Shown here: one piece after another, positions 1 through 62,005 of the stretch | Position numbering within the stretch: the first letter of the stretch is position 1 | Layout of the letters: the number at the start of each line of letters is the position of its first letter | NCBI GenBank assembly: GCA_011391015.1 | Contig: JAABRH010000004.1 | Span: 1-62,005 of the forward strand | Direction of reading: 5' to 3' | DNA: 62,005 bases | Origin: Sulfurovum sp. | GTDB lineage: Bacteria > Campylobacterota > Campylobacteria > Campylobacterales > Sulfurovaceae | Translations under genes and position numbers: made by a program | Notes under the pieces: model-generated | The model's database searches: none | Seen by the model: the letters and a program-made list of their open reading frames with translations, nothing else | Told to the model about the DNA's origin: nothing

Positions 1-251
1 CGGCCAAAAGTGTCTTTACTATACCCAGGGGTAAACTCGAGTTTGCTGTAGATGATACACTTTTAAACCTCAGTGACCGCCAAGTCGTCTGTTACTGTCT
101 TAAAGGCGCAAGAGGACTATTGGGTGCTAAAACACTCAAAGATTTGGGCTTCAGCAATGTAGTCAACCTCAAAGGCGGCATAGAAAACTGGGTCAAATCA
201 GGCAAGATGATCAGCAATTACATCGGTGACTTTAAACTGGTATCCAACTAG
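1..251 (+). CDS. Rhodanese-like domain protein, C-terminal part (5' truncated by window)
   Basis: The open frame runs from base 3 to a TAG at 249-251 and has no start inside the window. The visible 82 residues contain the rhodanese active-site loop CLKGARG, with the putative persulfide-carrying cysteine, followed by a GFSNVVNLKGGIENW segment typical of the end of single-domain rhodaneses. These proteins transfer sulfane sulfur from thiosulfate or persulfides to acceptors. The substrate cannot be told from a fragment. The frame ends 30 bp before the NYN gene on the same strand, so the two may be co-transcribed. Confidence 0.85.
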   Translation, partial: AKSVFTIPRGKLEFAVDDTLLNLSDRQVVCYCLKGARGLLGAKTLKDLGFSNVVNLKGGIENWVKSGKMISNYIGDFKLVSN

Positions 252-281
252 CTATAGCTATAATATTTAAAAAGTACAAAC

Positions 282-1049
282 ATGCCAAGAACCAAAACAG
301 AAGATCATATTGCCCTATTTATAGACTGTGACAACATCTCGCACCGTTCCATTGAAGGCATCATCAATGAACTCAGCAAATATGGTGTCGTAAACATACG
401 CCAAGCCTATGGCAACTGGACCAAAGACAATCTTAAAAACTGGGAAGAAAAACTCTTGGAGTTTGCCATCAAACCCATACAGCAGTTTGACTACTCCAAA
501 AATAAAAATGCCACCGATATCCTGATGACCATCGATGCCATCGATCTTTTACACACCAAAGACATTGATGCCTTTGCTTTTGCTACGAGCGACTCTGACT
601 TTACACCTGTTGTAATGCGTGTACAAAATGAAGGAATCAAAGTCTATGGCTTTGGCGAGAGAAAGACACCTAAGCCCTTTATGGCTGCGTGTTCTCAGTT
701 TATTTTTACTGAACAGCTGATGAAGCAGGAGACACACAAAGATGCAAACAGCAGTGAAGTACGCAGTTCAGATACCCTCCATGCCCCGCTCAAAAAGTCA
801 GGCAAAGAGATGCGTCAAGACACCTGGCTTGTCAATGTACTTAGAACAGCTTTAGAGCAAACAATGGATGAAGACGGCTGGGCAAATCTCTCGAGTATCG
901 GACAATACATCAACAACTCAACTTCTTTTTCTCCTATCAATTTTGGTTATAAAAAACTCAGTAACCTTATCAGTGAAATCGACCTCTTTGATATCTATCT
1001 TGATCCTGATACCAAGCAGATGAGCATTCGTCAAAAAGTAGACTATTAG
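282..1049 (+). CDS. NYN-domain (PIN-like) RNase with C-terminal OST-HTH/LOTUS domain
   Basis: A 255-residue protein. Residues about 9-150 form a NYN domain, the PIN-like nuclease fold: the N-terminal ALFIDCDN supplies the first acidic residues, and the ATSDSDF motif supplies the second acidic cluster that would bind metal. Residues about 180-250 (LVNVLRTAL to LFDIYLD) match the winged-helix OST-HTH/LOTUS pattern, an RNA-binding module. Bacterial NYN-LOTUS proteins are presumed RNases, but their targets are mostly unknown. There is no strong Shine-Dalgarno (AAAAAG only). The gene converges with the helicase gene, sharing bases 1046-1049. Confidence 0.85.
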   Translation: MPRTKTEDHIALFIDCDNISHRSIEGIINELSKYGVVNIRQAYGNWTKDNLKNWEEKLLEFAIKPIQQFDYSKNKNATDILMTIDAIDLLHTKDIDAFAFATSDSDFTPVVMRVQNEGIKVYGFGERKTPKPFMAACSQFIFTEQLMKQETHKDANSSEVRSSDTLHAPLKKSGKEMRQDTWLVNVLRTALEQTMDEDGWANLSSIGQYINNSTSFSPINFGYKKLSNLISEIDLFDIYLDPDTKQMSIRQKVDY

Positions 1050-3115
1050 TCTTCGCTTTTTGGTTTTTTCTTCTTTTCTTTAGGTTCAGGCTCAACAAAT
1101 TCACCTTGAATCAGCCCTGCTTCATGCAAGAACTGTGAAGGTTTGTAGTCTATTTTCTTCACCCGATCAAATTGTGCCAAACTCAGATAAAGCCTGTCTC
1201 TGGCACGCGTCACTGCCACATAAAACAAACGCCTCTCTTCTTCTATGCTTGACATCATCTTTCTGTTGGGGAACCTTCCGTCCACCAGATCTATGACATA
1301 AACCTCCTGGAACTCAAGCCCTTTGCTTGCATGCACGGTCAGCAGATTGACCCCTTCGCCTTCACTGAGTTCATTTCCGCCCAGCACCATCGCATTGACA
1401 AAACGGGGTAATTCATTGTATTGACGTGAAAGATCTAAAAGCAGCTGCGCTTTTCTCTCGATGCGTTCTTTTGCATTCTTTTTTTTCTCTGCATCGATTT
1501 CACCCGATTTGAGCCTTCCTCTTTGTGTGGCCAAAATCTCCACTATCGTACCGTACAGTTTTGACGTCACAGCATACTTCAAAACATCTGAGGGTTTTTG
1601 TACCCCATGTACACGCTGCATGAAACGATAAAAGAGTGCAAAAAATGCCATCCCATCCTGAGTGAGTTTTGCATGTTTCAGCATTGGGTGTTCATAAAGT
1701 GTTTTATCTAAATTCATACTCAAAAAGCGAGCCGCAGAACCTATCTGTTCATCTTCTTCAAACAGTCCCAGCTGTACATTTTTATTGGGGTTAAGCTTGG
1801 GAAGGTCAAATACTTTTGGAAATAATATCCCCTGCATCAGATTACCTTTGCCAAAATGCAAAAAACACTGGAAAAACTCTTTAGAGAGTGCTGAGCCGAC
1901 CCCTCTTGCATATTCAAAAATATGAATAAACGCCATCATATCTTTTGCATTCACCAGTAGCGCCAAGAGATCGAGTAAAAATTTGATCTCTTTGGCATCA
2001 AAAAAACTCGTACCACCCTTACGCTTGCACGGTATGCCGTACTCTCTTAGACTGGCTTCTACGCCATCAGCTGAAGAGTTGTTTCTAAAGATGACAGCAA
2101 TCTGATCATTGGGCACATGGGTACGTTTGATGCCCTCAGCGATAGACTGATACTGCTCAAAGAGATCGTTATACATTAAGAGTTTGGGCGGGGTGCTTTT
2201 GATAACCCGACCCACTTCAAGTTTTTTGGGGTAAATACGTTCATTGCGTTCTATCACACGGTTTGCCAAAGACAAAATGGGTGCGGTCGAGCGGTAATTT
2301 GTCTTGAGTGTGAAAACCCTTGCGCTGGGATAGCGTGTCGAAAAACTGGCAATATTTTCAATATTTGCCCCATTGAACGCATAAATGCTTTGATCATAGT
2401 CTCCCACGCAAAAAAGAGAGTTTGGTTTGAGTGTATCGATGAGGGCACTTTGAAGCGTGTTGGTATCTTGGTACTCATCCACGAGCACTTCGCTGAAAGG
2501 TATGGTGTGTTCTAGAAGATATGCTTTGGTCCGCAACAACAGATCATTATACGAAGCAAAACCATACTGTATCTTTTCTGCTTCAAACTCTTGCGCAATA
2601 TCCATATAGACATCCATCACCCTTTCATGCTCAGGGTATTTTTGCAAAAACCACGTATCAAAACTTTCCAAAGAGGCATTTTGGTACAAAGAGTACATCT
2701 CATACAGATAACTCGCTGAAAAAGCCTGTATGTCAAGATTCATCCGTTCAAAATTGCGTTTCTCGTAGATACTTCTAAAAAGGGTTTTAAGCTCAGAGGG
2801 CTGTTTGAGGGCCAGGTTCGGATAGACCTCTTTGAGCCACCGATATGAGACTGCATGAAAAGTACCTGCTTGGATTTGACTGACGATAGCTTTGGGAAAA
2901 TAACGCTCCAGCCGTACGATCATCTCTCCTGCTGCTTTATTGGTAAAGGTAAGAAGTAAAATGCCCGAAGGTGCTACCCCGTTTTGTAAAAGGTGGGCGA
3001 TACGCCCTACGATGGTGGAAGTTTTTCCTGTTCCCGCACTGGCGATGATCAGATTGTGTCCCAAAGGTGCAGTAGCAGCGCTTAACTGCTCGTCATTGAG
3101 GGAACTAAGCGGCAT
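1046..3115 (-). CDS. UvrD/PcrA/Rep-family superfamily 1 DNA helicase
   Basis: A 689-residue 3'-5' DNA helicase. It has Walker A ASAGTGKTS near residue 27, motif II VDEYQDTN, the TNYRS motif, and the late motif LLTVHASKGLEFQEVYVIDLVDGRFP with VAVTRARDRL at the C-terminus. This is the complete SF1A motif set, and the length is close to Rep/PcrA (about 650-720). The C-terminus is a lysine-rich tail. Such helicases unwind DNA in repair or restart stalled forks. The start lies 5 bp after the stop of the upstream small gene, so the two form an operon. Assignment to UvrD, Rep or PcrA is uncertain. Confidence 0.93.
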   Translation of the reverse strand: MPLSSLNDEQLSAATAPLGHNLIIASAGTGKTSTIVGRIAHLLQNGVAPSGILLLTFTNKAAGEMIVRLERYFPKAIVSQIQAGTFHAVSYRWLKEVYPNLALKQPSELKTLFRSIYEKRNFERMNLDIQAFSASYLYEMYSLYQNASLESFDTWFLQKYPEHERVMDVYMDIAQEFEAEKIQYGFASYNDLLLRTKAYLLEHTIPFSEVLVDEYQDTNTLQSALIDTLKPNSLFCVGDYDQSIYAFNGANIENIASFSTRYPSARVFTLKTNYRSTAPILSLANRVIERNERIYPKKLEVGRVIKSTPPKLLMYNDLFEQYQSIAEGIKRTHVPNDQIAVIFRNNSSADGVEASLREYGIPCKRKGGTSFFDAKEIKFLLDLLALLVNAKDMMAFIHIFEYARGVGSALSKEFFQCFLHFGKGNLMQGILFPKVFDLPKLNPNKNVQLGLFEEDEQIGSAARFLSMNLDKTLYEHPMLKHAKLTQDGMAFFALFYRFMQRVHGVQKPSDVLKYAVTSKLYGTIVEILATQRGRLKSGEIDAEKKKNAKERIERKAQLLLDLSRQYNELPRFVNAMVLGGNELSEGEGVNLLTVHASKGLEFQEVYVIDLVDGRFPNRKMMSSIEEERRLFYVAVTRARDRLYLSLAQFDRVKKIDYKPSQFLHEAGLIQGEFVEPEPKEKKKKPKSED

Positions 3116-3120
3116 ACAGT

Positions 3121-3459
3121 TTAATGCTGACCAAGTAGATAGTAGGTGTTTTTATGTGCTATTTTTTTGAGATTCAGTTTGTATTTTTCTTCCCAGTGTT
3201 TCACCAATGCCGTAAATGCAGAAAGATTATCCGCTGAGCTGTCTTCATCGCATTTGATTTTCAGATACGGCTCTGAGTTAGACATTGCGATATAGCCTTT
3301 TTCAACTGCCAACGCATCATTGAAAGAGGGGATATGCTGCGAAAATGAGTGAAAATTATCTGTATGCGCAATTATATCATTCATTTGTTTGACTGTCTGC
3401 TCTGTTTGTGTATAACCAAGCTGTGCCAAGAGTGCTTCAGGTGTAAGTTCTAGATGCAT
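3121..3459 (-). CDS. Conserved hypothetical protein (112 aa)
   Basis: Not recognised. A soluble 112-residue protein with no signal peptide or membrane segment and a mixed helix/strand pattern; the C-terminal half (HWEEKYKLNLKKIAHKNTYYLLGQ) looks like a small folded domain. The start ATG follows an AGGAT Shine-Dalgarno. It sits 5 bp upstream of the helicase gene on the same strand, so it is probably co-transcribed and might assist the helicase, but nothing in the sequence shows a function. Confidence 0.6.
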   Translation of the reverse strand: MHLELTPEALLAQLGYTQTEQTVKQMNDIIAHTDNFHSFSQHIPSFNDALAVEKGYIAMSNSEPYLKIKCDEDSSADNLSAFTALVKHWEEKYKLNLKKIAHKNTYYLLGQH

Positions 3460-3517
3460 AGGTATCCTAAAAGAGTAAGATTAAGAGGCAGATTGTAACA
3501 AATTATTTATTAGTGCC

Positions 3518-3544
3518 TGCTAGGAAAAGCGTATTTTCCCAGCA
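3518..3544 (-). terminator. Stem-loop after the 200-aa gene
   Basis: TGCT-GGAAAA pairs with TTTTCC-AGCA (10 bp with one mismatch, loop GCGTA), starting 2 bp beyond the stop codon of the minus-strand 200-aa gene. Only an AT-rich stretch follows, not a clean T-run, so terminator function is likely but not certain. Confidence 0.5.
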
Positions 3545-3546
3545 TA

Positions 3547-4149
3547 CTAGAAGAGTGTCGTAGCAGGTTTTTCAACTTTTAAAATGAGATCTTTATAGTG
3601 TTCAAGGTTTTGAAACGCCTTTTCATACCGCCATCGTAAAACAAATTCAATGATTTCACTTTTGATGGTACTCTCTAGCGTTTCCCCTTTCCCAAAATAC
3701 CCCAGCGAAATATTTTTTGCCTTTTTTCTGCCGTTTTTATCGGGTTCATAGGTGATGGCAATGACCTGAATATATTTACCTTCGCGTACTTCACCAAAAT
3801 CATCTTCTTTAAGCCCTATGCCTGAAAGGTTCATCGCCTTATAGACAAACACATTTTCAAAATCGGGAGACTTTTCAAATATCTTCAGTTTGTAAAATAG
3901 CTGTTTGACCCGGTTCATATTCTCTTCACGTACACCGTCATAGCTGTTTTCCATACGTTGCAAAATCGATGTTGGCGCTGAAGTCAAAGCTTGAGGCATT
4001 GACTCTGCAACTGGCACTAAAGTTGTTTCAGGCTCTTTTTTTACTGCCATGCTGGCTTTAGATTCAGAGGAGTCTGCTTGTGTTTTTTGTTCTAATTTGT
4101 CTTCAAGCTTGCTTGCAAGTGCTTTTAGTTTTTCTAAACTGCTTGACAT
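3547..4149 (-). CDS. Conserved hypothetical protein (200 aa) with charged N-terminal linker
   Basis: Not recognised. The first 60 residues are Lys/Glu/Ala-rich and probably helical or disordered (LEKLKALASKLEDKLEQ). Residues about 75-195 form a predicted alpha/beta domain with VFVYKAMNLSGIGL and YIQVIAITYEPDKNGRKKAKNISLGYFG, suggesting a compact beta-rich fold. It is cytoplasmic, with no signal or membrane segment. Start: ATG with a strong AAGGA 5 bp upstream. It is transcribed divergently from murA across a 242-bp spacer that carries paired palindromes. Confidence 0.6.
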   Translation of the reverse strand: MSSSLEKLKALASKLEDKLEQKTQADSSESKASMAVKKEPETTLVPVAESMPQALTSAPTSILQRMENSYDGVREENMNRVKQLFYKLKIFEKSPDFENVFVYKAMNLSGIGLKEDDFGEVREGKYIQVIAITYEPDKNGRKKAKNISLGYFGKGETLESTIKSEIIEFVLRWRYEKAFQNLEHYKDLILKVEKPATTLF

Positions 4150-4391
4150 GGTTTTCCTTTTGAGATACTACAGAATGGATATTGGAGTATATTGTTTAAT
4201 ATACAAAATTCTCAAGTATTATAGTGAATAATATCAAAATTTTTATTTTTTAATGTTAAATTTTGGATATTAAACAATATTATTGTCATATTTTAGTCAT
4301 ATTTTAGTCATAAAAGAGTTATCTGTGAGCTCTAATCGATTTTTAGCTAAAATAAATAAACATATCAATCAAATATTTAGGACTATCATAT
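4150..4391. promoter_or_regulatory. Divergent promoter region with two 14-bp palindromic sites and 11-bp repeats
   Basis: The spacer between the 200-aa gene and murA is strongly AT-rich. ATATTGTTTAATAT at 4189-4202 has its exact reverse complement at 4267-4280; each is itself near-palindromic (ATATT/AATAT arms). GTCATATTTTA is tandemly repeated at 4285-4295 and 4296-4306, with a partial third copy (GTCAT) at 4307-4311. This arrangement suggests regulator binding between divergent genes; the regulator is unknown. Confidence 0.5.
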
Positions 4392-5660
4392 ATGGATTAT
4401 TTAGAGATTATCGGCGGCAATACCTTAAGCGGAAGTGTTACTATCAGCGGTGCGAAAAATGCCGCACTTCCTATTATTGCGGCTACTATACTGAGTGACA
4501 AAGCAGTCACCTTGACAAACCTTCCCAATGTGGTGGATATACGCACCCTGCTCAAGCTGCTTACCATGCTTGGAGGAGAAGTCGAACATACTGACACGGT
4601 AGCGCATATCAACAATGCGCACATCAATTCAACCAAAGCAGTCTATGAGATCGTTTCTCAAATGAGAGCCTCTATTTTGGTTTTAGGTCCTCTGCTTGCA
4701 CGATTTGGTGAATGTGAAGTCTCTTTGCCAGGAGGGTGTGCCATCGGACAGCGTCCCATAGACCTGCATCTCAAAGCACTCGAAGCCATGGGTGCACACA
4801 TCGAGATAAAAGGCGGTTATGTGCGTGCAGAAGCACCAAAAGGACTCCACGGTGCCAAAATCGTTTTTGACAAAATCACTGTTACAGGTACAGAAAACAT
4901 AGTCATGGCAGCGGCATTGGCACACGGTACAACCACCATCATCAACGCAGCAAAAGAGCCTGAAGTCGTACAGCTTTGTGAGATGATACGCGATGCAGGT
5001 GTTAAGATAGAAGGCATAGGCAGCAGTGAACTCTGCATCGAAGGTACAAGCGGTAAAGCACTCGCATTTAAAACAGTGGAAATCATCCCTGACCGTATCG
5101 AAGCGGGTACGTATCTGTGCGCTGGAGCGATCACCAACTCAAGTATTACCCTTAAAAAGGTCGATCATAAACATATCCGTGCCACTATCGATAAACTCGA
5201 ACACATGGGATGCACCTTTGATTTGACAGATGACACCATTACCATCCACCCTGCTTCCACACTCTTGCCTGTCAATCTTATCACCATCGAGTACCCTGGC
5301 TTTCCTACAGATATGCAGGCACAGTTTATGGCAGTAGCGTCTATTGCAAAAGGTGAAAGCGTGATCGAAGAGCGTCTTTTTGAAAACCGTTTTATGCACG
5401 TAAGCGAACTCAACCGTTTAGGTGCAGACATTTGGCTCAAAGGTTCTGTCTCAGCAGTTAAAGGAGTAGATAAACTCTATGGTGCAGATGTCATGGCAAC
5501 TGACCTTAGAGCAAGTTCTGCCCTTGTGCTTGCTGCTTTGGTTGCTGAAGGCATAACCAAAGTACGCCGCATCTACCATCTAGACCGTGGTTACGAGAAC
5601 CTAGAGGGCAAACTCTCCGCCTTGGGCGCAAAAATCAGTCGAAAAAAAGAGAGTAAATAG
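4392..5660 (+). CDS. murA: UDP-N-acetylglucosamine 1-carboxyvinyltransferase
   Basis: 422 residues, the usual MurA length. It transfers enolpyruvate from PEP to UDP-GlcNAc, the first committed step of peptidoglycan synthesis, in the cytoplasm. The N-terminal [16 protein letters not shown] contains the conserved Lys-Asn pair. The active-site loop reads [14 protein letters not shown], with the catalytic Cys that is the fosfomycin target. The C-terminal [13 protein letters not shown] and the [14 protein letters not shown] motifs are intact. The start ATG has AGGA about 9 bp upstream. It is a single gene followed within 14 bp by a convergent gene. Confidence 0.98.
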
Positions 5661-5673
5661 CCCGTGTAGCGGA

Positions 5674-6192
5674 TTACTCCTCTATACTCTCCTGTGCAGC
5701 AGAAACAGAGATAGCCTCACCACTAGAGGTTTTTGTTACAGGTTTTTTCTCTGCTTTAGATACCCCCTCACCCACGTACACAGGGACTGCAAACGCTCTC
5801 ATACCTTGACCTTTGATAGAAACAATCAGCTTCACATAGTACAAGCCATCTTCGGCCGAAGAGACTTCCACCTGCACTGGGTATTCCTTTGTGGCACTCT
5901 TGCCAAGTTCAAAGAAAAGAGGTTTCTCTGTCCCTGTGACGTCATCAAGTCCTTTATCTGTTTTTACCACTACTTTCATTGTGCCTTCAGAGACCTGTGT
6001 TGTCAAAACAATATCTACTTTGCCCACCACACCGACATCTATATGCTCAGACTCATAGGTTATCTGCACCGGTGCACCCGGCTTTACACACTTTGCGACA
6101 TGTGCCTTTTGGGAAACAGGCACTTTTACGTCAGCTCCAACAGCATGTGAAAATACCAATAATAAGATACAAAATATATATAATTGCTTCAT
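5674..6192 (-). CDS. Exported protein of unknown function (172 aa)
   Basis: Not recognised. It has a clear signal peptide (MKQLYIFCILLLVFSHAVGA, cleavage probably after AVGA). The mature part is beta-rich with alternating hydrophobics (GKVDIVLTTQVSEGTMKVVV, YYVKLIVSIKGQGMRAFAVPVYVG), suggesting an immunoglobulin-like beta sandwich. The single Cys of the mature protein lies near the N-terminus. The start is 9 bp after the stop of the lipoprotein gene upstream, so it is in an operon with it and may act with it in the cell envelope. Confidence 0.65.
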   Translation of the reverse strand: MKQLYIFCILLLVFSHAVGADVKVPVSQKAHVAKCVKPGAPVQITYESEHIDVGVVGKVDIVLTTQVSEGTMKVVVKTDKGLDDVTGTEKPLFFELGKSATKEYPVQVEVSSAEDGLYYVKLIVSIKGQGMRAFAVPVYVGEGVSKAEKKPVTKTSSGEAISVSAAQESIEE

Positions 6193-6201
6193 TTTTTTAC
6201 C

Positions 6202-7779
6202 TCACTCATTTATCGTAACATTAAAGGTTGCAGATGATATATTCTTATAATCAGACACATCCAGCAGATACTCACCTGCACTCAAACTCACACTGCTTTG
6301 CTCACTGCCCAAAACGATACTCTCTGAAACACGCAGCAATTTAAACGGCGATACATCAAAAAGAGCAAAATCAGGATCAGCGTTTGAACCGTTTGTTTGT
6401 GTCACAGTAATGGTATATGTCCCTGCTGTGGCAATGGTAAACCTCACATATTTACGATTATCCAATGTATTATAGATGCCGTATAGTGTGGAAGTCTGCA
6501 GGGACAGTGAACTTCCCAACGTCAGATTACTGTAAGGATAATCTTCTGCTTTATTGACTCTTCCTGTTCCATAACTATCACTGATAGTTGCGATATTCTC
6601 AACAGATACTAAAGCATCTATGACTCCACTGCTAGCACTGTTTTCAGCTTTTAAAGCGGTGATAAACGTAAAAAGACTGGTAAACGCAGGGGTCGCCTTT
6701 TGCGCTCCGGTTAATACCTGATGGATAGGTGCAAAACCAAAACTCAAACTATCTACCCCATCCTCTACATCATCATACACATCATACAAAATGCGCTGTA
6801 TGGAGGATTCGTTATACCAGCCTTTAGTTTTCGATGTGCCTGATTCAACATTAAAGTTAAAACCATTTGCCTGTGCTGCACCCAAGGTATCAAAATAGAC
6901 AGGATTTGCCAATGCCATAGCCGAAAAAGCATTTCCCCAGCCTTCAGAAAATGCAACACGTATATCCAAGATATCTTCTTCACTGTGTGGACCGCCTATA
7001 CTGTCAGCACGTGAAAACCTATCTTCATAATAATGTCCCCATTCATGAGCGATGACATGGTCATCATATTCATCCGTATCTAAATCTTCATCACCGAAAA
7101 TAAACAAATTTCCATCGGTATAATAGGTACCGTCCACATTCCCTGCATACCAATTGACAACCAAAAGAGGAAAAACAGCCCCCGCATCTACTTCCAATAC
7201 TTTTTGCATCGAAGCATAAATCGAATCAAGCATCGCAAAAGGCGCAGCCGTTCTTGTACCGGTATAGCTACTACCACCCCAACCCGATGGTGCATTGAGG
7301 GTACGTTGGCTGTCTGCTGTACCTGAAGTTGCAAAAGCACCTTCCATAACATACAGCGCTTTGGCGCTACTAGAAGAATCTACGACAATGACATCCCAAC
7401 TTGGCGTACCAACTTTAAACATTTTAGCTGAGGCGCGGATCTTCAGCTGCGTATTGACTGGCACAGACAGAACATACCTGCCAGCACTGTCTGTAGTTGT
7501 CGTAGAGATGATTTGATTATTGGTATTGACTGCGTCAACCTGAATAGCTTTTGCTGCCTCTTGGGTGATATGGGTATAATCCAAGCCCACATAATCACTA
7601 TTGGGATGTACCTTGTCATAGGTAATGATGCCCGACACGGTGACAGAAGTTGAACTATCTACTACACTGGTGGATGTACTACTATCTACTACACTGGTGG
7701 ATGTACTACTATCTCCCCCACAGCCATTTAATACGATCAGAATAAGCACCGATAGTCTAGATAAAATAGTAAGATGCAT
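6202..7779 (-). CDS. Lipoprotein with HEXXH metallopeptidase-like motif
   Basis: 525 residues. It has a lipoprotein signal (LIVLNGC, lipidation at about Cys20), then a low-complexity Ser/Thr/Val linker with a tandem 9-residue repeat STSTSVVDS. The middle part has IAHEWGHYYEDRF near residue 243, matching a zinc-metallopeptidase HEXXH, with acidic segments downstream (EDILDIRVAFSEGWGNAFSAM) that could give the third ligand. The C-terminal part resembles a pre-peptidase C-type beta domain (VRFTIATAGTYTITV to AGEYLLDVSDYK). Probably a surface or periplasmic protease; substrate unknown. First gene of a two-gene unit. Confidence 0.75.
   Translation of the reverse strand: MHLTILSRLSVLILIVLNGCGGDSSTSTSVVDSSTSTSVVDSSTSVTVSGIITYDKVHPNSDYVGLDYTHITQEAAKAIQVDAVNTNNQIISTTTTDSAGRYVLSVPVNTQLKIRASAKMFKVGTPSWDVIVVDSSSSAKALYVMEGAFATSGTADSQRTLNAPSGWGGSSYTGTRTAAPFAMLDSIYASMQKVLEVDAGAVFPLLVVNWYAGNVDGTYYTDGNLFIFGDEDLDTDEYDDHVIAHEWGHYYEDRFSRADSIGGPHSEEDILDIRVAFSEGWGNAFSAMALANPVYFDTLGAAQANGFNFNVESGTSKTKGWYNESSIQRILYDVYDDVEDGVDSLSFGFAPIHQVLTGAQKATPAFTSLFTFITALKAENSASSGVIDALVSVENIATISDSYGTGRVNKAEDYPYSNLTLGSSLSLQTSTLYGIYNTLDNRKYVRFTIATAGTYTITVTQTNGSNADPDFALFDVSPFKLLRVSESIVLGSEQSSVSLSAGEYLLDVSDYKNISSATFNVTINE
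7655..7714 (-). repeat. 27-bp tandem repeat inside lipoprotein gene
   Basis: A 27-bp unit is repeated exactly at 7655-7681 and 7682-7708, with 6 bp of a third copy. It encodes the 9-residue STSTSVVDS repeat just after the lipidated Cys. Its length keeps frame, so copy changes would vary the linker length without breaking the gene. Confidence 0.95.
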
Positions 7780-7857
7780 CTCAATCCTTTTCTTGATTCT
7801 AAAATGTACTATAAACTAATTGTGTGAAATGTATGTGAAACCCAATCAAAAATAAAA

Positions 7858-8019
7858 CTAAAACCCCAATACCCTAAGTATCCTTATCCACCACGGTATC
7901 ACGGCAGGTGTAACGATAGACTCTTCTATGAGATTAGTTGGTGTATGGGACGGTTGCAAAAGCCTATTGAGTTTGGCATTGGCTTTTTTGAGATGTACGG
8001 GATTAAAATCACTTTGCAT
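7858..8019 (-). CDS. Small ORF (53 aa) coupled to the OmpA-like motor gene
   Basis: Not recognised. The ATG (8019-8017) overlaps the end of the OmpA-like gene (stop TGA 8011-8009), the usual geometry of translational coupling. It encodes 53 residues: a basic N-terminal half (NPVHLKKANAKLNRLLQ) and a hydrophobic, Trp-containing C-terminus (IPWWIRILRVLGF). It could be an accessory subunit or a remnant of a longer gene. The stop is TAG at 7860-7858, with no other gene behind it. Confidence 0.45.
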   Translation of the reverse strand: MQSDFNPVHLKKANAKLNRLLQPSHTPTNLIEESIVTPAVIPWWIRILRVLGF

Positions 8020-9121
8020 CCAGCACCTTCTCTATCTCTTGCATCGCATCTTCATTTTTGAGTCTAAACTTGATCTCGATACGTCTTGAAGCATTTTTGT
8101 CTTCTACGCCATTTTTACTGACAGGATCCAAATACGCCCTTCCTGAAGCGATCATCATAGGACGTATGTTATGTTTTTTGCTAAAGTCCAAAGTCAGCAG
8201 ATACTCCATCACCGCCAATGCTCTGTCTTGTGAGAGTTTGAGGTTATAGATGTAGGTACCGTCACTGTCGGTGTGCCCTTCGATGATAATCTTATCCAGA
8301 TGTGGTCTGATCTCTTTGTTGTTCACCAATGCACCGATATACTCTTCAAACGCTTTTTTCAGCTCTGCTTTGGACTCAGGTTTTAGTGCCGCATCACCCA
8401 CGCCAAAGAGGATGTTTGAAGCCAACCTCAGAGAACCGGTTTTTTTATCGATATCGATTTTATCACCTAGAGTCTCTTTCAGTGCGGCAATAACCTGCAA
8501 CTTGATGCCTGTAAGCGACTTGATCTTGGCTTTTTGTGCCTGCAATTTTGCCACGAGTTCGTCATACTTGGTTTTGCTTTCATCCATGGCATTAAGTAGC
8601 GCCAAGAGTTTTTCATCTTTTAGTTTAACCGCATCCTTTTCTTTGCTCAGGTCGTTGGAGAGGATGAGTACTTTGCCTTCATAGTCTTTTAGGCTCTTTT
8701 TGTTTTTCTCCAACTCTTCCTGGTTTTTATTTAACAGATCTTGAACGATGATGATTTTATTACTCAGCATGTCGTGTTTGGTATTGGCTTCGAGTAAGAG
8801 TTTATTGAGCTTGTCTATCTCATCGAGTTTGAGCTTCAGGACTCTCTCGTTTTCAGAAAGTGTACTGTCTTTTTGGCTCACAAGAGCGTTGCTTTTTGCC
8901 AAACTTTTCCCCAGTTCATCCAACGCATCTTCTTTGTTTTTGAGTGTCTTAGACAAGCCCAGCAACGCTTCTTCTTTGCTGTGTAACTCCGACTTCAAGA
9001 TAACAGACTTCGATACAATCGCACCGATCAGCAAGATAAACACAAAAAGCAACCCTGCCATAAGGTCTGCATACGAGATCCAGAAATTACTCTCTTCATT
9101 GGCACTGTTTTGTTTAAACAT
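8009..9121 (-). CDS. OmpA/MotB-family stator-like protein with long coiled coil
   Basis: 370 residues from the ATG at 9121, 4 bp after the upstream stop; the longer frame to 9163 lies inside the preceding gene and is unlikely. Order: short cytoplasmic N-terminus, one membrane helix at about 18-40 starting SYADLMAGLLFVFILL with Asp19 at the position of the proton-carrying Asp of MotB/ZorB, a long Lys/Glu/Leu-rich coiled coil at about 45-215, and an OmpA peptidoglycan-binding domain at about 240-360 (IIIEGHTDSDGTYIYNLKLSQDRA). With its partner it should form an ion-driven 5:2-type motor anchored to the wall; what it drives is unknown. Confidence 0.8.
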   Translation of the reverse strand: MFKQNSANEESNFWISYADLMAGLLFVFILLIGAIVSKSVILKSELHSKEEALLGLSKTLKNKEDALDELGKSLAKSNALVSQKDSTLSENERVLKLKLDEIDKLNKLLLEANTKHDMLSNKIIIVQDLLNKNQEELEKNKKSLKDYEGKVLILSNDLSKEKDAVKLKDEKLLALLNAMDESKTKYDELVAKLQAQKAKIKSLTGIKLQVIAALKETLGDKIDIDKKTGSLRLASNILFGVGDAALKPESKAELKKAFEEYIGALVNNKEIRPHLDKIIIEGHTDSDGTYIYNLKLSQDRALAVMEYLLTLDFSKKHNIRPMMIASGRAYLDPVSKNGVEDKNASRRIEIKFRLKNEDAMQEIEKVLDAK

Positions 9122-9125
9122 CGTC

Positions 9126-10232
9126 TTACTTTTCTTGTTCTTTGAGTGTACGCAACGCCTCAAGTAGCTCTTGGTTCTGTTTTAAAAGGAGTTGTGAAAA
9201 ATCAGCCAGCTTCTCCACAGCCTGTCCCAACTCTTCATCGATCTTCACAAAGGTATGGTCGACACTCTCATCAAACCGTTCCATAGTCTTTTGTAGACTG
9301 TAAGCATTGCTGTTGAAGCCTTCGATGTTTCTCTCTATGGTATCAACCGCGGTGATGCTTTGCTGTCTGATATGTATATTTTCCAACGTATCACGTAGCT
9401 CCGAAGAGGCTTCCTGCATATGTACGGTGAGTTTGGTGAAAGAGTTGGTGGTGTCATGGATGATGGTGGTGAAATTTTTCAGATATTGCTCGTTTAGCTC
9501 TTTGATGAAGTCCATATTGAAAGTTTCTTTGAGCGTTTTGACGATCTGCTGATCTTTGAGTTCACTTTGCATATGTTCATGTTTTATAAGTTCTGACTTT
9601 TTCCATACGCGCTGACCGTAGAGTTTTTCGAGATTAAACAGTTGTTTATCGATCTTGGCGATACCTCTTTTTTCAAAATACGTCCATATGAGTGAGAGAA
9701 AAATACCATAAATAGAAGCATAAAAAGCCGTACCTACCCCCGAAAGCAGTATTGATATCTCACGGTCAAGTGACGCCATATCTTTGACCGTAAAATCAGG
9801 CATAGAGATAGCAATGGCAATAAACGTACCCAAAATACCCAACATCGGAAACACCGAAGGCGCAACACGGGCAAAATTATCATTGCGTATATCCTGATAA
9901 TACTCGGTGATAAAATCTTTGATGTGCAAGGTGGACTTGGTTTTTCCCATGATGGTCAATGCATTTTCACGTAACGCTGACTGTAAATCCTCTTCCATCG
10001 TAAAAAATGAGCCTGTAATGTGACACACTGCATAATTAGCATTATGTTTGACAAAAAAGGCAAAAACCACAAAGATAAACGCCACAATCACTAAAGTATG
10101 TATCTCGATTGTCACAGGGAAGATGCCCACATAAGAAAGCACGATACCAAGCAAAAATAAAAAAGGTAAAAGCAAGATAGCAAAGGAGTGGGACGTGCAT
10201 GAAGTGGTGGTCTGTTTGTCAAATGGTTGCAT
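9126..10232 (-). CDS. MotA/TolQ/ExbB (ZorA-like) proton-channel protein
   Basis: 368 residues from the ATG at 10232, chosen because AGGA lies 7-8 bp upstream; a longer frame to 10319 has no ribosome site. Two N-terminal membrane helices (AILLLPFLFLLGIVLSYVGI; TLVIVAFIFVVFAFF) are followed by a cytoplasmic stretch, then the MotA/ExbB pair of helices FPMLGILGTFIAIAISM and LLSGVGTAFYASIYGIFLSLIW. The last 150 residues are a coiled-coil tail. The FPMLGILGTF motif is shared with ZorA of Zorya defence motors, but the tail is shorter than in ZorA. Forms a unit with the OmpA-like gene 4 bp downstream. Confidence 0.8.
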   Translation of the reverse strand: MQPFDKQTTTSCTSHSFAILLLPFLFLLGIVLSYVGIFPVTIEIHTLVIVAFIFVVFAFFVKHNANYAVCHITGSFFTMEEDLQSALRENALTIMGKTKSTLHIKDFITEYYQDIRNDNFARVAPSVFPMLGILGTFIAIAISMPDFTVKDMASLDREISILLSGVGTAFYASIYGIFLSLIWTYFEKRGIAKIDKQLFNLEKLYGQRVWKKSELIKHEHMQSELKDQQIVKTLKETFNMDFIKELNEQYLKNFTTIIHDTTNSFTKLTVHMQEASSELRDTLENIHIRQQSITAVDTIERNIEGFNSNAYSLQKTMERFDESVDHTFVKIDEELGQAVEKLADFSQLLLKQNQELLEALRTLKEQEK

Positions 10233-10323
10233 GAGATATCCTAGAGAACAATGAATTAAATCATTATATCCAAAATGGTTAAATGATGATGTGTACTTAA
10301 CTTCAGATATCAAAATCAATCAT

Positions 10324-10356
10324 TTGACTTCAAATTGTAATTACATTATAATTACA
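10324..10356 (+). promoter_or_regulatory. mazEF promoter overlapped by palindromic operator
   Basis: -35 TTGACT at 10324-10329, 17-bp spacer, -10 TATAAT at 10347-10352. A perfect inverted repeat, TGTAATTA (10336-10343) and TAATTACA (10349-10356) with a 5-bp gap, overlaps the -10. This fits autorepression by the antitoxin, as is usual for MazE-type systems. Confidence 0.8.
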
Positions 10357-10367
10357 AAAAGGAGTTT

Positions 10368-10631
10368 ATGATGACCACATTAACCAAAATAGGCAACTCA
10401 CAAGGTATACGCATACCCAAACCTTTGATACAGCAAGCACACCTTGAAAATGTAGAGTTAGAATTTGAGGTATTGGAGAACGGATTATTGATAAAACCCG
10501 TAAATGATTCATGCAGAAATACTTGGGTGAAAAACATTTCGGAAACTATCGCTAAAAACAAAGATCTCAAAGATGAAGGACTTTTAGAAGACTTTCTCAA
10601 TGATGCTGATTTAGAAGAGTTTGAATGGTAG
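10368..10631 (+). CDS. AbrB/MazE-type antitoxin
   Basis: 87 residues. The N-terminal MTTLTKIGNSQGIRIPKPLIQQAHL is the swapped-hairpin AbrB/SpoVT DNA-binding fold of MazE antitoxins. The acidic C-terminus (DEGLLEDFLNDADLEEFEW) is the expected toxin-blocking tail. Strong AGGAG precedes a tandem ATG ATG, so the start is 10368 or 10371. It overlaps the toxin gene by 7 bp, giving coupled translation with antitoxin first. Likely binds the palindrome at 10336-10356 to repress its own promoter. Confidence 0.9.
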   Translation: MMTTLTKIGNSQGIRIPKPLIQQAHLENVELEFEVLENGLLIKPVNDSCRNTWVKNISETIAKNKDLKDEGLLEDFLNDADLEEFEW

Positions 10632-10951
10632 TGGATATCAAAAGATATGAAATTTATTTGGTTAAACTCAACCCCACGGTAGGCTCTGAAATCCAAAAAA
10701 CAAGACCCTGTATAATCATTTCACCCAATGAAATGAATGTTCTAAAAACTGTCATCGTTGCACCCATGACCAGTAAAGGATTTGACTTCATTTTTAGACC
10801 AAAAATACATTTTGAAAACAAAGAGGGACTTGTTTTACTCGATCAACTAAGAACCGTTGATAAAACAAGATTGGTCAAAAAGCTTGGAAATGTCGATAAA
10901 AAAACTTCTGCAACTATCTCCAAAATGCTGGTTCAAATGTTTGAGCTGTAA
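10625..10951 (+). CDS. MazF/PemK-family endoribonuclease toxin
   Basis: 108 residues, normal MazF length. Motifs: RYEIYLVKLNPTVGSEIQKTRPCIIISPNEMN, including the GSEIQKTRPC catalytic Arg region, the VIVAPMTS strand with the conserved Thr/Ser, and LLDQLRTVDKTRL. MazF toxins cleave mRNA at short sequences when the antitoxin is lost. All expected residues are present and the gene is unbroken. The cleavage sequence cannot be predicted. Confidence 0.93.
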   Translation: MVVDIKRYEIYLVKLNPTVGSEIQKTRPCIIISPNEMNVLKTVIVAPMTSKGFDFIFRPKIHFENKEGLVLLDQLRTVDKTRLVKKLGNVDKKTSATISKMLVQMFEL

Positions 10952-11026
10952 TTTGACACTATCAAGTATATAAATATTGGAGTTGCATATAGATCTTGCT
11001 TTCATCATAAGAATATGTTAATAATA

Positions 11027-11236
11027 TTATGATTTATTTAAATTCTTCAATATCTCATCAACAGAATCCTTGATTTGTAAAAGCAGGTGTATCGCCATAG
11101 CTGTGACAAGATAGTGTGTACCTTTATCTATCACCTGTCCTGAACTCTTATGAAAATATTGTTCAGCCAATTCAGGGTTATACATAGCAAAGTAGATACC
11201 AAATCCTAAACTAGATGCACCAAGAATGTAGACCAA
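11027..11236 (-). CDS. Small membrane protein of unknown function (69 aa)
   Basis: Not recognised. There is one hydrophobic segment at the N-terminus (VYILGASSLGFGIYFAMY) and a second, weaker one (LVTAMAIHLLLQI) before a charged C-terminus. It lies alone between the toxin gene and the lipoprotein gene, convergent with mazF. Upstream is AT-rich with no obvious strong promoter. It could be spurious, but the hydrophobic pattern and the codon usage are plausible. Confidence 0.4.
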   Translation of the reverse strand: MVYILGASSLGFGIYFAMYNPELAEQYFHKSSGQVIDKGTHYLVTAMAIHLLLQIKDSVDEILKNLNKS

Positions 11237-11364
11237 TACTGTAATTATAGAGAGTATTATTTTTAATATTTATCTATCCTTTTGAAATAATATATTGTTG
11301 GTAATCTAATGAAAATACATATTGCACAAGTATAACTTTACCATCTCAACAAAATAAAACCTAG

Positions 11365-11385
11365 ACTTGTTTAATTTTAACAAGT
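11365..11385 (-). terminator. Stem-loop after lipoprotein gene
   Basis: ACTTGTT/AACAAGT form a 7-bp stem with loop TAATTTT, 4 bp past the stop of the minus-strand lipoprotein gene. Read on the minus strand it is followed by a T-rich stretch. A likely intrinsic terminator. Confidence 0.55.
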
Positions 11386-11388
11386 AGT

Positions 11389-12150
11389 TTAAAGTCCTAT
11401 GCCACTCGTTGCATTTGACTCTTGACTCTCCTTGGAAGCGGATTCATTGATTTTGGCTTCGGCTTCTTTGTTTACTTTTTCAACCTTGTTTGCGATGACA
11501 GCAGGGTCTATCTCTACTTTGGAGGTAAAAGGAGCTGGGGTATTGGCTGGTCTTTTTTGCATCTTTTTCAGTGCTTTGTTTATCTCAAGAAGCCCTACTT
11601 CATGGTTACAGAGCTTATCGTAGTTTTTGAGATCCTGTTCAAGCATCGGGTACGTGTAGCTCTCTATGAGTTTGTACTTTTTAGTGTAGAGCTTTGTCTT
11701 TGCGTACTCTTCTCTTGCCAACTCTACACCGCGTTTGATCTCAGGTGAAAGTGCTTTTGCATAGGCTGATTTGGTCTCTTTTTTGGTCTCTTCACTCGCA
11801 CTATTGTAGATCTCTTTTGCACCATCGGTGATGGTTTTGACACCCATGATGGTACTTGCAGTGTCAAAGATGCTCATGTAAAGCCCATTTTCTTTTTTAT
11901 TTTCACCTTCAGGTTCAAGTGATTTGCTCAGGTACTGCTGGCACTGAAGATCTGAAGTATCTATAAACGCATCCATGTAGGCATTTCTTGTCTCTTTACT
12001 CGGTTTGTCTTTGTCTAAAACAATCAACATAGAAGATCGTTTGGTGTGAAATCCGGATGTTTTTTCTTCTGCGGGCGCATCAGGCTCTCCACAAGCAGAC
12101 AACAAAAATACTACAGCAGATGCTACAAGATACGGTTTGGTTTTCTTCAT
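11389..12150 (-). CDS. Putative lipoprotein of unknown function (253 aa)
   Basis: Lipoprotein signal MKKTKPYLVASAVVFLLSACG with lipobox LSAC (Cys20). The mature part is mostly helical and charged (KEIYNSASEETKKETKSAYAKALSPEIKRGVELAREEY), with two further Cys residues (DLQCQQYL and KLCNHEV) that could form a disulphide. No catalytic family recognised. It is expressed alone or with little linkage to mnmA, which lies downstream on the same strand with a 52-bp gap on the other side of its start. Probably an outer- or inner-membrane anchored protein. Confidence 0.65.
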   Translation of the reverse strand: MKKTKPYLVASAVVFLLSACGEPDAPAEEKTSGFHTKRSSMLIVLDKDKPSKETRNAYMDAFIDTSDLQCQQYLSKSLEPEGENKKENGLYMSIFDTASTIMGVKTITDGAKEIYNSASEETKKETKSAYAKALSPEIKRGVELAREEYAKTKLYTKKYKLIESYTYPMLEQDLKNYDKLCNHEVGLLEINKALKKMQKRPANTPAPFTSKVEIDPAVIANKVEKVNKEAEAKINESASKESQESNATSGIGL

Positions 12151-12202
12151 ACTCTCACTCTCTTTATATTTATAACTATCAAATGATTTCGTCCAGTAAT
12201 AC

Positions 12203-13225
12203 CTAGCAAATCACACCGCCACCTAACAATTTATCCCCTTCATAAAACGCAGCGATCTGCCCTTTTGCCAAGCCAAATACGGCTTCATCCAGTTGCACCT
12301 TTGCTCTATCACCCTCGATGACGACACGGCAACACACAGCGGCGGTTCGGTATCTGACTTTGACCGTACAGGTAAACTCTTTTAGCTCTTTAAACAGATT
12401 GATCTGTTTGACTTCAAAGGCGCTCTCTTCAAGCATCTCTTTTGTGCCTACAACGATTTGGTTAGTTTGAGGCTTGATGTCGATGACAAAATGCGGATCA
12501 TGTGCACCATTGACAAAAAACCCTCTGCGTTTTCCTATGGTGTAGTGCATATAGCCTTTATGGGTTCCGACCACATTGCCCTCTGTGTCAATCGTCTCTC
12601 CAGGCATATCGATGTCCATATGTTTGGCAAGCACCTCATCATAGGTGTTTTCCACAAAACAGATCTCCGAACTTTCTCTTTGTGTCGCAAAGTCTTTAAG
12701 CACGTCTATCTTTGCTGCGTAGGCTTTTACATCTTCTTTGACCCATGTTCCCAGAGGAAAAAGCAATCGTGGAAGTACCTCTTTTTTGACTTCACACAAA
12801 AAATAACTCTGGTCTTTGTTGGGGTCTTCTGCGGTGTAGATATACTCTCCGTCACACTTAATGTAGTGTCCCGTCGCCACAAAATCTGCACTCACAGAGT
12901 CTGCAAACTCGATCATCTTTCCAAACTTGATGGTACGGTTACACATTACACAAGGGTTTGGAGTGAGTCCCTCTTTGTAGCTTTGCACAAAATAATCATA
13001 CACATTGTCATGAAAGGCTTCACTCAAATCCAAAAAATGCACCTTCACACCCAAATACGCACCCACTCTTTGTGCCTTGGTGAAGTTTGCTTCATGATAT
13101 CCGGGTTTATGGTGCAGTTTCATATAAACACCTTCCACCTCATATCCCTCTTTTTGCAGTAAAATGGAAGTCACGGTAGAGTCAACACCTCCACTCATGC
13201 CAACAAGTACTTTCTTTTTTTTCAT
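12203..13225 (-). CDS. mnmA: tRNA-specific 2-thiouridylase MnmA
   Basis: 340 residues, the normal length. MnmA activates U34 of tRNA Lys, Glu and Gln with ATP and inserts sulfur. Motifs: the PP-loop GMSGGVDST at the N-terminus, [13 protein letters not shown] with the first catalytic Cys, ATGHY, and SSEICFV with the second Cys. C-terminal beta-barrel domains are present (KVRYRTAA to [13 protein letters not shown]). The ATG overlaps the stop of the upstream gene by 4 bp, so they are coupled. Confidence 0.97.
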
Positions 13226-13677
13226 CTCAATACCTTATTTATCTTCACTGCAATCTCATTGTTCACACAGACCAATGATCCTTTGGCTATCTTCTTTTCT
13301 TCCACTATCACATCGACCGCTTCTAAGTCTACAACTTCGATGATTTGTCCTACTTCAAGCCTGTTTAGCTTCAAGTTTGAACACACAAACATGACAGCGA
13401 TATGCTTCTTGCTCTCTTTTAAATTCATTGCCTCATGCATCACGTGTGTGATTTGAAGCCCATGTACACCCAAAATCGCATCTGCACACAACATCCCGTC
13501 TTTTATCAGCACACCCTTAAATCTATCCAATCCAAGCAGGATAACATCCTCTGTATCTAAGCATTTAAGCCTCTTTTTACTCACCAAAACCAAAGGCAAC
13601 GCAAGCATGTAACTATCATACGCACTGTGTGCTTGCACCATGTGCAACAAGCCCACAGCCTGCGTTTTATGCTTCAT
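13222..13677 (-). CDS. Putative SpoA/FliN-like (C-ring type) protein
   Basis: 151 residues. The C-terminal 50 residues ([43 protein letters not shown]) fit the SpoA pattern of FliN/FliY/HrcQ, with an iAkGslv core and a final VKI strand. The segment at 33-85 ([17 protein letters not shown] to LQITHV) looks like a second, more diverged copy. It starts inside the last codons of flhF (11-bp overlap), so it is translationally coupled to it and to mnmA. A role at the flagellar or export switch is inferred from position only; the domain call needs a profile search. Confidence 0.5.
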
Positions 13678-14749
13678 CCAGATCCCCGATAAATTTCTCC
13701 AAAAGATACTCTTTTGATGCAGGTATCAAGTCATCAGGTACCTCTTGCCCTATAGAGAAATAACTCATAGGTGTTTTATATAATAACATAAAATTTAATA
13801 ATGTTCCAAAATGTTTTGTTTCATCAAATTTGCTGATGATGAGTGAATCCAAACCTAAAAATGAAAAGTTATTGTAAATATCATTCATATCTTCATACTT
13901 GACCGTAGCAGCAAGAACAAGACCGACTTCAATCTTCAAAGAAACATCTGATTGAACAAATTCAACGGCTTTGATAAATTTTTGCGTATCATACGGAGAC
14001 ATCCCCGCAGTGTCTACCAGCACAACATCATACGCCTCTAGCGCTTCCAAAGCCTCTTTGAATGCTTCGGGATTTTCCACTGTGAGGTGTTCTATTTGCA
14101 TGATATCGGCATAATGTGAAAGCTGCTCATACGCCCCGACTTTGTAGCTGTCCAAGTTCAACAGCGCTACTTTGTAGGGTCTGTCCATCAGAAAAGCATA
14201 CCGTGCCGCCAACTTTGCAATGGTGGTTGTCTTACCTACTCCCGTAGGCCCTACAAGCATCATGATTTTAGGCTCACCCAAGGTCTCTTTTTGTACCTGC
14301 AGCGATTCATCGATCTCTTCGAGCAGATACGAGACCAAAAGCGATGTATCTTCAAGAATGTCATTATCAAGCAAGGACAAAAGCACCTCATCCAGCCAAG
14401 TCTCTGAGATGCCTTTGTTCATAAAAAGTCTTTTTACTTTCTGCGCAACGCTCTCTTCAGCTTTATCCAGCATATTTTCTTTCATCAGGACTAACTGTTT
14501 TTTCAATTCGCCGAGTTCTTGCATCAGGGCTTCATTTTCCTCACTATCCAAATCTTCTGCCTTCACATCACCCATCGTTTGTTTCATGTACTGCTCTTGT
14601 GAGACAGAGATGATTACTTCACAACGCAAATGACCATCATCATACTTGATCTGTTTTGCTGAAACAAGCTCAATGCCCTTTCCATACTTTTGAACTGCCT
14701 GCTCATAGGCACTTTTAGGATCTGATGCTACAAATGTTTCATGTATCAT
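13667..14749 (-). CDS. flhF: Flagellar SRP-like GTPase FlhF
   Basis: 360 residues. An N-terminal region with DPKSAYEQAVQKYGKGIELVSAKQI is followed by a helical stretch, then the SRP-type NG GTPase domain: G1 VGPTGVGKTTTIAKLAARYA, DSYKVGAYEQL, G3 VDTAGMSPYD, and SKFDETKHFGTLLN. FlhF places polar flagella and, in Campylobacterota, feeds into flagellar gene control. No flhG or fliA follows it here; a SpoA-like gene and mnmA do. It is preceded by folK with a short gap. Confidence 0.93.
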   Translation of the reverse strand: MIHETFVASDPKSAYEQAVQKYGKGIELVSAKQIKYDDGHLRCEVIISVSQEQYMKQTMGDVKAEDLDSEENEALMQELGELKKQLVLMKENMLDKAEESVAQKVKRLFMNKGISETWLDEVLLSLLDNDILEDTSLLVSYLLEEIDESLQVQKETLGEPKIMMLVGPTGVGKTTTIAKLAARYAFLMDRPYKVALLNLDSYKVGAYEQLSHYADIMQIEHLTVENPEAFKEALEALEAYDVVLVDTAGMSPYDTQKFIKAVEFVQSDVSLKIEVGLVLAATVKYEDMNDIYNNFSFLGLDSLIISKFDETKHFGTLLNFMLLYKTPMSYFSIGQEVPDDLIPASKEYLLEKFIGDLDEA

Positions 14750-14775
14750 TTATATGCCTTTCTTACAATATAGTT

Positions 14776-15267
14776 TCACTTTAAACAACCTAAAGGTATC
14801 AACACAGAGGCTCTATCCTGCCAATGGGGATGCGGAAGCGTCAGCTCTTTTGTTTGCATATCGATATTTTCATAAAAAATGATATCGATATCCAGCGTTC
14901 TTGGTGCATCTTTAAACAGCCGTTTCCTGCCAAAAATCTTCTCAACATGCAACACATAACGCAATAAAGCCCTAGGACTGAGCCTAGTCTCTACAAGCAA
15001 TAAAGAATTATAAAAATCCGCCTGCTCCAGATAGCCAAAAGGAGGGTTTTTAACTATAGGTGCACTCTTACAAATCTGCACAAACCTTGAATGCTTGAAG
15101 TACCAAAAAAGGTGCTCAAAACGACGCACTACATCCCCCACATTACCGCCAATGCCTAGCAAAACCCTCCTAGAGCCTTGTCTGCTTTTACATGGTTGCG
15201 GCACACGATACGGATAACACAGGGTTTTGATAATCGTATGCTTGGCATCTATCTTTTTTTGTATCAT
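14776..15267 (-). CDS. folK: 2-amino-4-hydroxy-6-hydroxymethyldihydropteridine pyrophosphokinase (HPPK)
   Basis: 163 residues. HPPK transfers pyrophosphate from ATP to the pterin in folate synthesis. Motifs: LLGIGGNVGD, YNSLLLVETRLSPRALL, FGRKRLFKDAPRTLDIDIIFYENI with the Mg-binding Asp pair, and LPHPHWQDRASVLIPL. The first 33 residues are a basic extension beyond the usual start; a later start is possible but the extension is open from the stop of the peptidase gene 3 bp upstream. Lies in the peptidase-folK-flhF operon. Confidence 0.93.
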   Translation of the reverse strand: MIQKKIDAKHTIIKTLCYPYRVPQPCKSRQGSRRVLLGIGGNVGDVVRRFEHLFWYFKHSRFVQICKSAPIVKNPPFGYLEQADFYNSLLLVETRLSPRALLRYVLHVEKIFGRKRLFKDAPRTLDIDIIFYENIDMQTKELTLPHPHWQDRASVLIPLGCLK

Positions 15268-15270
15268 AGG

Positions 15271-16290
15271 CTATAACACTACCGCTTTGCCCTCTACCAT
15301 CGCCACCATATCTTCAATACGAATACCAAAAGCATTGGGAATGTATATGCCGGGTTCTATGGTAAACACCATTCCATCTTCGATGAGCGTATCGGATTTG
15401 GTAGAGATGTAGGGCATCTCATGGATATCCAGTCCGACCCCATGCCCTGTTGAATGCACATAATACTCTCCAAAACCAGCTTTGGTGATGATATCGCGTG
15501 TCAATGCATCAACCTCTTTTGCTTTCATCCCTGAGCGGGCTTTGTCAATGGCATTATCATGTGCTTTAAGAACCGTATCATAAGCTTTTTGTATCTTTTG
15601 CTTTGTAAATGTCTGTTTTGTGCTAAACCCAAATCCCTCTTGTGCAAAAACGGTACGGGTTCTGTCAGAACAATACCGCTTATACTTCAATCCAGCATCC
15701 ACCAAAAGCAAATCACCCCAGGAAAGTCTCTTGGAAGTAGGTGTCGCGTGGGGTTTGGCTGCATTTTTGTTGATTGCCACAATAGGGTCAAAACTCAAGT
15801 CATACGAACCAAAATCACTTAAAATACTTTTGGCTTTATAGGTCAAACGATATTCGCTTTCACCCAAACCCTCTGCGTTAAACTCAGCAGCCAATGCCTT
15901 AAATGCTTTGGCTCCCAGTTTAGCCGCGCGGGAGAGTAATCTCAGCTCTTCCTCGCTCTTGATGATACGTTTTTTATGGGAAAAATCCATTTCAGGCTCA
16001 AGGCCAATATCCACCTGCGAACGGACACGATCAAATCCCGCAACACTCCACTCTTTTGGGTCAAAAATGACTTTTTTCACCTTGGCATTTTTGAGTATCT
16101 CTGCTGCTTTGGCATACAGATCACCATCGATTACAACCTTAGCATTGTGTACATTCTCTATTGCATCGATGGTGTAGCGACTGTCGGTGATAAAAAATGC
16201 TTCATTTCCCAATGAAAGATAGAGTGCATTATCACAACTATAACCGCATTCATAGTAGATAGCATTTTCATCTTTGAGCATATAATTCAT
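15271..16290 (-). CDS. M24-family aminopeptidase (Xaa-Pro type)
   Basis: 339 residues with a creatinase-like N-terminal domain and a C-terminal pita-bread metallopeptidase domain. Metal ligands are visible in LLLVDAGLKYKRYCSDRTRT (Asp, Asp), STGHGVGLDIHEMPY (His) and VFTIEPGIYIP plus GIRIEDMVAM (Glu, Glu). It removes N-terminal residues before proline from peptides in the cytoplasm. Close to PepQ/PepP-type enzymes of Campylobacterota. Co-directional with aroQ upstream, from which it is separated by a hairpin. Confidence 0.92.
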   Translation of the reverse strand: MNYMLKDENAIYYECGYSCDNALYLSLGNEAFFITDSRYTIDAIENVHNAKVVIDGDLYAKAAEILKNAKVKKVIFDPKEWSVAGFDRVRSQVDIGLEPEMDFSHKKRIIKSEEELRLLSRAAKLGAKAFKALAAEFNAEGLGESEYRLTYKAKSILSDFGSYDLSFDPIVAINKNAAKPHATPTSKRLSWGDLLLVDAGLKYKRYCSDRTRTVFAQEGFGFSTKQTFTKQKIQKAYDTVLKAHDNAIDKARSGMKAKEVDALTRDIITKAGFGEYYVHSTGHGVGLDIHEMPYISTKSDTLIEDGMVFTIEPGIYIPNAFGIRIEDMVAMVEGKAVVL

Positions 16291-16327
16291 CGCCGACCTT
16301 TGATATGTATAAATATGATAAAGTGTA

Positions 16328-16346
16328 AGGCTTCACGTGGAAGCCT
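16328..16346 (-). terminator. Stem-loop between aroQ and the M24 peptidase gene
   Basis: AGGCTTC and GAAGCCT form a perfect 7-bp stem with a 5-nt loop, 12 bp past the aroQ stop. There is no strong T-run, so it may be a partial terminator or mRNA end stabiliser that lowers read-through to the peptidase operon. Confidence 0.45.
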
Positions 16347-16357
16347 AAGCATTAAGA

Positions 16358-16837
16358 TTATGCTTGTTGTTGTGCTTTTGCTTTGTGCTCTCGGATGGCA
16401 GCTACTTCAGCAAGTATCTGCGTCATACCGACCATCGCCAAGTGGTATCCAAACGGTCCCATACCCGTTATCTGACCTGCACATACAGGCGCAGTAAGAG
16501 ACTTATGTCTAAACTCTTCTCTTTGGTAAATGTTAGAAAGATGCACTTCAATCGTAGGAATCTGCACCGCAGCAATCGCATCACGAATCGCGATAGAAGT
16601 GTGCGTATACGCAGCAGGATTGATGATGATACCGTCCGCATCACCCAAACATTCTTGAATGCGATCAACAATCTCACCCTCCAAATTGCTTTGAAAAAAT
16701 TCGATTTCCGTTTTATTTTTTTCTGCATATGCTTTCATTTGCCCATGAATATCTTCTAATTTCATTGAACCGTAAATACCCTTTTCTCTTACACCAAGCA
16801 TATTGAGGTTTGGACCTTGGATGACTACTATTTTCAT
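16358..16837 (-). CDS. aroQ: 3-dehydroquinate dehydratase, type II
   Basis: 159 residues. Third step of the shikimate pathway: dehydration of 3-dehydroquinate. It has the N-terminal [18 protein letters not shown] (catalytic Tyr loop), [14 protein letters not shown], the [16 protein letters not shown] active-site segment and [17 protein letters not shown] with the catalytic His. Start: ATG with AAGG about 7 bp upstream. Follows the MOSC gene with a short gap on the same strand. Confidence 0.97.
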
Positions 16838-16896
16838 GAATGTACCTTCTGATTTTTATTTGGATATTATTTTATCCAAATAGCTTTAATCTCGAC

Positions 16897-17346
16897 CTAT
16901 GCTTCTTTTGCCACACTCACTTCATCACCGACAAAAATCTGTGCATGATCCAAAGGACGGACAAAAAAACCGCGTTTGCCTTCAAGCAGTTCTGGCAACT
17001 CAGGAGAAAGTGCCATCAGGTACCCATAAGATCCGCAAATACCCGTAATCTCAAGCAACGCTTCGCCTGCTTCTATGACTGAGCCGACTTTCAGTCCATA
17101 CAAATCGATATCCACATGGATATTTTCAAGTAAAACACCCTGTTCTACTACGATACCCGCTTCATCAGCAATATCATAACTCTTTTGACAGGTCAGCACC
17201 ATCACTCTCTCTTGTGTCGTCTCATACTTCATATCTCCGATAATCCCTTCTGGATCGCACTCAAAATCTTCACATTTCATCCGATGCCCTGCTTTCATTA
17301 AATCAGGTATCGTCATATACAGTGCCAGCACTTTTCCGGTATTCAT
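16897..17346 (-). CDS. MOSC-domain protein
   Basis: 149 residues. The core MKYETTQERVMVLTCQKSYDIADE with the single conserved Cys, then LENIHVDIDLYGLKVGSVIEAGEALLEITGIC, fits the MOSC (MoCo sulfurase C-terminal) beta-barrel, which in other members binds molybdenum cofactor or carries sulfur. The first 25 residues (GKVLALYMTIPDLMKAGHRM) are unusual. Exact role unknown; it may serve Mo-cofactor enzymes. Start ATG has AAAGGA 6 bp upstream. Transcribed divergently from mqnX. Confidence 0.8.
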   Translation of the reverse strand: MNTGKVLALYMTIPDLMKAGHRMKCEDFECDPEGIIGDMKYETTQERVMVLTCQKSYDIADEAGIVVEQGVLLENIHVDIDLYGLKVGSVIEAGEALLEITGICGSYGYLMALSPELPELLEGKRGFFVRPLDHAQIFVGDEVSVAKEA

Positions 17347-17424
17347 CTTTTATCCTTTAGGTTTATATGGCGTGATACTAGCACAGAAGGTGTTAAAACT
17401 TTCATCGATTTTTCATTTGTATGC

Positions 17425-17430
17425 TATAAT
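17425..17430 (+). promoter_or_regulatory. -10 element of mqnX-sppA
   Basis: TATAAT lies 30 bp before the mqnX ATG (17461), with T-rich DNA upstream instead of a clear -35, the common form of the housekeeping promoter in Campylobacterota. Confidence 0.6.
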
Positions 17431-17460
17431 CGCCAAACTACTTAAAAGGTGTTTTTATTT

Positions 17461-18678
17461 ATGAAAATAATCATTGCAGATTTTATCTATACGCCTGATG
17501 GTTTTATCAAAAACCATGCGATTGCCTTTACCGATACTATCCAAGACATGGACACGCCTGATGCACTGCAAGCACGCTACAAAGATGCCATAATCCACCA
17601 TACAGAATCAAACTCCATACTCTATCCCGGTTTCATCAACACCCATGTGCATCTGGAGTTTTCAGCCAACAAAACTGCTTTGCAATACGGCTCATTTATG
17701 CCCTGGCTTCATTCAGTCATAGAACAGCGCGATACTTTGCTAGCATCCTGCGGCAATGCCACCATGATGCAAGCCTGTGAATCGATGTTGCGTTCAGGCA
17801 TCACTGCTTTTGGTGCCATCTCAAGCTTTGGAGCAGAACTTGAAGTATGTGAACAAACCCCTCAGCGTGTGGTGTTTTTTAACGAACTCATAGGCTCCAA
17901 TGCCGTCTATGCCGATATGCTCTATGGAGATTTCACAGAACGTCTTCATGCTTCTATGCTCTGTGCCAAAACTTCTCGCATCACTCCTGCGATTGCCATT
18001 CATTCACCTTACTCTGTGCATCCTGTACTCCTGCACAAGGCCATTGGTCTGGCCAAACAGCATGCACTGCCTCTGAGTGCACATTTTTTGGAATCACAAG
18101 CCGAACGCGACTGGCTTGAAAATGGCGAAGGAGAATTCAAACCCTTTTTTGAAAAATTCTTCAATACCTCTACACCCGTAACCACTATTGAAGAGTTTAT
18201 CCATGCTTTTGACACCTATCCCACTCACTTTACTCATTGTGTACAGGCAAGCAAAGAGGAACTTGAATATTTGATAAACAAGGGACATTCTATCGCACAC
18301 TGTCCACGCTCCAATCGCTACTTAGGCGTAGGAAGACTCGCCATTGAGCATCTCTTGGATGCTAAGTTTTCTCTCGCAACCGATGGGCTTAGCTCGAATG
18401 ATTCGCTCAATCTCTTTGATGAGCTTAGAGCGGCTCTGATGCTACACCATCAAGCCCCCATAGATAAACTTGCAACAAGGCTCATACGTGCAGTGACTTC
18501 AGATGCAGCAGATATCTTGGGGCTAAACTGCGGTAAGATAGTAGTCGGAAAAAATGCAGACTTTGCCGTGGTAACACTGCCTGAGACACCCAAAAGAGAA
18601 GAAGAGATAGCACTTTGGACTGTTTTACATACCAAAGAGGTCTCAGAAGTCTATATCGAAGGAGAAAAATATGTTTAG
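17461..18678 (+). CDS. mqnX: 6-aminodeoxyfutalosine deaminase (amidohydrolase family)
   Basis: 405 residues from the ATG at 17461 (AAAAGG upstream); an upstream GTG at 17449 is less likely. A metal-dependent amidohydrolase: GFINTHVHLEFSANK carries the metal-binding HxH, HSPYSVHP and SAHFLES the next ligands, HCPRSNRYLG and the ATDGLSSNDSLNLF Asp complete the site. The family member in Helicobacter and Campylobacter deaminates aminodeoxyfutalosine in menaquinone synthesis. A guanine- or S-adenosylhomocysteine-type deaminase is the main alternative. The last codons overlap the sppA start by 8 bp. Confidence 0.85.
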   Translation: MKIIIADFIYTPDGFIKNHAIAFTDTIQDMDTPDALQARYKDAIIHHTESNSILYPGFINTHVHLEFSANKTALQYGSFMPWLHSVIEQRDTLLASCGNATMMQACESMLRSGITAFGAISSFGAELEVCEQTPQRVVFFNELIGSNAVYADMLYGDFTERLHASMLCAKTSRITPAIAIHSPYSVHPVLLHKAIGLAKQHALPLSAHFLESQAERDWLENGEGEFKPFFEKFFNTSTPVTTIEEFIHAFDTYPTHFTHCVQASKEELEYLINKGHSIAHCPRSNRYLGVGRLAIEHLLDAKFSLATDGLSSNDSLNLFDELRAALMLHHQAPIDKLATRLIRAVTSDAADILGLNCGKIVVGKNADFAVVTLPETPKREEEIALWTVLHTKEVSEVYIEGEKYV

Positions 18679-19531
18679 TGCCATCGGAAACGCTATCAAA
18701 TGGATAGGTCAACACTTTTTGGGGATGCTCTTTCTGCTCATTGCCTTTGTGGTTTTGATGCCCTCAAGCTCCACACAGCTCACACCTGCCAATCTTCAGG
18801 AGATACAGCTCACAGGTCCCATCATGAACCCCGATGCTTTACTCAAAGAGATAGAAGAAGTTCAAAAAAATACGGCGATTAAAGGTGTATTGCTAAGTGT
18901 AAACTCACCGGGAGGCTCCGTACCGCCCTCCATCGAGATAGCCTATGCCATCAAAGAGTTAAAAAAACACAAACCAGTCGTTGCCTATGCTTCAGGTACT
19001 ATGGCAAGCGGAAGCTATTATGCTTCTATCTACGCTGATACCATCATCGCCAACCCCGGTTCTCTTGTGGGATCCATCGGCGTAATCATGGAAAGCGCAG
19101 ATGTCTCTGAACTGATGAAAACAGTCGGCATCAAAACCCAAATCGTCAAACAGGGTACGTACAAAGAAGCTGGTACACCGACTAGAGAATGGACACCTAA
19201 AGAGCGCGCGGAACTCGAGAGACTCACCAAAGACACGTATGATATGTTTGTGACTGATGTCGCCAAAGCCAGAGGACTGGATGTTGCCAAAGCCGCAGAA
19301 TATGCAGATGCACACATCTTTTCAGCCGCCCGTGCACAAGAAGTGGGTCTCATCGATACAGTAGGTGTCAAAAGCCTCGCCAAAGCAGAAGTACAAAAAC
19401 GAGCCAAAGTAACAACCCCTACTTGGAAAGAGAAAGACAAGCTCGATAATTTTATGGATCAGTTTGCAGAGAAAAGCATGTTCCATCTACAGAGTTATTT
19501 TTCTGGGCTCAAAGCTACTCTAGTGTGGTAA
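18671..19531 (+). CDS. sppA: Signal peptide peptidase SppA (short type)
   Basis: 286 residues. There is one N-terminal membrane helix (FLGMLFLLIAFVVLM), then a ClpP-fold serine protease: VNSPGGSVPPSIEIAYAI, the nucleophile Ser in SGTMASGSYYASIYAD, and the general-base Lys in QGTYKEAGTP. Membrane-bound and facing the periplasm, it degrades cleaved signal peptides. The start overlaps mqnX, so the two are coupled; the same neighbour pair exists in Campylobacter jejuni as I recall it. Confidence 0.95.
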   Translation: MFSAIGNAIKWIGQHFLGMLFLLIAFVVLMPSSSTQLTPANLQEIQLTGPIMNPDALLKEIEEVQKNTAIKGVLLSVNSPGGSVPPSIEIAYAIKELKKHKPVVAYASGTMASGSYYASIYADTIIANPGSLVGSIGVIMESADVSELMKTVGIKTQIVKQGTYKEAGTPTREWTPKERAELERLTKDTYDMFVTDVAKARGLDVAKAAEYADAHIFSAARAQEVGLIDTVGVKSLAKAEVQKRAKVTTPTWKEKDKLDNFMDQFAEKSMFHLQSYFSGLKATLVW

Positions 19532-19544
19532 AACGACTATACTC

Positions 19545-20810
19545 TCACAGCCTAAATGCTGTGGCTGCCTGCACAAAATCCGCAACGATATCATTTGGAT
19601 CTTCCAATCCGATCGACACGCGGATAAGCCCTTCATCTACCCCTAGAAATTTACGCGCCTCTTCGTTAAAATCACTATAAATGGTACTGGTCATATGGAG
19701 TGCCAAAGTTCTATTGTCACCGATATTTGCAGTCAAGATAACCATTTTCAGCTTATTTAAAAATGCAAATGCTTTTTCTTTTGTACCACAGTTGATGGTC
19801 AAAAGTGGTCCGCATCCTTGAGGGAAGTCAGATAAATAACGTGCGTTATCAGGACTTGCAGGCAGTGAAGGGTGATTGACACTGATACCCTTTGGAAGCT
19901 TCTCACTCAAAAGCTTTGCTACCTTTTCTACACTTGTATTGATGCGCTCGACTCTAAGAGAAAGTGTTTCGAGCCCTATCATGGTCATAAACGAGCCAAA
20001 GGCATTGGCAGTCATACCAAAATCTCGAATGGCTCTTTTTTTACAGATCGGAATAAACGCTTTTTTACCCATCTTTTTTACGATTTTATGTACATCGGCA
20101 TACTTTGGATGAAGCAGCTTATCACCCTCTTCTTTGACTTCTCTAAACACTGCAATACCACCCAATGCGGCAGAGTGTCCTGACATATTCTTGGTTGAAG
20201 AGTGCACAGAAATATCTGCACCCATCTGTAAAGGTCTAAGCAAAAGCGGTGTTGCTGTATTGTCTATCATCACCAGTGTGTCATAGTGGTTACACAAATC
20301 AATAATACGCTGTACATCAGGCAATGTAAGACTTGGATTGCCCACAGATTCGAACAGTACCATCTTGATGCCACGCTTGAGTGCATTTTCGATATGTTCA
20401 AAATCATCTACTCCACAAAAACTGTTTGTGATGCCAAAACGCGCCAAGGTTTCATTGACCAGCGAATACGTGCCACCAAAAAATCCGCCGATGCAAAGCA
20501 ACTCATCACCAGCAGATAAAAATGCTGTACAGACCATAGAAATAGCCCCCATACCGGAAGAAGTGGCTATAGCACCAAAACCACCCTCCATCTTTGCAAC
20601 AATCGCTTCAAGTTTTGCATTGGTAGGATTACCCACTCTGGCATATAGCGGTTTGTTGACTTCGGCTGCAAAAATACCTTCAGCTTCCTCGGCATCTACA
20701 TACCCATACGCGGCAGAAGGCGTAATCGTTGGCGCAATAGGACCCACTCTCTCACCCACACTATGTACAAGCAAGGTATTAAAATAGTTAAAATCGGTCG
20801 TTTGGTTCAT
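19545..20810 (-). CDS. metY: O-acetylhomoserine sulfhydrylase / Cys-Met metabolism PLP enzyme
   Basis: 421 residues. The PLP-binding Lys lies in SVHSSTKNMSGHSAALGG; other family motifs are YARVGNPTNAKLE, ATSSGMGAIS, ESVGNPSLTLPD and IDNTATPLLLRPL, with the C-terminal IRVSIGLED. It fits O-acetylhomoserine (thiol)-lyase, which makes homocysteine from sulfide. Cystathionine gamma-synthase or methionine gamma-lyase cannot be excluded from motifs alone. It lies just downstream of an Rrf2 regulator gene, which supports a sulfur-assimilation role. Confidence 0.85.
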   Translation of the reverse strand: MNQTTDFNYFNTLLVHSVGERVGPIAPTITPSAAYGYVDAEEAEGIFAAEVNKPLYARVGNPTNAKLEAIVAKMEGGFGAIATSSGMGAISMVCTAFLSAGDELLCIGGFFGGTYSLVNETLARFGITNSFCGVDDFEHIENALKRGIKMVLFESVGNPSLTLPDVQRIIDLCNHYDTLVMIDNTATPLLLRPLQMGADISVHSSTKNMSGHSAALGGIAVFREVKEEGDKLLHPKYADVHKIVKKMGKKAFIPICKKRAIRDFGMTANAFGSFMTMIGLETLSLRVERINTSVEKVAKLLSEKLPKGISVNHPSLPASPDNARYLSDFPQGCGPLLTINCGTKEKAFAFLNKLKMVILTANIGDNRTLALHMTSTIYSDFNEEARKFLGVDEGLIRVSIGLEDPNDIVADFVQAATAFRL

Positions 20811-20819
20811 TTTTGGTTC

Positions 20820-21233
20820 CTATATTGAATAATTAAGTGTCTGATTGATTTTATACTGATACTCTTTCAGCTCGCTTAGCGGTATCTCAAACAGTGCTAA
20901 AGCTTTTTGCTTCAAGTCATCCCAAAACAGCTGAAGCGAAGGATTGTCTTTTTGATCTACAGCGGAAAATATATCTGATTCCAATATCAGTACAACATCT
21001 TTGAGTGTGATATCATGAAGATTTTTAGCCAGTCTGTATCCGCCGTAAGCACCTTTGATGCTCACAAGCAGACCCTGTTTTTTTAATTCCAACAATATCT
21101 GTTCTAAAAAGTTTTGTGGGATGGATGCTTGTGCTGCTATCTCTTTAATCTTCAGTACTTCTTTGTTGGAGACATCTCCCAACTGTTGAAGTGCTGCGAT
21201 AGCATAAATCGTTTTACTGGAAATTCCTATCAT
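20820..21233 (-). CDS. Rrf2-family transcriptional regulator, cysteine-free (CymR-like)
   Basis: 137 residues. N-terminal winged helix SKTIYAIAALQQLG to IPQNFLEQILLELKKQGLLVSIKGAYGGYRLAK is the Rrf2 signature. There is no cysteine in the whole protein, so it cannot carry the Fe-S cluster of IscR or NsrR. This resembles CymR, which senses cysteine synthesis through a protein partner. Its place between metY and a DUF4395 gene suggests local control of sulfur genes. Overlaps the upstream gene by 20 bp. Confidence 0.88.
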   Translation of the reverse strand: MIGISSKTIYAIAALQQLGDVSNKEVLKIKEIAAQASIPQNFLEQILLELKKQGLLVSIKGAYGGYRLAKNLHDITLKDVVLILESDIFSAVDQKDNPSLQLFWDDLKQKALALFEIPLSELKEYQYKINQTLNYSI

Positions 21234-21672
21234 TATTGTATAAACCTTTAGCGATTTGAATGGCGTAGTATATCTTACAACCTATACAATAATCGAATAC
21301 TGTTTCCAATAATGCACAAATAAACAAAACAGCCGTTATCGATGTTGCGAATACAGTCAATCCAGCCAGATAAAAAACAACGATACATAATGAAGCAATC
21401 AAGCCAAGATAAAGTGCAAATCTTTTGGGTGATTCATCACAAAGTTTGGGTGCGATGCCCCAGCCAGAAAGTACAAAACTGCCTATAATATGAAAAGGAC
21501 TGTAATGTACAAATCGTAAGGCTCTCATAGCGAAGTCAAAAAGCAGAATTGCTCCAAAAAGAGGCTCTTGCGTCGCAAGCAGTATTATGGCAAACAGTGT
21601 AACCTGAAAAGATATCATTCTTGTCATGTTGGAGTCAACTCTTCTGGTTGATATAGGACAGACTTGAGCCAT
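21214..21672 (-). CDS. DUF4395 membrane protein
   Basis: 152 residues with about four membrane helices. The start MAQVCPISTRRVDSNMTRMISF and the FDYCIGCKIYYAI motif (CxGC) near the C-terminus match DUF4395. Function unknown; the family often sits near thioredoxin-like or sulfur genes. Start ATG has AAAGG 5 bp upstream. Leads the DUF4395-Rrf2-metY operon. A second DUF4395 protein is encoded divergently 313 bp away. Confidence 0.8.
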   Translation of the reverse strand: MAQVCPISTRRVDSNMTRMISFQVTLFAIILLATQEPLFGAILLFDFAMRALRFVHYSPFHIIGSFVLSGWGIAPKLCDESPKRFALYLGLIASLCIVVFYLAGLTVFATSITAVLFICALLETVFDYCIGCKIYYAIQIAKGLYNNDRNFQ

Positions 21673-21985
21673 AAGATACCTTTAATGCAGTATGCCAATA
21701 AAGCATCTCTAAAGACCCTAGAGATATTACGACACCGATTTTTCTTAGCTTAACCATTAACAATATAGGGGAGACTACAATTAACAAAGAAAAAATCTGA
21801 TGCCCTTGTCCGGTGTAAATATCTAGGGTTTTTACAGACGCTTATTGAATATTTAGTATAGTAGCCATTTTTTTTTACAAAGTCAAGTAAATCTATAGAT
21901 TTAAAATATAAATATTTTTTTCTACTGCACACACAATACACAAATTATCTATAAAAGTAAAAAAACAAATGAGGAAAATGAAATA
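21673..21985. other. 313-bp AT-rich spacer between two divergent DUF4395 genes
   Basis: Should hold the two divergent promoters. A 7-bp hairpin, ATCTCTA/TAGAGAT at 21705-21725, lies in the leader of the minus-strand operon. The region before 21986 is very AT-rich and ends in GAGG for the plus gene. A 63-codon minus frame inside (21750-21941) has biased composition and no ribosome site, and is not accepted as a gene. No known riboswitch pattern was recognised. Confidence 0.5.
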
Positions 21986-22657
21986 ATGGATAAGTATTTA
22001 TATTTTGGTGAAAAAGTTGATGGGTACGACATACCTGTACTCAATGAGAGAGAAGCACGGGCAGGAGCAGGTATTTTACTTTTACCTGCAATTGCCTCCT
22101 TTGTAAACTCCTATCTGACACATGATTTTGTTTTTACCAAAATATTCGTCACAGTATTTATGGTTGATTTTTTTATACGTGTTTTTATCAATCCCACTTA
22201 CTCACCAAGTCTGATTCTGGGACGTTTTTTTGTGCAAAATCAAACGCCGGAATATGTTGGAGCTTTGCAAAAAAGATTTGCATGGTCCATAGGTTTTATC
22301 CTCTCGGTGATTATGTTTTTCATTATAGTGGTGTTTGAAATTATGACAAATGTAAAAATAGCCATTTGTCTGCTCTGTATCACGCTTTTATTTAGTGAAA
22401 CAGCTTTTGGTATCTGCTTGGGATGCATTTTGTACTTTAAACTACAAAAAAGCAAGCCGCTTTATTGTCCCGGTAATGTCTGCGAGGTAAAAACCAAAGA
22501 AAAAATACAACAAATCTCAAAAATTCAAATAATAAGCCTACTATTATTTTTAATAACTCTCTTTTTCTATAGTCAAAGTATGGTAAATCTTGATACACAT
22601 AAAACTAAAGCTAACAATACAAAACAGATGAAATGTGAAACTGGAAAGTGCGGATAA
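21986..22657 (+). CDS. DUF4395 membrane protein with Cys-motif C-terminal tail
   Basis: 223 residues. Four or five membrane helices; LNEREARAGAGILLLPAIASF, DFFIRVFINPTYSPSLILGRFF and FGICLGCILYFKL (CxGC) mark DUF4395. Unlike the shorter paralogue it adds PLYCPGNVCEVK, one more helix and a tail ending MKCETGKCG. The CxxxGKC tail looks like a metal- or redox-active site and recurs in the SafE-like protein at 28.5 kb. Function unknown. Start ATG with GAGG about 11 bp upstream. Confidence 0.75.
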   Translation: MDKYLYFGEKVDGYDIPVLNEREARAGAGILLLPAIASFVNSYLTHDFVFTKIFVTVFMVDFFIRVFINPTYSPSLILGRFFVQNQTPEYVGALQKRFAWSIGFILSVIMFFIIVVFEIMTNVKIAICLLCITLLFSETAFGICLGCILYFKLQKSKPLYCPGNVCEVKTKEKIQQISKIQIISLLLFLITLFFYSQSMVNLDTHKTKANNTKQMKCETGKCG

Positions 22658-22662
22658 ATGAG

Positions 22663-22688
22663 TGTGACACAAGGAAACTTGTGTCACA
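22663..22688. terminator. Strong bidirectional stem-loop
   Basis: TGTGACACAAG and CTTGTGTCACA pair perfectly over 11 bp around a GAAA tetraloop. It lies between convergent genes (the DUF4395 gene and the cytochrome c gene), and probably ends transcripts from both sides. There is no long T-run on either strand. Confidence 0.7.
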
Positions 22689-22693
22689 TAAGA

Positions 22694-22990
22694 TTACTTC
22701 ATTGCAGCAATATGATCTGCAACTGCTTTGATGGCAGCATCATCCATAGAAGCTACTTGACCTTTCATAAGACCACCCATACCGTGTTGGTTCAATGTAC
22801 CCGCTTTGTAGCCGTTAAGTTGCTCAACAGTTTTAGCAGCATCTTGACCTGTAATGATTGCAGATTTACCGAGCGCAGCTTTTTCTCCATTTGCACCATG
22901 ACAGCCAACACATTTAGCATAAGCAGCAGCACCGTCAGCCATAAGTAAAGTAGATCCAGCAAGAAGCATTGCGATTGCAATTTTTTTCAT
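22694..22990 (-). CDS. Periplasmic cytochrome c (c553 type)
   Basis: 98 residues from the ATG at 22990 (AAGGA 6 bp upstream); a longer frame to 23056 has no ribosome site. Signal peptide MKKIAIAMLLAGSTLLMADG, then haem motif KCVGCHG near residue 30, and the axial Met probably in GGLMKGQVASM. A small monohaem electron carrier, likely between the bc1 complex and oxidases or reductases. A single gene closed by a strong hairpin. Confidence 0.93.
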   Translation of the reverse strand: MKKIAIAMLLAGSTLLMADGAAAYAKCVGCHGANGEKAALGKSAIITGQDAAKTVEQLNGYKAGTLNQHGMGGLMKGQVASMDDAAIKAVADHIAAMK

Positions 22991-23072
22991 TTTAATTCCT
23001 TTATATATTTCATTTGTTTCATCAAGAAGCCTGATAAACAGAACTTCCACCGCCATTTTAAATCAAGATAGC

Positions 23073-23387
23073 TTAACAGGTTGGTATGTTGCCTGAATCG
23101 CTAGCATATTCATATACAAAATCATACACATCAGGAATTTGATTTGGTTTGATTTTTGCTTTAGGGCAAAGTTTAGTTACTTCGTCAGCAAATTTTCCAG
23201 CTTGGTGAATAGATTCCCACTCATCTTGCGTATGTTTTTGAGCAAATTTGTCTCCACCCATATTACATGGCGCCTTAAGCTTTTTAAGATAAATCTTTTG
23301 ACCTTTTTTTACATCAGCCATAGCAGAAGATGAAAATAGCGTCATACCAAGTAAAGTAGCAAGCGCTATTTTTGTTACTGTATTCAT
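23073..23387 (-). CDS. Exported Cys-containing protein, cytochrome-like without haem motif
   Basis: 104 residues from the ATG at 23387 (AAGGA upstream). Signal peptide ending SSSAMA, then GQKIYLKKLKAPCNMGGDKFAQKHTQDEW, a cytochrome c-like layout in which CxxCH is replaced by CNMGG. Three cysteines remain (PCNMG, LCPK, PTC at the end). Paralogue of the next gene (23509-23832). Function unknown; the retained Cys residues suggest disulphides or metal binding, not haem c. Confidence 0.7.
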   Translation of the reverse strand: MNTVTKIALATLLGMTLFSSSAMADVKKGQKIYLKKLKAPCNMGGDKFAQKHTQDEWESIHQAGKFADEVTKLCPKAKIKPNQIPDVYDFVYEYASDSGNIPTC

Positions 23388-23454
23388 TTTAATTCCTTTT
23401 AATTTATTTAGCGTATGCATCATAACATACAATCGTGAAAGTATTGTGAAGTGT

Positions 23455-23491
23455 AGAAAAAAATTAGAAGCAGAAGACAGACTTCTGCTTC
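23455..23491 (-). terminator. Intrinsic terminator
   Basis: GAAGCAGAAG (23467-23476) pairs with CTTCTGCTTC (23482-23491), a 10-bp stem with a 5-nt loop. On the minus strand it is followed by TAATTTTTTT: a textbook terminator for the upstream minus-strand gene ending at 23509. Confidence 0.85.
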
Positions 23492-23508
23492 AGGAAGTTA
23501 CATCAGTC

Positions 23509-23832
23509 TTAACACTTAGGAACGTGAGAACCGCCGGTGCCGTACTCGTAAGTGAAATCATAAATTTCTTTCCACCATGTTTTTTTGATTTTTGTTACAT
23601 CCAATTTAGGGCAAAGTCTTTTTGTTTCATCAATAAACTTTCCGCTCTCATAGAGCTCTTCCCATTCATCTTGTGAGTGCAGTCTTGCAAACCTCACACC
23701 AGAAAATCCACAGTATTTTCTAAGTTTCTTTTTAAAAATCTTTTGTCCTGTCGCTACACTAGCTGATGCAGTTGTCGGTGTACTAACCATTGTAAATGCC
23801 ACCAAAGTGAGCGCCGCCATTAATTTTTTCAT
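23509..23832 (-). CDS. Exported Cys-containing protein, paralogue of 23073-23387
   Basis: 107 residues with signal peptide ending TTASA. It shares with its neighbour the order GQKIxxKKL, a Cys then Gly about 3 residues on, FAxxHxQDEWE, GKFxDE, LCPK, YDFxYEY and a C-terminal PxC. No CxxCH. Two tandem copies of one family, each with its own terminator or spacer, suggest related but separately controlled roles in the periplasm. Function not recognised. Confidence 0.7.
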   Translation of the reverse strand: MKKLMAALTLVAFTMVSTPTTASASVATGQKIFKKKLRKYCGFSGVRFARLHSQDEWEELYESGKFIDETKRLCPKLDVTKIKKTWWKEIYDFTYEYGTGGSHVPKC

Positions 23833-23878
23833 TGTATTCCTTCTCTTTATAATTTAACCTTATCCACACTTATTGTAA

Positions 23879-24211
23879 CTACTTCAACTTATTAAAAACC
23901 TTAAACTTATCCCAATATATATCTAATGCTTCATCAATGTCACTATCTGATAAAGTAGTTTTCTCTTTGACACCATAATTTTCAAGGAATAAATCATCCA
24001 TAACCGATATCTCTTTGAGGGGATATTTTAAATAATGCTTGAGTCCAGCTTTGACATTTTGTTCACCGCTATAGACAAGCAGATAGCGCTTGAACATCTC
24101 CTGTAAGGAAGTAGGAAGTTCTTTGTGACACTCCACACAATGACGTTCATAGGCATCTTGGCAATACAAACCTGAAACACTCAAAGCTATAATAACAATA
24201 TACTTTACCAT
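23879..24211 (-). CDS. Small c-type cytochrome-like protein
   Basis: 110 residues. Signal peptide MVKYIVIIALSVSGLYC, then haem-binding HCVECHKELPTS. The rest is helical with no clear axial Met (candidates are EMF and VMD). Overlaps the kinase gene by 7 bp, so it is the last gene of the trxC-regulator-kinase operon. It may be an electron carrier or a sensor partner for the kinase; the latter is inference from coupling. Confidence 0.75.
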   Translation of the reverse strand: MVKYIVIIALSVSGLYCQDAYERHCVECHKELPTSLQEMFKRYLLVYSGEQNVKAGLKHYLKYPLKEISVMDDLFLENYGVKEKTTLSDSDIDEALDIYWDKFKVFNKLK

Positions 24212-25359
24212 CTTAACACCATACGTGTACCCTCTGCTTCTTTTGACTGCACTTCGATTGAAATATGATATTCATCCAAAATTTGTTTGACTATACTTAA
24301 ACCAACACCAAATCCACCCTCAGTCTCATTAAAACGTATATATCTGTCAAACACAAAAGGGATGTTTTCTTCTTTGATACCGATACCTGTATCCCAAATC
24401 AACAGCATACCTTCTCTTAGTGTGATTCCCACCATGCCGTTTCGTTTATTGTATTTAATCGCATTGGAGATAAGATTGTCAATCACTCTGGTAAATTTGC
24501 GTCTATCCATCGTGATACTTGCCTCTTCTAAATCCAGATTACACTCTAGATGTTTTGACAGCGCCAAAACGGAGAAATATTCGGTTCTGTCATAAATGAG
24601 TTCTTTCAGTGCGATAGTTTCGTCCTGGTTTCCTTTTTCGTGGTCCAAAGTAAGGTAAGTCAAATCCCTATAGAGCACCGAAACCGTCTTGGCTGCTATG
24701 TTGATACGAGCCAATTTTGTTTTGTTCTTCTCTCCCATTACCTCAGTATCCATCATCTCAATGTTTGCCAATATCGCAGAAAGCGGGGTATTGAGCTCAT
24801 GGGTTGTATCTTTAATAAACTTATCCAGCAACACAATGGAGTCACGCATCGGTTTTAGAAACATTTTAGCAAAATAGAGACCAAAAAGCATAAAAAACAT
24901 CAACGCCAAGAATCCGTACCCTATGATGTTTTTCCAGATCTCTCCTCTCCATGCGCCGCTGTCTTTTACTTCAACCACAAGATACTTTGCCCCCAAATAA
25001 AACTCATCTAAGGTCTTTACCAAGTGTATGTGATTATTGATGATATAAATCTCTTCATCAAAACGCACATTCTGCTCTTCCAGCAGTGAAAATATCTTCA
25101 TATACTCAAGATCATAAATGGCAGACTTGAAACGAGGATCACGCGGATACTCTCTGCGCTCATCAAAATAATGATGCAAAACTTTAAGTCTTTTGGTGTG
25201 TATATAGGCGTATTTGGTAAGCATCGCACGCTGATCGGAGAGCATCAGCTTCTCTTGACTCTGATAATAAAACAGAGACAACAACATTATCATAAAGATA
25301 ACCATCATGGTATAAAGTGCTAAAAACCTAAAGAGAGATTTTTTTTCACTTTTCAGCAA
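24205..25359 (-). CDS. Sensor histidine kinase
   Basis: Start uncertain: TTG at 25359 has AAGGA about 10 bp upstream and overlaps the regulator by 14 bp; an upstream TTG at 25392 is also possible. Two membrane helices (ALYTMMVIFMIMLLSLFYY; IIGYGFLALMFFMLFGLYFA) enclose a periplasmic sensor of about 110 residues. HisKA motif FIKDTTHELNTPLSAIL with the phospho-His, N box NLISNAIKYNKR, and G boxes DTGIGIKEEN and GGFGVGLSIV are intact. Signal unknown; neighbours suggest a redox or envelope signal. Confidence 0.92.
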   Translation of the reverse strand: MLKSEKKSLFRFLALYTMMVIFMIMLLSLFYYQSQEKLMLSDQRAMLTKYAYIHTKRLKVLHHYFDERREYPRDPRFKSAIYDLEYMKIFSLLEEQNVRFDEEIYIINNHIHLVKTLDEFYLGAKYLVVEVKDSGAWRGEIWKNIIGYGFLALMFFMLFGLYFAKMFLKPMRDSIVLLDKFIKDTTHELNTPLSAILANIEMMDTEVMGEKNKTKLARINIAAKTVSVLYRDLTYLTLDHEKGNQDETIALKELIYDRTEYFSVLALSKHLECNLDLEEASITMDRRKFTRVIDNLISNAIKYNKRNGMVGITLREGMLLIWDTGIGIKEENIPFVFDRYIRFNETEGGFGVGLSIVKQILDEYHISIEVQSKEAEGTRMVLRW

Positions 25360-26017
25360 TGAACTTGTATCCTTGTTTTTTAATGCTAACAATTCTTTCC
25401 TTACCTATCATTTTGCGCAGATTTTTAATATAGGTACGCAGTGCTGTATCGCTGGGTTCTTCATCATAATCCCATAAATACTCATAAATACGCTCATGCG
25501 CAATAATCTCACCCTCATTTTTCATAAAAAGCTTTAGCAGCATCGACTCTTTATGTCCCAAAGAGACCGTTTCACCTTCAATAATCAATTCATTGTTCTT
25601 AATCATATACGCAATATTTTTAGAGATGCTCATCATCTCTTTTGTTTCATGATAAAATCCGCGTTTTATCAGTGTTTCAACACGAATATGCAGTTCTTTA
25701 AGCGAAAATGGTTTGCGTATATAGTCATCACAGCCGCTTTTAAAACCTTTTTCAAGATCCTCTACCGAATCCAGAGAAGTGATAAACACTGCAGGTGCCA
25801 AAACCGCATGCTCACGAGCTTCTTTTAAAAGGTCAAAACCGTTGATACCAGGGGTATTAACATCCAACAAAAGAACATCGTACTGACTTTCATAGAGTTT
25901 TTCCTGTGCTTCATATCCATCATAGACAGAGACAACCTGATAGCCTTTCTCTTCTAAAAATTCTGTGATGGTTTCATTGAGGTTGGCATCATCTTCGAGT
26001 AATAGGATTTTGCTCAT
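25346..26017 (-). CDS. OmpR-family response regulator
   Basis: 223 residues from the ATG at 26017, which overlaps the trxC stop as TAATG. Receiver domain: LLLEDDANLNE acidic pair, phospho-Asp in VLLLDVNTPGINGF, FITSLDS, and KPFSLKEL. The C-terminal winged helix (SDTALRTYIKNLRKMIGKERIVSIKKQGYKF) is of OmpR/PhoB type. Partner of the kinase encoded next. Likely transcription activator or repressor of unknown targets. Confidence 0.94.
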   Translation of the reverse strand: MSKILLLEDDANLNETITEFLEEKGYQVVSVYDGYEAQEKLYESQYDVLLLDVNTPGINGFDLLKEAREHAVLAPAVFITSLDSVEDLEKGFKSGCDDYIRKPFSLKELHIRVETLIKRGFYHETKEMMSISKNIAYMIKNNELIIEGETVSLGHKESMLLKLFMKNEGEIIAHERIYEYLWDYDEEPSDTALRTYIKNLRKMIGKERIVSIKKQGYKFIAEK

Positions 26018-26445
26018 TATAGCTGTCGCTTCACCCATGCTTTTAATTGCAGGCTCTGAAGCGCACCAGATACCCTGTCCACTTCTTTTCCTGCTTTAAA
26101 TGCGATGAGCGTAGGGATGCTCTGTATGCCGTACTTTCCTCCAAGGGCTTGCTGTTCATCGGTGTTGACTTTTAAAAACTGTGCCTGAAGCGGCATACCC
26201 AAAGCCACTTCTTCAAATGCCGGAGCCATCTGCAAGCAGGGACCACACCACGGTGCCCAAAAATCCACTACAACAGGAATATCAGAATTGGCTAAAAAAG
26301 TTGCGAATTTTGCTGCATCAACCGATACCGGTTTACTCTCAAGCAATGACTTCTTGCATTCGCCACAGTTGGCTTTTAGGTAAGAGTCTTTTTTAGGTAT
26401 TCGATTTACTTTGAGACAATGCGGACAAACAACAGTTACATTCAT
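26017..26445 (-). CDS. trxC: Thioredoxin 2 with N-terminal zinc finger
   Basis: 142 residues from the ATG at 26445 (AGGAAG upstream). N-terminal zinc ribbon CPHC...CGEC, then the thioredoxin fold with active site WAPWCGPC, the cis-Pro in SIPTLIAF and the KAGKEV segment. TrxC reduces disulphides and is often stress-induced. First gene of an operon with a two-component system and a small cytochrome. A -10 TATAAT lies on the minus strand at 26494-26489. Confidence 0.95.
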   Translation of the reverse strand: MNVTVVCPHCLKVNRIPKKDSYLKANCGECKKSLLESKPVSVDAAKFATFLANSDIPVVVDFWAPWCGPCLQMAPAFEEVALGMPLQAQFLKVNTDEQQALGGKYGIQSIPTLIAFKAGKEVDRVSGALQSLQLKAWVKRQL

Positions 26446-26488
26446 AAGGCTTCTTCCTTTCATTAGAATAGTTTTTATTTACTTGGGT

Positions 26489-26494
26489 ATTATA
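26489..26494 (-). promoter_or_regulatory. -10 element of the trxC operon
   Basis: Read on the minus strand this is TATAAT, 44 bp before the trxC start and with AT-rich DNA upstream; it sits in the spacer divergent from msrA. Confidence 0.5.
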
Positions 26495-26535
26495 GCAAAT
26501 AAAGTAAACACAAATACAATAACAAGGAGAGTCAA

Positions 26536-27063
26536 ATGGCAACAAAAGAATTGGTAGTAGGCGGGGGATGTTTCTGGTGCACTGAAGCCGTATTTGAACT
26601 TCTTAAAGGAGTGAGAGATGTTGAAAGCGGTTATGCCAACGGTGAAACGCTAAACCCTACCTATACGCAAATCTGTACAGGTGCAACAGGTCATGCGGAA
26701 GTCATTAAAATTAGCTATGATGACAGTATCATCTCAACGGATACACTCTTGGAGATATTTTTTGTAACACACAATCCAACGACTCTTAATCAGCAAGGTG
26801 CAGACAGAGGCACGCAATACCGATCCACTATTCTATACACAGATGATGAAACTAAAAGTGCTGCTTTGGCTGCGATGAAAAATGCACAGTTAGACTATGA
26901 TGATCCGATAGTCACACTTATAGAACCTCTACAGTGCTACTATCCTGCAGAAACATACCATCAAGACTACTACCGTCAAAATCCCATGCAGGGCTACTGC
27001 ATGGCAGTTATACCACCCAAACTCGCAAAACTGAAAGCAAAATTTACAAAAGAGATGGCATAA
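26536..27063 (+). CDS. msrA: Peptide methionine-S-sulfoxide reductase
   Basis: 175 residues, normal for single-domain MsrA. Catalytic motif GGCFWCTEAVF, with the nucleophilic Cys; TGHAEVIKISYD, the FFVTHNPTTLNQQGADRGTQYRS substrate region and FYPAE-like YYPAETYHQDYYRQNP. A resolving Cys follows (GYCM). Reduces methionine-S-sulfoxide in oxidised proteins. Start ATG with AAGGAG. Divergent from trxC, fitting an oxidative-stress pair. Confidence 0.97.
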   Translation: MATKELVVGGGCFWCTEAVFELLKGVRDVESGYANGETLNPTYTQICTGATGHAEVIKISYDDSIISTDTLLEIFFVTHNPTTLNQQGADRGTQYRSTILYTDDETKSAALAAMKNAQLDYDDPIVTLIEPLQCYYPAETYHQDYYRQNPMQGYCMAVIPPKLAKLKAKFTKEMA

Positions 27064-27064
27064 C

Positions 27065-27262
27065 CTATCTCTTTAAGGGATTATCTGAGCGATTTTTTAC
27101 TTTTTGTTCTTGTTCATCAGAGATATTTGGCTGTGTAAATTCAACTTTTCCTGCGATAATACATCCCTTACAACCAGGCTCGCAATGATGATGCAACTTT
27201 AAACACCACTCTTTATCTTCACCCTTTGTTCCCATAAATTGACATCCCCAACCTGAACTCAC
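27065..27262 (-). CDS. Small Cys/His-rich protein (65 aa)
   Basis: Not a named family. GTG start with an excellent AGGAGG 5 bp upstream. Five cysteines and a His cluster: GWGCQF, EWCLKLHHHCEPGCKGCII. The CxxxHHHCEPGCKGC part could bind zinc or another metal, or be redox active. The C-terminus is charged. Converges with msrA with 1 bp between the stops. Follows the TerB-like gene on the same strand with 26 bp between. Confidence 0.65.
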   Translation of the reverse strand: MSSGWGCQFMGTKGEDKEWCLKLHHHCEPGCKGCIIAGKVEFTQPNISDEQEQKVKNRSDNPLKR

Positions 27263-27288
27263 GGTATCCTCCTATCTTTTTTTGATAG

Positions 27289-27729
27289 TTAAGCTATAAG
27301 ATATTCATCCTTAAGGTTTTGTAAAAAATCCAAAATACGCTCTTGAAACAATCTGTCATCTTCATCTTCGACACATTCATGTAGCTGCACCAGAAGATCT
27401 ATGTCTATCTTTTCTGCAAAACGTTTGATCTCTTTTGTCTCTTTCTCCACAAGCATGATGAGGTGTTCAAAATCAAGCCCGTTACTGTTTATGATTTTTG
27501 TATGGTATTCATAAACTGCATCCAAAAGCAGTTCTGCCCTTTCATGATCGTCCTTGTAGATAGTGTGAGCTATATCTTTGAGTTTTTGTTTTTCACATTC
27601 GCATATCTCACCATTGGCTGAAACCAAAAGTGTCAAAATCTTGGCTCGATACTCCAATGAACTATGGTGATAGACCAGTAACTCTCTAAACATTTTCATC
27701 ATATTACGCTTTACAGTCTGAAACACCAT
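27289..27729 (-). CDS. TerB/DjlA-like helical protein (146 aa)
   Basis: All-helical and cytoplasmic. Residues about 28-60 (AKILTLLVSANGEICECEKQKLKDIAHTIY) resemble the TerB/DjlA N-terminal domain, which binds metal through acidic residues in other proteins. The match is weak and based on pattern alone. Three near-by Met residues make the exact start unsure; ATG 27729 has AAGGA. Divergent from the SafE-like gene. Confidence 0.55.
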   Translation of the reverse strand: MVFQTVKRNMMKMFRELLVYHHSSLEYRAKILTLLVSANGEICECEKQKLKDIAHTIYKDDHERAELLLDAVYEYHTKIINSNGLDFEHLIMLVEKETKEIKRFAEKIDIDLLVQLHECVEDEDDRLFQERILDFLQNLKDEYLIA

Positions 27730-27797
27730 CTCATCCTTAACACGAATTTAACAAAAGTATACTATAGTTTTAAAAACTTAACAAATGGATGCCGCAT

Positions 27798-28583
27798 ATG
27801 GGAAATATCGATTTGATCATCATTCTTACGACTGCTTTTTTGGGAAGCGTGGGGCATTGTATTGGGATGTGTGGCGGGATTGTCGTTGCCTACAGTTCTA
27901 CAAAGATAGACCAAAAATCAAGCTATGCCCAGCAAACATTTTCACATTTGGCGTATAATTTCGGTCGTGTGACCACCTACACTGCCCTAGGCGCACTCTT
28001 TGGTTTTATCGGTCAAGTGATTGCTTTTACGCCCACAACCAAAGGGTTTCTTTTTGTCCTTACCGGAATACTCATGATACTTGCAGGACTTTCGCTTTTA
28101 GGAAACTTCAAATTTTTAAACTCTGCTGAGTGGTCTGTCTCCAAATATCCTTGGTATCAAAAAAGCTTTAGAGCACTCATGTCCTCCCATTCATACAAAA
28201 GTTTTTATCTTTTAGGCTTGCTCAATGGGATTATTCCCTGCGGGCTGGTCTACTCTTTCGCCATTTTTGCAGCCAGTACAGCCAATCCTTTTGCCGGGGC
28301 ATTGGTGATGGCAACTTTTGGTCTTGCCACCATCCCTGCACTGTTCTTCCTCGGTTTCATTACAAAGTTTTTACAAAAAGGTTCACTTCGCGGTACCATG
28401 ATGAAACTCGCTGCCCTGCTTGTAGTACTCTATGGTGGTATCACGCTTTACAAAGGATACAACTTCATCGCACATCCTGAAATGATGAAAGAAAAAATGA
28501 AAAAAATGCAGCAAGAGAGTATCAATGGCACCATGACAGGACAGTTTAACGGTATGAAATGTGCACCGGGGAAATGCGGCTGA
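27798..28583 (+). CDS. SafE/DsbD-like six-helix membrane protein with Cys tail
   Basis: 261 residues from the ATG at 27798; an in-frame ATG at 27789 is also possible. It starts with the helix LTTAFLGSVGHCIGMCGGIVVAY, whose CIGMC pair is typical of the sulfite-exporter/DsbD-like family that includes proteins acting in copper or cytochrome oxidase assembly. Further helices include NGIIPCGLVYSFAIF, with another conserved Cys. A Met/Lys-rich segment and a MKCAPGKCG tail end the protein. Likely moves reductant or metal across the inner membrane; the substrate is unknown. Confidence 0.75.
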   Translation: MGNIDLIIILTTAFLGSVGHCIGMCGGIVVAYSSTKIDQKSSYAQQTFSHLAYNFGRVTTYTALGALFGFIGQVIAFTPTTKGFLFVLTGILMILAGLSLLGNFKFLNSAEWSVSKYPWYQKSFRALMSSHSYKSFYLLGLLNGIIPCGLVYSFAIFAASTANPFAGALVMATFGLATIPALFFLGFITKFLQKGSLRGTMMKLAALLVVLYGGITLYKGYNFIAHPEMMKEKMKKMQQESINGTMTGQFNGMKCAPGKCG

Positions 28584-28722
28584 TACCCTTCATTAGATAC
28601 CCTTTTTCTCTATCTGAATACTCTAAAAAGAGGTCTCTCATAAACCGTACAAAACATTTGTATCAACATTTTCATGATACTTCTATAAGATCTTTATAGC
28701 CACTGTTGTGTCTTTGACGCAG

Positions 28723-29262
28723 TTACCAAAGTCCGCCTTCATTACTATGAAGAGAAATGATATCAAGATCTTCACTGCTTTTACTTCGTTTTGTTTCTGC
28801 TTTTGCTTCCAGTCTTTTATTTTTTTCTCCACAGTCATTGCAATAGTTTACCAATTGGTCTACAACGCTGAATAGAGTATCTTCACTATTTTCTTTACAT
28901 AAAAATGTGTAAAAACGCTTATGTATTTCGATCATCTCATACATTAATCCCCAGGCTTCGGATTCCGTCATTAGATAATTGGTATGCATCAATACTGAAG
29001 AGGGATGGATATACTCTGCATAAGGTTCTTCCCAAGGAGGAATAGTTGGCAGATCCACCTTGAGCGTACAGTTCAAAACGATACCTTGTTCTGCTTTGAA
29101 CTGTTCACAGATGAGATGGAATACTTTGGCAGCTTTGTCATTATGATGCACATTTAAAGTATGTGCAAACGTCTCTGTATGGTAAATGGATTCTTCTAGC
29201 ATAGTATGTATCATGGCAAGCACCCGAAGTGGATCTAAATGGTTTTCTTTAGGATGGCTCAT
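28723..29262 (-). CDS. Unknown helical protein downstream of korB
   Basis: 179 residues, not recognised. Mostly helical with E/H-rich segments (LAMIHTMLEESIYHTETFAHTL, MIEIHKRFYTF) reminiscent of ferritin-like or rubrerythrin folds, but no confident metal-site pattern. NYCNDCGEK near residue 142 may bind metal. The ATG overlaps the korB stop by 4 bp, so it is translated with the oxidoreductase and may assist it. Confidence 0.55.
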   Translation of the reverse strand: MSHPKENHLDPLRVLAMIHTMLEESIYHTETFAHTLNVHHNDKAAKVFHLICEQFKAEQGIVLNCTLKVDLPTIPPWEEPYAEYIHPSSVLMHTNYLMTESEAWGLMYEMIEIHKRFYTFLCKENSEDTLFSVVDQLVNYCNDCGEKNKRLEAKAETKRSKSSEDLDIISLHSNEGGLW

Positions 29263-30089
29263 ACTTCAAACTCCTTTTCAAAGTCCGCAACCGTTTTTTC
29301 TTTGGTGCTATGAGGTTCAAAGACCGGCAATGTTGCCTGATAGAAAATACCTGTATCGAGCCCATCACTGCCGTGGATCTTTCCAGCTGCTTCTAAAACA
29401 TCATCCGTAGGTACCATATTCATTTTTCGCATGGTTTTGCTCCACTCTTTCTCATCAGGACGAAAAGTAACGCAGGGACTTTTGATCTCAACAAGGGAAA
29501 AACCTTTATGCTCTATGGCCTCTATGATCAGTTTCGTAAGACCATTGGGGTCTCCCGCAAATCCCCGGGCTATGAAACTTGCCCCTGAAGCTAAAGCGAC
29601 CCCGAGTGGATTAAAGGTGCGGATACCCGTTCCATGGGGTGCAAACTTGCTTTCCCAGTCAGGCTCCGTGGTAGGTGACGGCTGCCCTTTTGTCATACCG
29701 TAGACTTCATTATCCATGACGATGTAGGTCATATCCATATTGCGCCGGCAGGCATGGATAAAATGGTTTCCTCCGATGGAATATCCGTCACCATCCCCTC
29801 CGGCAACGACCACATGCATATCCGGACGTGCAGCCTTTAAACCTGTTGCCAAAGCCAATGCACGTCCATGCACACCATGAAATCCATACGCATTGATATA
29901 GGCAGGGATCCTTGAAGAACAGCCGATCCCGGAGATCAGTCCGATCTGTTCATTGGGAAGTTTTAGCCATGCGAATGCCTGGGCAAGCGCCCTAAGAATG
30001 AAAAAATGGCCGCATCCAGGACACCATATAGGACGGATGTCAGACAGATAATCCTTGGCCGTGAACGCTTCTTGAATCATATCTCTCAT
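29259..30089 (-). CDS. korB: 2-oxoacid:ferredoxin oxidoreductase, beta subunit
   Basis: 276 residues. Thiamine pyrophosphate-binding subunit: RPIWCPGCGHF, SGIGCSSRIPAY, HGRALALATGLK, VVAGGDGDGYSIGGNH with the TPP-Mg GDGD motif, and NEVYGMTKGQPSPTT. Pairs with KorA to oxidise 2-oxoacids or run carboxylation with reduced ferredoxin. No delta-type ferredoxin subunit is encoded here. The start overlaps the korA stop by 4 bp. Confidence 0.93.
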   Translation of the reverse strand: MRDMIQEAFTAKDYLSDIRPIWCPGCGHFFILRALAQAFAWLKLPNEQIGLISGIGCSSRIPAYINAYGFHGVHGRALALATGLKAARPDMHVVVAGGDGDGYSIGGNHFIHACRRNMDMTYIVMDNEVYGMTKGQPSPTTEPDWESKFAPHGTGIRTFNPLGVALASGASFIARGFAGDPNGLTKLIIEAIEHKGFSLVEIKSPCVTFRPDEKEWSKTMRKMNMVPTDDVLEAAGKIHGSDGLDTGIFYQATLPVFEPHSTKEKTVADFEKEFEV

Positions 30090-31807
30090 AGAAGCGCCTC
30101 CTTGATAAAATGCTTAATATCAGATTTTTTCAGCATCAAAGGTCCTGCTTCAGCCAGTGATAAAGAGGAAGCACCAATAGCACCCTGACCCAGGCAGTAA
30201 TGATAAAATTGCCCTGAATAAGATTGTTCAACGACAATCACCTGCTTATCTTCACACAATTCTTTGATCGCATCCACACGTAATGGCATGAGTAGTCTCA
30301 AAGCCAAAAGGTCTATAGCCATACCTTCTCTGTTTAGTTCCATAACGGATTCCTTCACACTGCCGAATGTAGATCCCCAGGTCAATACAATGGCTCGGGA
30401 TCTCTTACCGCTTGTCAGGATTTCTGCCCACTCGTCCTTATAATCGAACTGTGCCACTTTGGACTCGCGTTTTCTCAATTGCTGTAGATGATCCGAAGCC
30501 ATCGAAGAGGGCTTGCCTGCATCAGTGTGTTCCAATCCCTCCGCAGTATAGAGTCCCTGTTTATTGCCGGGGATCGCCATCGGTGAAATGCTGTCTTCTG
30601 TCACAGCATAACGTTCATAAGGCTCTGCAGATTCCTCTGCCAATACTTTACGCTGTAGCTCATACGTTTTGGCAGGTACCGCATCAACAATGGCACGTGA
30701 CTGCCCAAGCCTTTGATTGGACAGCAAGATAACCAACGTCTGCATCGCCTCTGCAAGACCCACAGCCCATTGTGTGGCTGAAACAGTATCTGCAATACTT
30801 AAGGGGGCAACCACTATATGCGGCGCTTCACCATGCATCCCAAACAGTGCCTGGTTTAGATCGCTCTGTTCTGATTTTGTGGGAATTCCCGTTGAAGGCC
30901 CGCCCCGCATGACATTAACCACCAAAGCCGGTGTTTCACTAGCAACAGCCAGTCCCATCGCTTCTGTCATTAAAGATACTCCTGGACCCGATGTAGCTGT
31001 CATAGAAGCTTTACCCCCAAAAGAACCACCGATCACCATATTCATGGCGGCCAATTCATCTTCAGCAATCAACACAGTGCCCCCGACTTTTTCCAAACGA
31101 GGTGCCAGGTATTCTACAATATCACTTGCCGGAGTGATAGGATAGGCTGCGACCAATCGTATACCGCCTCTTAATGCACCCAGACCGCAGGCTTCATTTC
31201 CGCTGATATTCCATCGGGATTGTGAAGAAGGCTGCCAGTCTGAAATCAAAGAAGGAGATTCTTCCAGCAGCGTATATCCCGCTTCTATAGCACGGATAGT
31301 GTCTTTTATGAAGGCTTCGTCTTTTTGATGCAATGTTTGCTGCAAAGCTTTAAAAACACTCTCCAAAGGCAAACCTATCTGCGCAGCAAGAATACCGATG
31401 GCAAAACTGTTAGGCAGGCTTTCTTTGATCTGCTTCACCTGTTCTTTTAGATTCACTTCAATGATGTTTGCACCAATTTTTGCAACCATATCGGGAAGCG
31501 TGTCATGGCTGCTATCAAATATAACACAACTATCCGAATTCAAAGCTATCTCATCACTAAAGCGTTCAAAACCACGCCAGTCCAAGGCAAAATGTAGATC
31601 AATGCCATCAGCATTTCTCTCGATAGGATGATCTGAAAAGCTAAGAATGACCGATGATTCTCCTCCGCGTATCTGAGGGCCGGAAGAACGGGACATATAC
31701 CCATAAAATCCTACATTTGCAATGCTTTTAAGTAAAACAAGTCCTATAGTAACGGCTCCGCTGCCACCAGATCCGGAAACAGAAACTGTGATTGTTCGAT
31801 CTTTCAT
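30086..31807 (-). CDS. korA: 2-oxoacid:ferredoxin oxidoreductase, fused gamma-alpha subunit
   Basis: 573 residues. The N-terminal gamma domain (about 1-190; VSVSGSGGSGAVTIGLVLLKSI, SYMSRSSGPQIRGGESS) is fused to the alpha domain (AAYPITPASDIVEYLAPRL; ATSGPGVSLMTEAMGLAVASE; VMRGGPSTGIPTKSEQSDLNQALFGMHGE). This two-subunit layout differs from the four-subunit OorDABC/PorCDAB of the phylum. The substrate may be 2-oxoglutarate or another 2-oxoacid. Start ATG with AAGG about 8 bp upstream. Confidence 0.9.
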   Translation of the reverse strand: MKDRTITVSVSGSGGSGAVTIGLVLLKSIANVGFYGYMSRSSGPQIRGGESSVILSFSDHPIERNADGIDLHFALDWRGFERFSDEIALNSDSCVIFDSSHDTLPDMVAKIGANIIEVNLKEQVKQIKESLPNSFAIGILAAQIGLPLESVFKALQQTLHQKDEAFIKDTIRAIEAGYTLLEESPSLISDWQPSSQSRWNISGNEACGLGALRGGIRLVAAYPITPASDIVEYLAPRLEKVGGTVLIAEDELAAMNMVIGGSFGGKASMTATSGPGVSLMTEAMGLAVASETPALVVNVMRGGPSTGIPTKSEQSDLNQALFGMHGEAPHIVVAPLSIADTVSATQWAVGLAEAMQTLVILLSNQRLGQSRAIVDAVPAKTYELQRKVLAEESAEPYERYAVTEDSISPMAIPGNKQGLYTAEGLEHTDAGKPSSMASDHLQQLRKRESKVAQFDYKDEWAEILTSGKRSRAIVLTWGSTFGSVKESVMELNREGMAIDLLALRLLMPLRVDAIKELCEDKQVIVVEQSYSGQFYHYCLGQGAIGASSLSLAEAGPLMLKKSDIKHFIKEALL

Positions 31808-31905
31808 GCCTCACCTTTGTCCGTTTATCATGATACTTATTTTAGATTATATCACTTACACTCTTATCCTGATCGCAATATAGAGATGCTACATCATTAT
31901 TTCGC

Positions 31906-31911
31906 TATAAT
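31906..31911 (+). promoter_or_regulatory. -10 element of truD, leaderless geometry
   Basis: TATAAT ends 6 bp before the truD ATG (31918), so transcription would begin at or beside the start codon. No Shine-Dalgarno fits in between (TTTCTCT). Confidence 0.6.
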
Positions 31912-31917
31912 TTCTCT

Positions 31918-33018
31918 ATGAATCCTACTAAAACCTACGCTTATAATCATACACCGCTTACATTCGATTTTAAACAAACCATTGAACGCTTTTTTGTGGA
32001 AGAGATACCGCTTTATCCTGCTACGGGTACAGGCAATTATCTGCACCTCAAAATCAAAAAAACAGATATGAGCACATGGAAGCTCATCACAGTTCTTGCC
32101 AAAGCTACCGGTCTGCAAGAGCGCGACATCGGGTATGCAGGACTTAAAGACAAAAGTGCGACTACCATACAGTATGTTTCACTTCCCAGGCAGTACGAAA
32201 AAGAACTCAATAAAAATCTGACAACAGAAAAAATAGAGATACTAGAACGCAGTTACAGTAAAGCGCCCATCAAAGTAGGTCAACTCAAAGGCAATCGTTT
32301 CATGATTGTCTTACATGACATCAACGAAAGTGATGCGAAGTTTTTTACCACGACAGCGAAAAAAATGCAAGTAGATGGCATACCCAACTATTTTGGCTAT
32401 CAGCGTTTTGGAGAAGACTCTCACTCATACCTGCAAGGCAAAGAGATAGCACACAGCGGAAAAAAACTAAAAGGCAGCAAAGAGAAACTTCTCGTTTCTG
32501 CGTACCAAAGTCACCTTTTCAATACGTGGCTCTCTTTGCGCGTAAAACTCTCTAAAGTTATCAGCGAAAATAACACCAAAGAAGCAGCGCAGAAACTAGA
32601 TTTTCCACTTGAACTCATCAATGCCTTAGCAAAACAACCGCAGTTTTTTAAACTGTTTTTGGGTGACATCATCATGCCTTACCCCTTTGGCAAAATGGAT
32701 TTCGTAAAAGAAATGTTGCACAGTAGCGAATTATTTAAACAAGGTAAGACTTCACCCACAGGGCTGCTTAGCGGTGCCAATGTGGAGCGTTCAAAAAGTG
32801 ATGCCTATCATCTTGAAAGTGCCTATGATGACAAAGAGTTGAGCAGTCTCAAAGGAGACAGACGTTTTGCATGGGTATGGCCTAAAAATGTAGAAACAAC
32901 CTATCAGGCAGACAGTAAACGGCTTATCGTTGATTTTTATCTGCCTAAAGGCTCCTATGCGACTACTTTTTTGGAAGAGATAGGGAAATTTTCACTCAAA
33001 CCGGCAAAAGAAAAGTAG
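31918..33018 (+). CDS. truD: tRNA pseudouridine(13) synthase TruD
   Basis: 366 residues. TruD makes pseudouridine at position 13 of tRNA Glu. Motifs: KIKKTDMSTWKLI, DIGYAGLKDKSATTIQYVS with the catalytic Asp, GNRFMIVLHDI, PNYFGYQRFGE, and the C-terminal SYATTFLEEI. The TRUD insertion domain is shorter than in E. coli. Convergent with rhlE, with 1 bp between stops. Confidence 0.95.
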   Translation: MNPTKTYAYNHTPLTFDFKQTIERFFVEEIPLYPATGTGNYLHLKIKKTDMSTWKLITVLAKATGLQERDIGYAGLKDKSATTIQYVSLPRQYEKELNKNLTTEKIEILERSYSKAPIKVGQLKGNRFMIVLHDINESDAKFFTTTAKKMQVDGIPNYFGYQRFGEDSHSYLQGKEIAHSGKKLKGSKEKLLVSAYQSHLFNTWLSLRVKLSKVISENNTKEAAQKLDFPLELINALAKQPQFFKLFLGDIIMPYPFGKMDFVKEMLHSSELFKQGKTSPTGLLSGANVERSKSDAYHLESAYDDKELSSLKGDRRFAWVWPKNVETTYQADSKRLIVDFYLPKGSYATTFLEEIGKFSLKPAKEK

Positions 33019-33019
33019 A

Positions 33020-34360
33020 CTATTTTTTTTTCTTGCTTCGTCCTGTTTCTTTTTTTTCTGCTTTTGGCTGCGGGTCATCAAAACGCTTATAGGCATCGCG
33101 TTTGGTTGTTTTACGTTTTTTACTTTTAGGCGCCACACCGACAGCTTTTTTCTTTTTGCCAAAAGCACCGTCAGCATTTTTGTGTTCATTGGGGTTTTTA
33201 CGTGCACCTTTTTGCTTCACAACCATAGCAGGTGCGTATCCTTCAAGTCTCTCTTGCGGTATCGCTTTGCCCATGAGTTTCTCTACTTCTTTAAGCGCTA
33301 CCATCTCAAACGGTGAGATAAGCGTCAGGGCAAGACCTTTAGAACCCGCCCTTCCTGTACGCCCGATACGGTGTATATAATCGCCTGTCACATGGGGGAT
33401 GTCAAAGTTAATGACTACTTCAAGCGCAGGAATATCTAACCCGCGTGCAGCAATATCTGTAGCCACCAGTACTCGCACTTTTCCTTCTTTGAAGCCCTCT
33501 AGTGCCCTGTTCCTCTCACCTGAACTTTTTCCGCCATGAATCACTGCGGTTTGGAGTCCAGAGAGATTAAGTTCATGAGACACTTCGTCTGCTACTTCTT
33601 TTTTACGTACAAACACAAGAACCTGTTTGTAATTACGTGAGCCGATCAAAAAAGAAAGCAGCTCTGATTTTTTCTCTTTCTCCACCAGATAGACTCTCTG
33701 CTCTACTGAGTGTGCAGAGGTTCCCATGCTATCTACTTCTATGAGTTTTGGCTTATAAAGTATCTGCTCCGATAAACGCTTCACTGAACCCGAAAGCGTC
33801 GCTGAGACAAGTACATTTTGTCTTCTTTTTGGAAGATGTTCGAGAATTTTGCCCACTTCATGCACAAAGCCCATATCTAAAATGGTATCTGCCTCATCTA
33901 AAACAAGATAGCTTACCCCTTCAAGAGTGATATTTTTTTGATTGATATGTTCAAGAAGACGCCCAGAAGTAGCAATAATAATATCTACACCATTTTTAAG
34001 TGTGTTAGCTTGTTTTGTCAGGTTTGCGCCGCCGTAAAGTACCACACTTTTTAAAGCAAGATACTTTCCGTATGCTTCAAAAGAGGCGTGTACCTGACGG
34101 GCAAGTTCCCGTGTAGGCACAAGAATGACTGCTTTGGGGTAATGTTGACCTTCTACACCTGTTTTCGCCAACTCATGAAGTATGGGAAGGGCAAAACCTG
34201 CGGTTTTTCCCGTACCTGTTTGTGCACCTGCAATAATATCACGACCTGTGAACATTGCTGGTATAAGGGCATGTTGTATCGGTGTAGCGTCACTATAGCC
34301 TTTTTCGCTCACTGCCCTGAGAAGTTCGTTAGATAATCCTAGTGTTGATAGAGACATCAA
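33020..34360 (-). CDS. rhlE: DEAD-box RNA helicase, RhlE type
   Basis: 446 residues. Motifs: Q motif GYSDATPIQHALIPAMF, Walker A AQTGTGKT, PTRELARQV, DEAD in YLVLDEADTILDMGF, SAT, and ATDIAARGLDIPALEVVINFD with HRIGRTGRAG. The last 70 residues are a basic Lys/Arg-rich tail likely to bind RNA. RhlE-type helicases act on ribosome maturation or mRNA decay. A second DEAD-box gene lies at 39.9 kb. 24 bp separate its start from the DUF2892 gene. Confidence 0.93.
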   Translation of the reverse strand: MMSLSTLGLSNELLRAVSEKGYSDATPIQHALIPAMFTGRDIIAGAQTGTGKTAGFALPILHELAKTGVEGQHYPKAVILVPTRELARQVHASFEAYGKYLALKSVVLYGGANLTKQANTLKNGVDIIIATSGRLLEHINQKNITLEGVSYLVLDEADTILDMGFVHEVGKILEHLPKRRQNVLVSATLSGSVKRLSEQILYKPKLIEVDSMGTSAHSVEQRVYLVEKEKKSELLSFLIGSRNYKQVLVFVRKKEVADEVSHELNLSGLQTAVIHGGKSSGERNRALEGFKEGKVRVLVATDIAARGLDIPALEVVINFDIPHVTGDYIHRIGRTGRAGSKGLALTLISPFEMVALKEVEKLMGKAIPQERLEGYAPAMVVKQKGARKNPNEHKNADGAFGKKKKAVGVAPKSKKRKTTKRDAYKRFDDPQPKAEKKETGRSKKKK

Positions 34361-34384
34361 TCCAACTTCTAGTTTTTCACAGTG

Positions 34385-34600
34385 CTAAATGTCACATTTT
34401 TTAGTAATAATACAAAGAGGACAAAAGTTGACAATCCCAGCTATAAGAGGGATGATTCCCAAGTAGAACCATGACCATGTCCATGTTTGGATTGTATCAT
34501 TAAAGAGTGGGCTTGTTGAAAAAAGTCCATACCCTATCAATGCCAATCCGACCACAATTCTTATCGGTCTGCAGGTTGATCTGATTTTATTAATATTCAT
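34385..34600 (-). CDS. DUF2892 (YgaP-like) small membrane protein
   Basis: 71 residues with two membrane helices (IRIVVGLALIGYGLF; WSWFYLGIIPLIAGIVNFCPLCII). The CRPIRIVVGLAL and FCPLCII patterns are those of the DUF2892 domain that is also found fused to rhodaneses such as YgaP. Role unknown; possibly sulfur-related. Lies between pckA and rhlE on the same strand. Confidence 0.8.
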   Translation of the reverse strand: MNINKIRSTCRPIRIVVGLALIGYGLFSTSPLFNDTIQTWTWSWFYLGIIPLIAGIVNFCPLCIITKKCDI

Positions 34601-34660
34601 GGTGTTTCCTTTTGATAAATGAATGTTTCGAAGTATACTGTAGTTTGGTTAACTGTATGA

Positions 34661-34686
34661 TGCACTCTTGCCAAAACAAAAGTGCA
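34661..34686 (-). terminator. Stem-loop after pckA
   Basis: TGCACT-TTG and CAA-AGTGCA form a 9-bp stem with one mismatch and a CCAAAA loop, 14 bp beyond the pckA stop. No T-run, so a weak terminator or RNA end structure. Confidence 0.4.
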
Positions 34687-34699
34687 AAAAATAGATAAA

Positions 34700-36289
34700 T
34701 TAAAGCTGAGGACCGGCAGAAGCAAAGTCAAACTCTCCGCCGTTGCTATCGTAACGATGGAAGTTTTCTTGGAACATTATGGCAAGTTTTGACAACATAG
34801 CATCATACCCTTTTTTATTATTCCATGTATTTCTAGGGTTCAGTACTGCTGTCTCCACCCCTTCAAGTGTTTTTGGAATGGCAAGATTGAATATGTCTAA
34901 GGTTTCAAACTCAGCATTTAGAATAGCGCCACTCAAAATACCATCTATACACGCTCTGGTGTTTTTGATACTCATACGTTTTCCTGTACCGTATGGACCG
35001 CCTGTCCAGCCTGTATTGACCAAATAAACATTGACACCATGCTCGTCTATCTTTTCACCAAGAAGTTTTGCATAAACTGTCGGATGCAGAGGTAAAAATG
35101 CTTCACCAAAACAAGCTGAAAATGTTGCAACAGGTTCAGTGATACCTCTTTCGGTACCAGCAACTTTGGCCGTATAGCCACTCAAAAAATAGTACATAGC
35201 CTGCTCTTTAGTGAGCTTAGATACTGGAGGTAAGACACCAAAAGCATCTGCGGAAAGAAAAATAATGTTATCGGGATGCCCTGCCTGTAAATCTTTTTTA
35301 TGATTTGCAATATGTTCTATAGGGTAAGAGACACGGGTATTTTCGGTTTTAGATCCATCAGTGTAATCTACCATGCCGTTTTCATCTGCAACAACATTTT
35401 CCAATAGTGCATCTTTGATAATAGCGCCATAAATCTCAGGCTCAGATTTTTCATCAAGATTGATCACCTTCGCGTAACATCCGCCCTCAAAGTTGAACAC
35501 ACCATGGTTATCCCAGCCATGCTCATCATCGCCTATGAGTGCGCGTTTAGGATCAGTTGAAAGTGTTGTTTTTCCTGTACCTGAAAGACCAAAAAAGAGA
35601 CAGACATCTTCATTTTCACCTACATTAGCTGAACAATGCATCGGAAGTTTTCCCTCAAGTGGCAGCCAGTAGTTCATCATCGAAAAAATGCCTTTTTTCA
35701 TCTCACCGCCATACCATGTACCTCCTATAATGGAGACATTATCTTCCACATTGAAAACAACAAAAACATCAGAGTTTAATCCATGTTCTTTGTATTTTTC
35801 ATCGATGGTTTTACACGCATTATAAACTGTAAAATCTGGTACAAATCTTTCAAGTTCGGATTCAGACGGACGAATAAACATATTTTTGACAAAGTGTGCC
35901 TGCCATGCTACTTCTGTGATAAAACGGATAGAGCGTTTACTTGCTGCACTTGCACCGGCATAGACGTCAGTCACATAAATGTTTTTACCTGAGAGCTGCG
36001 ACAAGGTGATATCAAGCAGCTCTTCATAAATTTTTTTATCAATTTTTTTATTGACATCACCCCAAAAAATATGCTCATTTGAAGGTGCCTGATCGACAAA
36101 ATATTTATCTTTAGGGCTCCTGCCTGTAAAAATACCTGTATCACACATCGCTGTGCCTGATGTCGAAATCTTACATTCCTGATTGTTTACTTCGTGCGCT
36201 CGCAACTCGTCATAACTCAGATTGTAGTACACCTCACCGATGTCTTTTAATCCAAGTTTGTCAAGTCCATTGGGCATTTTAGTACTCAT
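34700..36289 (-). CDS. pckA: Phosphoenolpyruvate carboxykinase (ATP)
   Basis: 529 residues. Interconverts oxaloacetate plus ATP with PEP, CO2 and ADP. Motifs: [10 protein letters not shown], the NMFIRPSE region, P-loop [15 protein letters not shown], Mg-binding [23 protein letters not shown], and the [17 protein letters not shown] substrate region. ATP type by the Walker A. Downstream of the Oad genes, so the cluster controls the PEP-oxaloacetate-pyruvate node, either gluconeogenic or anaplerotic. Start ATG with GAGGA about 7 bp upstream. Confidence 0.97.
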
Positions 36290-36328
36290 ATAGTATCCTC
36301 TTTTGTACAGTGTATTAGTAAAATGCTA

Positions 36329-36390
36329 AAGCATCAATTAAAAAACAAACAGTGTTTTTTAATTGATGCTTCCTATATCAGGAAGCATCA
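36329..36390 (-). promoter_or_regulatory. Mutually exclusive hairpins between oadB and pckA (attenuator-like)
   Basis: An 18-bp perfect stem joins 36329-36346 with 36354-36371. A second 10-bp perfect stem joins 36364-36373 with 36381-36390. They share bases 36364-36371, so only one can form. On the minus strand the 3' arm region of the long stem contains a T6 run. Could end oad transcripts, attenuate pckA, or process the mRNA. Confidence 0.6.
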
Positions 36391-36401
36391 AAATAGTATG
36401 T

Positions 36402-37727
36402 TTACTTAAAGATTGAAAGCAGAACACCTGCAGCAACTGCTGAACCGATAACGCCAGCTACATTGGGACCCATCGCATGCATCAGTAAAATATTACCCGG
36501 TCTTGCCTCTGAGCCAACCTTACTGGCAACCCTTGCCGCCATAGGAACAGCTGAAACCCCTGCAGCTCCTATCAGTGGATTGATAGGGTCTGCTTTTGAA
36601 AACTTGTTCATCAGCTGAGCCATAATCACACCCGCCGCTGTCCCTGCCGCAAATGCAAGAAGGCCGATAATCATAATACCTATGGTCTCAGCAATCAAAA
36701 ATTGCTCTGCAGCCAGTTTTGAGCCTACACCTAAACCAAGGAAAATAGTAACGATGTTAATGAGTGAATTTTGCATCTCATTTGAAAGTCTATCTACTAC
36801 TCCTGACTCTTTGGCAAAGTTACCCAAAGCAAATGCACCCATCAAAGGAGCAGCATCAGGTAAAATCAATGCAATCATCACCACTACGATCAGTGGAAAA
36901 ATAAGCTTTTCAAGACTGTTTACTTTTCGTGTTGATTTCATCACAATTCTACGCTCTTCTACTGTCGTCAATGCTTTCATAATAGGAGGCTGAATCACCG
37001 GAACGAGCGCCATATACGAATACGCCGCTACAGCAATCGCGCCAAGAAGCTCAGGTGCAAGTGCAGAAGCGATAAAGATAGAAGTAGGACCATCTGCCCC
37101 ACCGATGATACTAATCGCTGAACACTGCTTGAGTGTAAAGTCTACCATGCCTGTATATTGAGACAAGGCTGCAGCACCAACGAGTGAACCAAAAATCCCA
37201 AACTGTGCTGCACCGCCAAGTAATGCAGTTTTAGGATTTGAAAGAAGTGGACCGAAGTCTGTCATAGCACCAACACCCATAAAAATAAGCAGTGGAAAAA
37301 ATTGGTTTGCTATACCCATACTGTAGATGATTCCCAACATACCGTCAGGACCTGTCATGTTGGCTATAGGTATATTGGCTAAAAGTCCTCCAAATGCGAT
37401 AGGAAGAAGCAAAAGAGGCTCAAAACCCTTAGCAATAGCCAAATAAAAGAGAAGAAAAACGATAGCAAACATAATCACCCTGCCCCAGCCTTGGGCAAAA
37501 TGAGTCAGTTCTTCACCATGACCGCCTTTGACGCCATCTTTTGTATTGATCATTGCGTTTATTCCCGTGGTTTGAAAAAAACTCTCAAGTAATTCAACGA
37601 CCGTTTTAGATTCATAGACTTTTTCTTCAACTGCTACGGCTGGCTCTGGCGCTGATGAAGCTTGAACCATAGATGTCAATGCCGTAAAAGCAAACAGTAC
37701 AGAAAATAAAAAATGTTTCAACATCAT
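36402..37727 (-). CDS. oadB: Oxaloacetate decarboxylase beta subunit (Na+ pump)
   Basis: 441 residues, longer than the usual about 430 owing to an N-terminal signal-like segment ([22 protein letters not shown]). Nine or so membrane helices; [20 protein letters not shown] and [23 protein letters not shown] are hallmark segments. It decarboxylates carboxybiotin and couples this to Na+ export. Its start is 2 bp after the oadA stop. Confidence 0.95.
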
Positions 37728-37729
37728 TC

Positions 37730-39538
37730 TTATACCATTGTCGCTAACAACTGTGCATCGGCTACCGAATCATTGACATTGACATTGATTGAAGAGATTT
37801 TACCTGCTTTAGGTGCCAAAATATCGATTTCCATTTTCATAGCTTCCAAAATCATGATCACATCACCCTCAGCTACTGTATCACCTGGATTTTTTGTGAT
37901 TTTCCATACATTTCCAGGTGTTTGCGAATGGATCTCTGTACTTCCCGCTGAACCTGAAAGTACAGTCGGTGCTGCTGCTTCAGCCACTGCATTTACTTTG
38001 GCGGCTGTTGGTGCTGCTGCTGGCGTTATCTGAATATCACCTTCACCCTCAACAACTTGTACACTATATTGTTTACCGTCTACTACTACTGTATAATTTC
38101 CTGCCATCTCTGCTTCTTCCTTACAATTATTTTTACCTTTTCTTACCATTAGAGGTGCTTCACCTTTTAGGAACGCAATACCTTTTTGATCACATGCACC
38201 GGCTATGAAGATATTTTCTTCAGTTGCCTCAAGTCCTTCATCTTCAAGTACTTTTATCCAGTGTGCTATCGATTTTTTCTCATCTCTGTCTGCAATATCA
38301 AGCGGGTTTTCTGTTGTTGGCTCAAGTTTTAATTTTTGTGATGCCAATTCGATAATCTCTTTATCCGCTTCAACAGGCGTTTTACCAAAGTACCCGAGTA
38401 CCATACGCCCATAACCTGGTGCTATCTGCTTCCACGGTCCAAACATCACATTTGCGTAAGCCTGCTGCCAGTAAAACTGGCTCACAGGAGTTACAGAAGT
38501 ACCGTAACCTCCACGCTCCACCACTTCTTTCATCGCAGCAATTACTTGATCAAACTTCTCAAGATCACCCGCATCTCTCATCATCTGTGTATTGGCAGTA
38601 AGTGCGCCACCTGGCATAGGTGAAAAAGGGATAAGTGGAGAAACCTGTGTTGCTTCAGGCGGTATCATGTAATCAGCAAGACACTCTTTGAGTCTCTCTT
38701 CGTATTTGAGGATTTTATCGAGTTGTAAATCGCCAAGATTATAGTTGGAGCCTTTAGTAGCATGCAACATTGTCAAGATATCCGGTTGTGATGTACCGCC
38801 ACTAACCGGAGAGGCTGCCATATCTATACCATTAGCACCCGCTTCAAGCGCTGCCAGGTACGAGGCAACAGAAACACCTGCTGTCTCATGGGTATGGAGT
38901 CTAAGGTGCACAGATTCGCCCAAAAGTTTTCTTGCCATCTCGATCGTCTCATATACCTTGTGAGGGTTGGCAGTTCCAGAGGCATCTTTAAAACAAACAC
39001 TGTCAAAGGCAATGCCAGAATCTAAAATGTTTCTCAGGGTTTTTTCATAAAAAGCCACATCATGCGCACCGGTACATCCTGGAGGCAGATCCATCATCGT
39101 CACAACCACTTCATGGTTCATACCGTGCTTTTTGATCATCTCTGAAGAGAAAGCAAGATTGTTAACGTCATTGAGTGCATCAAAGTTACGTACCGTTGTG
39201 GTTCCGTGTTTTTTAAACATCTTCGCAAAAAGATCTATCATCTCACGGCTTCCCGTATCAAGCATCACGGTGTTGATACCACGTGAAAGCACTTGAAGAT
39301 TGGCATCTGGACCTACGATTTCTCTAAAACCGTCCATCATTTCAAATGCATCTTCCTGCAAGTAAAAATAAAGCGATTGAAACCTAGCGCCGCCGCCAAA
39401 TTCAAAGTGGGTAATACCTGCTTTTTTAGCTGCTTCTACTGCAGGAAAAAAGTCATCCATAAGCACACGACCGCCAAAGACAGACTGAAATCCATCCCTA
39501 AAAGTAGTGTCCATTACATCAATATATTTTTTAGCCAT
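37730..39538 (-). CDS. oadA: Oxaloacetate decarboxylase alpha subunit (carboxyltransferase-biotin carrier)
   Basis: 602 residues. The carboxyltransferase TIM barrel covers about 1-300 ([40 protein letters not shown] metal site), followed by the conserved PYC/OAD domain. The C-terminal 70 residues form a biotinyl domain with [15 protein letters not shown], where the Lys carries biotin. Ala/Pro-rich linker before it. With OadB and OadG it decarboxylates oxaloacetate to pyruvate with Na+ export; a pyruvate carboxylase B role is possible but less likely with OadB next door. Confidence 0.95.
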
Positions 39539-39554
39539 TTATGATACCTTAGTA

Positions 39555-39815
39555 TTATGATTGTTTACGAAATTCAGCTACAGCAGCAACAATAGCAGCT
39601 ACATGATGCGCTTCTTCTTCAGTATTTGTTTGTGTAAGAGGAGGATTGTTGGAAGCAGGAACAATTTTAGGTGCCTTTTCCGGAAAGTATTTATTGATTA
39701 TTTTAGCTTGAAGCTTCATAATTTCCACCATTATAAGCAAAAAAACCAATACAATTGCCATTCCCAAGACCATAAATTTTAGGCTTTCGCCTACCAAATT
39801 AATTTCCATGTTCAC
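39555..39815 (-). CDS. oadG: Oxaloacetate decarboxylase gamma subunit
   Basis: 86 residues, normal for OadG. One N-terminal membrane helix (LKFMVLGMAIVLVFLLIMVEIMKLQAKII) then a Pro/Asn/Thr linker and a short C-terminal helix with HHVAAIVAAVAEFRKQ. It assembles the alpha and beta subunits and may bind zinc through His residues. First of the oadGAB set, 16 bp ahead of oadA. Confidence 0.9.
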   Translation of the reverse strand: MNMEINLVGESLKFMVLGMAIVLVFLLIMVEIMKLQAKIINKYFPEKAPKIVPASNNPPLTQTNTEEEAHHVAAIVAAVAEFRKQS

Positions 39816-39885
39816 CCAACCTTTTTGTAGTTTAATACGATAAATTTTAAAACAATTTTGCTTGTTATTAGTTAAAATAGCGTAA

Positions 39886-41268
39886 TTATCTTCTTTTTCT
39901 TCTGCGATTGCTACCGCGTGTCTCTTTTTGTTCTGTACTATAATCTTCCATCATCTCATCTACCGTATCCTGATCAAAACCGATCTGCGTGCTAAACTGA
40001 TGCTGCTCTTGTTCTATGAGTCTTGAGATGAGTTTTTCCAGAAGCAAGGTTGTATCCATCTCTTTCATGTACGTAAGGAGCGTTAATGCGTCACTATGGA
40101 CATGTATATCTCTGATCTTCTCGGCTAGATACTCAAATCCTGCCTCATCCAACCCACCATGACCTTGTATGGTAGCAAGTCGCATCTCTGCACCCACTTC
40201 TTTTTGAATGCGCTGCAGCTCTTTAAACTCTTCTGTTGTCACCAGTGTGATTGCTTGTCCGCTCTTGCCTGCACGCCCTGTACGACCGATGCGGTGAACA
40301 TACGACTGCGGATCAAAGGGGATATGATAGTTAAAAACATGGGTAACATCTTTGACATCAAGGCCCCGCGCGGCTACATCGGTTGCTACCATAATCTTTG
40401 TCTCACCTCTTCTGTATGCCTTAATGACAACTTCTCTATCAGATTGTTCCAGGTCACCGTGTAAACCGCTCGCACTGAACCCTAAGGCATTAAGATGTTC
40501 TGCGAGTCTGTCTACTTCTCTTTTCATACGGCAAAAGATGATACATTTATTGGTTTCTTCTGTCTCAAGCAGTCTTACGATGGCATCATCTCTTTGATTT
40601 TCATGTATCATGTAGTAGCGCTGATCAATAACATTGTTGGTCGTTTCATCTTCACCTACGGCTGAGATAAACTCAGGCATATAAAGTATATGACTTGCCA
40701 ACTCTTTGATGGGTTCTGGCATCGTTGCAGAAAAAAGCAGGGTTTGTCGGTTTTGGGGAATGTATTCAAAAATCTCTTTGATCTCATCCAAAAAGCCCAT
40801 ATCAAGCATTTCATCTGCCTCATCAAGGACGACTATCTCAGGGTTAAAACTATCTATCTTGCCTTTTTTGTAGAGATCTTTGAGTCTTCCCGGCGTTGCC
40901 ACCACGATCTGCACGCCTTTGTGGATCAGTGCAATTTGTCGTCCATATCCGACTCCGCCATAAACCGTTAAAGTTCTTATGCCTGCAAAACGCCCCAAGT
41001 GATACAGTTCATCCGCGACTTGGGTTGCAAGCTCTCTTGTAGGGGTTATCACCAATGCTCGTTCTATCTCGCCTTTGGCAAGTCTGTCAAGTATGGGCAA
41101 TCCAAAGGCTGCTGTTTTTCCTGTACCCGTATGTGCCTGACCCACCATGTCTGATCCACCCATGACGATAGGAATCGCCAATTCCTGAATGGGGCTTGGC
41201 TCTTTAAAGCCTGCTATTTTCACACCTTTTGCAATATCGGCATGGAAATTAAATTCACTAAAATTCAT
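39886..41268 (-). CDS. DEAD-box RNA helicase, DeaD/CshA type
   Basis: 460 residues with AHTGTGKTAAFGLPILDRL, PTRELATQVADELYHL, the DEAD box VVLDEADEMLDMGF, SATMPEP, and ATDVAARGLDVKDVTHVFNYHIPFD with HRIGRTGRAGKSGQAITLVT. The C-terminal 90 residues are helical, then a short basic tail (GSNRRRKRR). Closer to DeaD/CshA than to RhlE. A short perfect hairpin lies in its leader (41285-41299). Probably acts in ribosome assembly or RNA decay in the cold. Confidence 0.92.
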   Translation of the reverse strand: MNFSEFNFHADIAKGVKIAGFKEPSPIQELAIPIVMGGSDMVGQAHTGTGKTAAFGLPILDRLAKGEIERALVITPTRELATQVADELYHLGRFAGIRTLTVYGGVGYGRQIALIHKGVQIVVATPGRLKDLYKKGKIDSFNPEIVVLDEADEMLDMGFLDEIKEIFEYIPQNRQTLLFSATMPEPIKELASHILYMPEFISAVGEDETTNNVIDQRYYMIHENQRDDAIVRLLETEETNKCIIFCRMKREVDRLAEHLNALGFSASGLHGDLEQSDREVVIKAYRRGETKIMVATDVAARGLDVKDVTHVFNYHIPFDPQSYVHRIGRTGRAGKSGQAITLVTTEEFKELQRIQKEVGAEMRLATIQGHGGLDEAGFEYLAEKIRDIHVHSDALTLLTYMKEMDTTLLLEKLISRLIEQEQHQFSTQIGFDQDTVDEMMEDYSTEQKETRGSNRRRKRR

Positions 41269-41284
41269 TATGACCCTTTAAATT

Positions 41285-41299
41285 ACGAGTTAGACTCGT
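41285..41299 (-). other. Leader hairpin of the DeaD-type helicase gene
   Basis: ACGAGT and ACTCGT pair perfectly with a 3-nt loop, 17-31 bp upstream of the start. It may be a 5' stabilising stem or a control site. Confidence 0.4.
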
Positions 41300-41329
41300 T
41301 CCTGTCCAAAAAAATATCTTGAACTTAAA

Positions 41330-41351
41330 AGAATCTCTCATGAGAAATTCT
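41330..41351 (-). terminator. Stem-loop after uppP
   Basis: AGAAT-TCTCA with TGAGA-ATTCT: 10 paired bases with one mismatch and almost no loop, starting 20 bp past the uppP stop. On the minus strand it is followed by a short T-rich stretch (TTTTAAG). Moderate terminator candidate. Confidence 0.45.
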
Positions 41352-41371
41352 ATAAATTCAATGTTCTTACT

Positions 41372-42133
41372 TTACACCATCAGCAAAATCATGCCAAAAA
41401 GAATGCGATACACGCCAAAGGCGACAAAAGTAAAACGCTGGATAAAAGCAAGAAAAAGTTTGATCGTCACATAAGCAACAATAAACGCTGCGATAAACCC
41501 AGCCAAAAAAGCACTCCAATTTGCTTGTGCAAACTCCTCATAGTGTTTAAGCAAATCATAACCGCTTACGGCTGCCATCACGGGAATGGCAAGCAAAAAA
41601 GAAAATTCCGCAGAGGCTTTTCTGTCTAGACCCACCATCAAACCTCCAATAATCGTCGCTCCTGCCCTGCTTACACCGGGAATCAAAGCAAATACCTGAG
41701 CAACACCGACTAAAAAAGCCTGGTTGTAGCTGGTTTGCTCTACATCATTGATGTGCCACTCTTTTTCTTTATAGAAGTATTCAACAATCAAAAAAACGAT
41801 ACCGCCTGCAATAAACATCCAAGCAACGATCTCTACTGCAAACAATGCTTTAATCTCATCTTTAAAGATAAATCCTACAACAGCCAAAGGTAAAAAAGCA
41901 ACAAAAAGTTTTTGCCAGAGTGCTCTTTTTTTAAAGGTGATTTTTTCTCTATAGACAAGCATCACTGCAAGGATGGCGGCAAATTGGATAATCACCTCAT
42001 AGGCTTTGGTGAGTGCATTTTGGGATACACCCAAAAACTTGCTTGCAACAATCATATGTCCCGTAGAAGATACAGGTAAAAACTCTGTAAACCCTTCGAT
42101 AATACCTATAATAACTGCTTGAAAAATATCCAC
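41372..42133 (-). CDS. uppP: Undecaprenyl-diphosphatase
   Basis: 253 residues, about eight membrane helices. Motifs: GIIEGFTEFLPVSSTGHMIVAS and PGVSRAGATIIGGLMVGLDRKASAEFSFLLAIPVM, which carry the catalytic Glu/Ser/Arg residues of UppP (BacA). It recycles the undecaprenyl carrier lipid for peptidoglycan and other surface polymers. Follows the ABC exporter gene by 14 bp. Confidence 0.96.
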   Translation of the reverse strand: MDIFQAVIIGIIEGFTEFLPVSSTGHMIVASKFLGVSQNALTKAYEVIIQFAAILAVMLVYREKITFKKRALWQKLFVAFLPLAVVGFIFKDEIKALFAVEIVAWMFIAGGIVFLIVEYFYKEKEWHINDVEQTSYNQAFLVGVAQVFALIPGVSRAGATIIGGLMVGLDRKASAEFSFLLAIPVMAAVSGYDLLKHYEEFAQANWSAFLAGFIAAFIVAYVTIKLFLAFIQRFTFVAFGVYRILFGMILLMV

Positions 42134-42147
42134 TCTGTCCCTTTTTT

Positions 42148-43914
42148 CTACACCATACTTGAAAAATAACTCTGATCTTTCTCTAAAAGCTCTTTGGGTG
42201 TACCACTGTCCACTACTACACCATCTTCGAGCACATAAATATGCTCGGCACTTTTGATGGTACTGAGTCTGTGTGCTATCGTGATGACCGTTTTGTCGGC
42301 TAAAAAATCCTGTAAAGCACCAAACAGTCTCACCTCGGTATGGACATCCAAAGCAGAAGTTGATTCATCAAAAATAACCACCTTAGGGTCTGATAAAATC
42401 ATCCGTGCAATGGCTACTCTTTGACGCTGTCCTCCGCTGAGCTTTATACCATCTTTTCCAACCAGCGTATCCAACCCCAGGTCCAAACGCTCCATGACAT
42501 CATCCAGCTGTGCGATATGCAGTGCATTTTTCACGGCTTCATCACTGTAATGTTTGCCTAAGGTCAGATTAAAGCGCATTGTATCATTAAAGAGTTTAGG
42601 ATGTTGCAAGATAAGATGAATGTTTTCACGAATCGTTGAAAGTTTCAATGTTTTGTTTGACACCCCATCATAGAGTATCTCACCGGTATGAAAAGGATAA
42701 AATCCTACCAAAATATTGGAGAGTGTCGTCTTCCCCGAACCGCTTGCACCGACGATAGCAACTTTTGAGCCTTCTTCAAAATACATACTGATATTAGTTA
42801 ATATATCTTTATTTTCAAGATAGGCAAACGAGAGATTTTTTACTTCGATCGCTATCGCATGTTTTCCCGTAAAGGGATCACTGCTCTGGGTGATCTGAGG
42901 TTCCTGCTCCATCTCATAGATACTCTCTACACGCCCGCATGCCGCTTTTGCACTCGAAAGCACATACTGGAAGTTTATAATGTCATGGGTGGGCCCAACC
43001 ATCACCCACAAGTAGGAAAAGATTGCCAGCATCAGCCCGACTGACAAGTCACTGTAAGCCACTGCCAAAATACTCACGGCTCTAAAAATCTCATAGCCTG
43101 TAAGAAACACCAATGAAGAGAACTTTTGTGAAGCATCTGATTTATATCCGTAATTGACGGCATGTTCCTTCAGCGCCTCTGCTTTTTGCTTGCTCTGTTT
43201 AAAGAAGTAATCCTCTTTGTTGGCAGCGCGTATCTGGTGAAAAAGTTCAAGCGTTTCAGTGAGCGTTGACTGAAACATCTCTACCGCTTTGTTTTCTTGT
43301 TTTTTGAGTTCACCGATGCTTCGTGCCATCTTCACAGTAAACAAAACCACCAAAGGATTGGTAATCAAGATAAAAATAGCCAACTGCCAGTGTATACCAA
43401 GCAAAACCACCGCAGAAAAGAGCAAAAGAAGCACCGCTACAATGAGTTTAGAGATGGTGGAGCTGATAAAACCATCGATGGTTTCGATATCGGTAACCAG
43501 TTTGGATGTGACTGCACCCACACGCATCATCTCAAATTCTTTGAGTGATATACGTTTGAGATGCTCCAGCAAAGCCACTCTCATATCATAAGTAATATTT
43601 TTTGATATAGAAACAAATATCTTGGTTTGGAGTATGGAAAGCAGTGTACTCAATATACGCAACACGATGATGATCGCCAATACAAAAAAGACATATCCTT
43701 TTGTATCGCTCGTAAAAAGATGCTGGCTGACAAAGGTGATGAAACCATGGTCTTTACCCAACAACAACTCATCTACAAGTATCGGAATCAACAGAGGAAT
43801 GAGTGCCACTAAAAAGGTGGCAAGTATCGCAATGATGTTGCCAATAACCACTTCTCTTTTATACATCAAAAGTTGTTCAAGTAAGGTTTTAATCGTACAT
43901 TTTTTTGTTGGCAA
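42148..43914 (-). CDS. ABC exporter, fused membrane and ATPase domains
   Basis: 588 residues from the TTG at 43914, which has AAGGA 5 bp upstream and gives the usual family N-terminus; the longer frame to 43995 lacks a ribosome site. Six membrane helices (for example IGNIIAILATFLVALIPLLIPILV) precede the ATPase domain: Walker A GASGSGKTTLS, signature LSGGQRQRVAIARM, Walker B VVIFDESTSALD, H-loop IAHRLS. MsbA/MdlB-like homodimer. Substrate (lipid or drug) unknown; next to uppP, so an envelope role is plausible. Confidence 0.9.
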   Translation of the reverse strand: MPTKKCTIKTLLEQLLMYKREVVIGNIIAILATFLVALIPLLIPILVDELLLGKDHGFITFVSQHLFTSDTKGYVFFVLAIIIVLRILSTLLSILQTKIFVSISKNITYDMRVALLEHLKRISLKEFEMMRVGAVTSKLVTDIETIDGFISSTISKLIVAVLLLLFSAVVLLGIHWQLAIFILITNPLVVLFTVKMARSIGELKKQENKAVEMFQSTLTETLELFHQIRAANKEDYFFKQSKQKAEALKEHAVNYGYKSDASQKFSSLVFLTGYEIFRAVSILAVAYSDLSVGLMLAIFSYLWVMVGPTHDIINFQYVLSSAKAACGRVESIYEMEQEPQITQSSDPFTGKHAIAIEVKNLSFAYLENKDILTNISMYFEEGSKVAIVGASGSGKTTLSNILVGFYPFHTGEILYDGVSNKTLKLSTIRENIHLILQHPKLFNDTMRFNLTLGKHYSDEAVKNALHIAQLDDVMERLDLGLDTLVGKDGIKLSGGQRQRVAIARMILSDPKVVIFDESTSALDVHTEVRLFGALQDFLADKTVITIAHRLSTIKSAEHIYVLEDGVVVDSGTPKELLEKDQSYFSSMV

Positions 43915-44017
43915 AAGAGTCCTTGCTTGATATTTTTGAGTGATTATAACATAGCGATATAAGTTTTTGTTTTGATGAGTGATGTCGGATATCATTTCTT
44001 CTTTTTGAAAATATCGC

Positions 44018-44023
44018 TATAAT
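44018..44023 (+). promoter_or_regulatory. -10 element of the truncated haemoglobin gene
   Basis: TATAAT lies 85 bp before the GTG start, leaving a leader of about 78 nt with GC-containing segments that may fold. Confidence 0.5.
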
Positions 44024-44107
44024 CGCGTCCAAAAATAGTTTGCCTGCTTTGCGCTAAACAGCTCATACATGAAGCAGTTTGGCATAGTACAACAAAAAGG
44101 ATAAAGC

Positions 44108-44530
44108 GTGAAACTGCACCATACCATCACGCAAGAAAACATTGAAACACTCGTGACGCTCTTCTATCATGAAGCAATGAGAGATCCCTTGATCGGTCAT
44201 TTTTTTATACTCGAGCTCGGAGAAGATCTGGAAGGAGAAGAGTGGAAAGAACATATCGATCTCTTGGTAAACTTTTGGTCAACCGTACTTTTGGACAAGA
44301 ACTTGTACTACAGTGATCCCTATGGTCCCCATTTCACCATCGTGGGGCTTGAGGATGAACATTTCACCAGATGGTTGGAGCTTTTTTCACTCACAAGCGA
44401 TAAGGTCTATGTACCTCAAGTCGCTGCACACTTTAAGCAAAAAGGCTTGGAATATGCTCAAGATTTCATGCAAAGACTCAGTCAAGGCAAGGACAACAAT
44501 AATCTTAAAAGCAAAACAAGCTGGGAATAG
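44108..44530 (+). CDS. Group III truncated haemoglobin
   Basis: 140 residues. GTG start with AAGGA about 7 bp upstream. TrHbIII pattern: VTLFYHEAMRDPLIGHFF, WKEHIDLLVNFWSTVLL, GPHFTI, then LEDEHFTRWLELF, where the His is the probable proximal haem ligand. The Campylobacter jejuni relative (Ctb) handles oxygen or nitric oxide under low oxygen. The gene is convergent with serB. The long leader may be regulated; no NssR site was recognised. Confidence 0.9.
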   Translation: MKLHHTITQENIETLVTLFYHEAMRDPLIGHFFILELGEDLEGEEWKEHIDLLVNFWSTVLLDKNLYYSDPYGPHFTIVGLEDEHFTRWLELFSLTSDKVYVPQVAAHFKQKGLEYAQDFMQRLSQGKDNNNLKSKTSWE

Positions 44531-44539
44531 ACCCAGCCA

Positions 44540-45163
44540 TCATACTATTTTTAAGATCTCCCGCAAATCTTTCACATCTACGCAATGGGTCGCCGCTTCT
44601 TTCAGGATAGGTTTGGCACAAAATGCCACGCGTGTATCAGCATGGGCGAACATACTCAAGTCATTGGCGCCATCACCTACAACCAGTGTATCTTGACGAC
44701 TTATACCAAGCAGACTTTGTATGCGCAGGATCATATCGCCTTTGGCGGCAGAGTACATCATCTCACCTCCCACCTGTCCTGTGAGCACCCCATTTTCAGC
44801 ATGCAGAAAGTTTGAAAAATCAGCATCGATACCGAGTTTTTCGCATGCGGGTTTGGTTGCGTTTCTAAAACCGCCCGAGAAGCATACCACTCTATAGCCT
44901 TTCTCTTTCAACCCTGCTACCACTTCAGTAGCCCCTTGTATCATCGGAAGTGAGGCACAAATCTCATTGACTTTTTGTTCTTCCAGTCCTTCAAGTAAGG
45001 CCACTCTGGCTCTGAGTGCTTTGTAAAAATCCAACTCTCCTGACATCGCACGCTCGGTGATGGAGGCTACCTGAGCTTCAAGCCCCAGCGGACGGGCTAA
45101 AAAGTCTATCGTCTCACCATCCATAAGTGTCGAATCAAAATCAAAAACTGCCAGTTTGGACAT
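44540..45163 (-). CDS. serB: Phosphoserine phosphatase
   Basis: 207 residues. HAD hydrolase: DFDSTLMDGE carries the nucleophilic Asp and the acid Asp; VCFSGGFRNAT, KGDMILRI with the Lys, and VVGDGANDLSMFAHADTRVAF with the Mg-binding Asp pair. It makes serine from phosphoserine. No N-terminal ACT domain, as usual in the phylum. Divergent from metF. Confidence 0.96.
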   Translation of the reverse strand: MSKLAVFDFDSTLMDGETIDFLARPLGLEAQVASITERAMSGELDFYKALRARVALLEGLEEQKVNEICASLPMIQGATEVVAGLKEKGYRVVCFSGGFRNATKPACEKLGIDADFSNFLHAENGVLTGQVGGEMMYSAAKGDMILRIQSLLGISRQDTLVVGDGANDLSMFAHADTRVAFCAKPILKEAATHCVDVKDLREILKIV

Positions 45164-45194
45164 CTGTTGTACCTCTATGTATTATTTGGATAGA

Positions 45195-45215
45195 ATTATA
45201 GCAATAAAATATAAT
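45195..45215. promoter_or_regulatory. Divergent -10 elements of serB and metF
   Basis: ATTATA at 45195-45200 is a minus-strand TATAAT, 32 bp before serB; TATAAT at 45210-45215 on the plus strand is 19 bp before the metF ATG. The two promoters are nearly back to back. Confidence 0.5.
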
Positions 45216-45233
45216 AACCATAAAAGAAGTACC

Positions 45234-46151
45234 ATGTTTGAAAAATTTTGCGATGTTTTGTGTTTGGAGAAAAACTTTATCACGGTTGAAATAAACCCCC
45301 CTCATGGCGCGTCGATTGATGGTATCATTGAAGATATTAAAAAATATAATCTACATGAAAAAGTCACCGGATTCTCCTGCACGGACAATCCTTTAGCTAA
45401 GCTCAAAATGTCAGGGGTACTTTCTGCTATCAAAGTACAGCAGACCTTTGGAAAACCAGTCCTTGCTACGATGAGTATGCGTGACAAAAACAAACTGTCT
45501 TTGCAGTCCACCCTGCTGGGTGCCAATGATTTTGATCTGCGCTGCATCCTTGCACTCACCGGTGACCCTGCAAAATTTTCTGACCAACCCGATGTTAAAG
45601 GGGTGCTCGAACGCGACTCTACACTACTTTTAAGCATCATCCACCATCTCAACAAAGGCGTAGACTACAGCAACAAACAGCTCAATCCTCCGCCTAAACC
45701 TATCTACCCATTTGCCGTGAGCAATGCAACCGCCAAAGATATGAATAGTTTAAAAAAACGTATGATCAAAAAGCTCAATTATGGTGCGCGTGCCATCATC
45801 ACCCAGCCTGTGTATGATCTCGACAATGCCAAAGAACTTCTCTCACTCTTTGAAGAAGCAAAAGAAGAGAGCATCAGAGACACCGCCAAAGAAGCACAGT
45901 TGGTCTTGGGGCAGTTTCCCATCGTCCGCGCCAAAACTGCCAACTTCATCAACGACAAAGTTCCGGGTATCTCTGTGCCAAAAACCATCATTGATGAGAT
46001 GAATCTAGCCAGCATGGATGGTGAAGATAGGGAACAAGAAGTAGGATTTGCACTTTCCAAACGTATTTTTGATGAGATGATGGAACTGCATGGCAAGGTG
46101 CATTTGATGACGCATAATCGGTTTGATCTGTGCAGTGAGCTTATAGGTTAA
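45234..46151 (+). CDS. metF: Methylenetetrahydrofolate reductase family protein
   Basis: 305 residues from the ATG at 45234; a longer frame to 45156 overlaps serB and lacks a ribosome site. TIM-barrel MTHFR pattern: FITVEINPPHGA, LATMSMRDKNKLSLQSTLLGA, RCILALTGDPAKF, PFAVSN, and GARAIITQPVYD, with the PGISVPKTIIDEM region. It reduces methylene-THF for methionine synthesis. Somewhat diverged from E. coli MetF, so a variant electron donor is possible. Confidence 0.85.
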   Translation: MFEKFCDVLCLEKNFITVEINPPHGASIDGIIEDIKKYNLHEKVTGFSCTDNPLAKLKMSGVLSAIKVQQTFGKPVLATMSMRDKNKLSLQSTLLGANDFDLRCILALTGDPAKFSDQPDVKGVLERDSTLLLSIIHHLNKGVDYSNKQLNPPPKPIYPFAVSNATAKDMNSLKKRMIKKLNYGARAIITQPVYDLDNAKELLSLFEEAKEESIRDTAKEAQLVLGQFPIVRAKTANFINDKVPGISVPKTIIDEMNLASMDGEDREQEVGFALSKRIFDEMMELHGKVHLMTHNRFDLCSELIG

Positions 46152-46184
46152 TCTGCTATACTCTGTTAAAAAATAGGAGAGTCT

Positions 46185-46478
46185 ATGTCTGAATTAAAAA
46201 AGTTTCGTCTTATCAATAAAATCGAGGGTATCTCCTTTATCATCCTGATCTTTATTGCGATGCCGCTCAAATATAGCTTTGGGTACCCTATGGCTACAAA
46301 GATTGTGGGTATGCTGCACGGTGTACTTGTTTTTGCCTTTTTGTATCAAATCATGGAAGCAAAAAAGGAAGCTGAATTTACTTGGAAGGAGACAGGTCTC
46401 TATACCCTCCTCTCTTTAGTGCCTTTTGGTTCTTTCTACACGGACAAACTGCTTGCCAAAAAGATGACAACCGCATAA
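46185..46478 (+). CDS. DUF3817 membrane protein
   Basis: 97 residues with three membrane helices (EGISFIILIFIAMPLKY; TKIVGMLHGVLVFAFLYQIM; TGLYTLLSLVPFGSFYTD), typical of DUF3817. Function unknown. AGGAGA Shine-Dalgarno and a TATACT -10-like element upstream. Its 3' end overlaps the convergent DedA-like gene by 43 bp. Confidence 0.8.
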   Translation: MSELKKFRLINKIEGISFIILIFIAMPLKYSFGYPMATKIVGMLHGVLVFAFLYQIMEAKKEAEFTWKETGLYTLLSLVPFGSFYTDKLLAKKMTTA

Positions 46479-46858
46479 CGCACCCCTTTGGCTAGAGCGA
46501 CAATGAGTACAAAACGCTTAAAGCTGTAGCCCAGTACACCTGCGATGAACGTCAACGGATCTCCGATGATGGGCATCCATGACAGCAACAGTGTCCATCC
46601 TCCATACTTTTCAAAAAACACTTTTGCATTTTTCATCTTCTTGGCAGATACAACTTCCTTTTTTTCAAGATAGCCCTCACCTTTTAGTCCAAGCCAATAG
46701 TTTAACACTGACCCCAATGTATTGCCCAGAGTTGCAACACTCCATAGCAACAAAACGCTGTCGTACTGCGATACATCATAAAGAAGCAGCGCTTCGCTTC
46801 CCATAGGCAGCAAGGTAGCAGAAAAAAAGGCTGTTGCAAAGAGTGTGATGTAAACCAT
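46436..46858 (-). CDS. DedA/YqaA-like membrane protein
   Basis: 140 residues. SNARE-associated/VTT family pattern: FFSATLLPMGSEALLL, GNTLGSVLNYWLGLKG, FEKYGGWTLLLSWMPIIGDPLTFIAGVLGYSFKRFVLIVALAKGVRYAVV. The YqaA group is a short relative of DedA, thought to flip or move lipids. The start overlaps the stop of the LpxH-like gene by 1 bp, so they are coupled. Confidence 0.85.
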   Translation of the reverse strand: MVYITLFATAFFSATLLPMGSEALLLYDVSQYDSVLLLWSVATLGNTLGSVLNYWLGLKGEGYLEKKEVVSAKKMKNAKVFFEKYGGWTLLLSWMPIIGDPLTFIAGVLGYSFKRFVLIVALAKGVRYAVVIFLASSLSV

Positions 46859-47541
46859 TAGAGTCGCTTAAAGACGAGCGTGCCCTCTTCTACTACCCCT
46901 ACTTTGCCTTGACATGCCAATGATGGCAGAGAGATGTATTTGCCCACAACTCTAGCTTGGTGGAAATGCCCTTCTATGACCAAATCTGCTTCAGTATAGT
47001 GCTTCAAAATGGCTGCTACTCTTTTTTCAAATCCGTCAAAGGAAAAACAGATCTGCTTAGAGGAGAGTTTTTGCATCCGATGGGTGATGATTGATTTTTC
47101 AAAAGGTTTAAGCAGGTTCAGTGTGATTTTATTACGTAACGCTTTGCAGTAAAGAGTGTAAAGAAAACCCGTGGCATATTTGTCTCCATGTGAAATGGCT
47201 ACTTTTTTTCCTGCAAGTTCAAAACGTACAGGCTGCATTTCTCTGGGGTAAACGTGACAACTCGGGAACAATTCTTCCAGGCAAAAATCATGGTTGCCTT
47301 CAAAGTAGTGTATCTCTATTTTTTGGGAAAGCTTTTGTATGAGGGTTATGGCTTCGTGTGAAAAAGTCTGGATGAACTCATTATACCCAAAGAGCAGATC
47401 AAAGTTATCGCCCATCAAAAAGAGTTGTCGGGTTTGGATGGTACCGCTGTCAAGCTTTTGAAGCAGCTCTAAAAAAGCATCTCCATGATGAGGATAATGT
47501 GAATCCGCAATAAATAGGGCATTTTCTTTTATCTCAATCAT
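46858..47541 (-). CDS. lpxH: UDP-2,3-diacylglucosamine diphosphatase-like metallophosphatase
   Basis: 227 residues. Metallophosphoesterase motifs: ADSHYPHHGD, FLMGDNFDLLFGY, FEGNHDFCLEELFP, AISHGDKYA and VIEGHFHQARV. Order and length fit LpxH, which cleaves UDP-diacylglucosamine in lipid A synthesis. Another calcineurin-like phosphatase is the alternative. First gene of a pair with the DedA-like gene. Confidence 0.8.
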   Translation of the reverse strand: MIEIKENALFIADSHYPHHGDAFLELLQKLDSGTIQTRQLFLMGDNFDLLFGYNEFIQTFSHEAITLIQKLSQKIEIHYFEGNHDFCLEELFPSCHVYPREMQPVRFELAGKKVAISHGDKYATGFLYTLYCKALRNKITLNLLKPFEKSIITHRMQKLSSKQICFSFDGFEKRVAAILKHYTEADLVIEGHFHQARVVGKYISLPSLACQGKVGVVEEGTLVFKRL

Positions 47542-47560
47542 TGAGCCTTCCTGTATTAAT

Positions 47561-47624
47561 CACGCAAAGCGTGCCTTTGTTGTGGCGAACGTCTTTGAAA
47601 GCGAAGCGATTCGAGAGCCACAAC
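47561..47624. other. Palindromic structures in the lpxH-argC spacer
   Basis: The 182-bp spacer (47542-47723) holds CACGC-AAA-GCGTG (47561-47573) and GTTGTGGC/GCCACAAC (47579-47586 and 47617-47624). On the plus strand the latter is followed by GCTTTTTT, a terminator-like form, although no plus-strand gene is nearby. A C/G-rich inner loop (AAGCGAAGCGATTCG) could also fold. Confidence 0.5.
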
Positions 47625-47723
47625 GCTTTTTTGCTTCGTTTTTTCTAAAAAAATGAAGAGAGAAACAATACCTCAATTCAAATGAAAGGAAATCAAAACA
47701 AAAAAATATAAACAATAAACTTA

Positions 47724-48731
47724 TTACGGCACATACGCTATAACAGGCAACCCCATACCCTCGTCATATCCGCACATCAGATTTGCAGCTGCAAGTGCTT
47801 GTGAACTAGCACCTCGTAACAGGTTATCAATGGCAGAACTCACAAAGAGTGCATTGCCATTTTTAGCAGCGAAGATGTCACAAAAATGGGTTCCGGACGT
47901 ACTTTTAATGTCAACTGGGTTTTCTCTGATACGTACAAAAGCATCATTGGCATAGTGTTTTTTAAGGACTTCCAGCGGGTCGATGTTCTCTTTGAGTGTG
48001 GCATACACAGACACCAGTTCACCGCGGGTGGCAGGTATAAGATGGGGCACAAAATTGACCGACATCTTTACACCGTGTATTTTTTCTATCTTCTCTGCAA
48101 TTTCCGGTGCATGGCGGTGTTTGAGCGGGTTGTAGGCAAAAATATTGTCATTGATGTTCACAAAATGTGTCATCTCACTCAAGGCTTTTCCCGCACCGCT
48201 AACACCCGATTTTGCATCGACAAACAAAGGTGCATTCGTATCAAGATAAGGAATAAACGGCAAGATACCCAGCAGAGTTGCTGTGGGATAACAGCCTGGA
48301 CCTGCAGCAAGATTGGTGGTTTTGAGCGCTTCTCTATAGTACTCGATGAGCGCATATACACTCTTGGGTAGGTGTGCTATGTCTTCATGCGTACAATAGT
48401 GGGCTTCATACGTCTCAAGCTCCAAGCGATAATCCGCAGAGAGATCCACCACTTTTACCCCTTTATCGAGGAGTTCTTTGGCAAAACCCATTGATGCCTT
48501 GTGGGGGAGTGCGAGAAACACCAGTTCGCAACTTTGTGCGACCACTGATGCATCGGCTTTTTCTACAGGCAAACTGATGACATCCAGTAAGGAGGGATGA
48601 AGCTGCTCTATCATCACATCACCCTGAGTGGTGGCAAGGTAGTTTAGCTTGAAGCCCTGATGGTTGAGTAACAGTTTAACCAACTCAAGACCCGTATATC
48701 CACTTGCTCCGACAACGCCTACATTTATCAC
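47724..48731 (-). CDS. argC: N-acetyl-gamma-glutamyl-phosphate reductase
   Basis: 335 residues. NADPH-binding VGVVGASGYTGLELVKLLLNH at the N-terminus; catalytic Cys in AAGPGCYPTATLLGI; DAKSGVSGAGKAL; HRHAPEI and FVPHLIPATRGELVS. Third step of arginine synthesis. Preceded by greA on the same strand with a 12-bp gap. Confidence 0.97.
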   Translation of the reverse strand: MINVGVVGASGYTGLELVKLLLNHQGFKLNYLATTQGDVMIEQLHPSLLDVISLPVEKADASVVAQSCELVFLALPHKASMGFAKELLDKGVKVVDLSADYRLELETYEAHYCTHEDIAHLPKSVYALIEYYREALKTTNLAAGPGCYPTATLLGILPFIPYLDTNAPLFVDAKSGVSGAGKALSEMTHFVNINDNIFAYNPLKHRHAPEIAEKIEKIHGVKMSVNFVPHLIPATRGELVSVYATLKENIDPLEVLKKHYANDAFVRIRENPVDIKSTSGTHFCDIFAAKNGNALFVSSAIDNLLRGASSQALAAANLMCGYDEGMGLPVIAYVP

Positions 48732-48743
48732 AATATGCCCTTT

Positions 48744-49232
48744 TTACCCTAAGATAATCTCTTTAAACAACACTTCTTCAATGTCATACTTTTTGGTACC
48801 GCTAGGAAGTACCAACTCAACCTCGTCGCCCTCTTCCTTGCCCAACAGTGCGCGTGCCATAGGAGATTGGATAGAGATGAGTCCTTTTGAGGGGTTGGAC
48901 TCTTTGCCTCCTACAATCGTATATATCAGCTCTTCTTCACTGCACTGATCACTCAGACACACCGTTGAGCCAAAACTGATGCGTATATGCTCAAATGTCG
49001 AGGGGTCTACCACCTGAGCGCGCCCTACAACATCTGTAAGCTCAGCAATGCGCGCTTCCATGAGCCCCTGTTTTTCTTTGGCTGCGTGATACTCTGCATT
49101 TTCTTTCAAGTCTCCCAGCGCTCTTGCTTCATCGATCACAGTTGCGATGGTGACACGTTCTGTTGTTTTGAGGTGCTCAAGCTCTTTTGAAAGTTTGATG
49201 TACGTTACTTGTAACATGGGCTCTTTTTGCAC
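48744..49232 (-). CDS. greA: Transcription elongation factor GreA
   Basis: 162 residues. N-terminal coiled coil (LSKELEHLKTTERVTIATVIDEARALGDLKENAEYHAAKEKQ) with the acidic tip GDLKENAEY, and a C-terminal FKBP-like domain (GLISIQSPMARALLGKEEGDEVEL). Rescues backtracked RNA polymerase. Start either 49232 or the internal Met at 49217. Divergent from surE. Confidence 0.97.
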   Translation of the reverse strand: MQKEPMLQVTYIKLSKELEHLKTTERVTIATVIDEARALGDLKENAEYHAAKEKQGLMEARIAELTDVVGRAQVVDPSTFEHIRISFGSTVCLSDQCSEEELIYTIVGGKESNPSKGLISIQSPMARALLGKEEGDEVELVLPSGTKKYDIEEVLFKEIILG

Positions 49233-49264
49233 AGTGATTCCTTTTATGCTTTAGTAGAATGAAT

Positions 49265-49286
49265 ATTATACCAAAAAGGTTATAAT
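49265..49286. promoter_or_regulatory. Divergent -10 elements of greA and surE
   Basis: ATTATA at 49265-49270 is a minus-strand TATAAT 33 bp before greA; TATAAT at 49281-49286 is 30 bp before the surE ATG. Confidence 0.55.
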
Positions 49287-49315
49287 GGCGGTGAAATCTA
49301 CTACAAAGTTAAAAA

Positions 49316-50095
49316 ATGAAGCAAATACTGATTACCAATGATGACGGGTTTGAGTCTGAAGGACTTTTGGCACTTGCAGAAGCACTCAGACCTTTGGGTC
49401 ATGTTACAGTGGTTGCACCCACTACTGAGAAATCGGCCTGCGGACACTCACTGACACTCACTAGACCGCTCAATTTTGTAGAAGTGGATGACAATTTTTA
49501 CAAACTTGATGACGGCACGCCCACAGACTGTGTATTTCTTTCTCTCAATAAGCTCTTCACCAAAGAAAACAGACCAGACATCGTCATCTCAGGCATCAAT
49601 ATCGGCTCAAATATGGGTGAAGATATCACCTACTCAGGTACTGCCTCGGCTGCTATGGAAGCGGTGCTTCAGGGTATCCCAGCCATCGCTATCTCGCAAG
49701 TCTATAAAAACGGTGGTGAGAGCATCGCTGAACATGGTTACGCACTGGCTAAAGAGAGTATTGCAACACTGGTCAAAAAGATCTTTGAAAAAGAGTTTCC
49801 CCTTCCTCCACGCAAATTTCTCAACGTCAACATTCCCCCTCTCTTGCCTTCAGCGTGTAAAGGCTTTAAAGTAACCCGTGCAGGGAATCGACTCTATGGA
49901 CACCATGCAGAAGTACACCACAACCCACGCGGCAAAGAGTACTACTGGATAGGATTGCCTGCCTTGGGATGGATGGAAACACAAGGGCATGTCACAGACT
50001 TTGAAGCCATCAATGACGGGTATGTGTCCGTCACGCCTGTACATTTGGACATGACAAGCTATGATGATATCAATTCATTAAACGAATGGATATAA
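49316..50095 (+). CDS. surE: 5'-nucleotidase SurE
   Basis: 259 residues. Metal site ITNDDGFESEGLLAL, the SACGHSLTL loop, DGTPTDCVFLSL, SGINIGSNMGEDITYSGTASAAMEA. It dephosphorylates nucleoside monophosphates, and in other bacteria also short polyphosphates. Followed at a distance of 3 bp by tcdA, so they are an operon. Confidence 0.97.
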   Translation: MKQILITNDDGFESEGLLALAEALRPLGHVTVVAPTTEKSACGHSLTLTRPLNFVEVDDNFYKLDDGTPTDCVFLSLNKLFTKENRPDIVISGINIGSNMGEDITYSGTASAAMEAVLQGIPAIAISQVYKNGGESIAEHGYALAKESIATLVKKIFEKEFPLPPRKFLNVNIPPLLPSACKGFKVTRAGNRLYGHHAEVHHNPRGKEYYWIGLPALGWMETQGHVTDFEAINDGYVSVTPVHLDMTSYDDINSLNEWI

Positions 50096-50098
50096 ATC

Positions 50099-50734
50099 AT
50101 GAGATTTGAACGCTGCCGGATGCTCTTTGGAGAGGAAAATTTTGACAAGTTGCAGCAGGCAAAGATACTCATCTTGGGCGTAGGCGGTGTGGGGAGTTAC
50201 GCGCTTGACTGTCTGTATCGTTCAGGGGTTCATGACATTACCATTTTGGACTTTGATGTGTATGATGAAAGCAACCGTAACAGACAGATAGGCTCTGATG
50301 CAGTGGGCAAAAGTAAAGTTAACACCCTAGCAAGCCTCTACCCCGGCATCAAAACCATCGAACAGCGTATGGATATGGCGTGGGTGGCAACTTTTGATTT
50401 TGAGCCTTATGATCTCATCATCGATGCAGCTGACACGACCAAAGTCAAGATAGAAATAGCCAAAATATGCTACAAAAAGCTCATCATGGCTCTAGGTTCA
50501 GCCAAACGCTACGATACCAACAAAATTGAAGTCGCTTCCATCTGGAAAACCCACGGTGATGCTCTGGCTAAAAAAATACGCGATGAACTCAAAAAAGCCA
50601 AATTTAACAAAAACTTCACTGTTGTCTTTTCACCCGAAGAAGACAAATGTAAAGTCAAAGGCTCTTGTGTCGCCGTTACAGGTGCTGTGGGTCTAACTGT
50701 TTGTTCTGAAGTGATCAAAAAAATACTGCACTAA
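50099..50734 (+). CDS. tcdA: ThiF/MoeB-family protein, tRNA t6A dehydratase-like
   Basis: 211 residues. E1-like ATP-binding ILGVGGVGSYALDCLYRSGVHDITILDFDVYDESNRNRQ, then IDAADTTKVKIEIAKICYKK and a C-terminal GSCVAVTGAVGLTVCSEVIKKI. Length and order fit TcdA (CsdL), which cyclises t6A in tRNA. Other ThiF/HesA enzymes are possible. Confidence 0.85.
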   Translation: MRFERCRMLFGEENFDKLQQAKILILGVGGVGSYALDCLYRSGVHDITILDFDVYDESNRNRQIGSDAVGKSKVNTLASLYPGIKTIEQRMDMAWVATFDFEPYDLIIDAADTTKVKIEIAKICYKKLIMALGSAKRYDTNKIEVASIWKTHGDALAKKIRDELKKAKFNKNFTVVFSPEEDKCKVKGSCVAVTGAVGLTVCSEVIKKILH

Positions 50735-50742
50735 AGAATGCT

Positions 50743-51195
50743 TTAGTGTATCTTCACCAATTTCTCCACCTTCACCTTTGCAACACCCGGACCTATAAGC
50801 CCTAACTGTTTTGCTGCGGCAACTGAAATATCTACGACCCTGCTCCTGCTAAATGGTCCCCTGTCGTTTACCTTCACTAAGACACTTTTTCCCGTCTTAA
50901 CCATCGTCACACGGATGATGGTACCAAAGGGAAACGAGCGATGGGCTGCGGTATAAAGACGTGTATCACACACTTCGCCACTGGCTGTACGTCTACCGTG
51001 AAAGCACTTGGCATAGTAGGATGCATTACCAACCTGGGGTTTTGTTTTGGTATCGACACGATAGTTTTTTGCATCATAGGTTAATGGCGTAGACTCTTTT
51101 TTGGGGTGCTTCTTTGCATCAAGCTGAGAGGTTGTCGCACAGCCTGAAAAAAGCGCTGCAGAGGCTAAAAGCACCAAAATCTTACGGTTAAACAT
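50743..51195 (-). CDS. rlpA: RlpA-like septal/peptidoglycan lytic lipoprotein
   Basis: 150 residues from the ATG at 51195, which overlaps the mscL stop. Lipoprotein signal MFNRKILVLLASAALFSGC. A double-psi beta-barrel domain: GNASYYAKCFHGRRTASGEVCD, AAHRSFPFGTIIRVTMVKTGKSVLVKVNDRGPFSRSRVVDIS, with the catalytic Asp in VNDRGPF. RlpA cleaves denuded glycan strands. It lacks a SPOR domain. Confidence 0.92.
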   Translation of the reverse strand: MFNRKILVLLASAALFSGCATTSQLDAKKHPKKESTPLTYDAKNYRVDTKTKPQVGNASYYAKCFHGRRTASGEVCDTRLYTAAHRSFPFGTIIRVTMVKTGKSVLVKVNDRGPFSRSRVVDISVAAAKQLGLIGPGVAKVKVEKLVKIH

Positions 51196-51619
51196 GGATA
51201 TTGCCACAATGTCCGCATTTTTTCGCTGCAAGCGGTATGGTTTCTGCACATTCACCGCAAACTTTTGTTGTCACATCAACCGTTTCTTTGGATGCTTTGA
51301 GTTTATTGTATCCTTTGATGAACATGAACACCACAAACCCTAAAATGATAAAAGAAATGACATCATTGATGAATAAACCGTATTTTATAGCAGGGGCGCC
51401 GGCTTTATCTAATGCTTCCATACTAGCGTAGGTATTGCCATCAAGCGCGATGAAGAGTTGAGAAAAATCAACTTTTCCCATCAGCATACCCACAGGTGGC
51501 ATCACCACATTGGCAACCATTGATTTGACAACCGTTGCAAAGGCACCACCAAAAATGAAACCCACCGCCATATCGACCATATTTCCCTGAACGAGAAATT
51601 TTTTAAATTCTTCCAACAT
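51188..51619 (-). CDS. mscL: Large-conductance mechanosensitive channel with C-terminal zinc ribbon
   Basis: 143 residues. N-terminal FKKFLVQGNMVDMAVGFIFGGAFATVVKSMVANVVMPPVGMLMGKVDF is the MscL pore helix; a second helix is FINDVISFIILGFVVFMFIKGYNKL. The usual cytoplasmic helix is replaced by or followed by VCGECAETIPLAAKKCGHCG, a four-Cys zinc-ribbon-like tail. Opens under membrane tension to release solutes. Coupled to rlpA by an 8-bp overlap. Confidence 0.95.
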   Translation of the reverse strand: MLEEFKKFLVQGNMVDMAVGFIFGGAFATVVKSMVANVVMPPVGMLMGKVDFSQLFIALDGNTYASMEALDKAGAPAIKYGLFINDVISFIILGFVVFMFIKGYNKLKASKETVDVTTKVCGECAETIPLAAKKCGHCGNIHV

Positions 51620-51690
51620 ACTTCTTCCTTTTTATAAAATGTAAAATATTATAGTATAAAATATGAAAAAAATGCTTGAAGAGTTGTAAC

Positions 51691-51712
51691 CTCCTTGTTA
51701 GATTTCAAGGAG
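51691..51712 (-). terminator. Stem-loop after ccsBA
   Basis: CTCCTTG and CAAGGAG form a 7-bp stem with an 8-nt loop, 9 bp beyond the ccsBA stop. There is no T-run; moderate terminator candidate. Confidence 0.4.
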
Positions 51713-51720
51713 ATTAGAAG

Positions 51721-54700
51721 TTAAGATAATTTTCTGTTTCTGGCTGCCAGTAAGGTCAGTGCAAATAACCCTGCAATCGCATAATAGACCCACATCGGAA
51801 TAGGCACAGGGTCACCCGCTGCGTACGAATGTAGTCCTGAGAGATAATAATTTACCCCAAAATAGGTCATGAGTACAGTAGAGTATGCCCATGTCGCCGC
51901 AACATTATAGATGAAGTTTGATTTAAGTGCAGGTACAAATCTTAAGTGAAGTACCGTCGCATAGATGAGTATGGTCACTGCTGCCCATGTCTCTTTGGCA
52001 TCCCAACCCCAGTACCGTCCCCAGCTTTCATTTGCCCACACACCGCCTAGGAAGTTTCCTATCGTCAACAAAAAAAGCCCTATAATGAGTCCCATTTCAG
52101 AGAGATTGCTCAGCTCTTTGATGGAACGGTCGATGTTTGCATTGCCGTTTTTGCCTCTTAAGACATACAAAATCAACACCAAAAGCGACAAGATAGAACC
52201 TAAACCAAAAAAACCGTCACCTGAGATAATCGTTGCGACGTGTATCATCAGCCAATAGGATTTGAGAACAGGTACAAGGTTGGTGATCTCGGGATTGATA
52301 AAGTTCATATGTGCTACACCCATAGTCACCCCTGCCAACACAGCCGTTCCTGCCAAAGCAAAAGGTGATTTTCGCGCCAAGATCACTCCTGCAAGCACCG
52401 TTGAAGCGGCAATGAAGACAATGGACTCATAGGCATTTGACCATGGGGCGTGTCCTGCGATATACCAACGGATAGCCAATCCTGCAATGTGCATGACAAA
52501 CCCGAAAACAAGCAGAGCCAACGCAGCACGCATCACCCATTTCATCGAAAATGTCGGTTTAAGCACATGCACAAAAGCAAAAAGCAGTAACACCACCCCT
52601 AACAAAAGATACAGCGGTACAAGCTTTCCAAACAAGCCAAACTGATTGTATTTGATCTCCATTTCGATGTTAGAGGGGCTTGGCATAACGGCTGCACCAT
52701 ACTTTTGCTGGTATTGGTGTATACCTTTGAGTGCTTTATCTGCCAACTGCCACTCACCTTTTTGCAACCCCATCGCCACCGTTTGAAAATAGGCTGCGAT
52801 GATCATCCGAACTCCATCAGCCTGCTCCTTTGGAAATGTTTGGATGGCATCCATCGGTGCCATCCATTTATTATTGACATCTTCTGGTTTTGGAAATAGT
52901 CGTAAAAGTGAGCCTTGATAAGACATAAAAGCGACATTGACCCTCTCATCTATCTTGATGAGTTCTTTGTCGTATTGGGTCTGTTCCAAAGGTTTTTTGA
53001 TACTTGCCTGACTCACTGTATCAAAAATCTTATAGGTGTTGTCAGCCTGCACAAAAAAATCGGTAAATTTTGCATACTGTGTTGCCTCAGGAAGACCCAG
53101 TGTGAGTGCAATTTTCGGATGTCCTATTTTGATCATCGGAACATTCTGATAGAGTTCAGGCTGCATGATCATCCCTAAAAACATCTGGGTAGGATCAAGA
53201 TCAAAAAGCACGGATCTTCCCGTAATCTTTGCAATCACCTCATGCGCAACTGTATCCATGGGCTTCATACGTCCCTGCTGGTCCTGCACAACGAGTGTTG
53301 CAAAGTTTTTTGTATGGTCGATATCATACGAATGCATCGCTTTGAGCATCGCTTCATCCACTACCGGTGAAGCAGCATGCAGAGTTTGCGGGCCTGCTGC
53401 CAAAAACAACGTCAATGCAACAGCCACAGCAGATGCCTGCAGTTTACGTGCACCTTTGAGAAGTTTTTGAAATCTTCCGGAGGGGGCAAACAATGACCAA
53501 ATCATCCCAAGACCAAGTAAAATGTATCCGATGTAGGTTGGCCATGTACCGGGGTCGTGGTTCACTGAAAGCACCGTACCTTTTTCATCCTGATCATACG
53601 AAGACTGGAAAAAACGGTAATTTCTATGGTCAAGGATGTGGTTCATATAAATCTTGTAGGGCATATTGATATTTTGCTCTTTGTCTATCAGCACCACATC
53701 ACTTGAGTAAGAGGCAGGTGTCATAGAACCAGGGTAGCGTTCAAGTTCAAAATTGTCAAGTTTGATACCAAATGGTACGTCTATCAGTTTCGCACCCACA
53801 CGAAGCTGAATAGCTACACCGTCTAGGTTGAGTTGTTCTACCTCACCCTCTCTTCCTTTGTAGGGGCGCGTAGTAACGAGCTGGCTTTTGTCCCCCACAG
53901 AGACTTTCCACTGCATATACTCAGCCTGTCCGCTTTGGGTTTTAAGCCCTTTTGATTCGAGCTTCAACTCCGCTTTTTCATGGACAGTTTTAAGCACAAT
54001 GGCATTGGAGCCGAAACGGTAGAGCATCCGGTTGTGAAAGGCATTCATACCTGGCTGAAGTTCACCTGAGCTTTTGTCATTCATATTGAGCGTCTCAAGC
54101 TTAAAAGGAAAATCCACCTTATACTCACCATCTTGCTCGGTGATGAGAAACATCGGTTTATCAGTAGGTTTTTGCACATCAAACCCCACATAAAATGCTC
54201 CAAAGTCTTTTTGTTCACCTTTTGCCAAGTAGTACATCTCACCAATCTGACCTGTTGATATTTTAAGCTCCAGAAGTTTTTTGCCCTGCTCAGTTGGAAC
54301 AGCCATCTCCTGAGCAGTGGGCATATACTTCACCAGCTCAACATCTACTTTCTTTTCCCCTACTTTGAGACTTTCATGGAGTCTGTTTTTTGTCATACTG
54401 GAGAGATACAGCTCTTTTTCAAAGGAAGTTCGCTCTTTGTCTTGTTCGGCATAGACCTGCAAAACATTGGCATCGGAGACCATCACTGAAGAGGTTTCGC
54501 CTTCGCGAATATGCATCACCCCTTCATACCCAACATAACGCGTGATAAGCGCACCCAAAGCGATCACAAGAAAAGAAAAGTGGAAAAGAAAAACAGCCGG
54601 TTTGCTCTTATACGATTTGGCCTGAATGATGTTATAGACCAAGATGGCAACAAAATACGCCAAAAAAACCTCAAACCATTGCGCTTTATAGATGAGCGCT

Positions 54701-54813
54701 CTAGCCGTTTGTGTTCCGTAGTCGTTTTCTATAAATGTTGCAATACCTATCAATGTCCCAAATAAAAACAGCATCGCCACTGCCATCTTCATCGAAAAAA
54801 TTATTTTCATCAC
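51721..54813 (-). CDS. ccsBA: Fused cytochrome c assembly protein CcsBA
   Basis: 1030 residues. The N-terminal ResB/CcsB part (about 1-450) has four membrane helices and a large periplasmic domain. A middle region of about 250 residues is periplasmic. The CcsA part (about 720-1020) contains the WWD-type haem-handling motif WANESWGRYWGWDAKETWAAV and conserved His residues in its helices. It exports haem and attaches it to CxxCH in system II. The fusion is typical of Campylobacterota and serves the small cytochromes encoded here. Confidence 0.95.
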   Translation of the reverse strand: MMKIIFSMKMAVAMLFLFGTLIGIATFIENDYGTQTARALIYKAQWFEVFLAYFVAILVYNIIQAKSYKSKPAVFLFHFSFLVIALGALITRYVGYEGVMHIREGETSSVMVSDANVLQVYAEQDKERTSFEKELYLSSMTKNRLHESLKVGEKKVDVELVKYMPTAQEMAVPTEQGKKLLELKISTGQIGEMYYLAKGEQKDFGAFYVGFDVQKPTDKPMFLITEQDGEYKVDFPFKLETLNMNDKSSGELQPGMNAFHNRMLYRFGSNAIVLKTVHEKAELKLESKGLKTQSGQAEYMQWKVSVGDKSQLVTTRPYKGREGEVEQLNLDGVAIQLRVGAKLIDVPFGIKLDNFELERYPGSMTPASYSSDVVLIDKEQNINMPYKIYMNHILDHRNYRFFQSSYDQDEKGTVLSVNHDPGTWPTYIGYILLGLGMIWSLFAPSGRFQKLLKGARKLQASAVAVALTLFLAAGPQTLHAASPVVDEAMLKAMHSYDIDHTKNFATLVVQDQQGRMKPMDTVAHEVIAKITGRSVLFDLDPTQMFLGMIMQPELYQNVPMIKIGHPKIALTLGLPEATQYAKFTDFFVQADNTYKIFDTVSQASIKKPLEQTQYDKELIKIDERVNVAFMSYQGSLLRLFPKPEDVNNKWMAPMDAIQTFPKEQADGVRMIIAAYFQTVAMGLQKGEWQLADKALKGIHQYQQKYGAAVMPSPSNIEMEIKYNQFGLFGKLVPLYLLLGVVLLLFAFVHVLKPTFSMKWVMRAALALLVFGFVMHIAGLAIRWYIAGHAPWSNAYESIVFIAASTVLAGVILARKSPFALAGTAVLAGVTMGVAHMNFINPEITNLVPVLKSYWLMIHVATIISGDGFFGLGSILSLLVLILYVLRGKNGNANIDRSIKELSNLSEMGLIIGLFLLTIGNFLGGVWANESWGRYWGWDAKETWAAVTILIYATVLHLRFVPALKSNFIYNVAATWAYSTVLMTYFGVNYYLSGLHSYAAGDPVPIPMWVYYAIAGLFALTLLAARNRKLS

Positions 54814-54855
54814 ATGTATCCTTCCAAAATTGCGCCACTACGCCAGATGAGAAGG

Positions 54856-54861
54856 ATTATA
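54856..54861 (-). promoter_or_regulatory. -10 element of ccsBA
   Basis: Minus-strand TATAAT, 43 bp before the ccsBA start. A small palindrome, TTAAC-TAACT-GTTAA, lies just upstream at 54873-54887 and may bind a regulator. Confidence 0.45.
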
Positions 54862-54937
54862 ACCGATGTTTATTAACTAACTGTTAATTCGGATCATTTG
54901 GCTCTTATTGAACTCTTTAGGCGTCACACTTGTTACA

Positions 54938-55645
54938 TTAAAGCACTACAAGAACACGAAAACCTATGAAATAATTCTTACCCGCTGAACCAAGGTTTAT
55001 GCGTGAGGCACAGGAACATTTATCTGCACCTGCATTATAAGAGCCGCCACGTAACACCCTGCCTTTGTCACTTTCTTCTTTAAAGGCTGAACCGTCGCAA
55101 GGCGTACCCGCATAGTTTGGTGCATAGCGGTCGCTGCACCACTCCCATACGTTTCCATGCATATCATACAACCCCCAAGCATTTGGTTTTTTTAACCCTA
55201 CGTCATGCGTGATACCTTCGGCATTTTCACCATACCACGCATACTCACCCAACACTGCCTCATCACTGCCAAAACAATATTTCTCCTGACTTCCTGCACG
55301 GCACGCATACTCCCATTCTGCTTCACTAGGCAGCCGATAGGTCACACCTTCTCTTTGTGTTTTCCATGCACAGTACGCTTTGGCATCACTCCAGCGGACA
55401 CGACGCACAGGTACATCAACTCCCAAATGTTCATGCCGATCCTCAGGTATCTCTACTCCTGTAGCCTGCGCAAAAAGCATATACTCCTCCACCGTCACAG
55501 GGTATCTGCACATCGCGATGTCATAGTCTATCTTTACAAGATGCAGAGGTTTTTCATTGTCTTTCGCCGAGGCATCTTCACTACCCATAAGGAAACTCCC
55601 CCGTGGAAGCTTTACAAAGTTTTCATTTAGTTTAACTGTGTTCAT
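54938..55645 (-). CDS. Formylglycine-generating-enzyme-like (FGE-sulfatase) protein
   Basis: 235 residues. SUMF1/FGE fold: FVKLPRGSFLMGSEDASAKDNEKPLHLVKIDYDIAMCRYPVTVEEY, RLPSEAEWEYACRAGSQ, GLYDMHGNVWEWCSDRY, VLRGGSYNAG and a final FRVLVVL. Many family members do not make formylglycine; some bind metal or serve in EgtB-like sulfur chemistry. No sulfatase is encoded nearby. Its start touches the polA stop with no spacer. Confidence 0.88.
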   Translation of the reverse strand: MNTVKLNENFVKLPRGSFLMGSEDASAKDNEKPLHLVKIDYDIAMCRYPVTVEEYMLFAQATGVEIPEDRHEHLGVDVPVRRVRWSDAKAYCAWKTQREGVTYRLPSEAEWEYACRAGSQEKYCFGSDEAVLGEYAWYGENAEGITHDVGLKKPNAWGLYDMHGNVWEWCSDRYAPNYAGTPCDGSAFKEESDKGRVLRGGSYNAGADKCSCASRINLGSAGKNYFIGFRVLVVL

Positions 55646-58357
55646 CTACTTCAACTCTCCCCAGCTATCTCCGACACTCACCGAACACTCCAAAGGTACA
55701 CCGAGTTCAAATATGTTTTCCATCACATGCACAAATCGTTTGCTTATCTCTTCTGTTTTTTCTTCTTTGATCTCAAAGATAAGCTCATCGTGGATTTGTA
55801 GGAGCATGAAGGCATCCAAGCCTTCTTCTTGGATCATCGTGTCGATATGTATCATAGAGAGTTTGATGAGATCAGCCGCGCTGCCTTGAAAAACGGTATT
55901 GACCGATTCGCGCATAAATGAAGCTTTCATCATCGCATTGGCGCTCTCATAGTCAAAGAGTCGTCTGCGTCCCAGTAGTGTTTCTACAAAGCCATCTATC
56001 TTGACACGCTCCTGTATGCTCTCTAAGAAATTTTTTACCGTAGGAAAAGAGGCAAAGTAGTTGGTGATAATTTCTTTGGCTTCAGTGGTGCTGATACCCA
56101 GTTCATCGGAGAGCTTTTTGGGACCCATGCCGTAAAGTAAACCGAAATTTACAGACTTGGCATAGCTTCGTTTTGCCGGTGCTTCCTCTTCTCCAAATAG
56201 CTTAACCGCAGTGGCAAGGTGGATGTCCACACCTTGGTTAAAGGCGTCAAGCAAAGCAGCATCTTTACTAAAATGTGCCAACAGACGCAACTCTATCTGT
56301 GAATAGTCGATGCTGACTAATTTATAGCCCTCTTTGGCAACAAACGCTTCTCGTACCGAACGTCCGAGTGCTGAACGTACGGGGATGTTTTGGAGGTTCG
56401 GGTCACGTGAGCTTAGACGTCCCGTAGCCGTGCCTGTCTGCACAAAAGAGGTGTAGATACGAGAGTGGGCATCGGCCCCAGAGAGTTTGAGAAGCGGTTC
56501 AATGTAGGTAGAGAGAATCTTTTGGTATTCGCGGTACTGGAGTATCTTTTCGATGACAGGATGTTCGCCTAAAAGCGAGTCAAGCACGGCTTCGTTGGTA
56601 CTGTAGCCTGTTTTGGTTTTTTTGCCGCCTTTGAGTCCCAATTGTCCAAACAACACAGCGCCTAACTGCTGGGTTGATTTGATATTAAACTCAGACCCGC
56701 TGAGTGCATAGATCTCTCCCGTTAACACTGAGAGATCCTGGCTTAGGGTTTTCTGTAAAGCTTCAAACTTTTTAGGGTCTACTTTGATACCCAAACGCTC
56801 CATGCGCATCAGTACAGAGATAAACGGATACTCAACCGTTTGCGCCACTTTTAGTAAATGACCCAAAGAGCCCAACTCCATCTTTTTTTTGATCGCGCCA
56901 TAGAGCAAAAACGTCATCCATGCATCTTCGGCGGCATAAAAAGTCGCATCTTCGATGGCCACAGCAGAGAAGTCTTCTCCCTGCTTGACCATCTCTTTAA
57001 AGGGTTTCATCTCATATTTGAAAAACACTTTAGCCAGAGTATCTAGCCCCACCTTACTGCCCGGATCCAAAAGCCATGCCATGATCATCGTATCGGCAAA
57101 GGGTGTGAGTGCTTCAAATCCGTATTGATTGAATAACAAAGAAAAATCAAATTTGAGGTTTTGACCGATGATTTTTCGCGTCAAAAGTCCTTGGAGTGCT
57201 TTCAGGGCATCTTGCAGATCCACCTGTGTTTCCACACCCAAATAACTGTGCCCTATGGGAACATAGTAGGCTTTTTGCGCCTCTGTACAAAAACTAAATC
57301 CTACCATTCTGGCTACTTTGGTATCTAATCCTGTGGTTTCGGTGTCAAAAGCGACGATGGCATCAGCAGGGATAACATCGATAATGGCATGGAGTTTTTC
57401 TTTGGTATCGAGTGTGATAGCTTCAAAGTGTAGATTCTGACTCGGCACTCTTGGCGTATCTGTTCTAGGCTTGAGCGTATTTTGGGCTATCCTCTCCTCT
57501 TGTGTGACTTGTGCTTTCTTTAATGCCTGTTTCATCTCATACTGTTTAAACTCCTCGCTCAAACAACTCAAGTAGTTTTTGTCTTCAAAGACAAAACTCT
57601 CGATGTCCAAACCGTCATACACTTCTTCACTCATGGTAACAAGCTCACGTGACAAAAAGGCATTTTCTTTTCCCTCAAGCAAAAGCGTTTGGATGCGTGG
57701 TGTACCAGCATTTTCTATATCTGCATATATCGCTTCAAGGGTGTGGTACTTATTAATGAGTGTACTCGCACCCTTTTGTCCGATACCTTTGACACCGGGT
57801 ACATTGTCCGAACTGTCACCCAAAAGTGCTTGAAAATTGATAAAATCCTTGGGACTTACCCCAAACTTCTCTACACACGCTGCCTCATCCACCTCTTTGC
57901 GCTTGACCGAGTCATACATCACTACCACACCATCATCGATGAGCTGATAGAGATCTTTATCATGTGATACGATACGCACTTTGATGCCCTTGGTTTTTGC
58001 AAACTTTGTGACCGTTGCGATGACATCATCTGCTTCAAATCCCTCACGCGAAAGATTGGCAAAACCCATCTGCTCTATCCACTCTATGGCAATGGGGAGC
58101 TGCTTGATAAGATCTTCCGGTGGTGCTTCCCTGTGCGCTTTATAGGCATCATACAAATCACTGCGAAAAATTCTGCCTTTGGCATCAAGAGCAAATACCA
58201 GATAGTCTGTACTATGGTCACGATGTAAAGAGTCTACAAGGTTTACAAACCCTGTCAGAAGTCCCGTGGGAAATCCCTCGCTGTTGCGTAAAGGAGGGAG
58301 TGCAAAATAAGAACGAAAGAAGAAGCCGAAAGTATCGATAATCGTGATGGTTTTCAA
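55646..58357 (-). CDS. polA: DNA polymerase I
   Basis: 903 residues with all three parts. 5'-3' exonuclease (about 1-290; DTFGFFFRSYFALP, EADDVIATVTKFA, GDSSDNVPGVKGIGQKGA). 3'-5' exonuclease (about 310-500) with intact metal ligands in FDTETTGLD, KFDFSLLFN and YAAEDAWMTF. Polymerase domain with DYSQIELRLLAH, the AKSVNFGLLYGMG O-helix and LQIHDELIFE. Fills gaps and removes primers. Probably co-transcribed with the FGE-like gene. Confidence 0.98.
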   Translation of the reverse strand: MKTITIIDTFGFFFRSYFALPPLRNSEGFPTGLLTGFVNLVDSLHRDHSTDYLVFALDAKGRIFRSDLYDAYKAHREAPPEDLIKQLPIAIEWIEQMGFANLSREGFEADDVIATVTKFAKTKGIKVRIVSHDKDLYQLIDDGVVVMYDSVKRKEVDEAACVEKFGVSPKDFINFQALLGDSSDNVPGVKGIGQKGASTLINKYHTLEAIYADIENAGTPRIQTLLLEGKENAFLSRELVTMSEEVYDGLDIESFVFEDKNYLSCLSEEFKQYEMKQALKKAQVTQEERIAQNTLKPRTDTPRVPSQNLHFEAITLDTKEKLHAIIDVIPADAIVAFDTETTGLDTKVARMVGFSFCTEAQKAYYVPIGHSYLGVETQVDLQDALKALQGLLTRKIIGQNLKFDFSLLFNQYGFEALTPFADTMIMAWLLDPGSKVGLDTLAKVFFKYEMKPFKEMVKQGEDFSAVAIEDATFYAAEDAWMTFLLYGAIKKKMELGSLGHLLKVAQTVEYPFISVLMRMERLGIKVDPKKFEALQKTLSQDLSVLTGEIYALSGSEFNIKSTQQLGAVLFGQLGLKGGKKTKTGYSTNEAVLDSLLGEHPVIEKILQYREYQKILSTYIEPLLKLSGADAHSRIYTSFVQTGTATGRLSSRDPNLQNIPVRSALGRSVREAFVAKEGYKLVSIDYSQIELRLLAHFSKDAALLDAFNQGVDIHLATAVKLFGEEEAPAKRSYAKSVNFGLLYGMGPKKLSDELGISTTEAKEIITNYFASFPTVKNFLESIQERVKIDGFVETLLGRRRLFDYESANAMMKASFMRESVNTVFQGSAADLIKLSMIHIDTMIQEEGLDAFMLLQIHDELIFEIKEEKTEEISKRFVHVMENIFELGVPLECSVSVGDSWGELK

Positions 58358-58480
58358 AAGACAAGCCTAGTTTTTGTGTATTCTAGCCTATTAAGTGTTA
58401 GAAGTTCCACACAGGTATTTTTCAGAATATCAAACTTTCTTATATAAATCTGACATTTTTTTGTTATCATTTCTTATGAA

Positions 58481-58556
58481 TAAGACAAAGCCAAACTATC
58501 TGTGAAGGTAGGACGGAAAGCCACGGATCTCTTTAATAGACCGCCGGGTTGCTCAA
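58481..58556 (+). ncRNA. Cyclic di-GMP-I (GEMM-I) riboswitch
   Basis: Pattern match to GEMM-I: GCCAAAC, hairpin CTATCT-GTGA-AGGTAG with a GNRA tetraloop (58496-58511), GGACGGAAAGCC, P2 stem CGG(A)TCT/AGACCG (58524-58543) and CCGGGTTGC. P1 pairs GACAA (58484-58488) with TTG(C)TC (58549-58554). By alignment to the Vibrio Vc2 RNA, the ligand-contacting G20 is 58490 and A47 is 58517. The 21-46 pair is C-G here instead of G-C, a compensatory change. Retention of G20 argues for c-di-GMP and not cGAMP. Confidence 0.85.
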
Positions 58557-58606
58557 TTTAGTCACCCTCAACGGTGATTGAAACCTCAATGAAAGGGCGA
58601 GCAATG
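58549..58606 (+). promoter_or_regulatory. Predicted expression platform: P1 strand versus start-site helix
   Basis: TTGCTC (58549-58554), the 3' strand of riboswitch P1, is perfectly complementary to GAGCAA (58599-58604), which sits between the AAAGGG Shine-Dalgarno and the ATG and includes the A of the start codon. A small hairpin TCACC/GGTGA (58562-58577) lies within the alternative helix. Ligand binding would hold P1 and free the start, giving a translational ON switch. Confidence 0.55.
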
Positions 58607-58984
58607 ATAATCCAACATACAATTCATCCACATATCGAACGAACACCCAAAGAAAAAGCTATTGTAACGTATAAATTTTCTCAAAAGAATGTAGCATATA
58701 GCGATGCACCTCTTTTTTTCCCTGAAGGGTATGAGAACATATTTTTACTACTGTATTTTGTTACACTGCCTTATATTGCAGGATTTTTATTTTTGTTTTT
58801 GTATGTCTCCAAGGCAAATATTGACGTATTTCTAGCTGTCTATAAAAATTCATTTTTTATTTTGACATGGGCGATAGGGTATGAGATCATCGCAGCTCTT
58901 GCCCTTCTTTGGATTGCAAAAATGGCAATAGGATTTGGAAAACAGGATTTGCTCTCCAGCCAAAAGCCGTTTCGTAGACCCTAA
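58604..58984 (+). CDS. Unknown three-helix membrane protein under riboswitch control
   Basis: 126 residues from the ATG at 58604 (AAAGGG 6 bp upstream). In-frame upstream GTG (58574) and ATG (58589) lie in the riboswitch tail and have weaker context. A basic/polar N-terminus (about 40 residues, IERTPKEKAIVTYKFSQ) is followed by hydrophobic helices NIFLLLYFVTLPYIAGFLFLFLYV, NSFFILTWAIGYEIIAALALLWIAKM. Not recognised as a family. Convergent with uvrA, 5 bp between stops. c-di-GMP control suggests a role in attachment, biofilm or surface change. Confidence 0.75.
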   Translation: MIIQHTIHPHIERTPKEKAIVTYKFSQKNVAYSDAPLFFPEGYENIFLLLYFVTLPYIAGFLFLFLYVSKANIDVFLAVYKNSFFILTWAIGYEIIAALALLWIAKMAIGFGKQDLLSSQKPFRRP

Positions 58985-58989
58985 AAGAA

Positions 58990-61824
58990 TTATAGACTAA
59001 GCTTAAGCTCTTTGCCTAGATACTCGCCTGTATAGGAGCCTGTTGTCTTGTACTCCTTTGCCACCTTCTCGGGTGAGCCTTCAGCGATGATAAGTCCACC
59101 TTTATTTCCCCCTTCTGGCCCCATATCGATGATATAATCCGCATTTTTAATCATATCAAGATTGTGTTCGATGACAACCAGTGAGTTACCTAGATCAACC
59201 AAATGATGCAATACACCTGTAAGCCTGTCCACATCAGCAAAGTGCAGTCCAGTAGTGGGCTCATCCAAGATGTAAAGTGTCTGACCCGTATCTTTTCGGC
59301 TCAACTCTTTGCTCAGCTTGATACGCTGTGCTTCACCGCCAGAAAGCGTTGTCGCATTTTGTCCAAGGGTGATGTAACCCAGTCCTACATCGGTGAGCGT
59401 TTTCAGCTTCACTGCAATGGCAGGGATGGCTTTAAAAAACTTCAGTGCCTCTTCTACGCTCATATCCAGTACATCAGAGATCGATTTGCCTTTATAGAGG
59501 ATTTCAAGTGTCTGCGCATTGTAACGTGTACCGTCACAGGCATCACAGCTCACCAGTACATCAGGCAAAAAGTGCATCTCTATCTTGATCTGCCCGTCAC
59601 CCTGACATTTTTCGCAGCGTCCGCCTTTGACATTGAAGGAAAAACGCCCTATTTTGTACCCTCGCAGTTCTGCCTCTTTTGTCATGGCAAAAAGTTTACG
59701 TATCTCATCCATGATACCCGTGTAGGTAGCAGGATTCGAGCGCGGCGTACGTCCGATGGGGCTTTGGTCAAGGTAGATGACTTTATCAAGTTTTTCAAGC
59801 CCCGTGATCTCTACCCCATCAATCTTAGTGACCTTTCTGGCATGGTTGAGCAGTTCTCTTGCCACAGGAAGAAGGGTTTGGAGTATGAGTGAAGATTTTC
59901 CTGAACCGCTCACACCCGTCACACACACGAAGTTTTGCAAAGGGATTTTGACATCAAGATTTACAATGTTGTTGAGTGTGACATTTTTAATCTCTATCCA
60001 CTCTTTTTGCGGTTTATCATGCGTATAAGCTATCTCTTTTTTGCCATACAAGTAGGCTGCTGTCAATGTTTTTGTTTTGGCAAGCTTTTGTGCATCTCCA
60101 GCAAATACAACTTCCCCGCCAAATGCCCCAGCTCCCGGCCCGATGTCGATGATGTAGTCTGCAGCCAAAATGGTCTCTTTGTCATGTTCTACCACGATAA
60201 CCGAGTTTCCTTTGTCACGCAGCGAATTGAGTGTGCGTATGAGTTTCATAGTGTCACGTTCATGCAGTCCGATACTTGGCTCATCCAGTACATACATGAC
60301 CCCCGTTAGTCCCGAGCCTATCTGAGACGCGATACGGATGCGCTGTGCTTCACCGCCTGAGATACTTCGTGCATCACGACTCAAAGTAAGATACCCCAGC
60401 CCCACATCATAAAGAAAATAAAGACGCTCATCCAACTCTTTGAGTATGGATGCTGCTATCATCTTTTGCTGTTCGCTTAGATGAGAAAAACTGTCTGCAT
60501 CTGAAAAATAGGCGTAGGATTTTTCTATAGGCATATCAATTATCGTAGCGATATTCAACCCGGCGATTTTAACAGCCAAAGATTGTGGTTTGAGTCTATG
60601 TCCATTACATTTATCGCAGACTTTTTCCGTCATATACTCTGCAAGGTCTTTCTCTTCTTTGAACATATCATGTGCAAATTTTACCACTCCAGGCCACTCA
60701 CGCTTGAGCTTGTGACGTTTCCACAAAAAGTCTACCGTACTAGCGTTACCGTAAAGTATGGCTTTTTGCTGATGTGTTTCAAGATCACCGTAAGGCGTGT
60801 GGATACTGATATCGTTTTGTTCACAAAAGGCAGTAAGAAACTTCGTATAGTAGCCCTTGTTGAAGCCATACATGATCTTCACCGCCCCTTTGTCGATGGA
60901 AAGCTCGGAGTCTATGACTTTTTTGAGATCTATCGCATACCGGATACCCAGTCCGTCACACACAGGGCAGGCACCCTTAGGCGAGTTAAAAGAAAAACTC
61001 ACCGGCTCTAATGGCTCAAAACTTATCTTGCAGTCAAAACACGCCAAATGTTCCGAGTAGTGAAAATGTTGCTGCTCAAGCCCCACTTCTTCGTAGTTTG
61101 AGACTTCTATCTCCAGTTCGCCATAGCTCTCTTTGAGTGCCTTTTCCACATCCTGCCCGATACGGTCTCGGCTCTCTTCTTTCACGACGACCCTGTCTAT
61201 GACTACTTTGATACTGTGCTTTTTGGTCTTAGAAAGTTCTATCTCTTCATCCAGACGCACCATTACGCCATCTATCATCGCGCGCACATACCCTTTGTGG
61301 CGCAAAGACTCGAGCATATCAGCAAAACTTCCTTTTTTTTCATTGACCAAAGGTGCCATGATGACAAGCTTAGAACCCTCGGGCAATTTGAGCACCTCTT
61401 CGATGATATCAGAAGCAGACATGGAAGAGATAGCCTTGCCGCATTCATGACAATGCTGTTCGCCCACACGCGCAAAAAGCAGTCTGAGATAGTCATAAAT
61501 CTCTGTAATCGTACCAACTGTTGAACGCGGGTTTTTGGATGTGGTTTTCTGATCGATGGCAATGGCAGGGGTGAGCCCCTCTATCTTATCGACATCAGGT
61601 TTGCCCACACGTCCCAAAAACTGTCTGGCATAACTTGACAAAGACTCGATATAGCGTCTCTGCCCTTCTGCATACAAAGTAGAAAATGCCAGCGTTGATT
61701 TACCTGAACCCGATATTCCTGTCACCACAACCAATTTGTTCTTAGGGATACTAATATCAATATTTTTTAGATTGTTTTCTCTTGCGCCATACACATGAAT
61801 CATCTCTTTTGTACTCTCTGCCAT
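58990..61824 (-). CDS. uvrA: Excinuclease ABC subunit A
   Basis: 944 residues, full length. Two ABC ATPase halves: Walker A GISGSGKSTLAF and GVSGSGKSSLIL, signatures SISGGEAQRIRIA and TLSGGEAQRIKLS, Walker B VLDEPSIGLH and ILDEPTTGLH. Zinc modules: CHECGKAISS, CDKCNGHRLKP, and CEKCQGDG...CDACDGTRY. Finds bulky DNA damage for UvrBC. A minus-strand TATAAT lies 35 bp upstream, and an IS200/IS605 end begins about 68 bp upstream of the start. Confidence 0.98.
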   Translation of the reverse strand: MAESTKEMIHVYGARENNLKNIDISIPKNKLVVVTGISGSGKSTLAFSTLYAEGQRRYIESLSSYARQFLGRVGKPDVDKIEGLTPAIAIDQKTTSKNPRSTVGTITEIYDYLRLLFARVGEQHCHECGKAISSMSASDIIEEVLKLPEGSKLVIMAPLVNEKKGSFADMLESLRHKGYVRAMIDGVMVRLDEEIELSKTKKHSIKVVIDRVVVKEESRDRIGQDVEKALKESYGELEIEVSNYEEVGLEQQHFHYSEHLACFDCKISFEPLEPVSFSFNSPKGACPVCDGLGIRYAIDLKKVIDSELSIDKGAVKIMYGFNKGYYTKFLTAFCEQNDISIHTPYGDLETHQQKAILYGNASTVDFLWKRHKLKREWPGVVKFAHDMFKEEKDLAEYMTEKVCDKCNGHRLKPQSLAVKIAGLNIATIIDMPIEKSYAYFSDADSFSHLSEQQKMIAASILKELDERLYFLYDVGLGYLTLSRDARSISGGEAQRIRIASQIGSGLTGVMYVLDEPSIGLHERDTMKLIRTLNSLRDKGNSVIVVEHDKETILAADYIIDIGPGAGAFGGEVVFAGDAQKLAKTKTLTAAYLYGKKEIAYTHDKPQKEWIEIKNVTLNNIVNLDVKIPLQNFVCVTGVSGSGKSSLILQTLLPVARELLNHARKVTKIDGVEITGLEKLDKVIYLDQSPIGRTPRSNPATYTGIMDEIRKLFAMTKEAELRGYKIGRFSFNVKGGRCEKCQGDGQIKIEMHFLPDVLVSCDACDGTRYNAQTLEILYKGKSISDVLDMSVEEALKFFKAIPAIAVKLKTLTDVGLGYITLGQNATTLSGGEAQRIKLSKELSRKDTGQTLYILDEPTTGLHFADVDRLTGVLHHLVDLGNSLVVIEHNLDMIKNADYIIDMGPEGGNKGGLIIAEGSPEKVAKEYKTTGSYTGEYLGKELKLSL

Positions 61825-61858
61825 GTTTACACTCTTTGGTTTTAAAAATTAAGTGGGG

Positions 61859-61864
61859 ATTATA
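61859..61864 (-). promoter_or_regulatory. -10 element of uvrA
   Basis: Minus-strand TATAAT 35 bp before the uvrA start. A TTGTAC at about 61890-61885 is a poor -35 (20-bp spacing) and abuts the IS end. Confidence 0.55.
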
Positions 61865-61892
61865 ACATCTTTCCCAAATCTTTTGTACAAGC

Positions 61893-62005
61893 GTGAACCA
61901 CCCCGCCATAAATGACGGAGCTTCCTAGAAACTCCAAACTAATGTTTGGATATTAAGAGGCTTTGGCGATAGTCCCTACCGCATTGAGTATATTAATCGA
62001 GGCAT
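61893..62005 (-). mobile_element. IS200/IS605-family element, right end and tnpB 3' end (cut by window)
   Basis: From the window edge: the last codons of TnpB, then an AT-rich spacer, then a right-end hairpin: CTCCGTCA/TGGCGGGG (minus strand, 61920-61901, TTTA loop, two G-T pairs), then the terminal GTGGTTCAC at 61901-61893. This is the right-end layout of IS200/IS605 elements, whose single-strand transposition uses such hairpins. The 3' end of tnpB and this hairpin normally form the omega-RNA scaffold. Confidence 0.8.
61953..62005 (-). CDS. tnpB: TnpB (IS200/IS605 OrfB) C-terminal fragment, truncated by window
   Basis: Only 16 codons are inside the window: ASINILNAVGTIAKAS, then TAA (61955-61953). 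The ASINILNA part matches the end of the TnpB RuvC-like domain (usually DRDxNASINIL). TnpB is an RNA-guided nuclease, ancestor of Cas12. Whether the full gene is intact is outside the window. Confidence 0.8.
   Translation of the reverse strand, partial: ASINILNAVGTIAKAS

Follow-up and report, generated by a model that had tools for sequence, protein, structure and literature searches.

A stretch of 62,005 nucleotides from a Sulfurovum genome (contig JAABRH010000004.1, hereafter the window) contains a complete and genuine GEMM-I (c-di-GMP-I) aptamer at positions 58481-58557(+), an ordinary member of a well-known class. In our judgment it is very probably the sensor of a c-di-GMP-I riboswitch located at the extreme 5' end of a short leader, where it would control how a small membrane protein with two helices is translated. 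Aptamers of this class are abundant in the genus, with up to 21 copies per genome.

Identity and architecture of the aptamer

In an Infernal search against Rfam, the element was the sole RNA above the cut-offs in the whole window. Two families of the same clan claim it: c-di-GMP-I (RF01051), with 58.4 bits against a cut-off of 35, and c-di-GMP-I-GGC (RF03167), with 59.3 bits, barely over its cut-off of 59 (E 1.8e-11). A first-pass annotation, made by reading the sequence alone, had placed a GEMM-I riboswitch at 58481-58556 and proposed the RF01051 search; the match bears out both the class and the coordinates. The blocks it had described (GNRA-capped P1b, AAAGCC, P2 and the receptor side) could all be located, and GGACGGAAAG and a UUGC block with C92 as its last base are also present.

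Position numbers are those of Vc2 of Vibrio cholerae (RF01051), which we assigned from our own reading of the Vc2 sequence; they agree with the contacts given in PMC4744006. The AAAGCC block (58487-58492, +) holds G20 (58490), placed by alignment to the Rfam consensus and Vc2 and retained as the first-pass annotation had stated, followed by C21 and C22 (58491..58492), which pair with G46 (58516) and G45 (58515). A stem capped by a GUGA loop (58496..58511, +), which is P2 of Vc2 and had been named P1b in the first-pass annotation, is followed by C44 (58514), by G45, G46 and A47 (58515..58517, +) and by P3, a short form of the tetraloop-receptor helix (58519..58550, +). C92, which pairs one guanine of c-di-GMP, is at 58552. 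The three c-di-GMP contacts, G20, A47 and C92 (PMC4744006), are thus all in place (58490 G, 58517 A, 58552 C), as are the GNRA loop and the interhelical C44-G83 pair (58514 C, 58543 G), which is universal in GEMM (PMC4744006).

The element shares with Vc2 its architecture, the three ligand contacts, the GNRA loop with its receptor stem and the C44-G83 pair. It differs in having C21-G46 where Vc2 has G-C, a GUGA instead of a GAAA loop, a short P3 and a weak P1. The last of these counts against the element: the P1 helix that can be drawn is partly mismatched or non-canonical, with non-standard pairs marked in the Rfam alignment. Class and ligand are nonetheless well supported, and G20, A47 and C92 point to c-di-GMP as the most likely ligand.

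Covariation among relatives

We aligned 97 relatives from the family and order of the window's genome with MAFFT, with no fitting to a structure. The 18-pair GEMM-I fold was 97.6% paired in this alignment, compared to 86.4% in shuffles, with two-sided changes at 13 of the 18 pairs, and none of 500 shuffles reached the observed value on any of the five measures. The helix formed by C21 and C22 was 99.5% paired, with two-sided changes, which also occurred at each of the six pairs of the GUGA-capped stem; in the ten pairs of P3, 97.3% of cells were paired. A47 (97/97) and both bases of C44-G83 are invariant, while G20 is kept in 96 and C92 in 93 of the 97 sequences. Pair 21-46 was C-G in 93 sequences, G-C in two and U-A in one, and pair 22-45 was C-G in 83 and U-A in 11. 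The compensatory change is therefore genuine on both junction pairs.

The junction pair C21-G46

The first-pass annotation had singled out C21-G46 as a compensatory covariation relative to Vc2. The pair is indeed C-G and the two-sided change is real, but the form is not special: 171 of 188 pattern-defined cores from the same phylum have C21-G46 and three have G-C, where several of the cores with neither are misregistered or chance pattern matches. At pair 22-45, the same 188 cores have C-G in 156 and U-A in 18 cases. A scan of 84,980 genomes gave at least 114 DNA stretches with the C21-G46 form, spread over many phyla; among the matches listed are Desulfobacterota, Acidobacteria and Clostridiales as well as Methylomonas, Nitrosospira, Vibrio jasicida, Photobacterium, Geobacter, Sulfurovum, Sulfurimonas and Sulfuricurvum. 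When positions 21 and 46 were left free in viral contigs, the GEMM-like matches comprised, by our reading, about 13 with G-C and 8 with C-G. Given its frequency in the phylum and its presence in many other taxa, C21-G46 is neither rare nor private to the window element; the swap is a true, widespread covariation and the normal form in Campylobacterota relatives.

Variants of GEMM-I that prefer 3',3'-cGAMP (GEMM-Ib) reportedly carry A20, as described by Kellenberger 2015 and Nelson 2015. Their existence (PMC7266159), together with a junction pair flipped relative to Vc2, could suggest that the window aptamer too prefers a cyclic dinucleotide other than c-di-GMP. As the element keeps G20 and does not have the A20 of GEMM-Ib, and the flipped pair is a frequent form across many phyla, we consider this very unlikely. 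We are equally doubtful that the short-P3 form with C21-G46, dominant in Campylobacterota, makes up a functional subclass that differs in ligand selectivity or affinity (tuned, for instance, to pGpG or to a cyclic dinucleotide other than c-di-GMP) and that the GGC label of Rfam mirrors this.

The GGC label

This label is the best Rfam assignment for 21 of 23 elements from 20 loci. Judging from the RF03167 consensus, "GGC" would stand for bases 20, 47 and 92. The window element resembles this family in its overall fold and short P3, and RF03167 is its top-scoring family, which would be expected of a variant class with a different ligand preference. The G47 of the RF03167 consensus (ACGCGAA), however, is absent: the window and all 97 aligned relatives have A47, and the RF01051 score is close behind (58.4 versus 59.3 bits). 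Membership in the variant class is thus highly improbable. By its residues the element reads as a canonical c-di-GMP-I aptamer, and the shared short P3 has plausibly raised the RF03167 score. Automatic annotation by best Rfam score would mislabel most Sulfurovum elements (the window and loci L001-L024) as c-di-GMP-I-GGC.

The probable target gene

Located between polA and uvrA, the aptamer immediately precedes a gene (58604..58984, +) for a 126-residue two-helix membrane protein with conserved LFFPxGxE and WAIGYE motifs. Its start is the ATG at 58604; in the closest orthologue (L265), the in-frame ATG of 58589 is not kept, whereas AAAGGGCGAGCAAUG, with the Shine-Dalgarno-like AAAGGG (58592..58597, +), is. 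Searches of Pfam, NCBIfam and PHROGs with the protein gave no match. Homologues occur in 81 of 150 genomes of the family, with invariant residues Y51, P56, G60, F63, F65, G92, Y93 and E94, and an AlphaFold model shows two long helices at low global confidence (pTM 0.40).

Other Sulfurovum genomes also have the gene next to polA and uvrA. In about ten relatives a riboswitch is found 38-119 nt upstream of it, and ten distinct cores precede the gene family, so the linkage of riboswitch and gene is conserved in relatives; in other relatives with the gene, our pattern did not find an upstream riboswitch.

Leader and expression platform

A likely promoter -10 element, TATCAT (58465..58470, +), would place the transcript start at about 58477, just before the aptamer. 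Scanning the region upstream of the window aptamer with the sigma-70 consensus revealed no full promoter. In 178 relatives, TATAAT-like hexamers are most frequent 26-30 nt ahead of G20 (52 compared to about 20 per 5-nt bin).

Downstream of the aptamer, the minimum free energy (MFE) fold has a 10-bp hairpin (58557..58582, +) as part of the expression platform, which is also present in an orthologue of 83% identity, with a C-G to A-U exchange. The hairpin region (58550-58584) looks like a CRISPR repeat with ATTGAAAC at its end. At 25.3 bits against a cut-off of 45, this match to RF01366 was rejected; since the repeat-like sequence occurs only once in the genome and has not been retained in the orthologue, the resemblance is probably due to chance.

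The 3' strand of the aptamer, GUUGCUC (58548..58554, +), includes C92 and can pair with GAGCAAU (58599..58605, +), which overlaps the start codon. This duplex of 7 bp has an energy of -9.9 kcal/mol; among unrelated leaders, 0.8% pair equally well. The MFE fold of the leader includes most of the duplex. In our computations, the start codon became more accessible (0.69 instead of 0.41) when C92 and the junction bases were reserved for the ligand, which cost about 3.4 kcal/mol. The folding energy of the leader as a whole is unremarkable (z -1.5), and no terminator-like site was found between aptamer and gene in the window leader.

These features suggest the following mechanism. Without c-di-GMP, GUUGCUC would pair with GAGCAAU and block initiation. 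In the bound form, C92 would pair with a ligand guanine, A47 would stack between the ligand bases and the GUGA loop would dock on P3; with C92 claimed by c-di-GMP, the start codon would be freed and the membrane protein made. An alternative fold that captures the ligand-pairing cytosine is established for the GEMM-I switches Cd1 of C. difficile and pilM of G. metallireducens (PMC9262584). Those two act on transcription terminators, whereas the partner strand in the window is the start-codon region.

Both ON and OFF switches are known for GEMM-I (PMC9262584), and c-di-GMP might instead lower expression of the membrane protein, through an OFF switch or transcription termination. The start-codon duplex is not shown by other platforms of the family, which leaves room for this reading. 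The duplex recurs with identical sequence in L056; in L062 it has G-U changes, and in L058 (UUACUC/GAGUAA) a G-C pair is exchanged for A-U. It is unconvincing in L057, L059, L061 and L070, and for four of ten orthologous leaders, 18-56% of unrelated leaders pair equally well. As a general rule, pairing of the C92 strand with the ribosome-binding site or start was unsupported, with observed energies over 132 leaders equal to shuffled ones. In the window, however, ligand and start codon compete for one strand, which favors ON, and the leader is without a terminator-like site; we therefore regard OFF control or termination as unlikely, albeit a serious alternative. A translational ON switch, a logic that we infer from the competition, the strength of the duplex, the gain in accessibility and the lack of a terminator-like site, is probable to a modest degree.

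Abundance in Sulfurovum and its relatives

The first-pass annotation had doubted that GEMM-I is prominent in Campylobacterota and had suspected a wider c-di-GMP regulon. The doubt holds for the phylum, where a sample of 397 genomes had GEMM-I in only 43, but not for the Sulfurovum family, where 85 of 150 genomes have it; the class is thus prominent in the family and patchy over the phylum. Nearly every genome of the genus has matches (51 of 53), with as many as 21 in one genome. The suspicion of a wider regulon proved well founded, as the window's genome (1.74 Mb, 85% complete) contains four aptamers: the one described here and those at L001, before a small membrane protein, at L002, before a DUF4382 lipoprotein, and at L004, before a PAS-domain protein. 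Five GGDEF domains over the cut-off in this genome also count for the c-di-GMP reading.

Of these four, only the aptamer at L001 (region 552-1090, -) has the Vc2-like G21-C46. The L001 membrane protein shows weak similarity to that of the window (32% over 68 residues, E 4e-06 for the pair) and is possibly its paralogue.

The genes downstream of 179 cores belong to many families. Among these, the largest appear to be surface or secreted-looking proteins, DUF4382 lipoproteins and PAS-domain proteins, where the cluster names are in part our own reading of the sequences. Such families are the usual GEMM mix.

We also found 18 same-strand pairs of aptamers within 350 nt of each other, several of them near-identical between genomes. 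Tandem aptamers occur at L238 and other loci of the window's family, one of which has a run of three spaced 103 nt apart. The tandem arrangement is known for the class (PMC12452182). At L002, the intact GEMM-I element (1500-1577) that precedes the DUF4382 lipoprotein gene has a degenerate tandem partner about 75 nt upstream (1653-1728, -): a second, decayed aptamer that scores 15.5 bits, carries G47 (GGACGCGAA) and has its junction broken.

The decayed L002 partner shows that decay happens in the window's genome, and one could ask whether the window element is itself a decayed or chance aptamer-like sequence. Its intact ligand contacts and junction pairs, its E-value and its conserved gene linkage make the probability of this negligible.

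Significance

Sulfurovum and its relatives are widespread sulfur oxidizers of vents and sediments. Individually, the window element is ordinary; collectively, it belongs to a large c-di-GMP-I regulon in Sulfurovum and relatives, some of it in tandem, of which we found no description in the searchable literature. The new points are modest: the abundance of the class in Sulfurovum, its conserved pairing with an uncharacterized membrane protein and the problem with the Rfam label.
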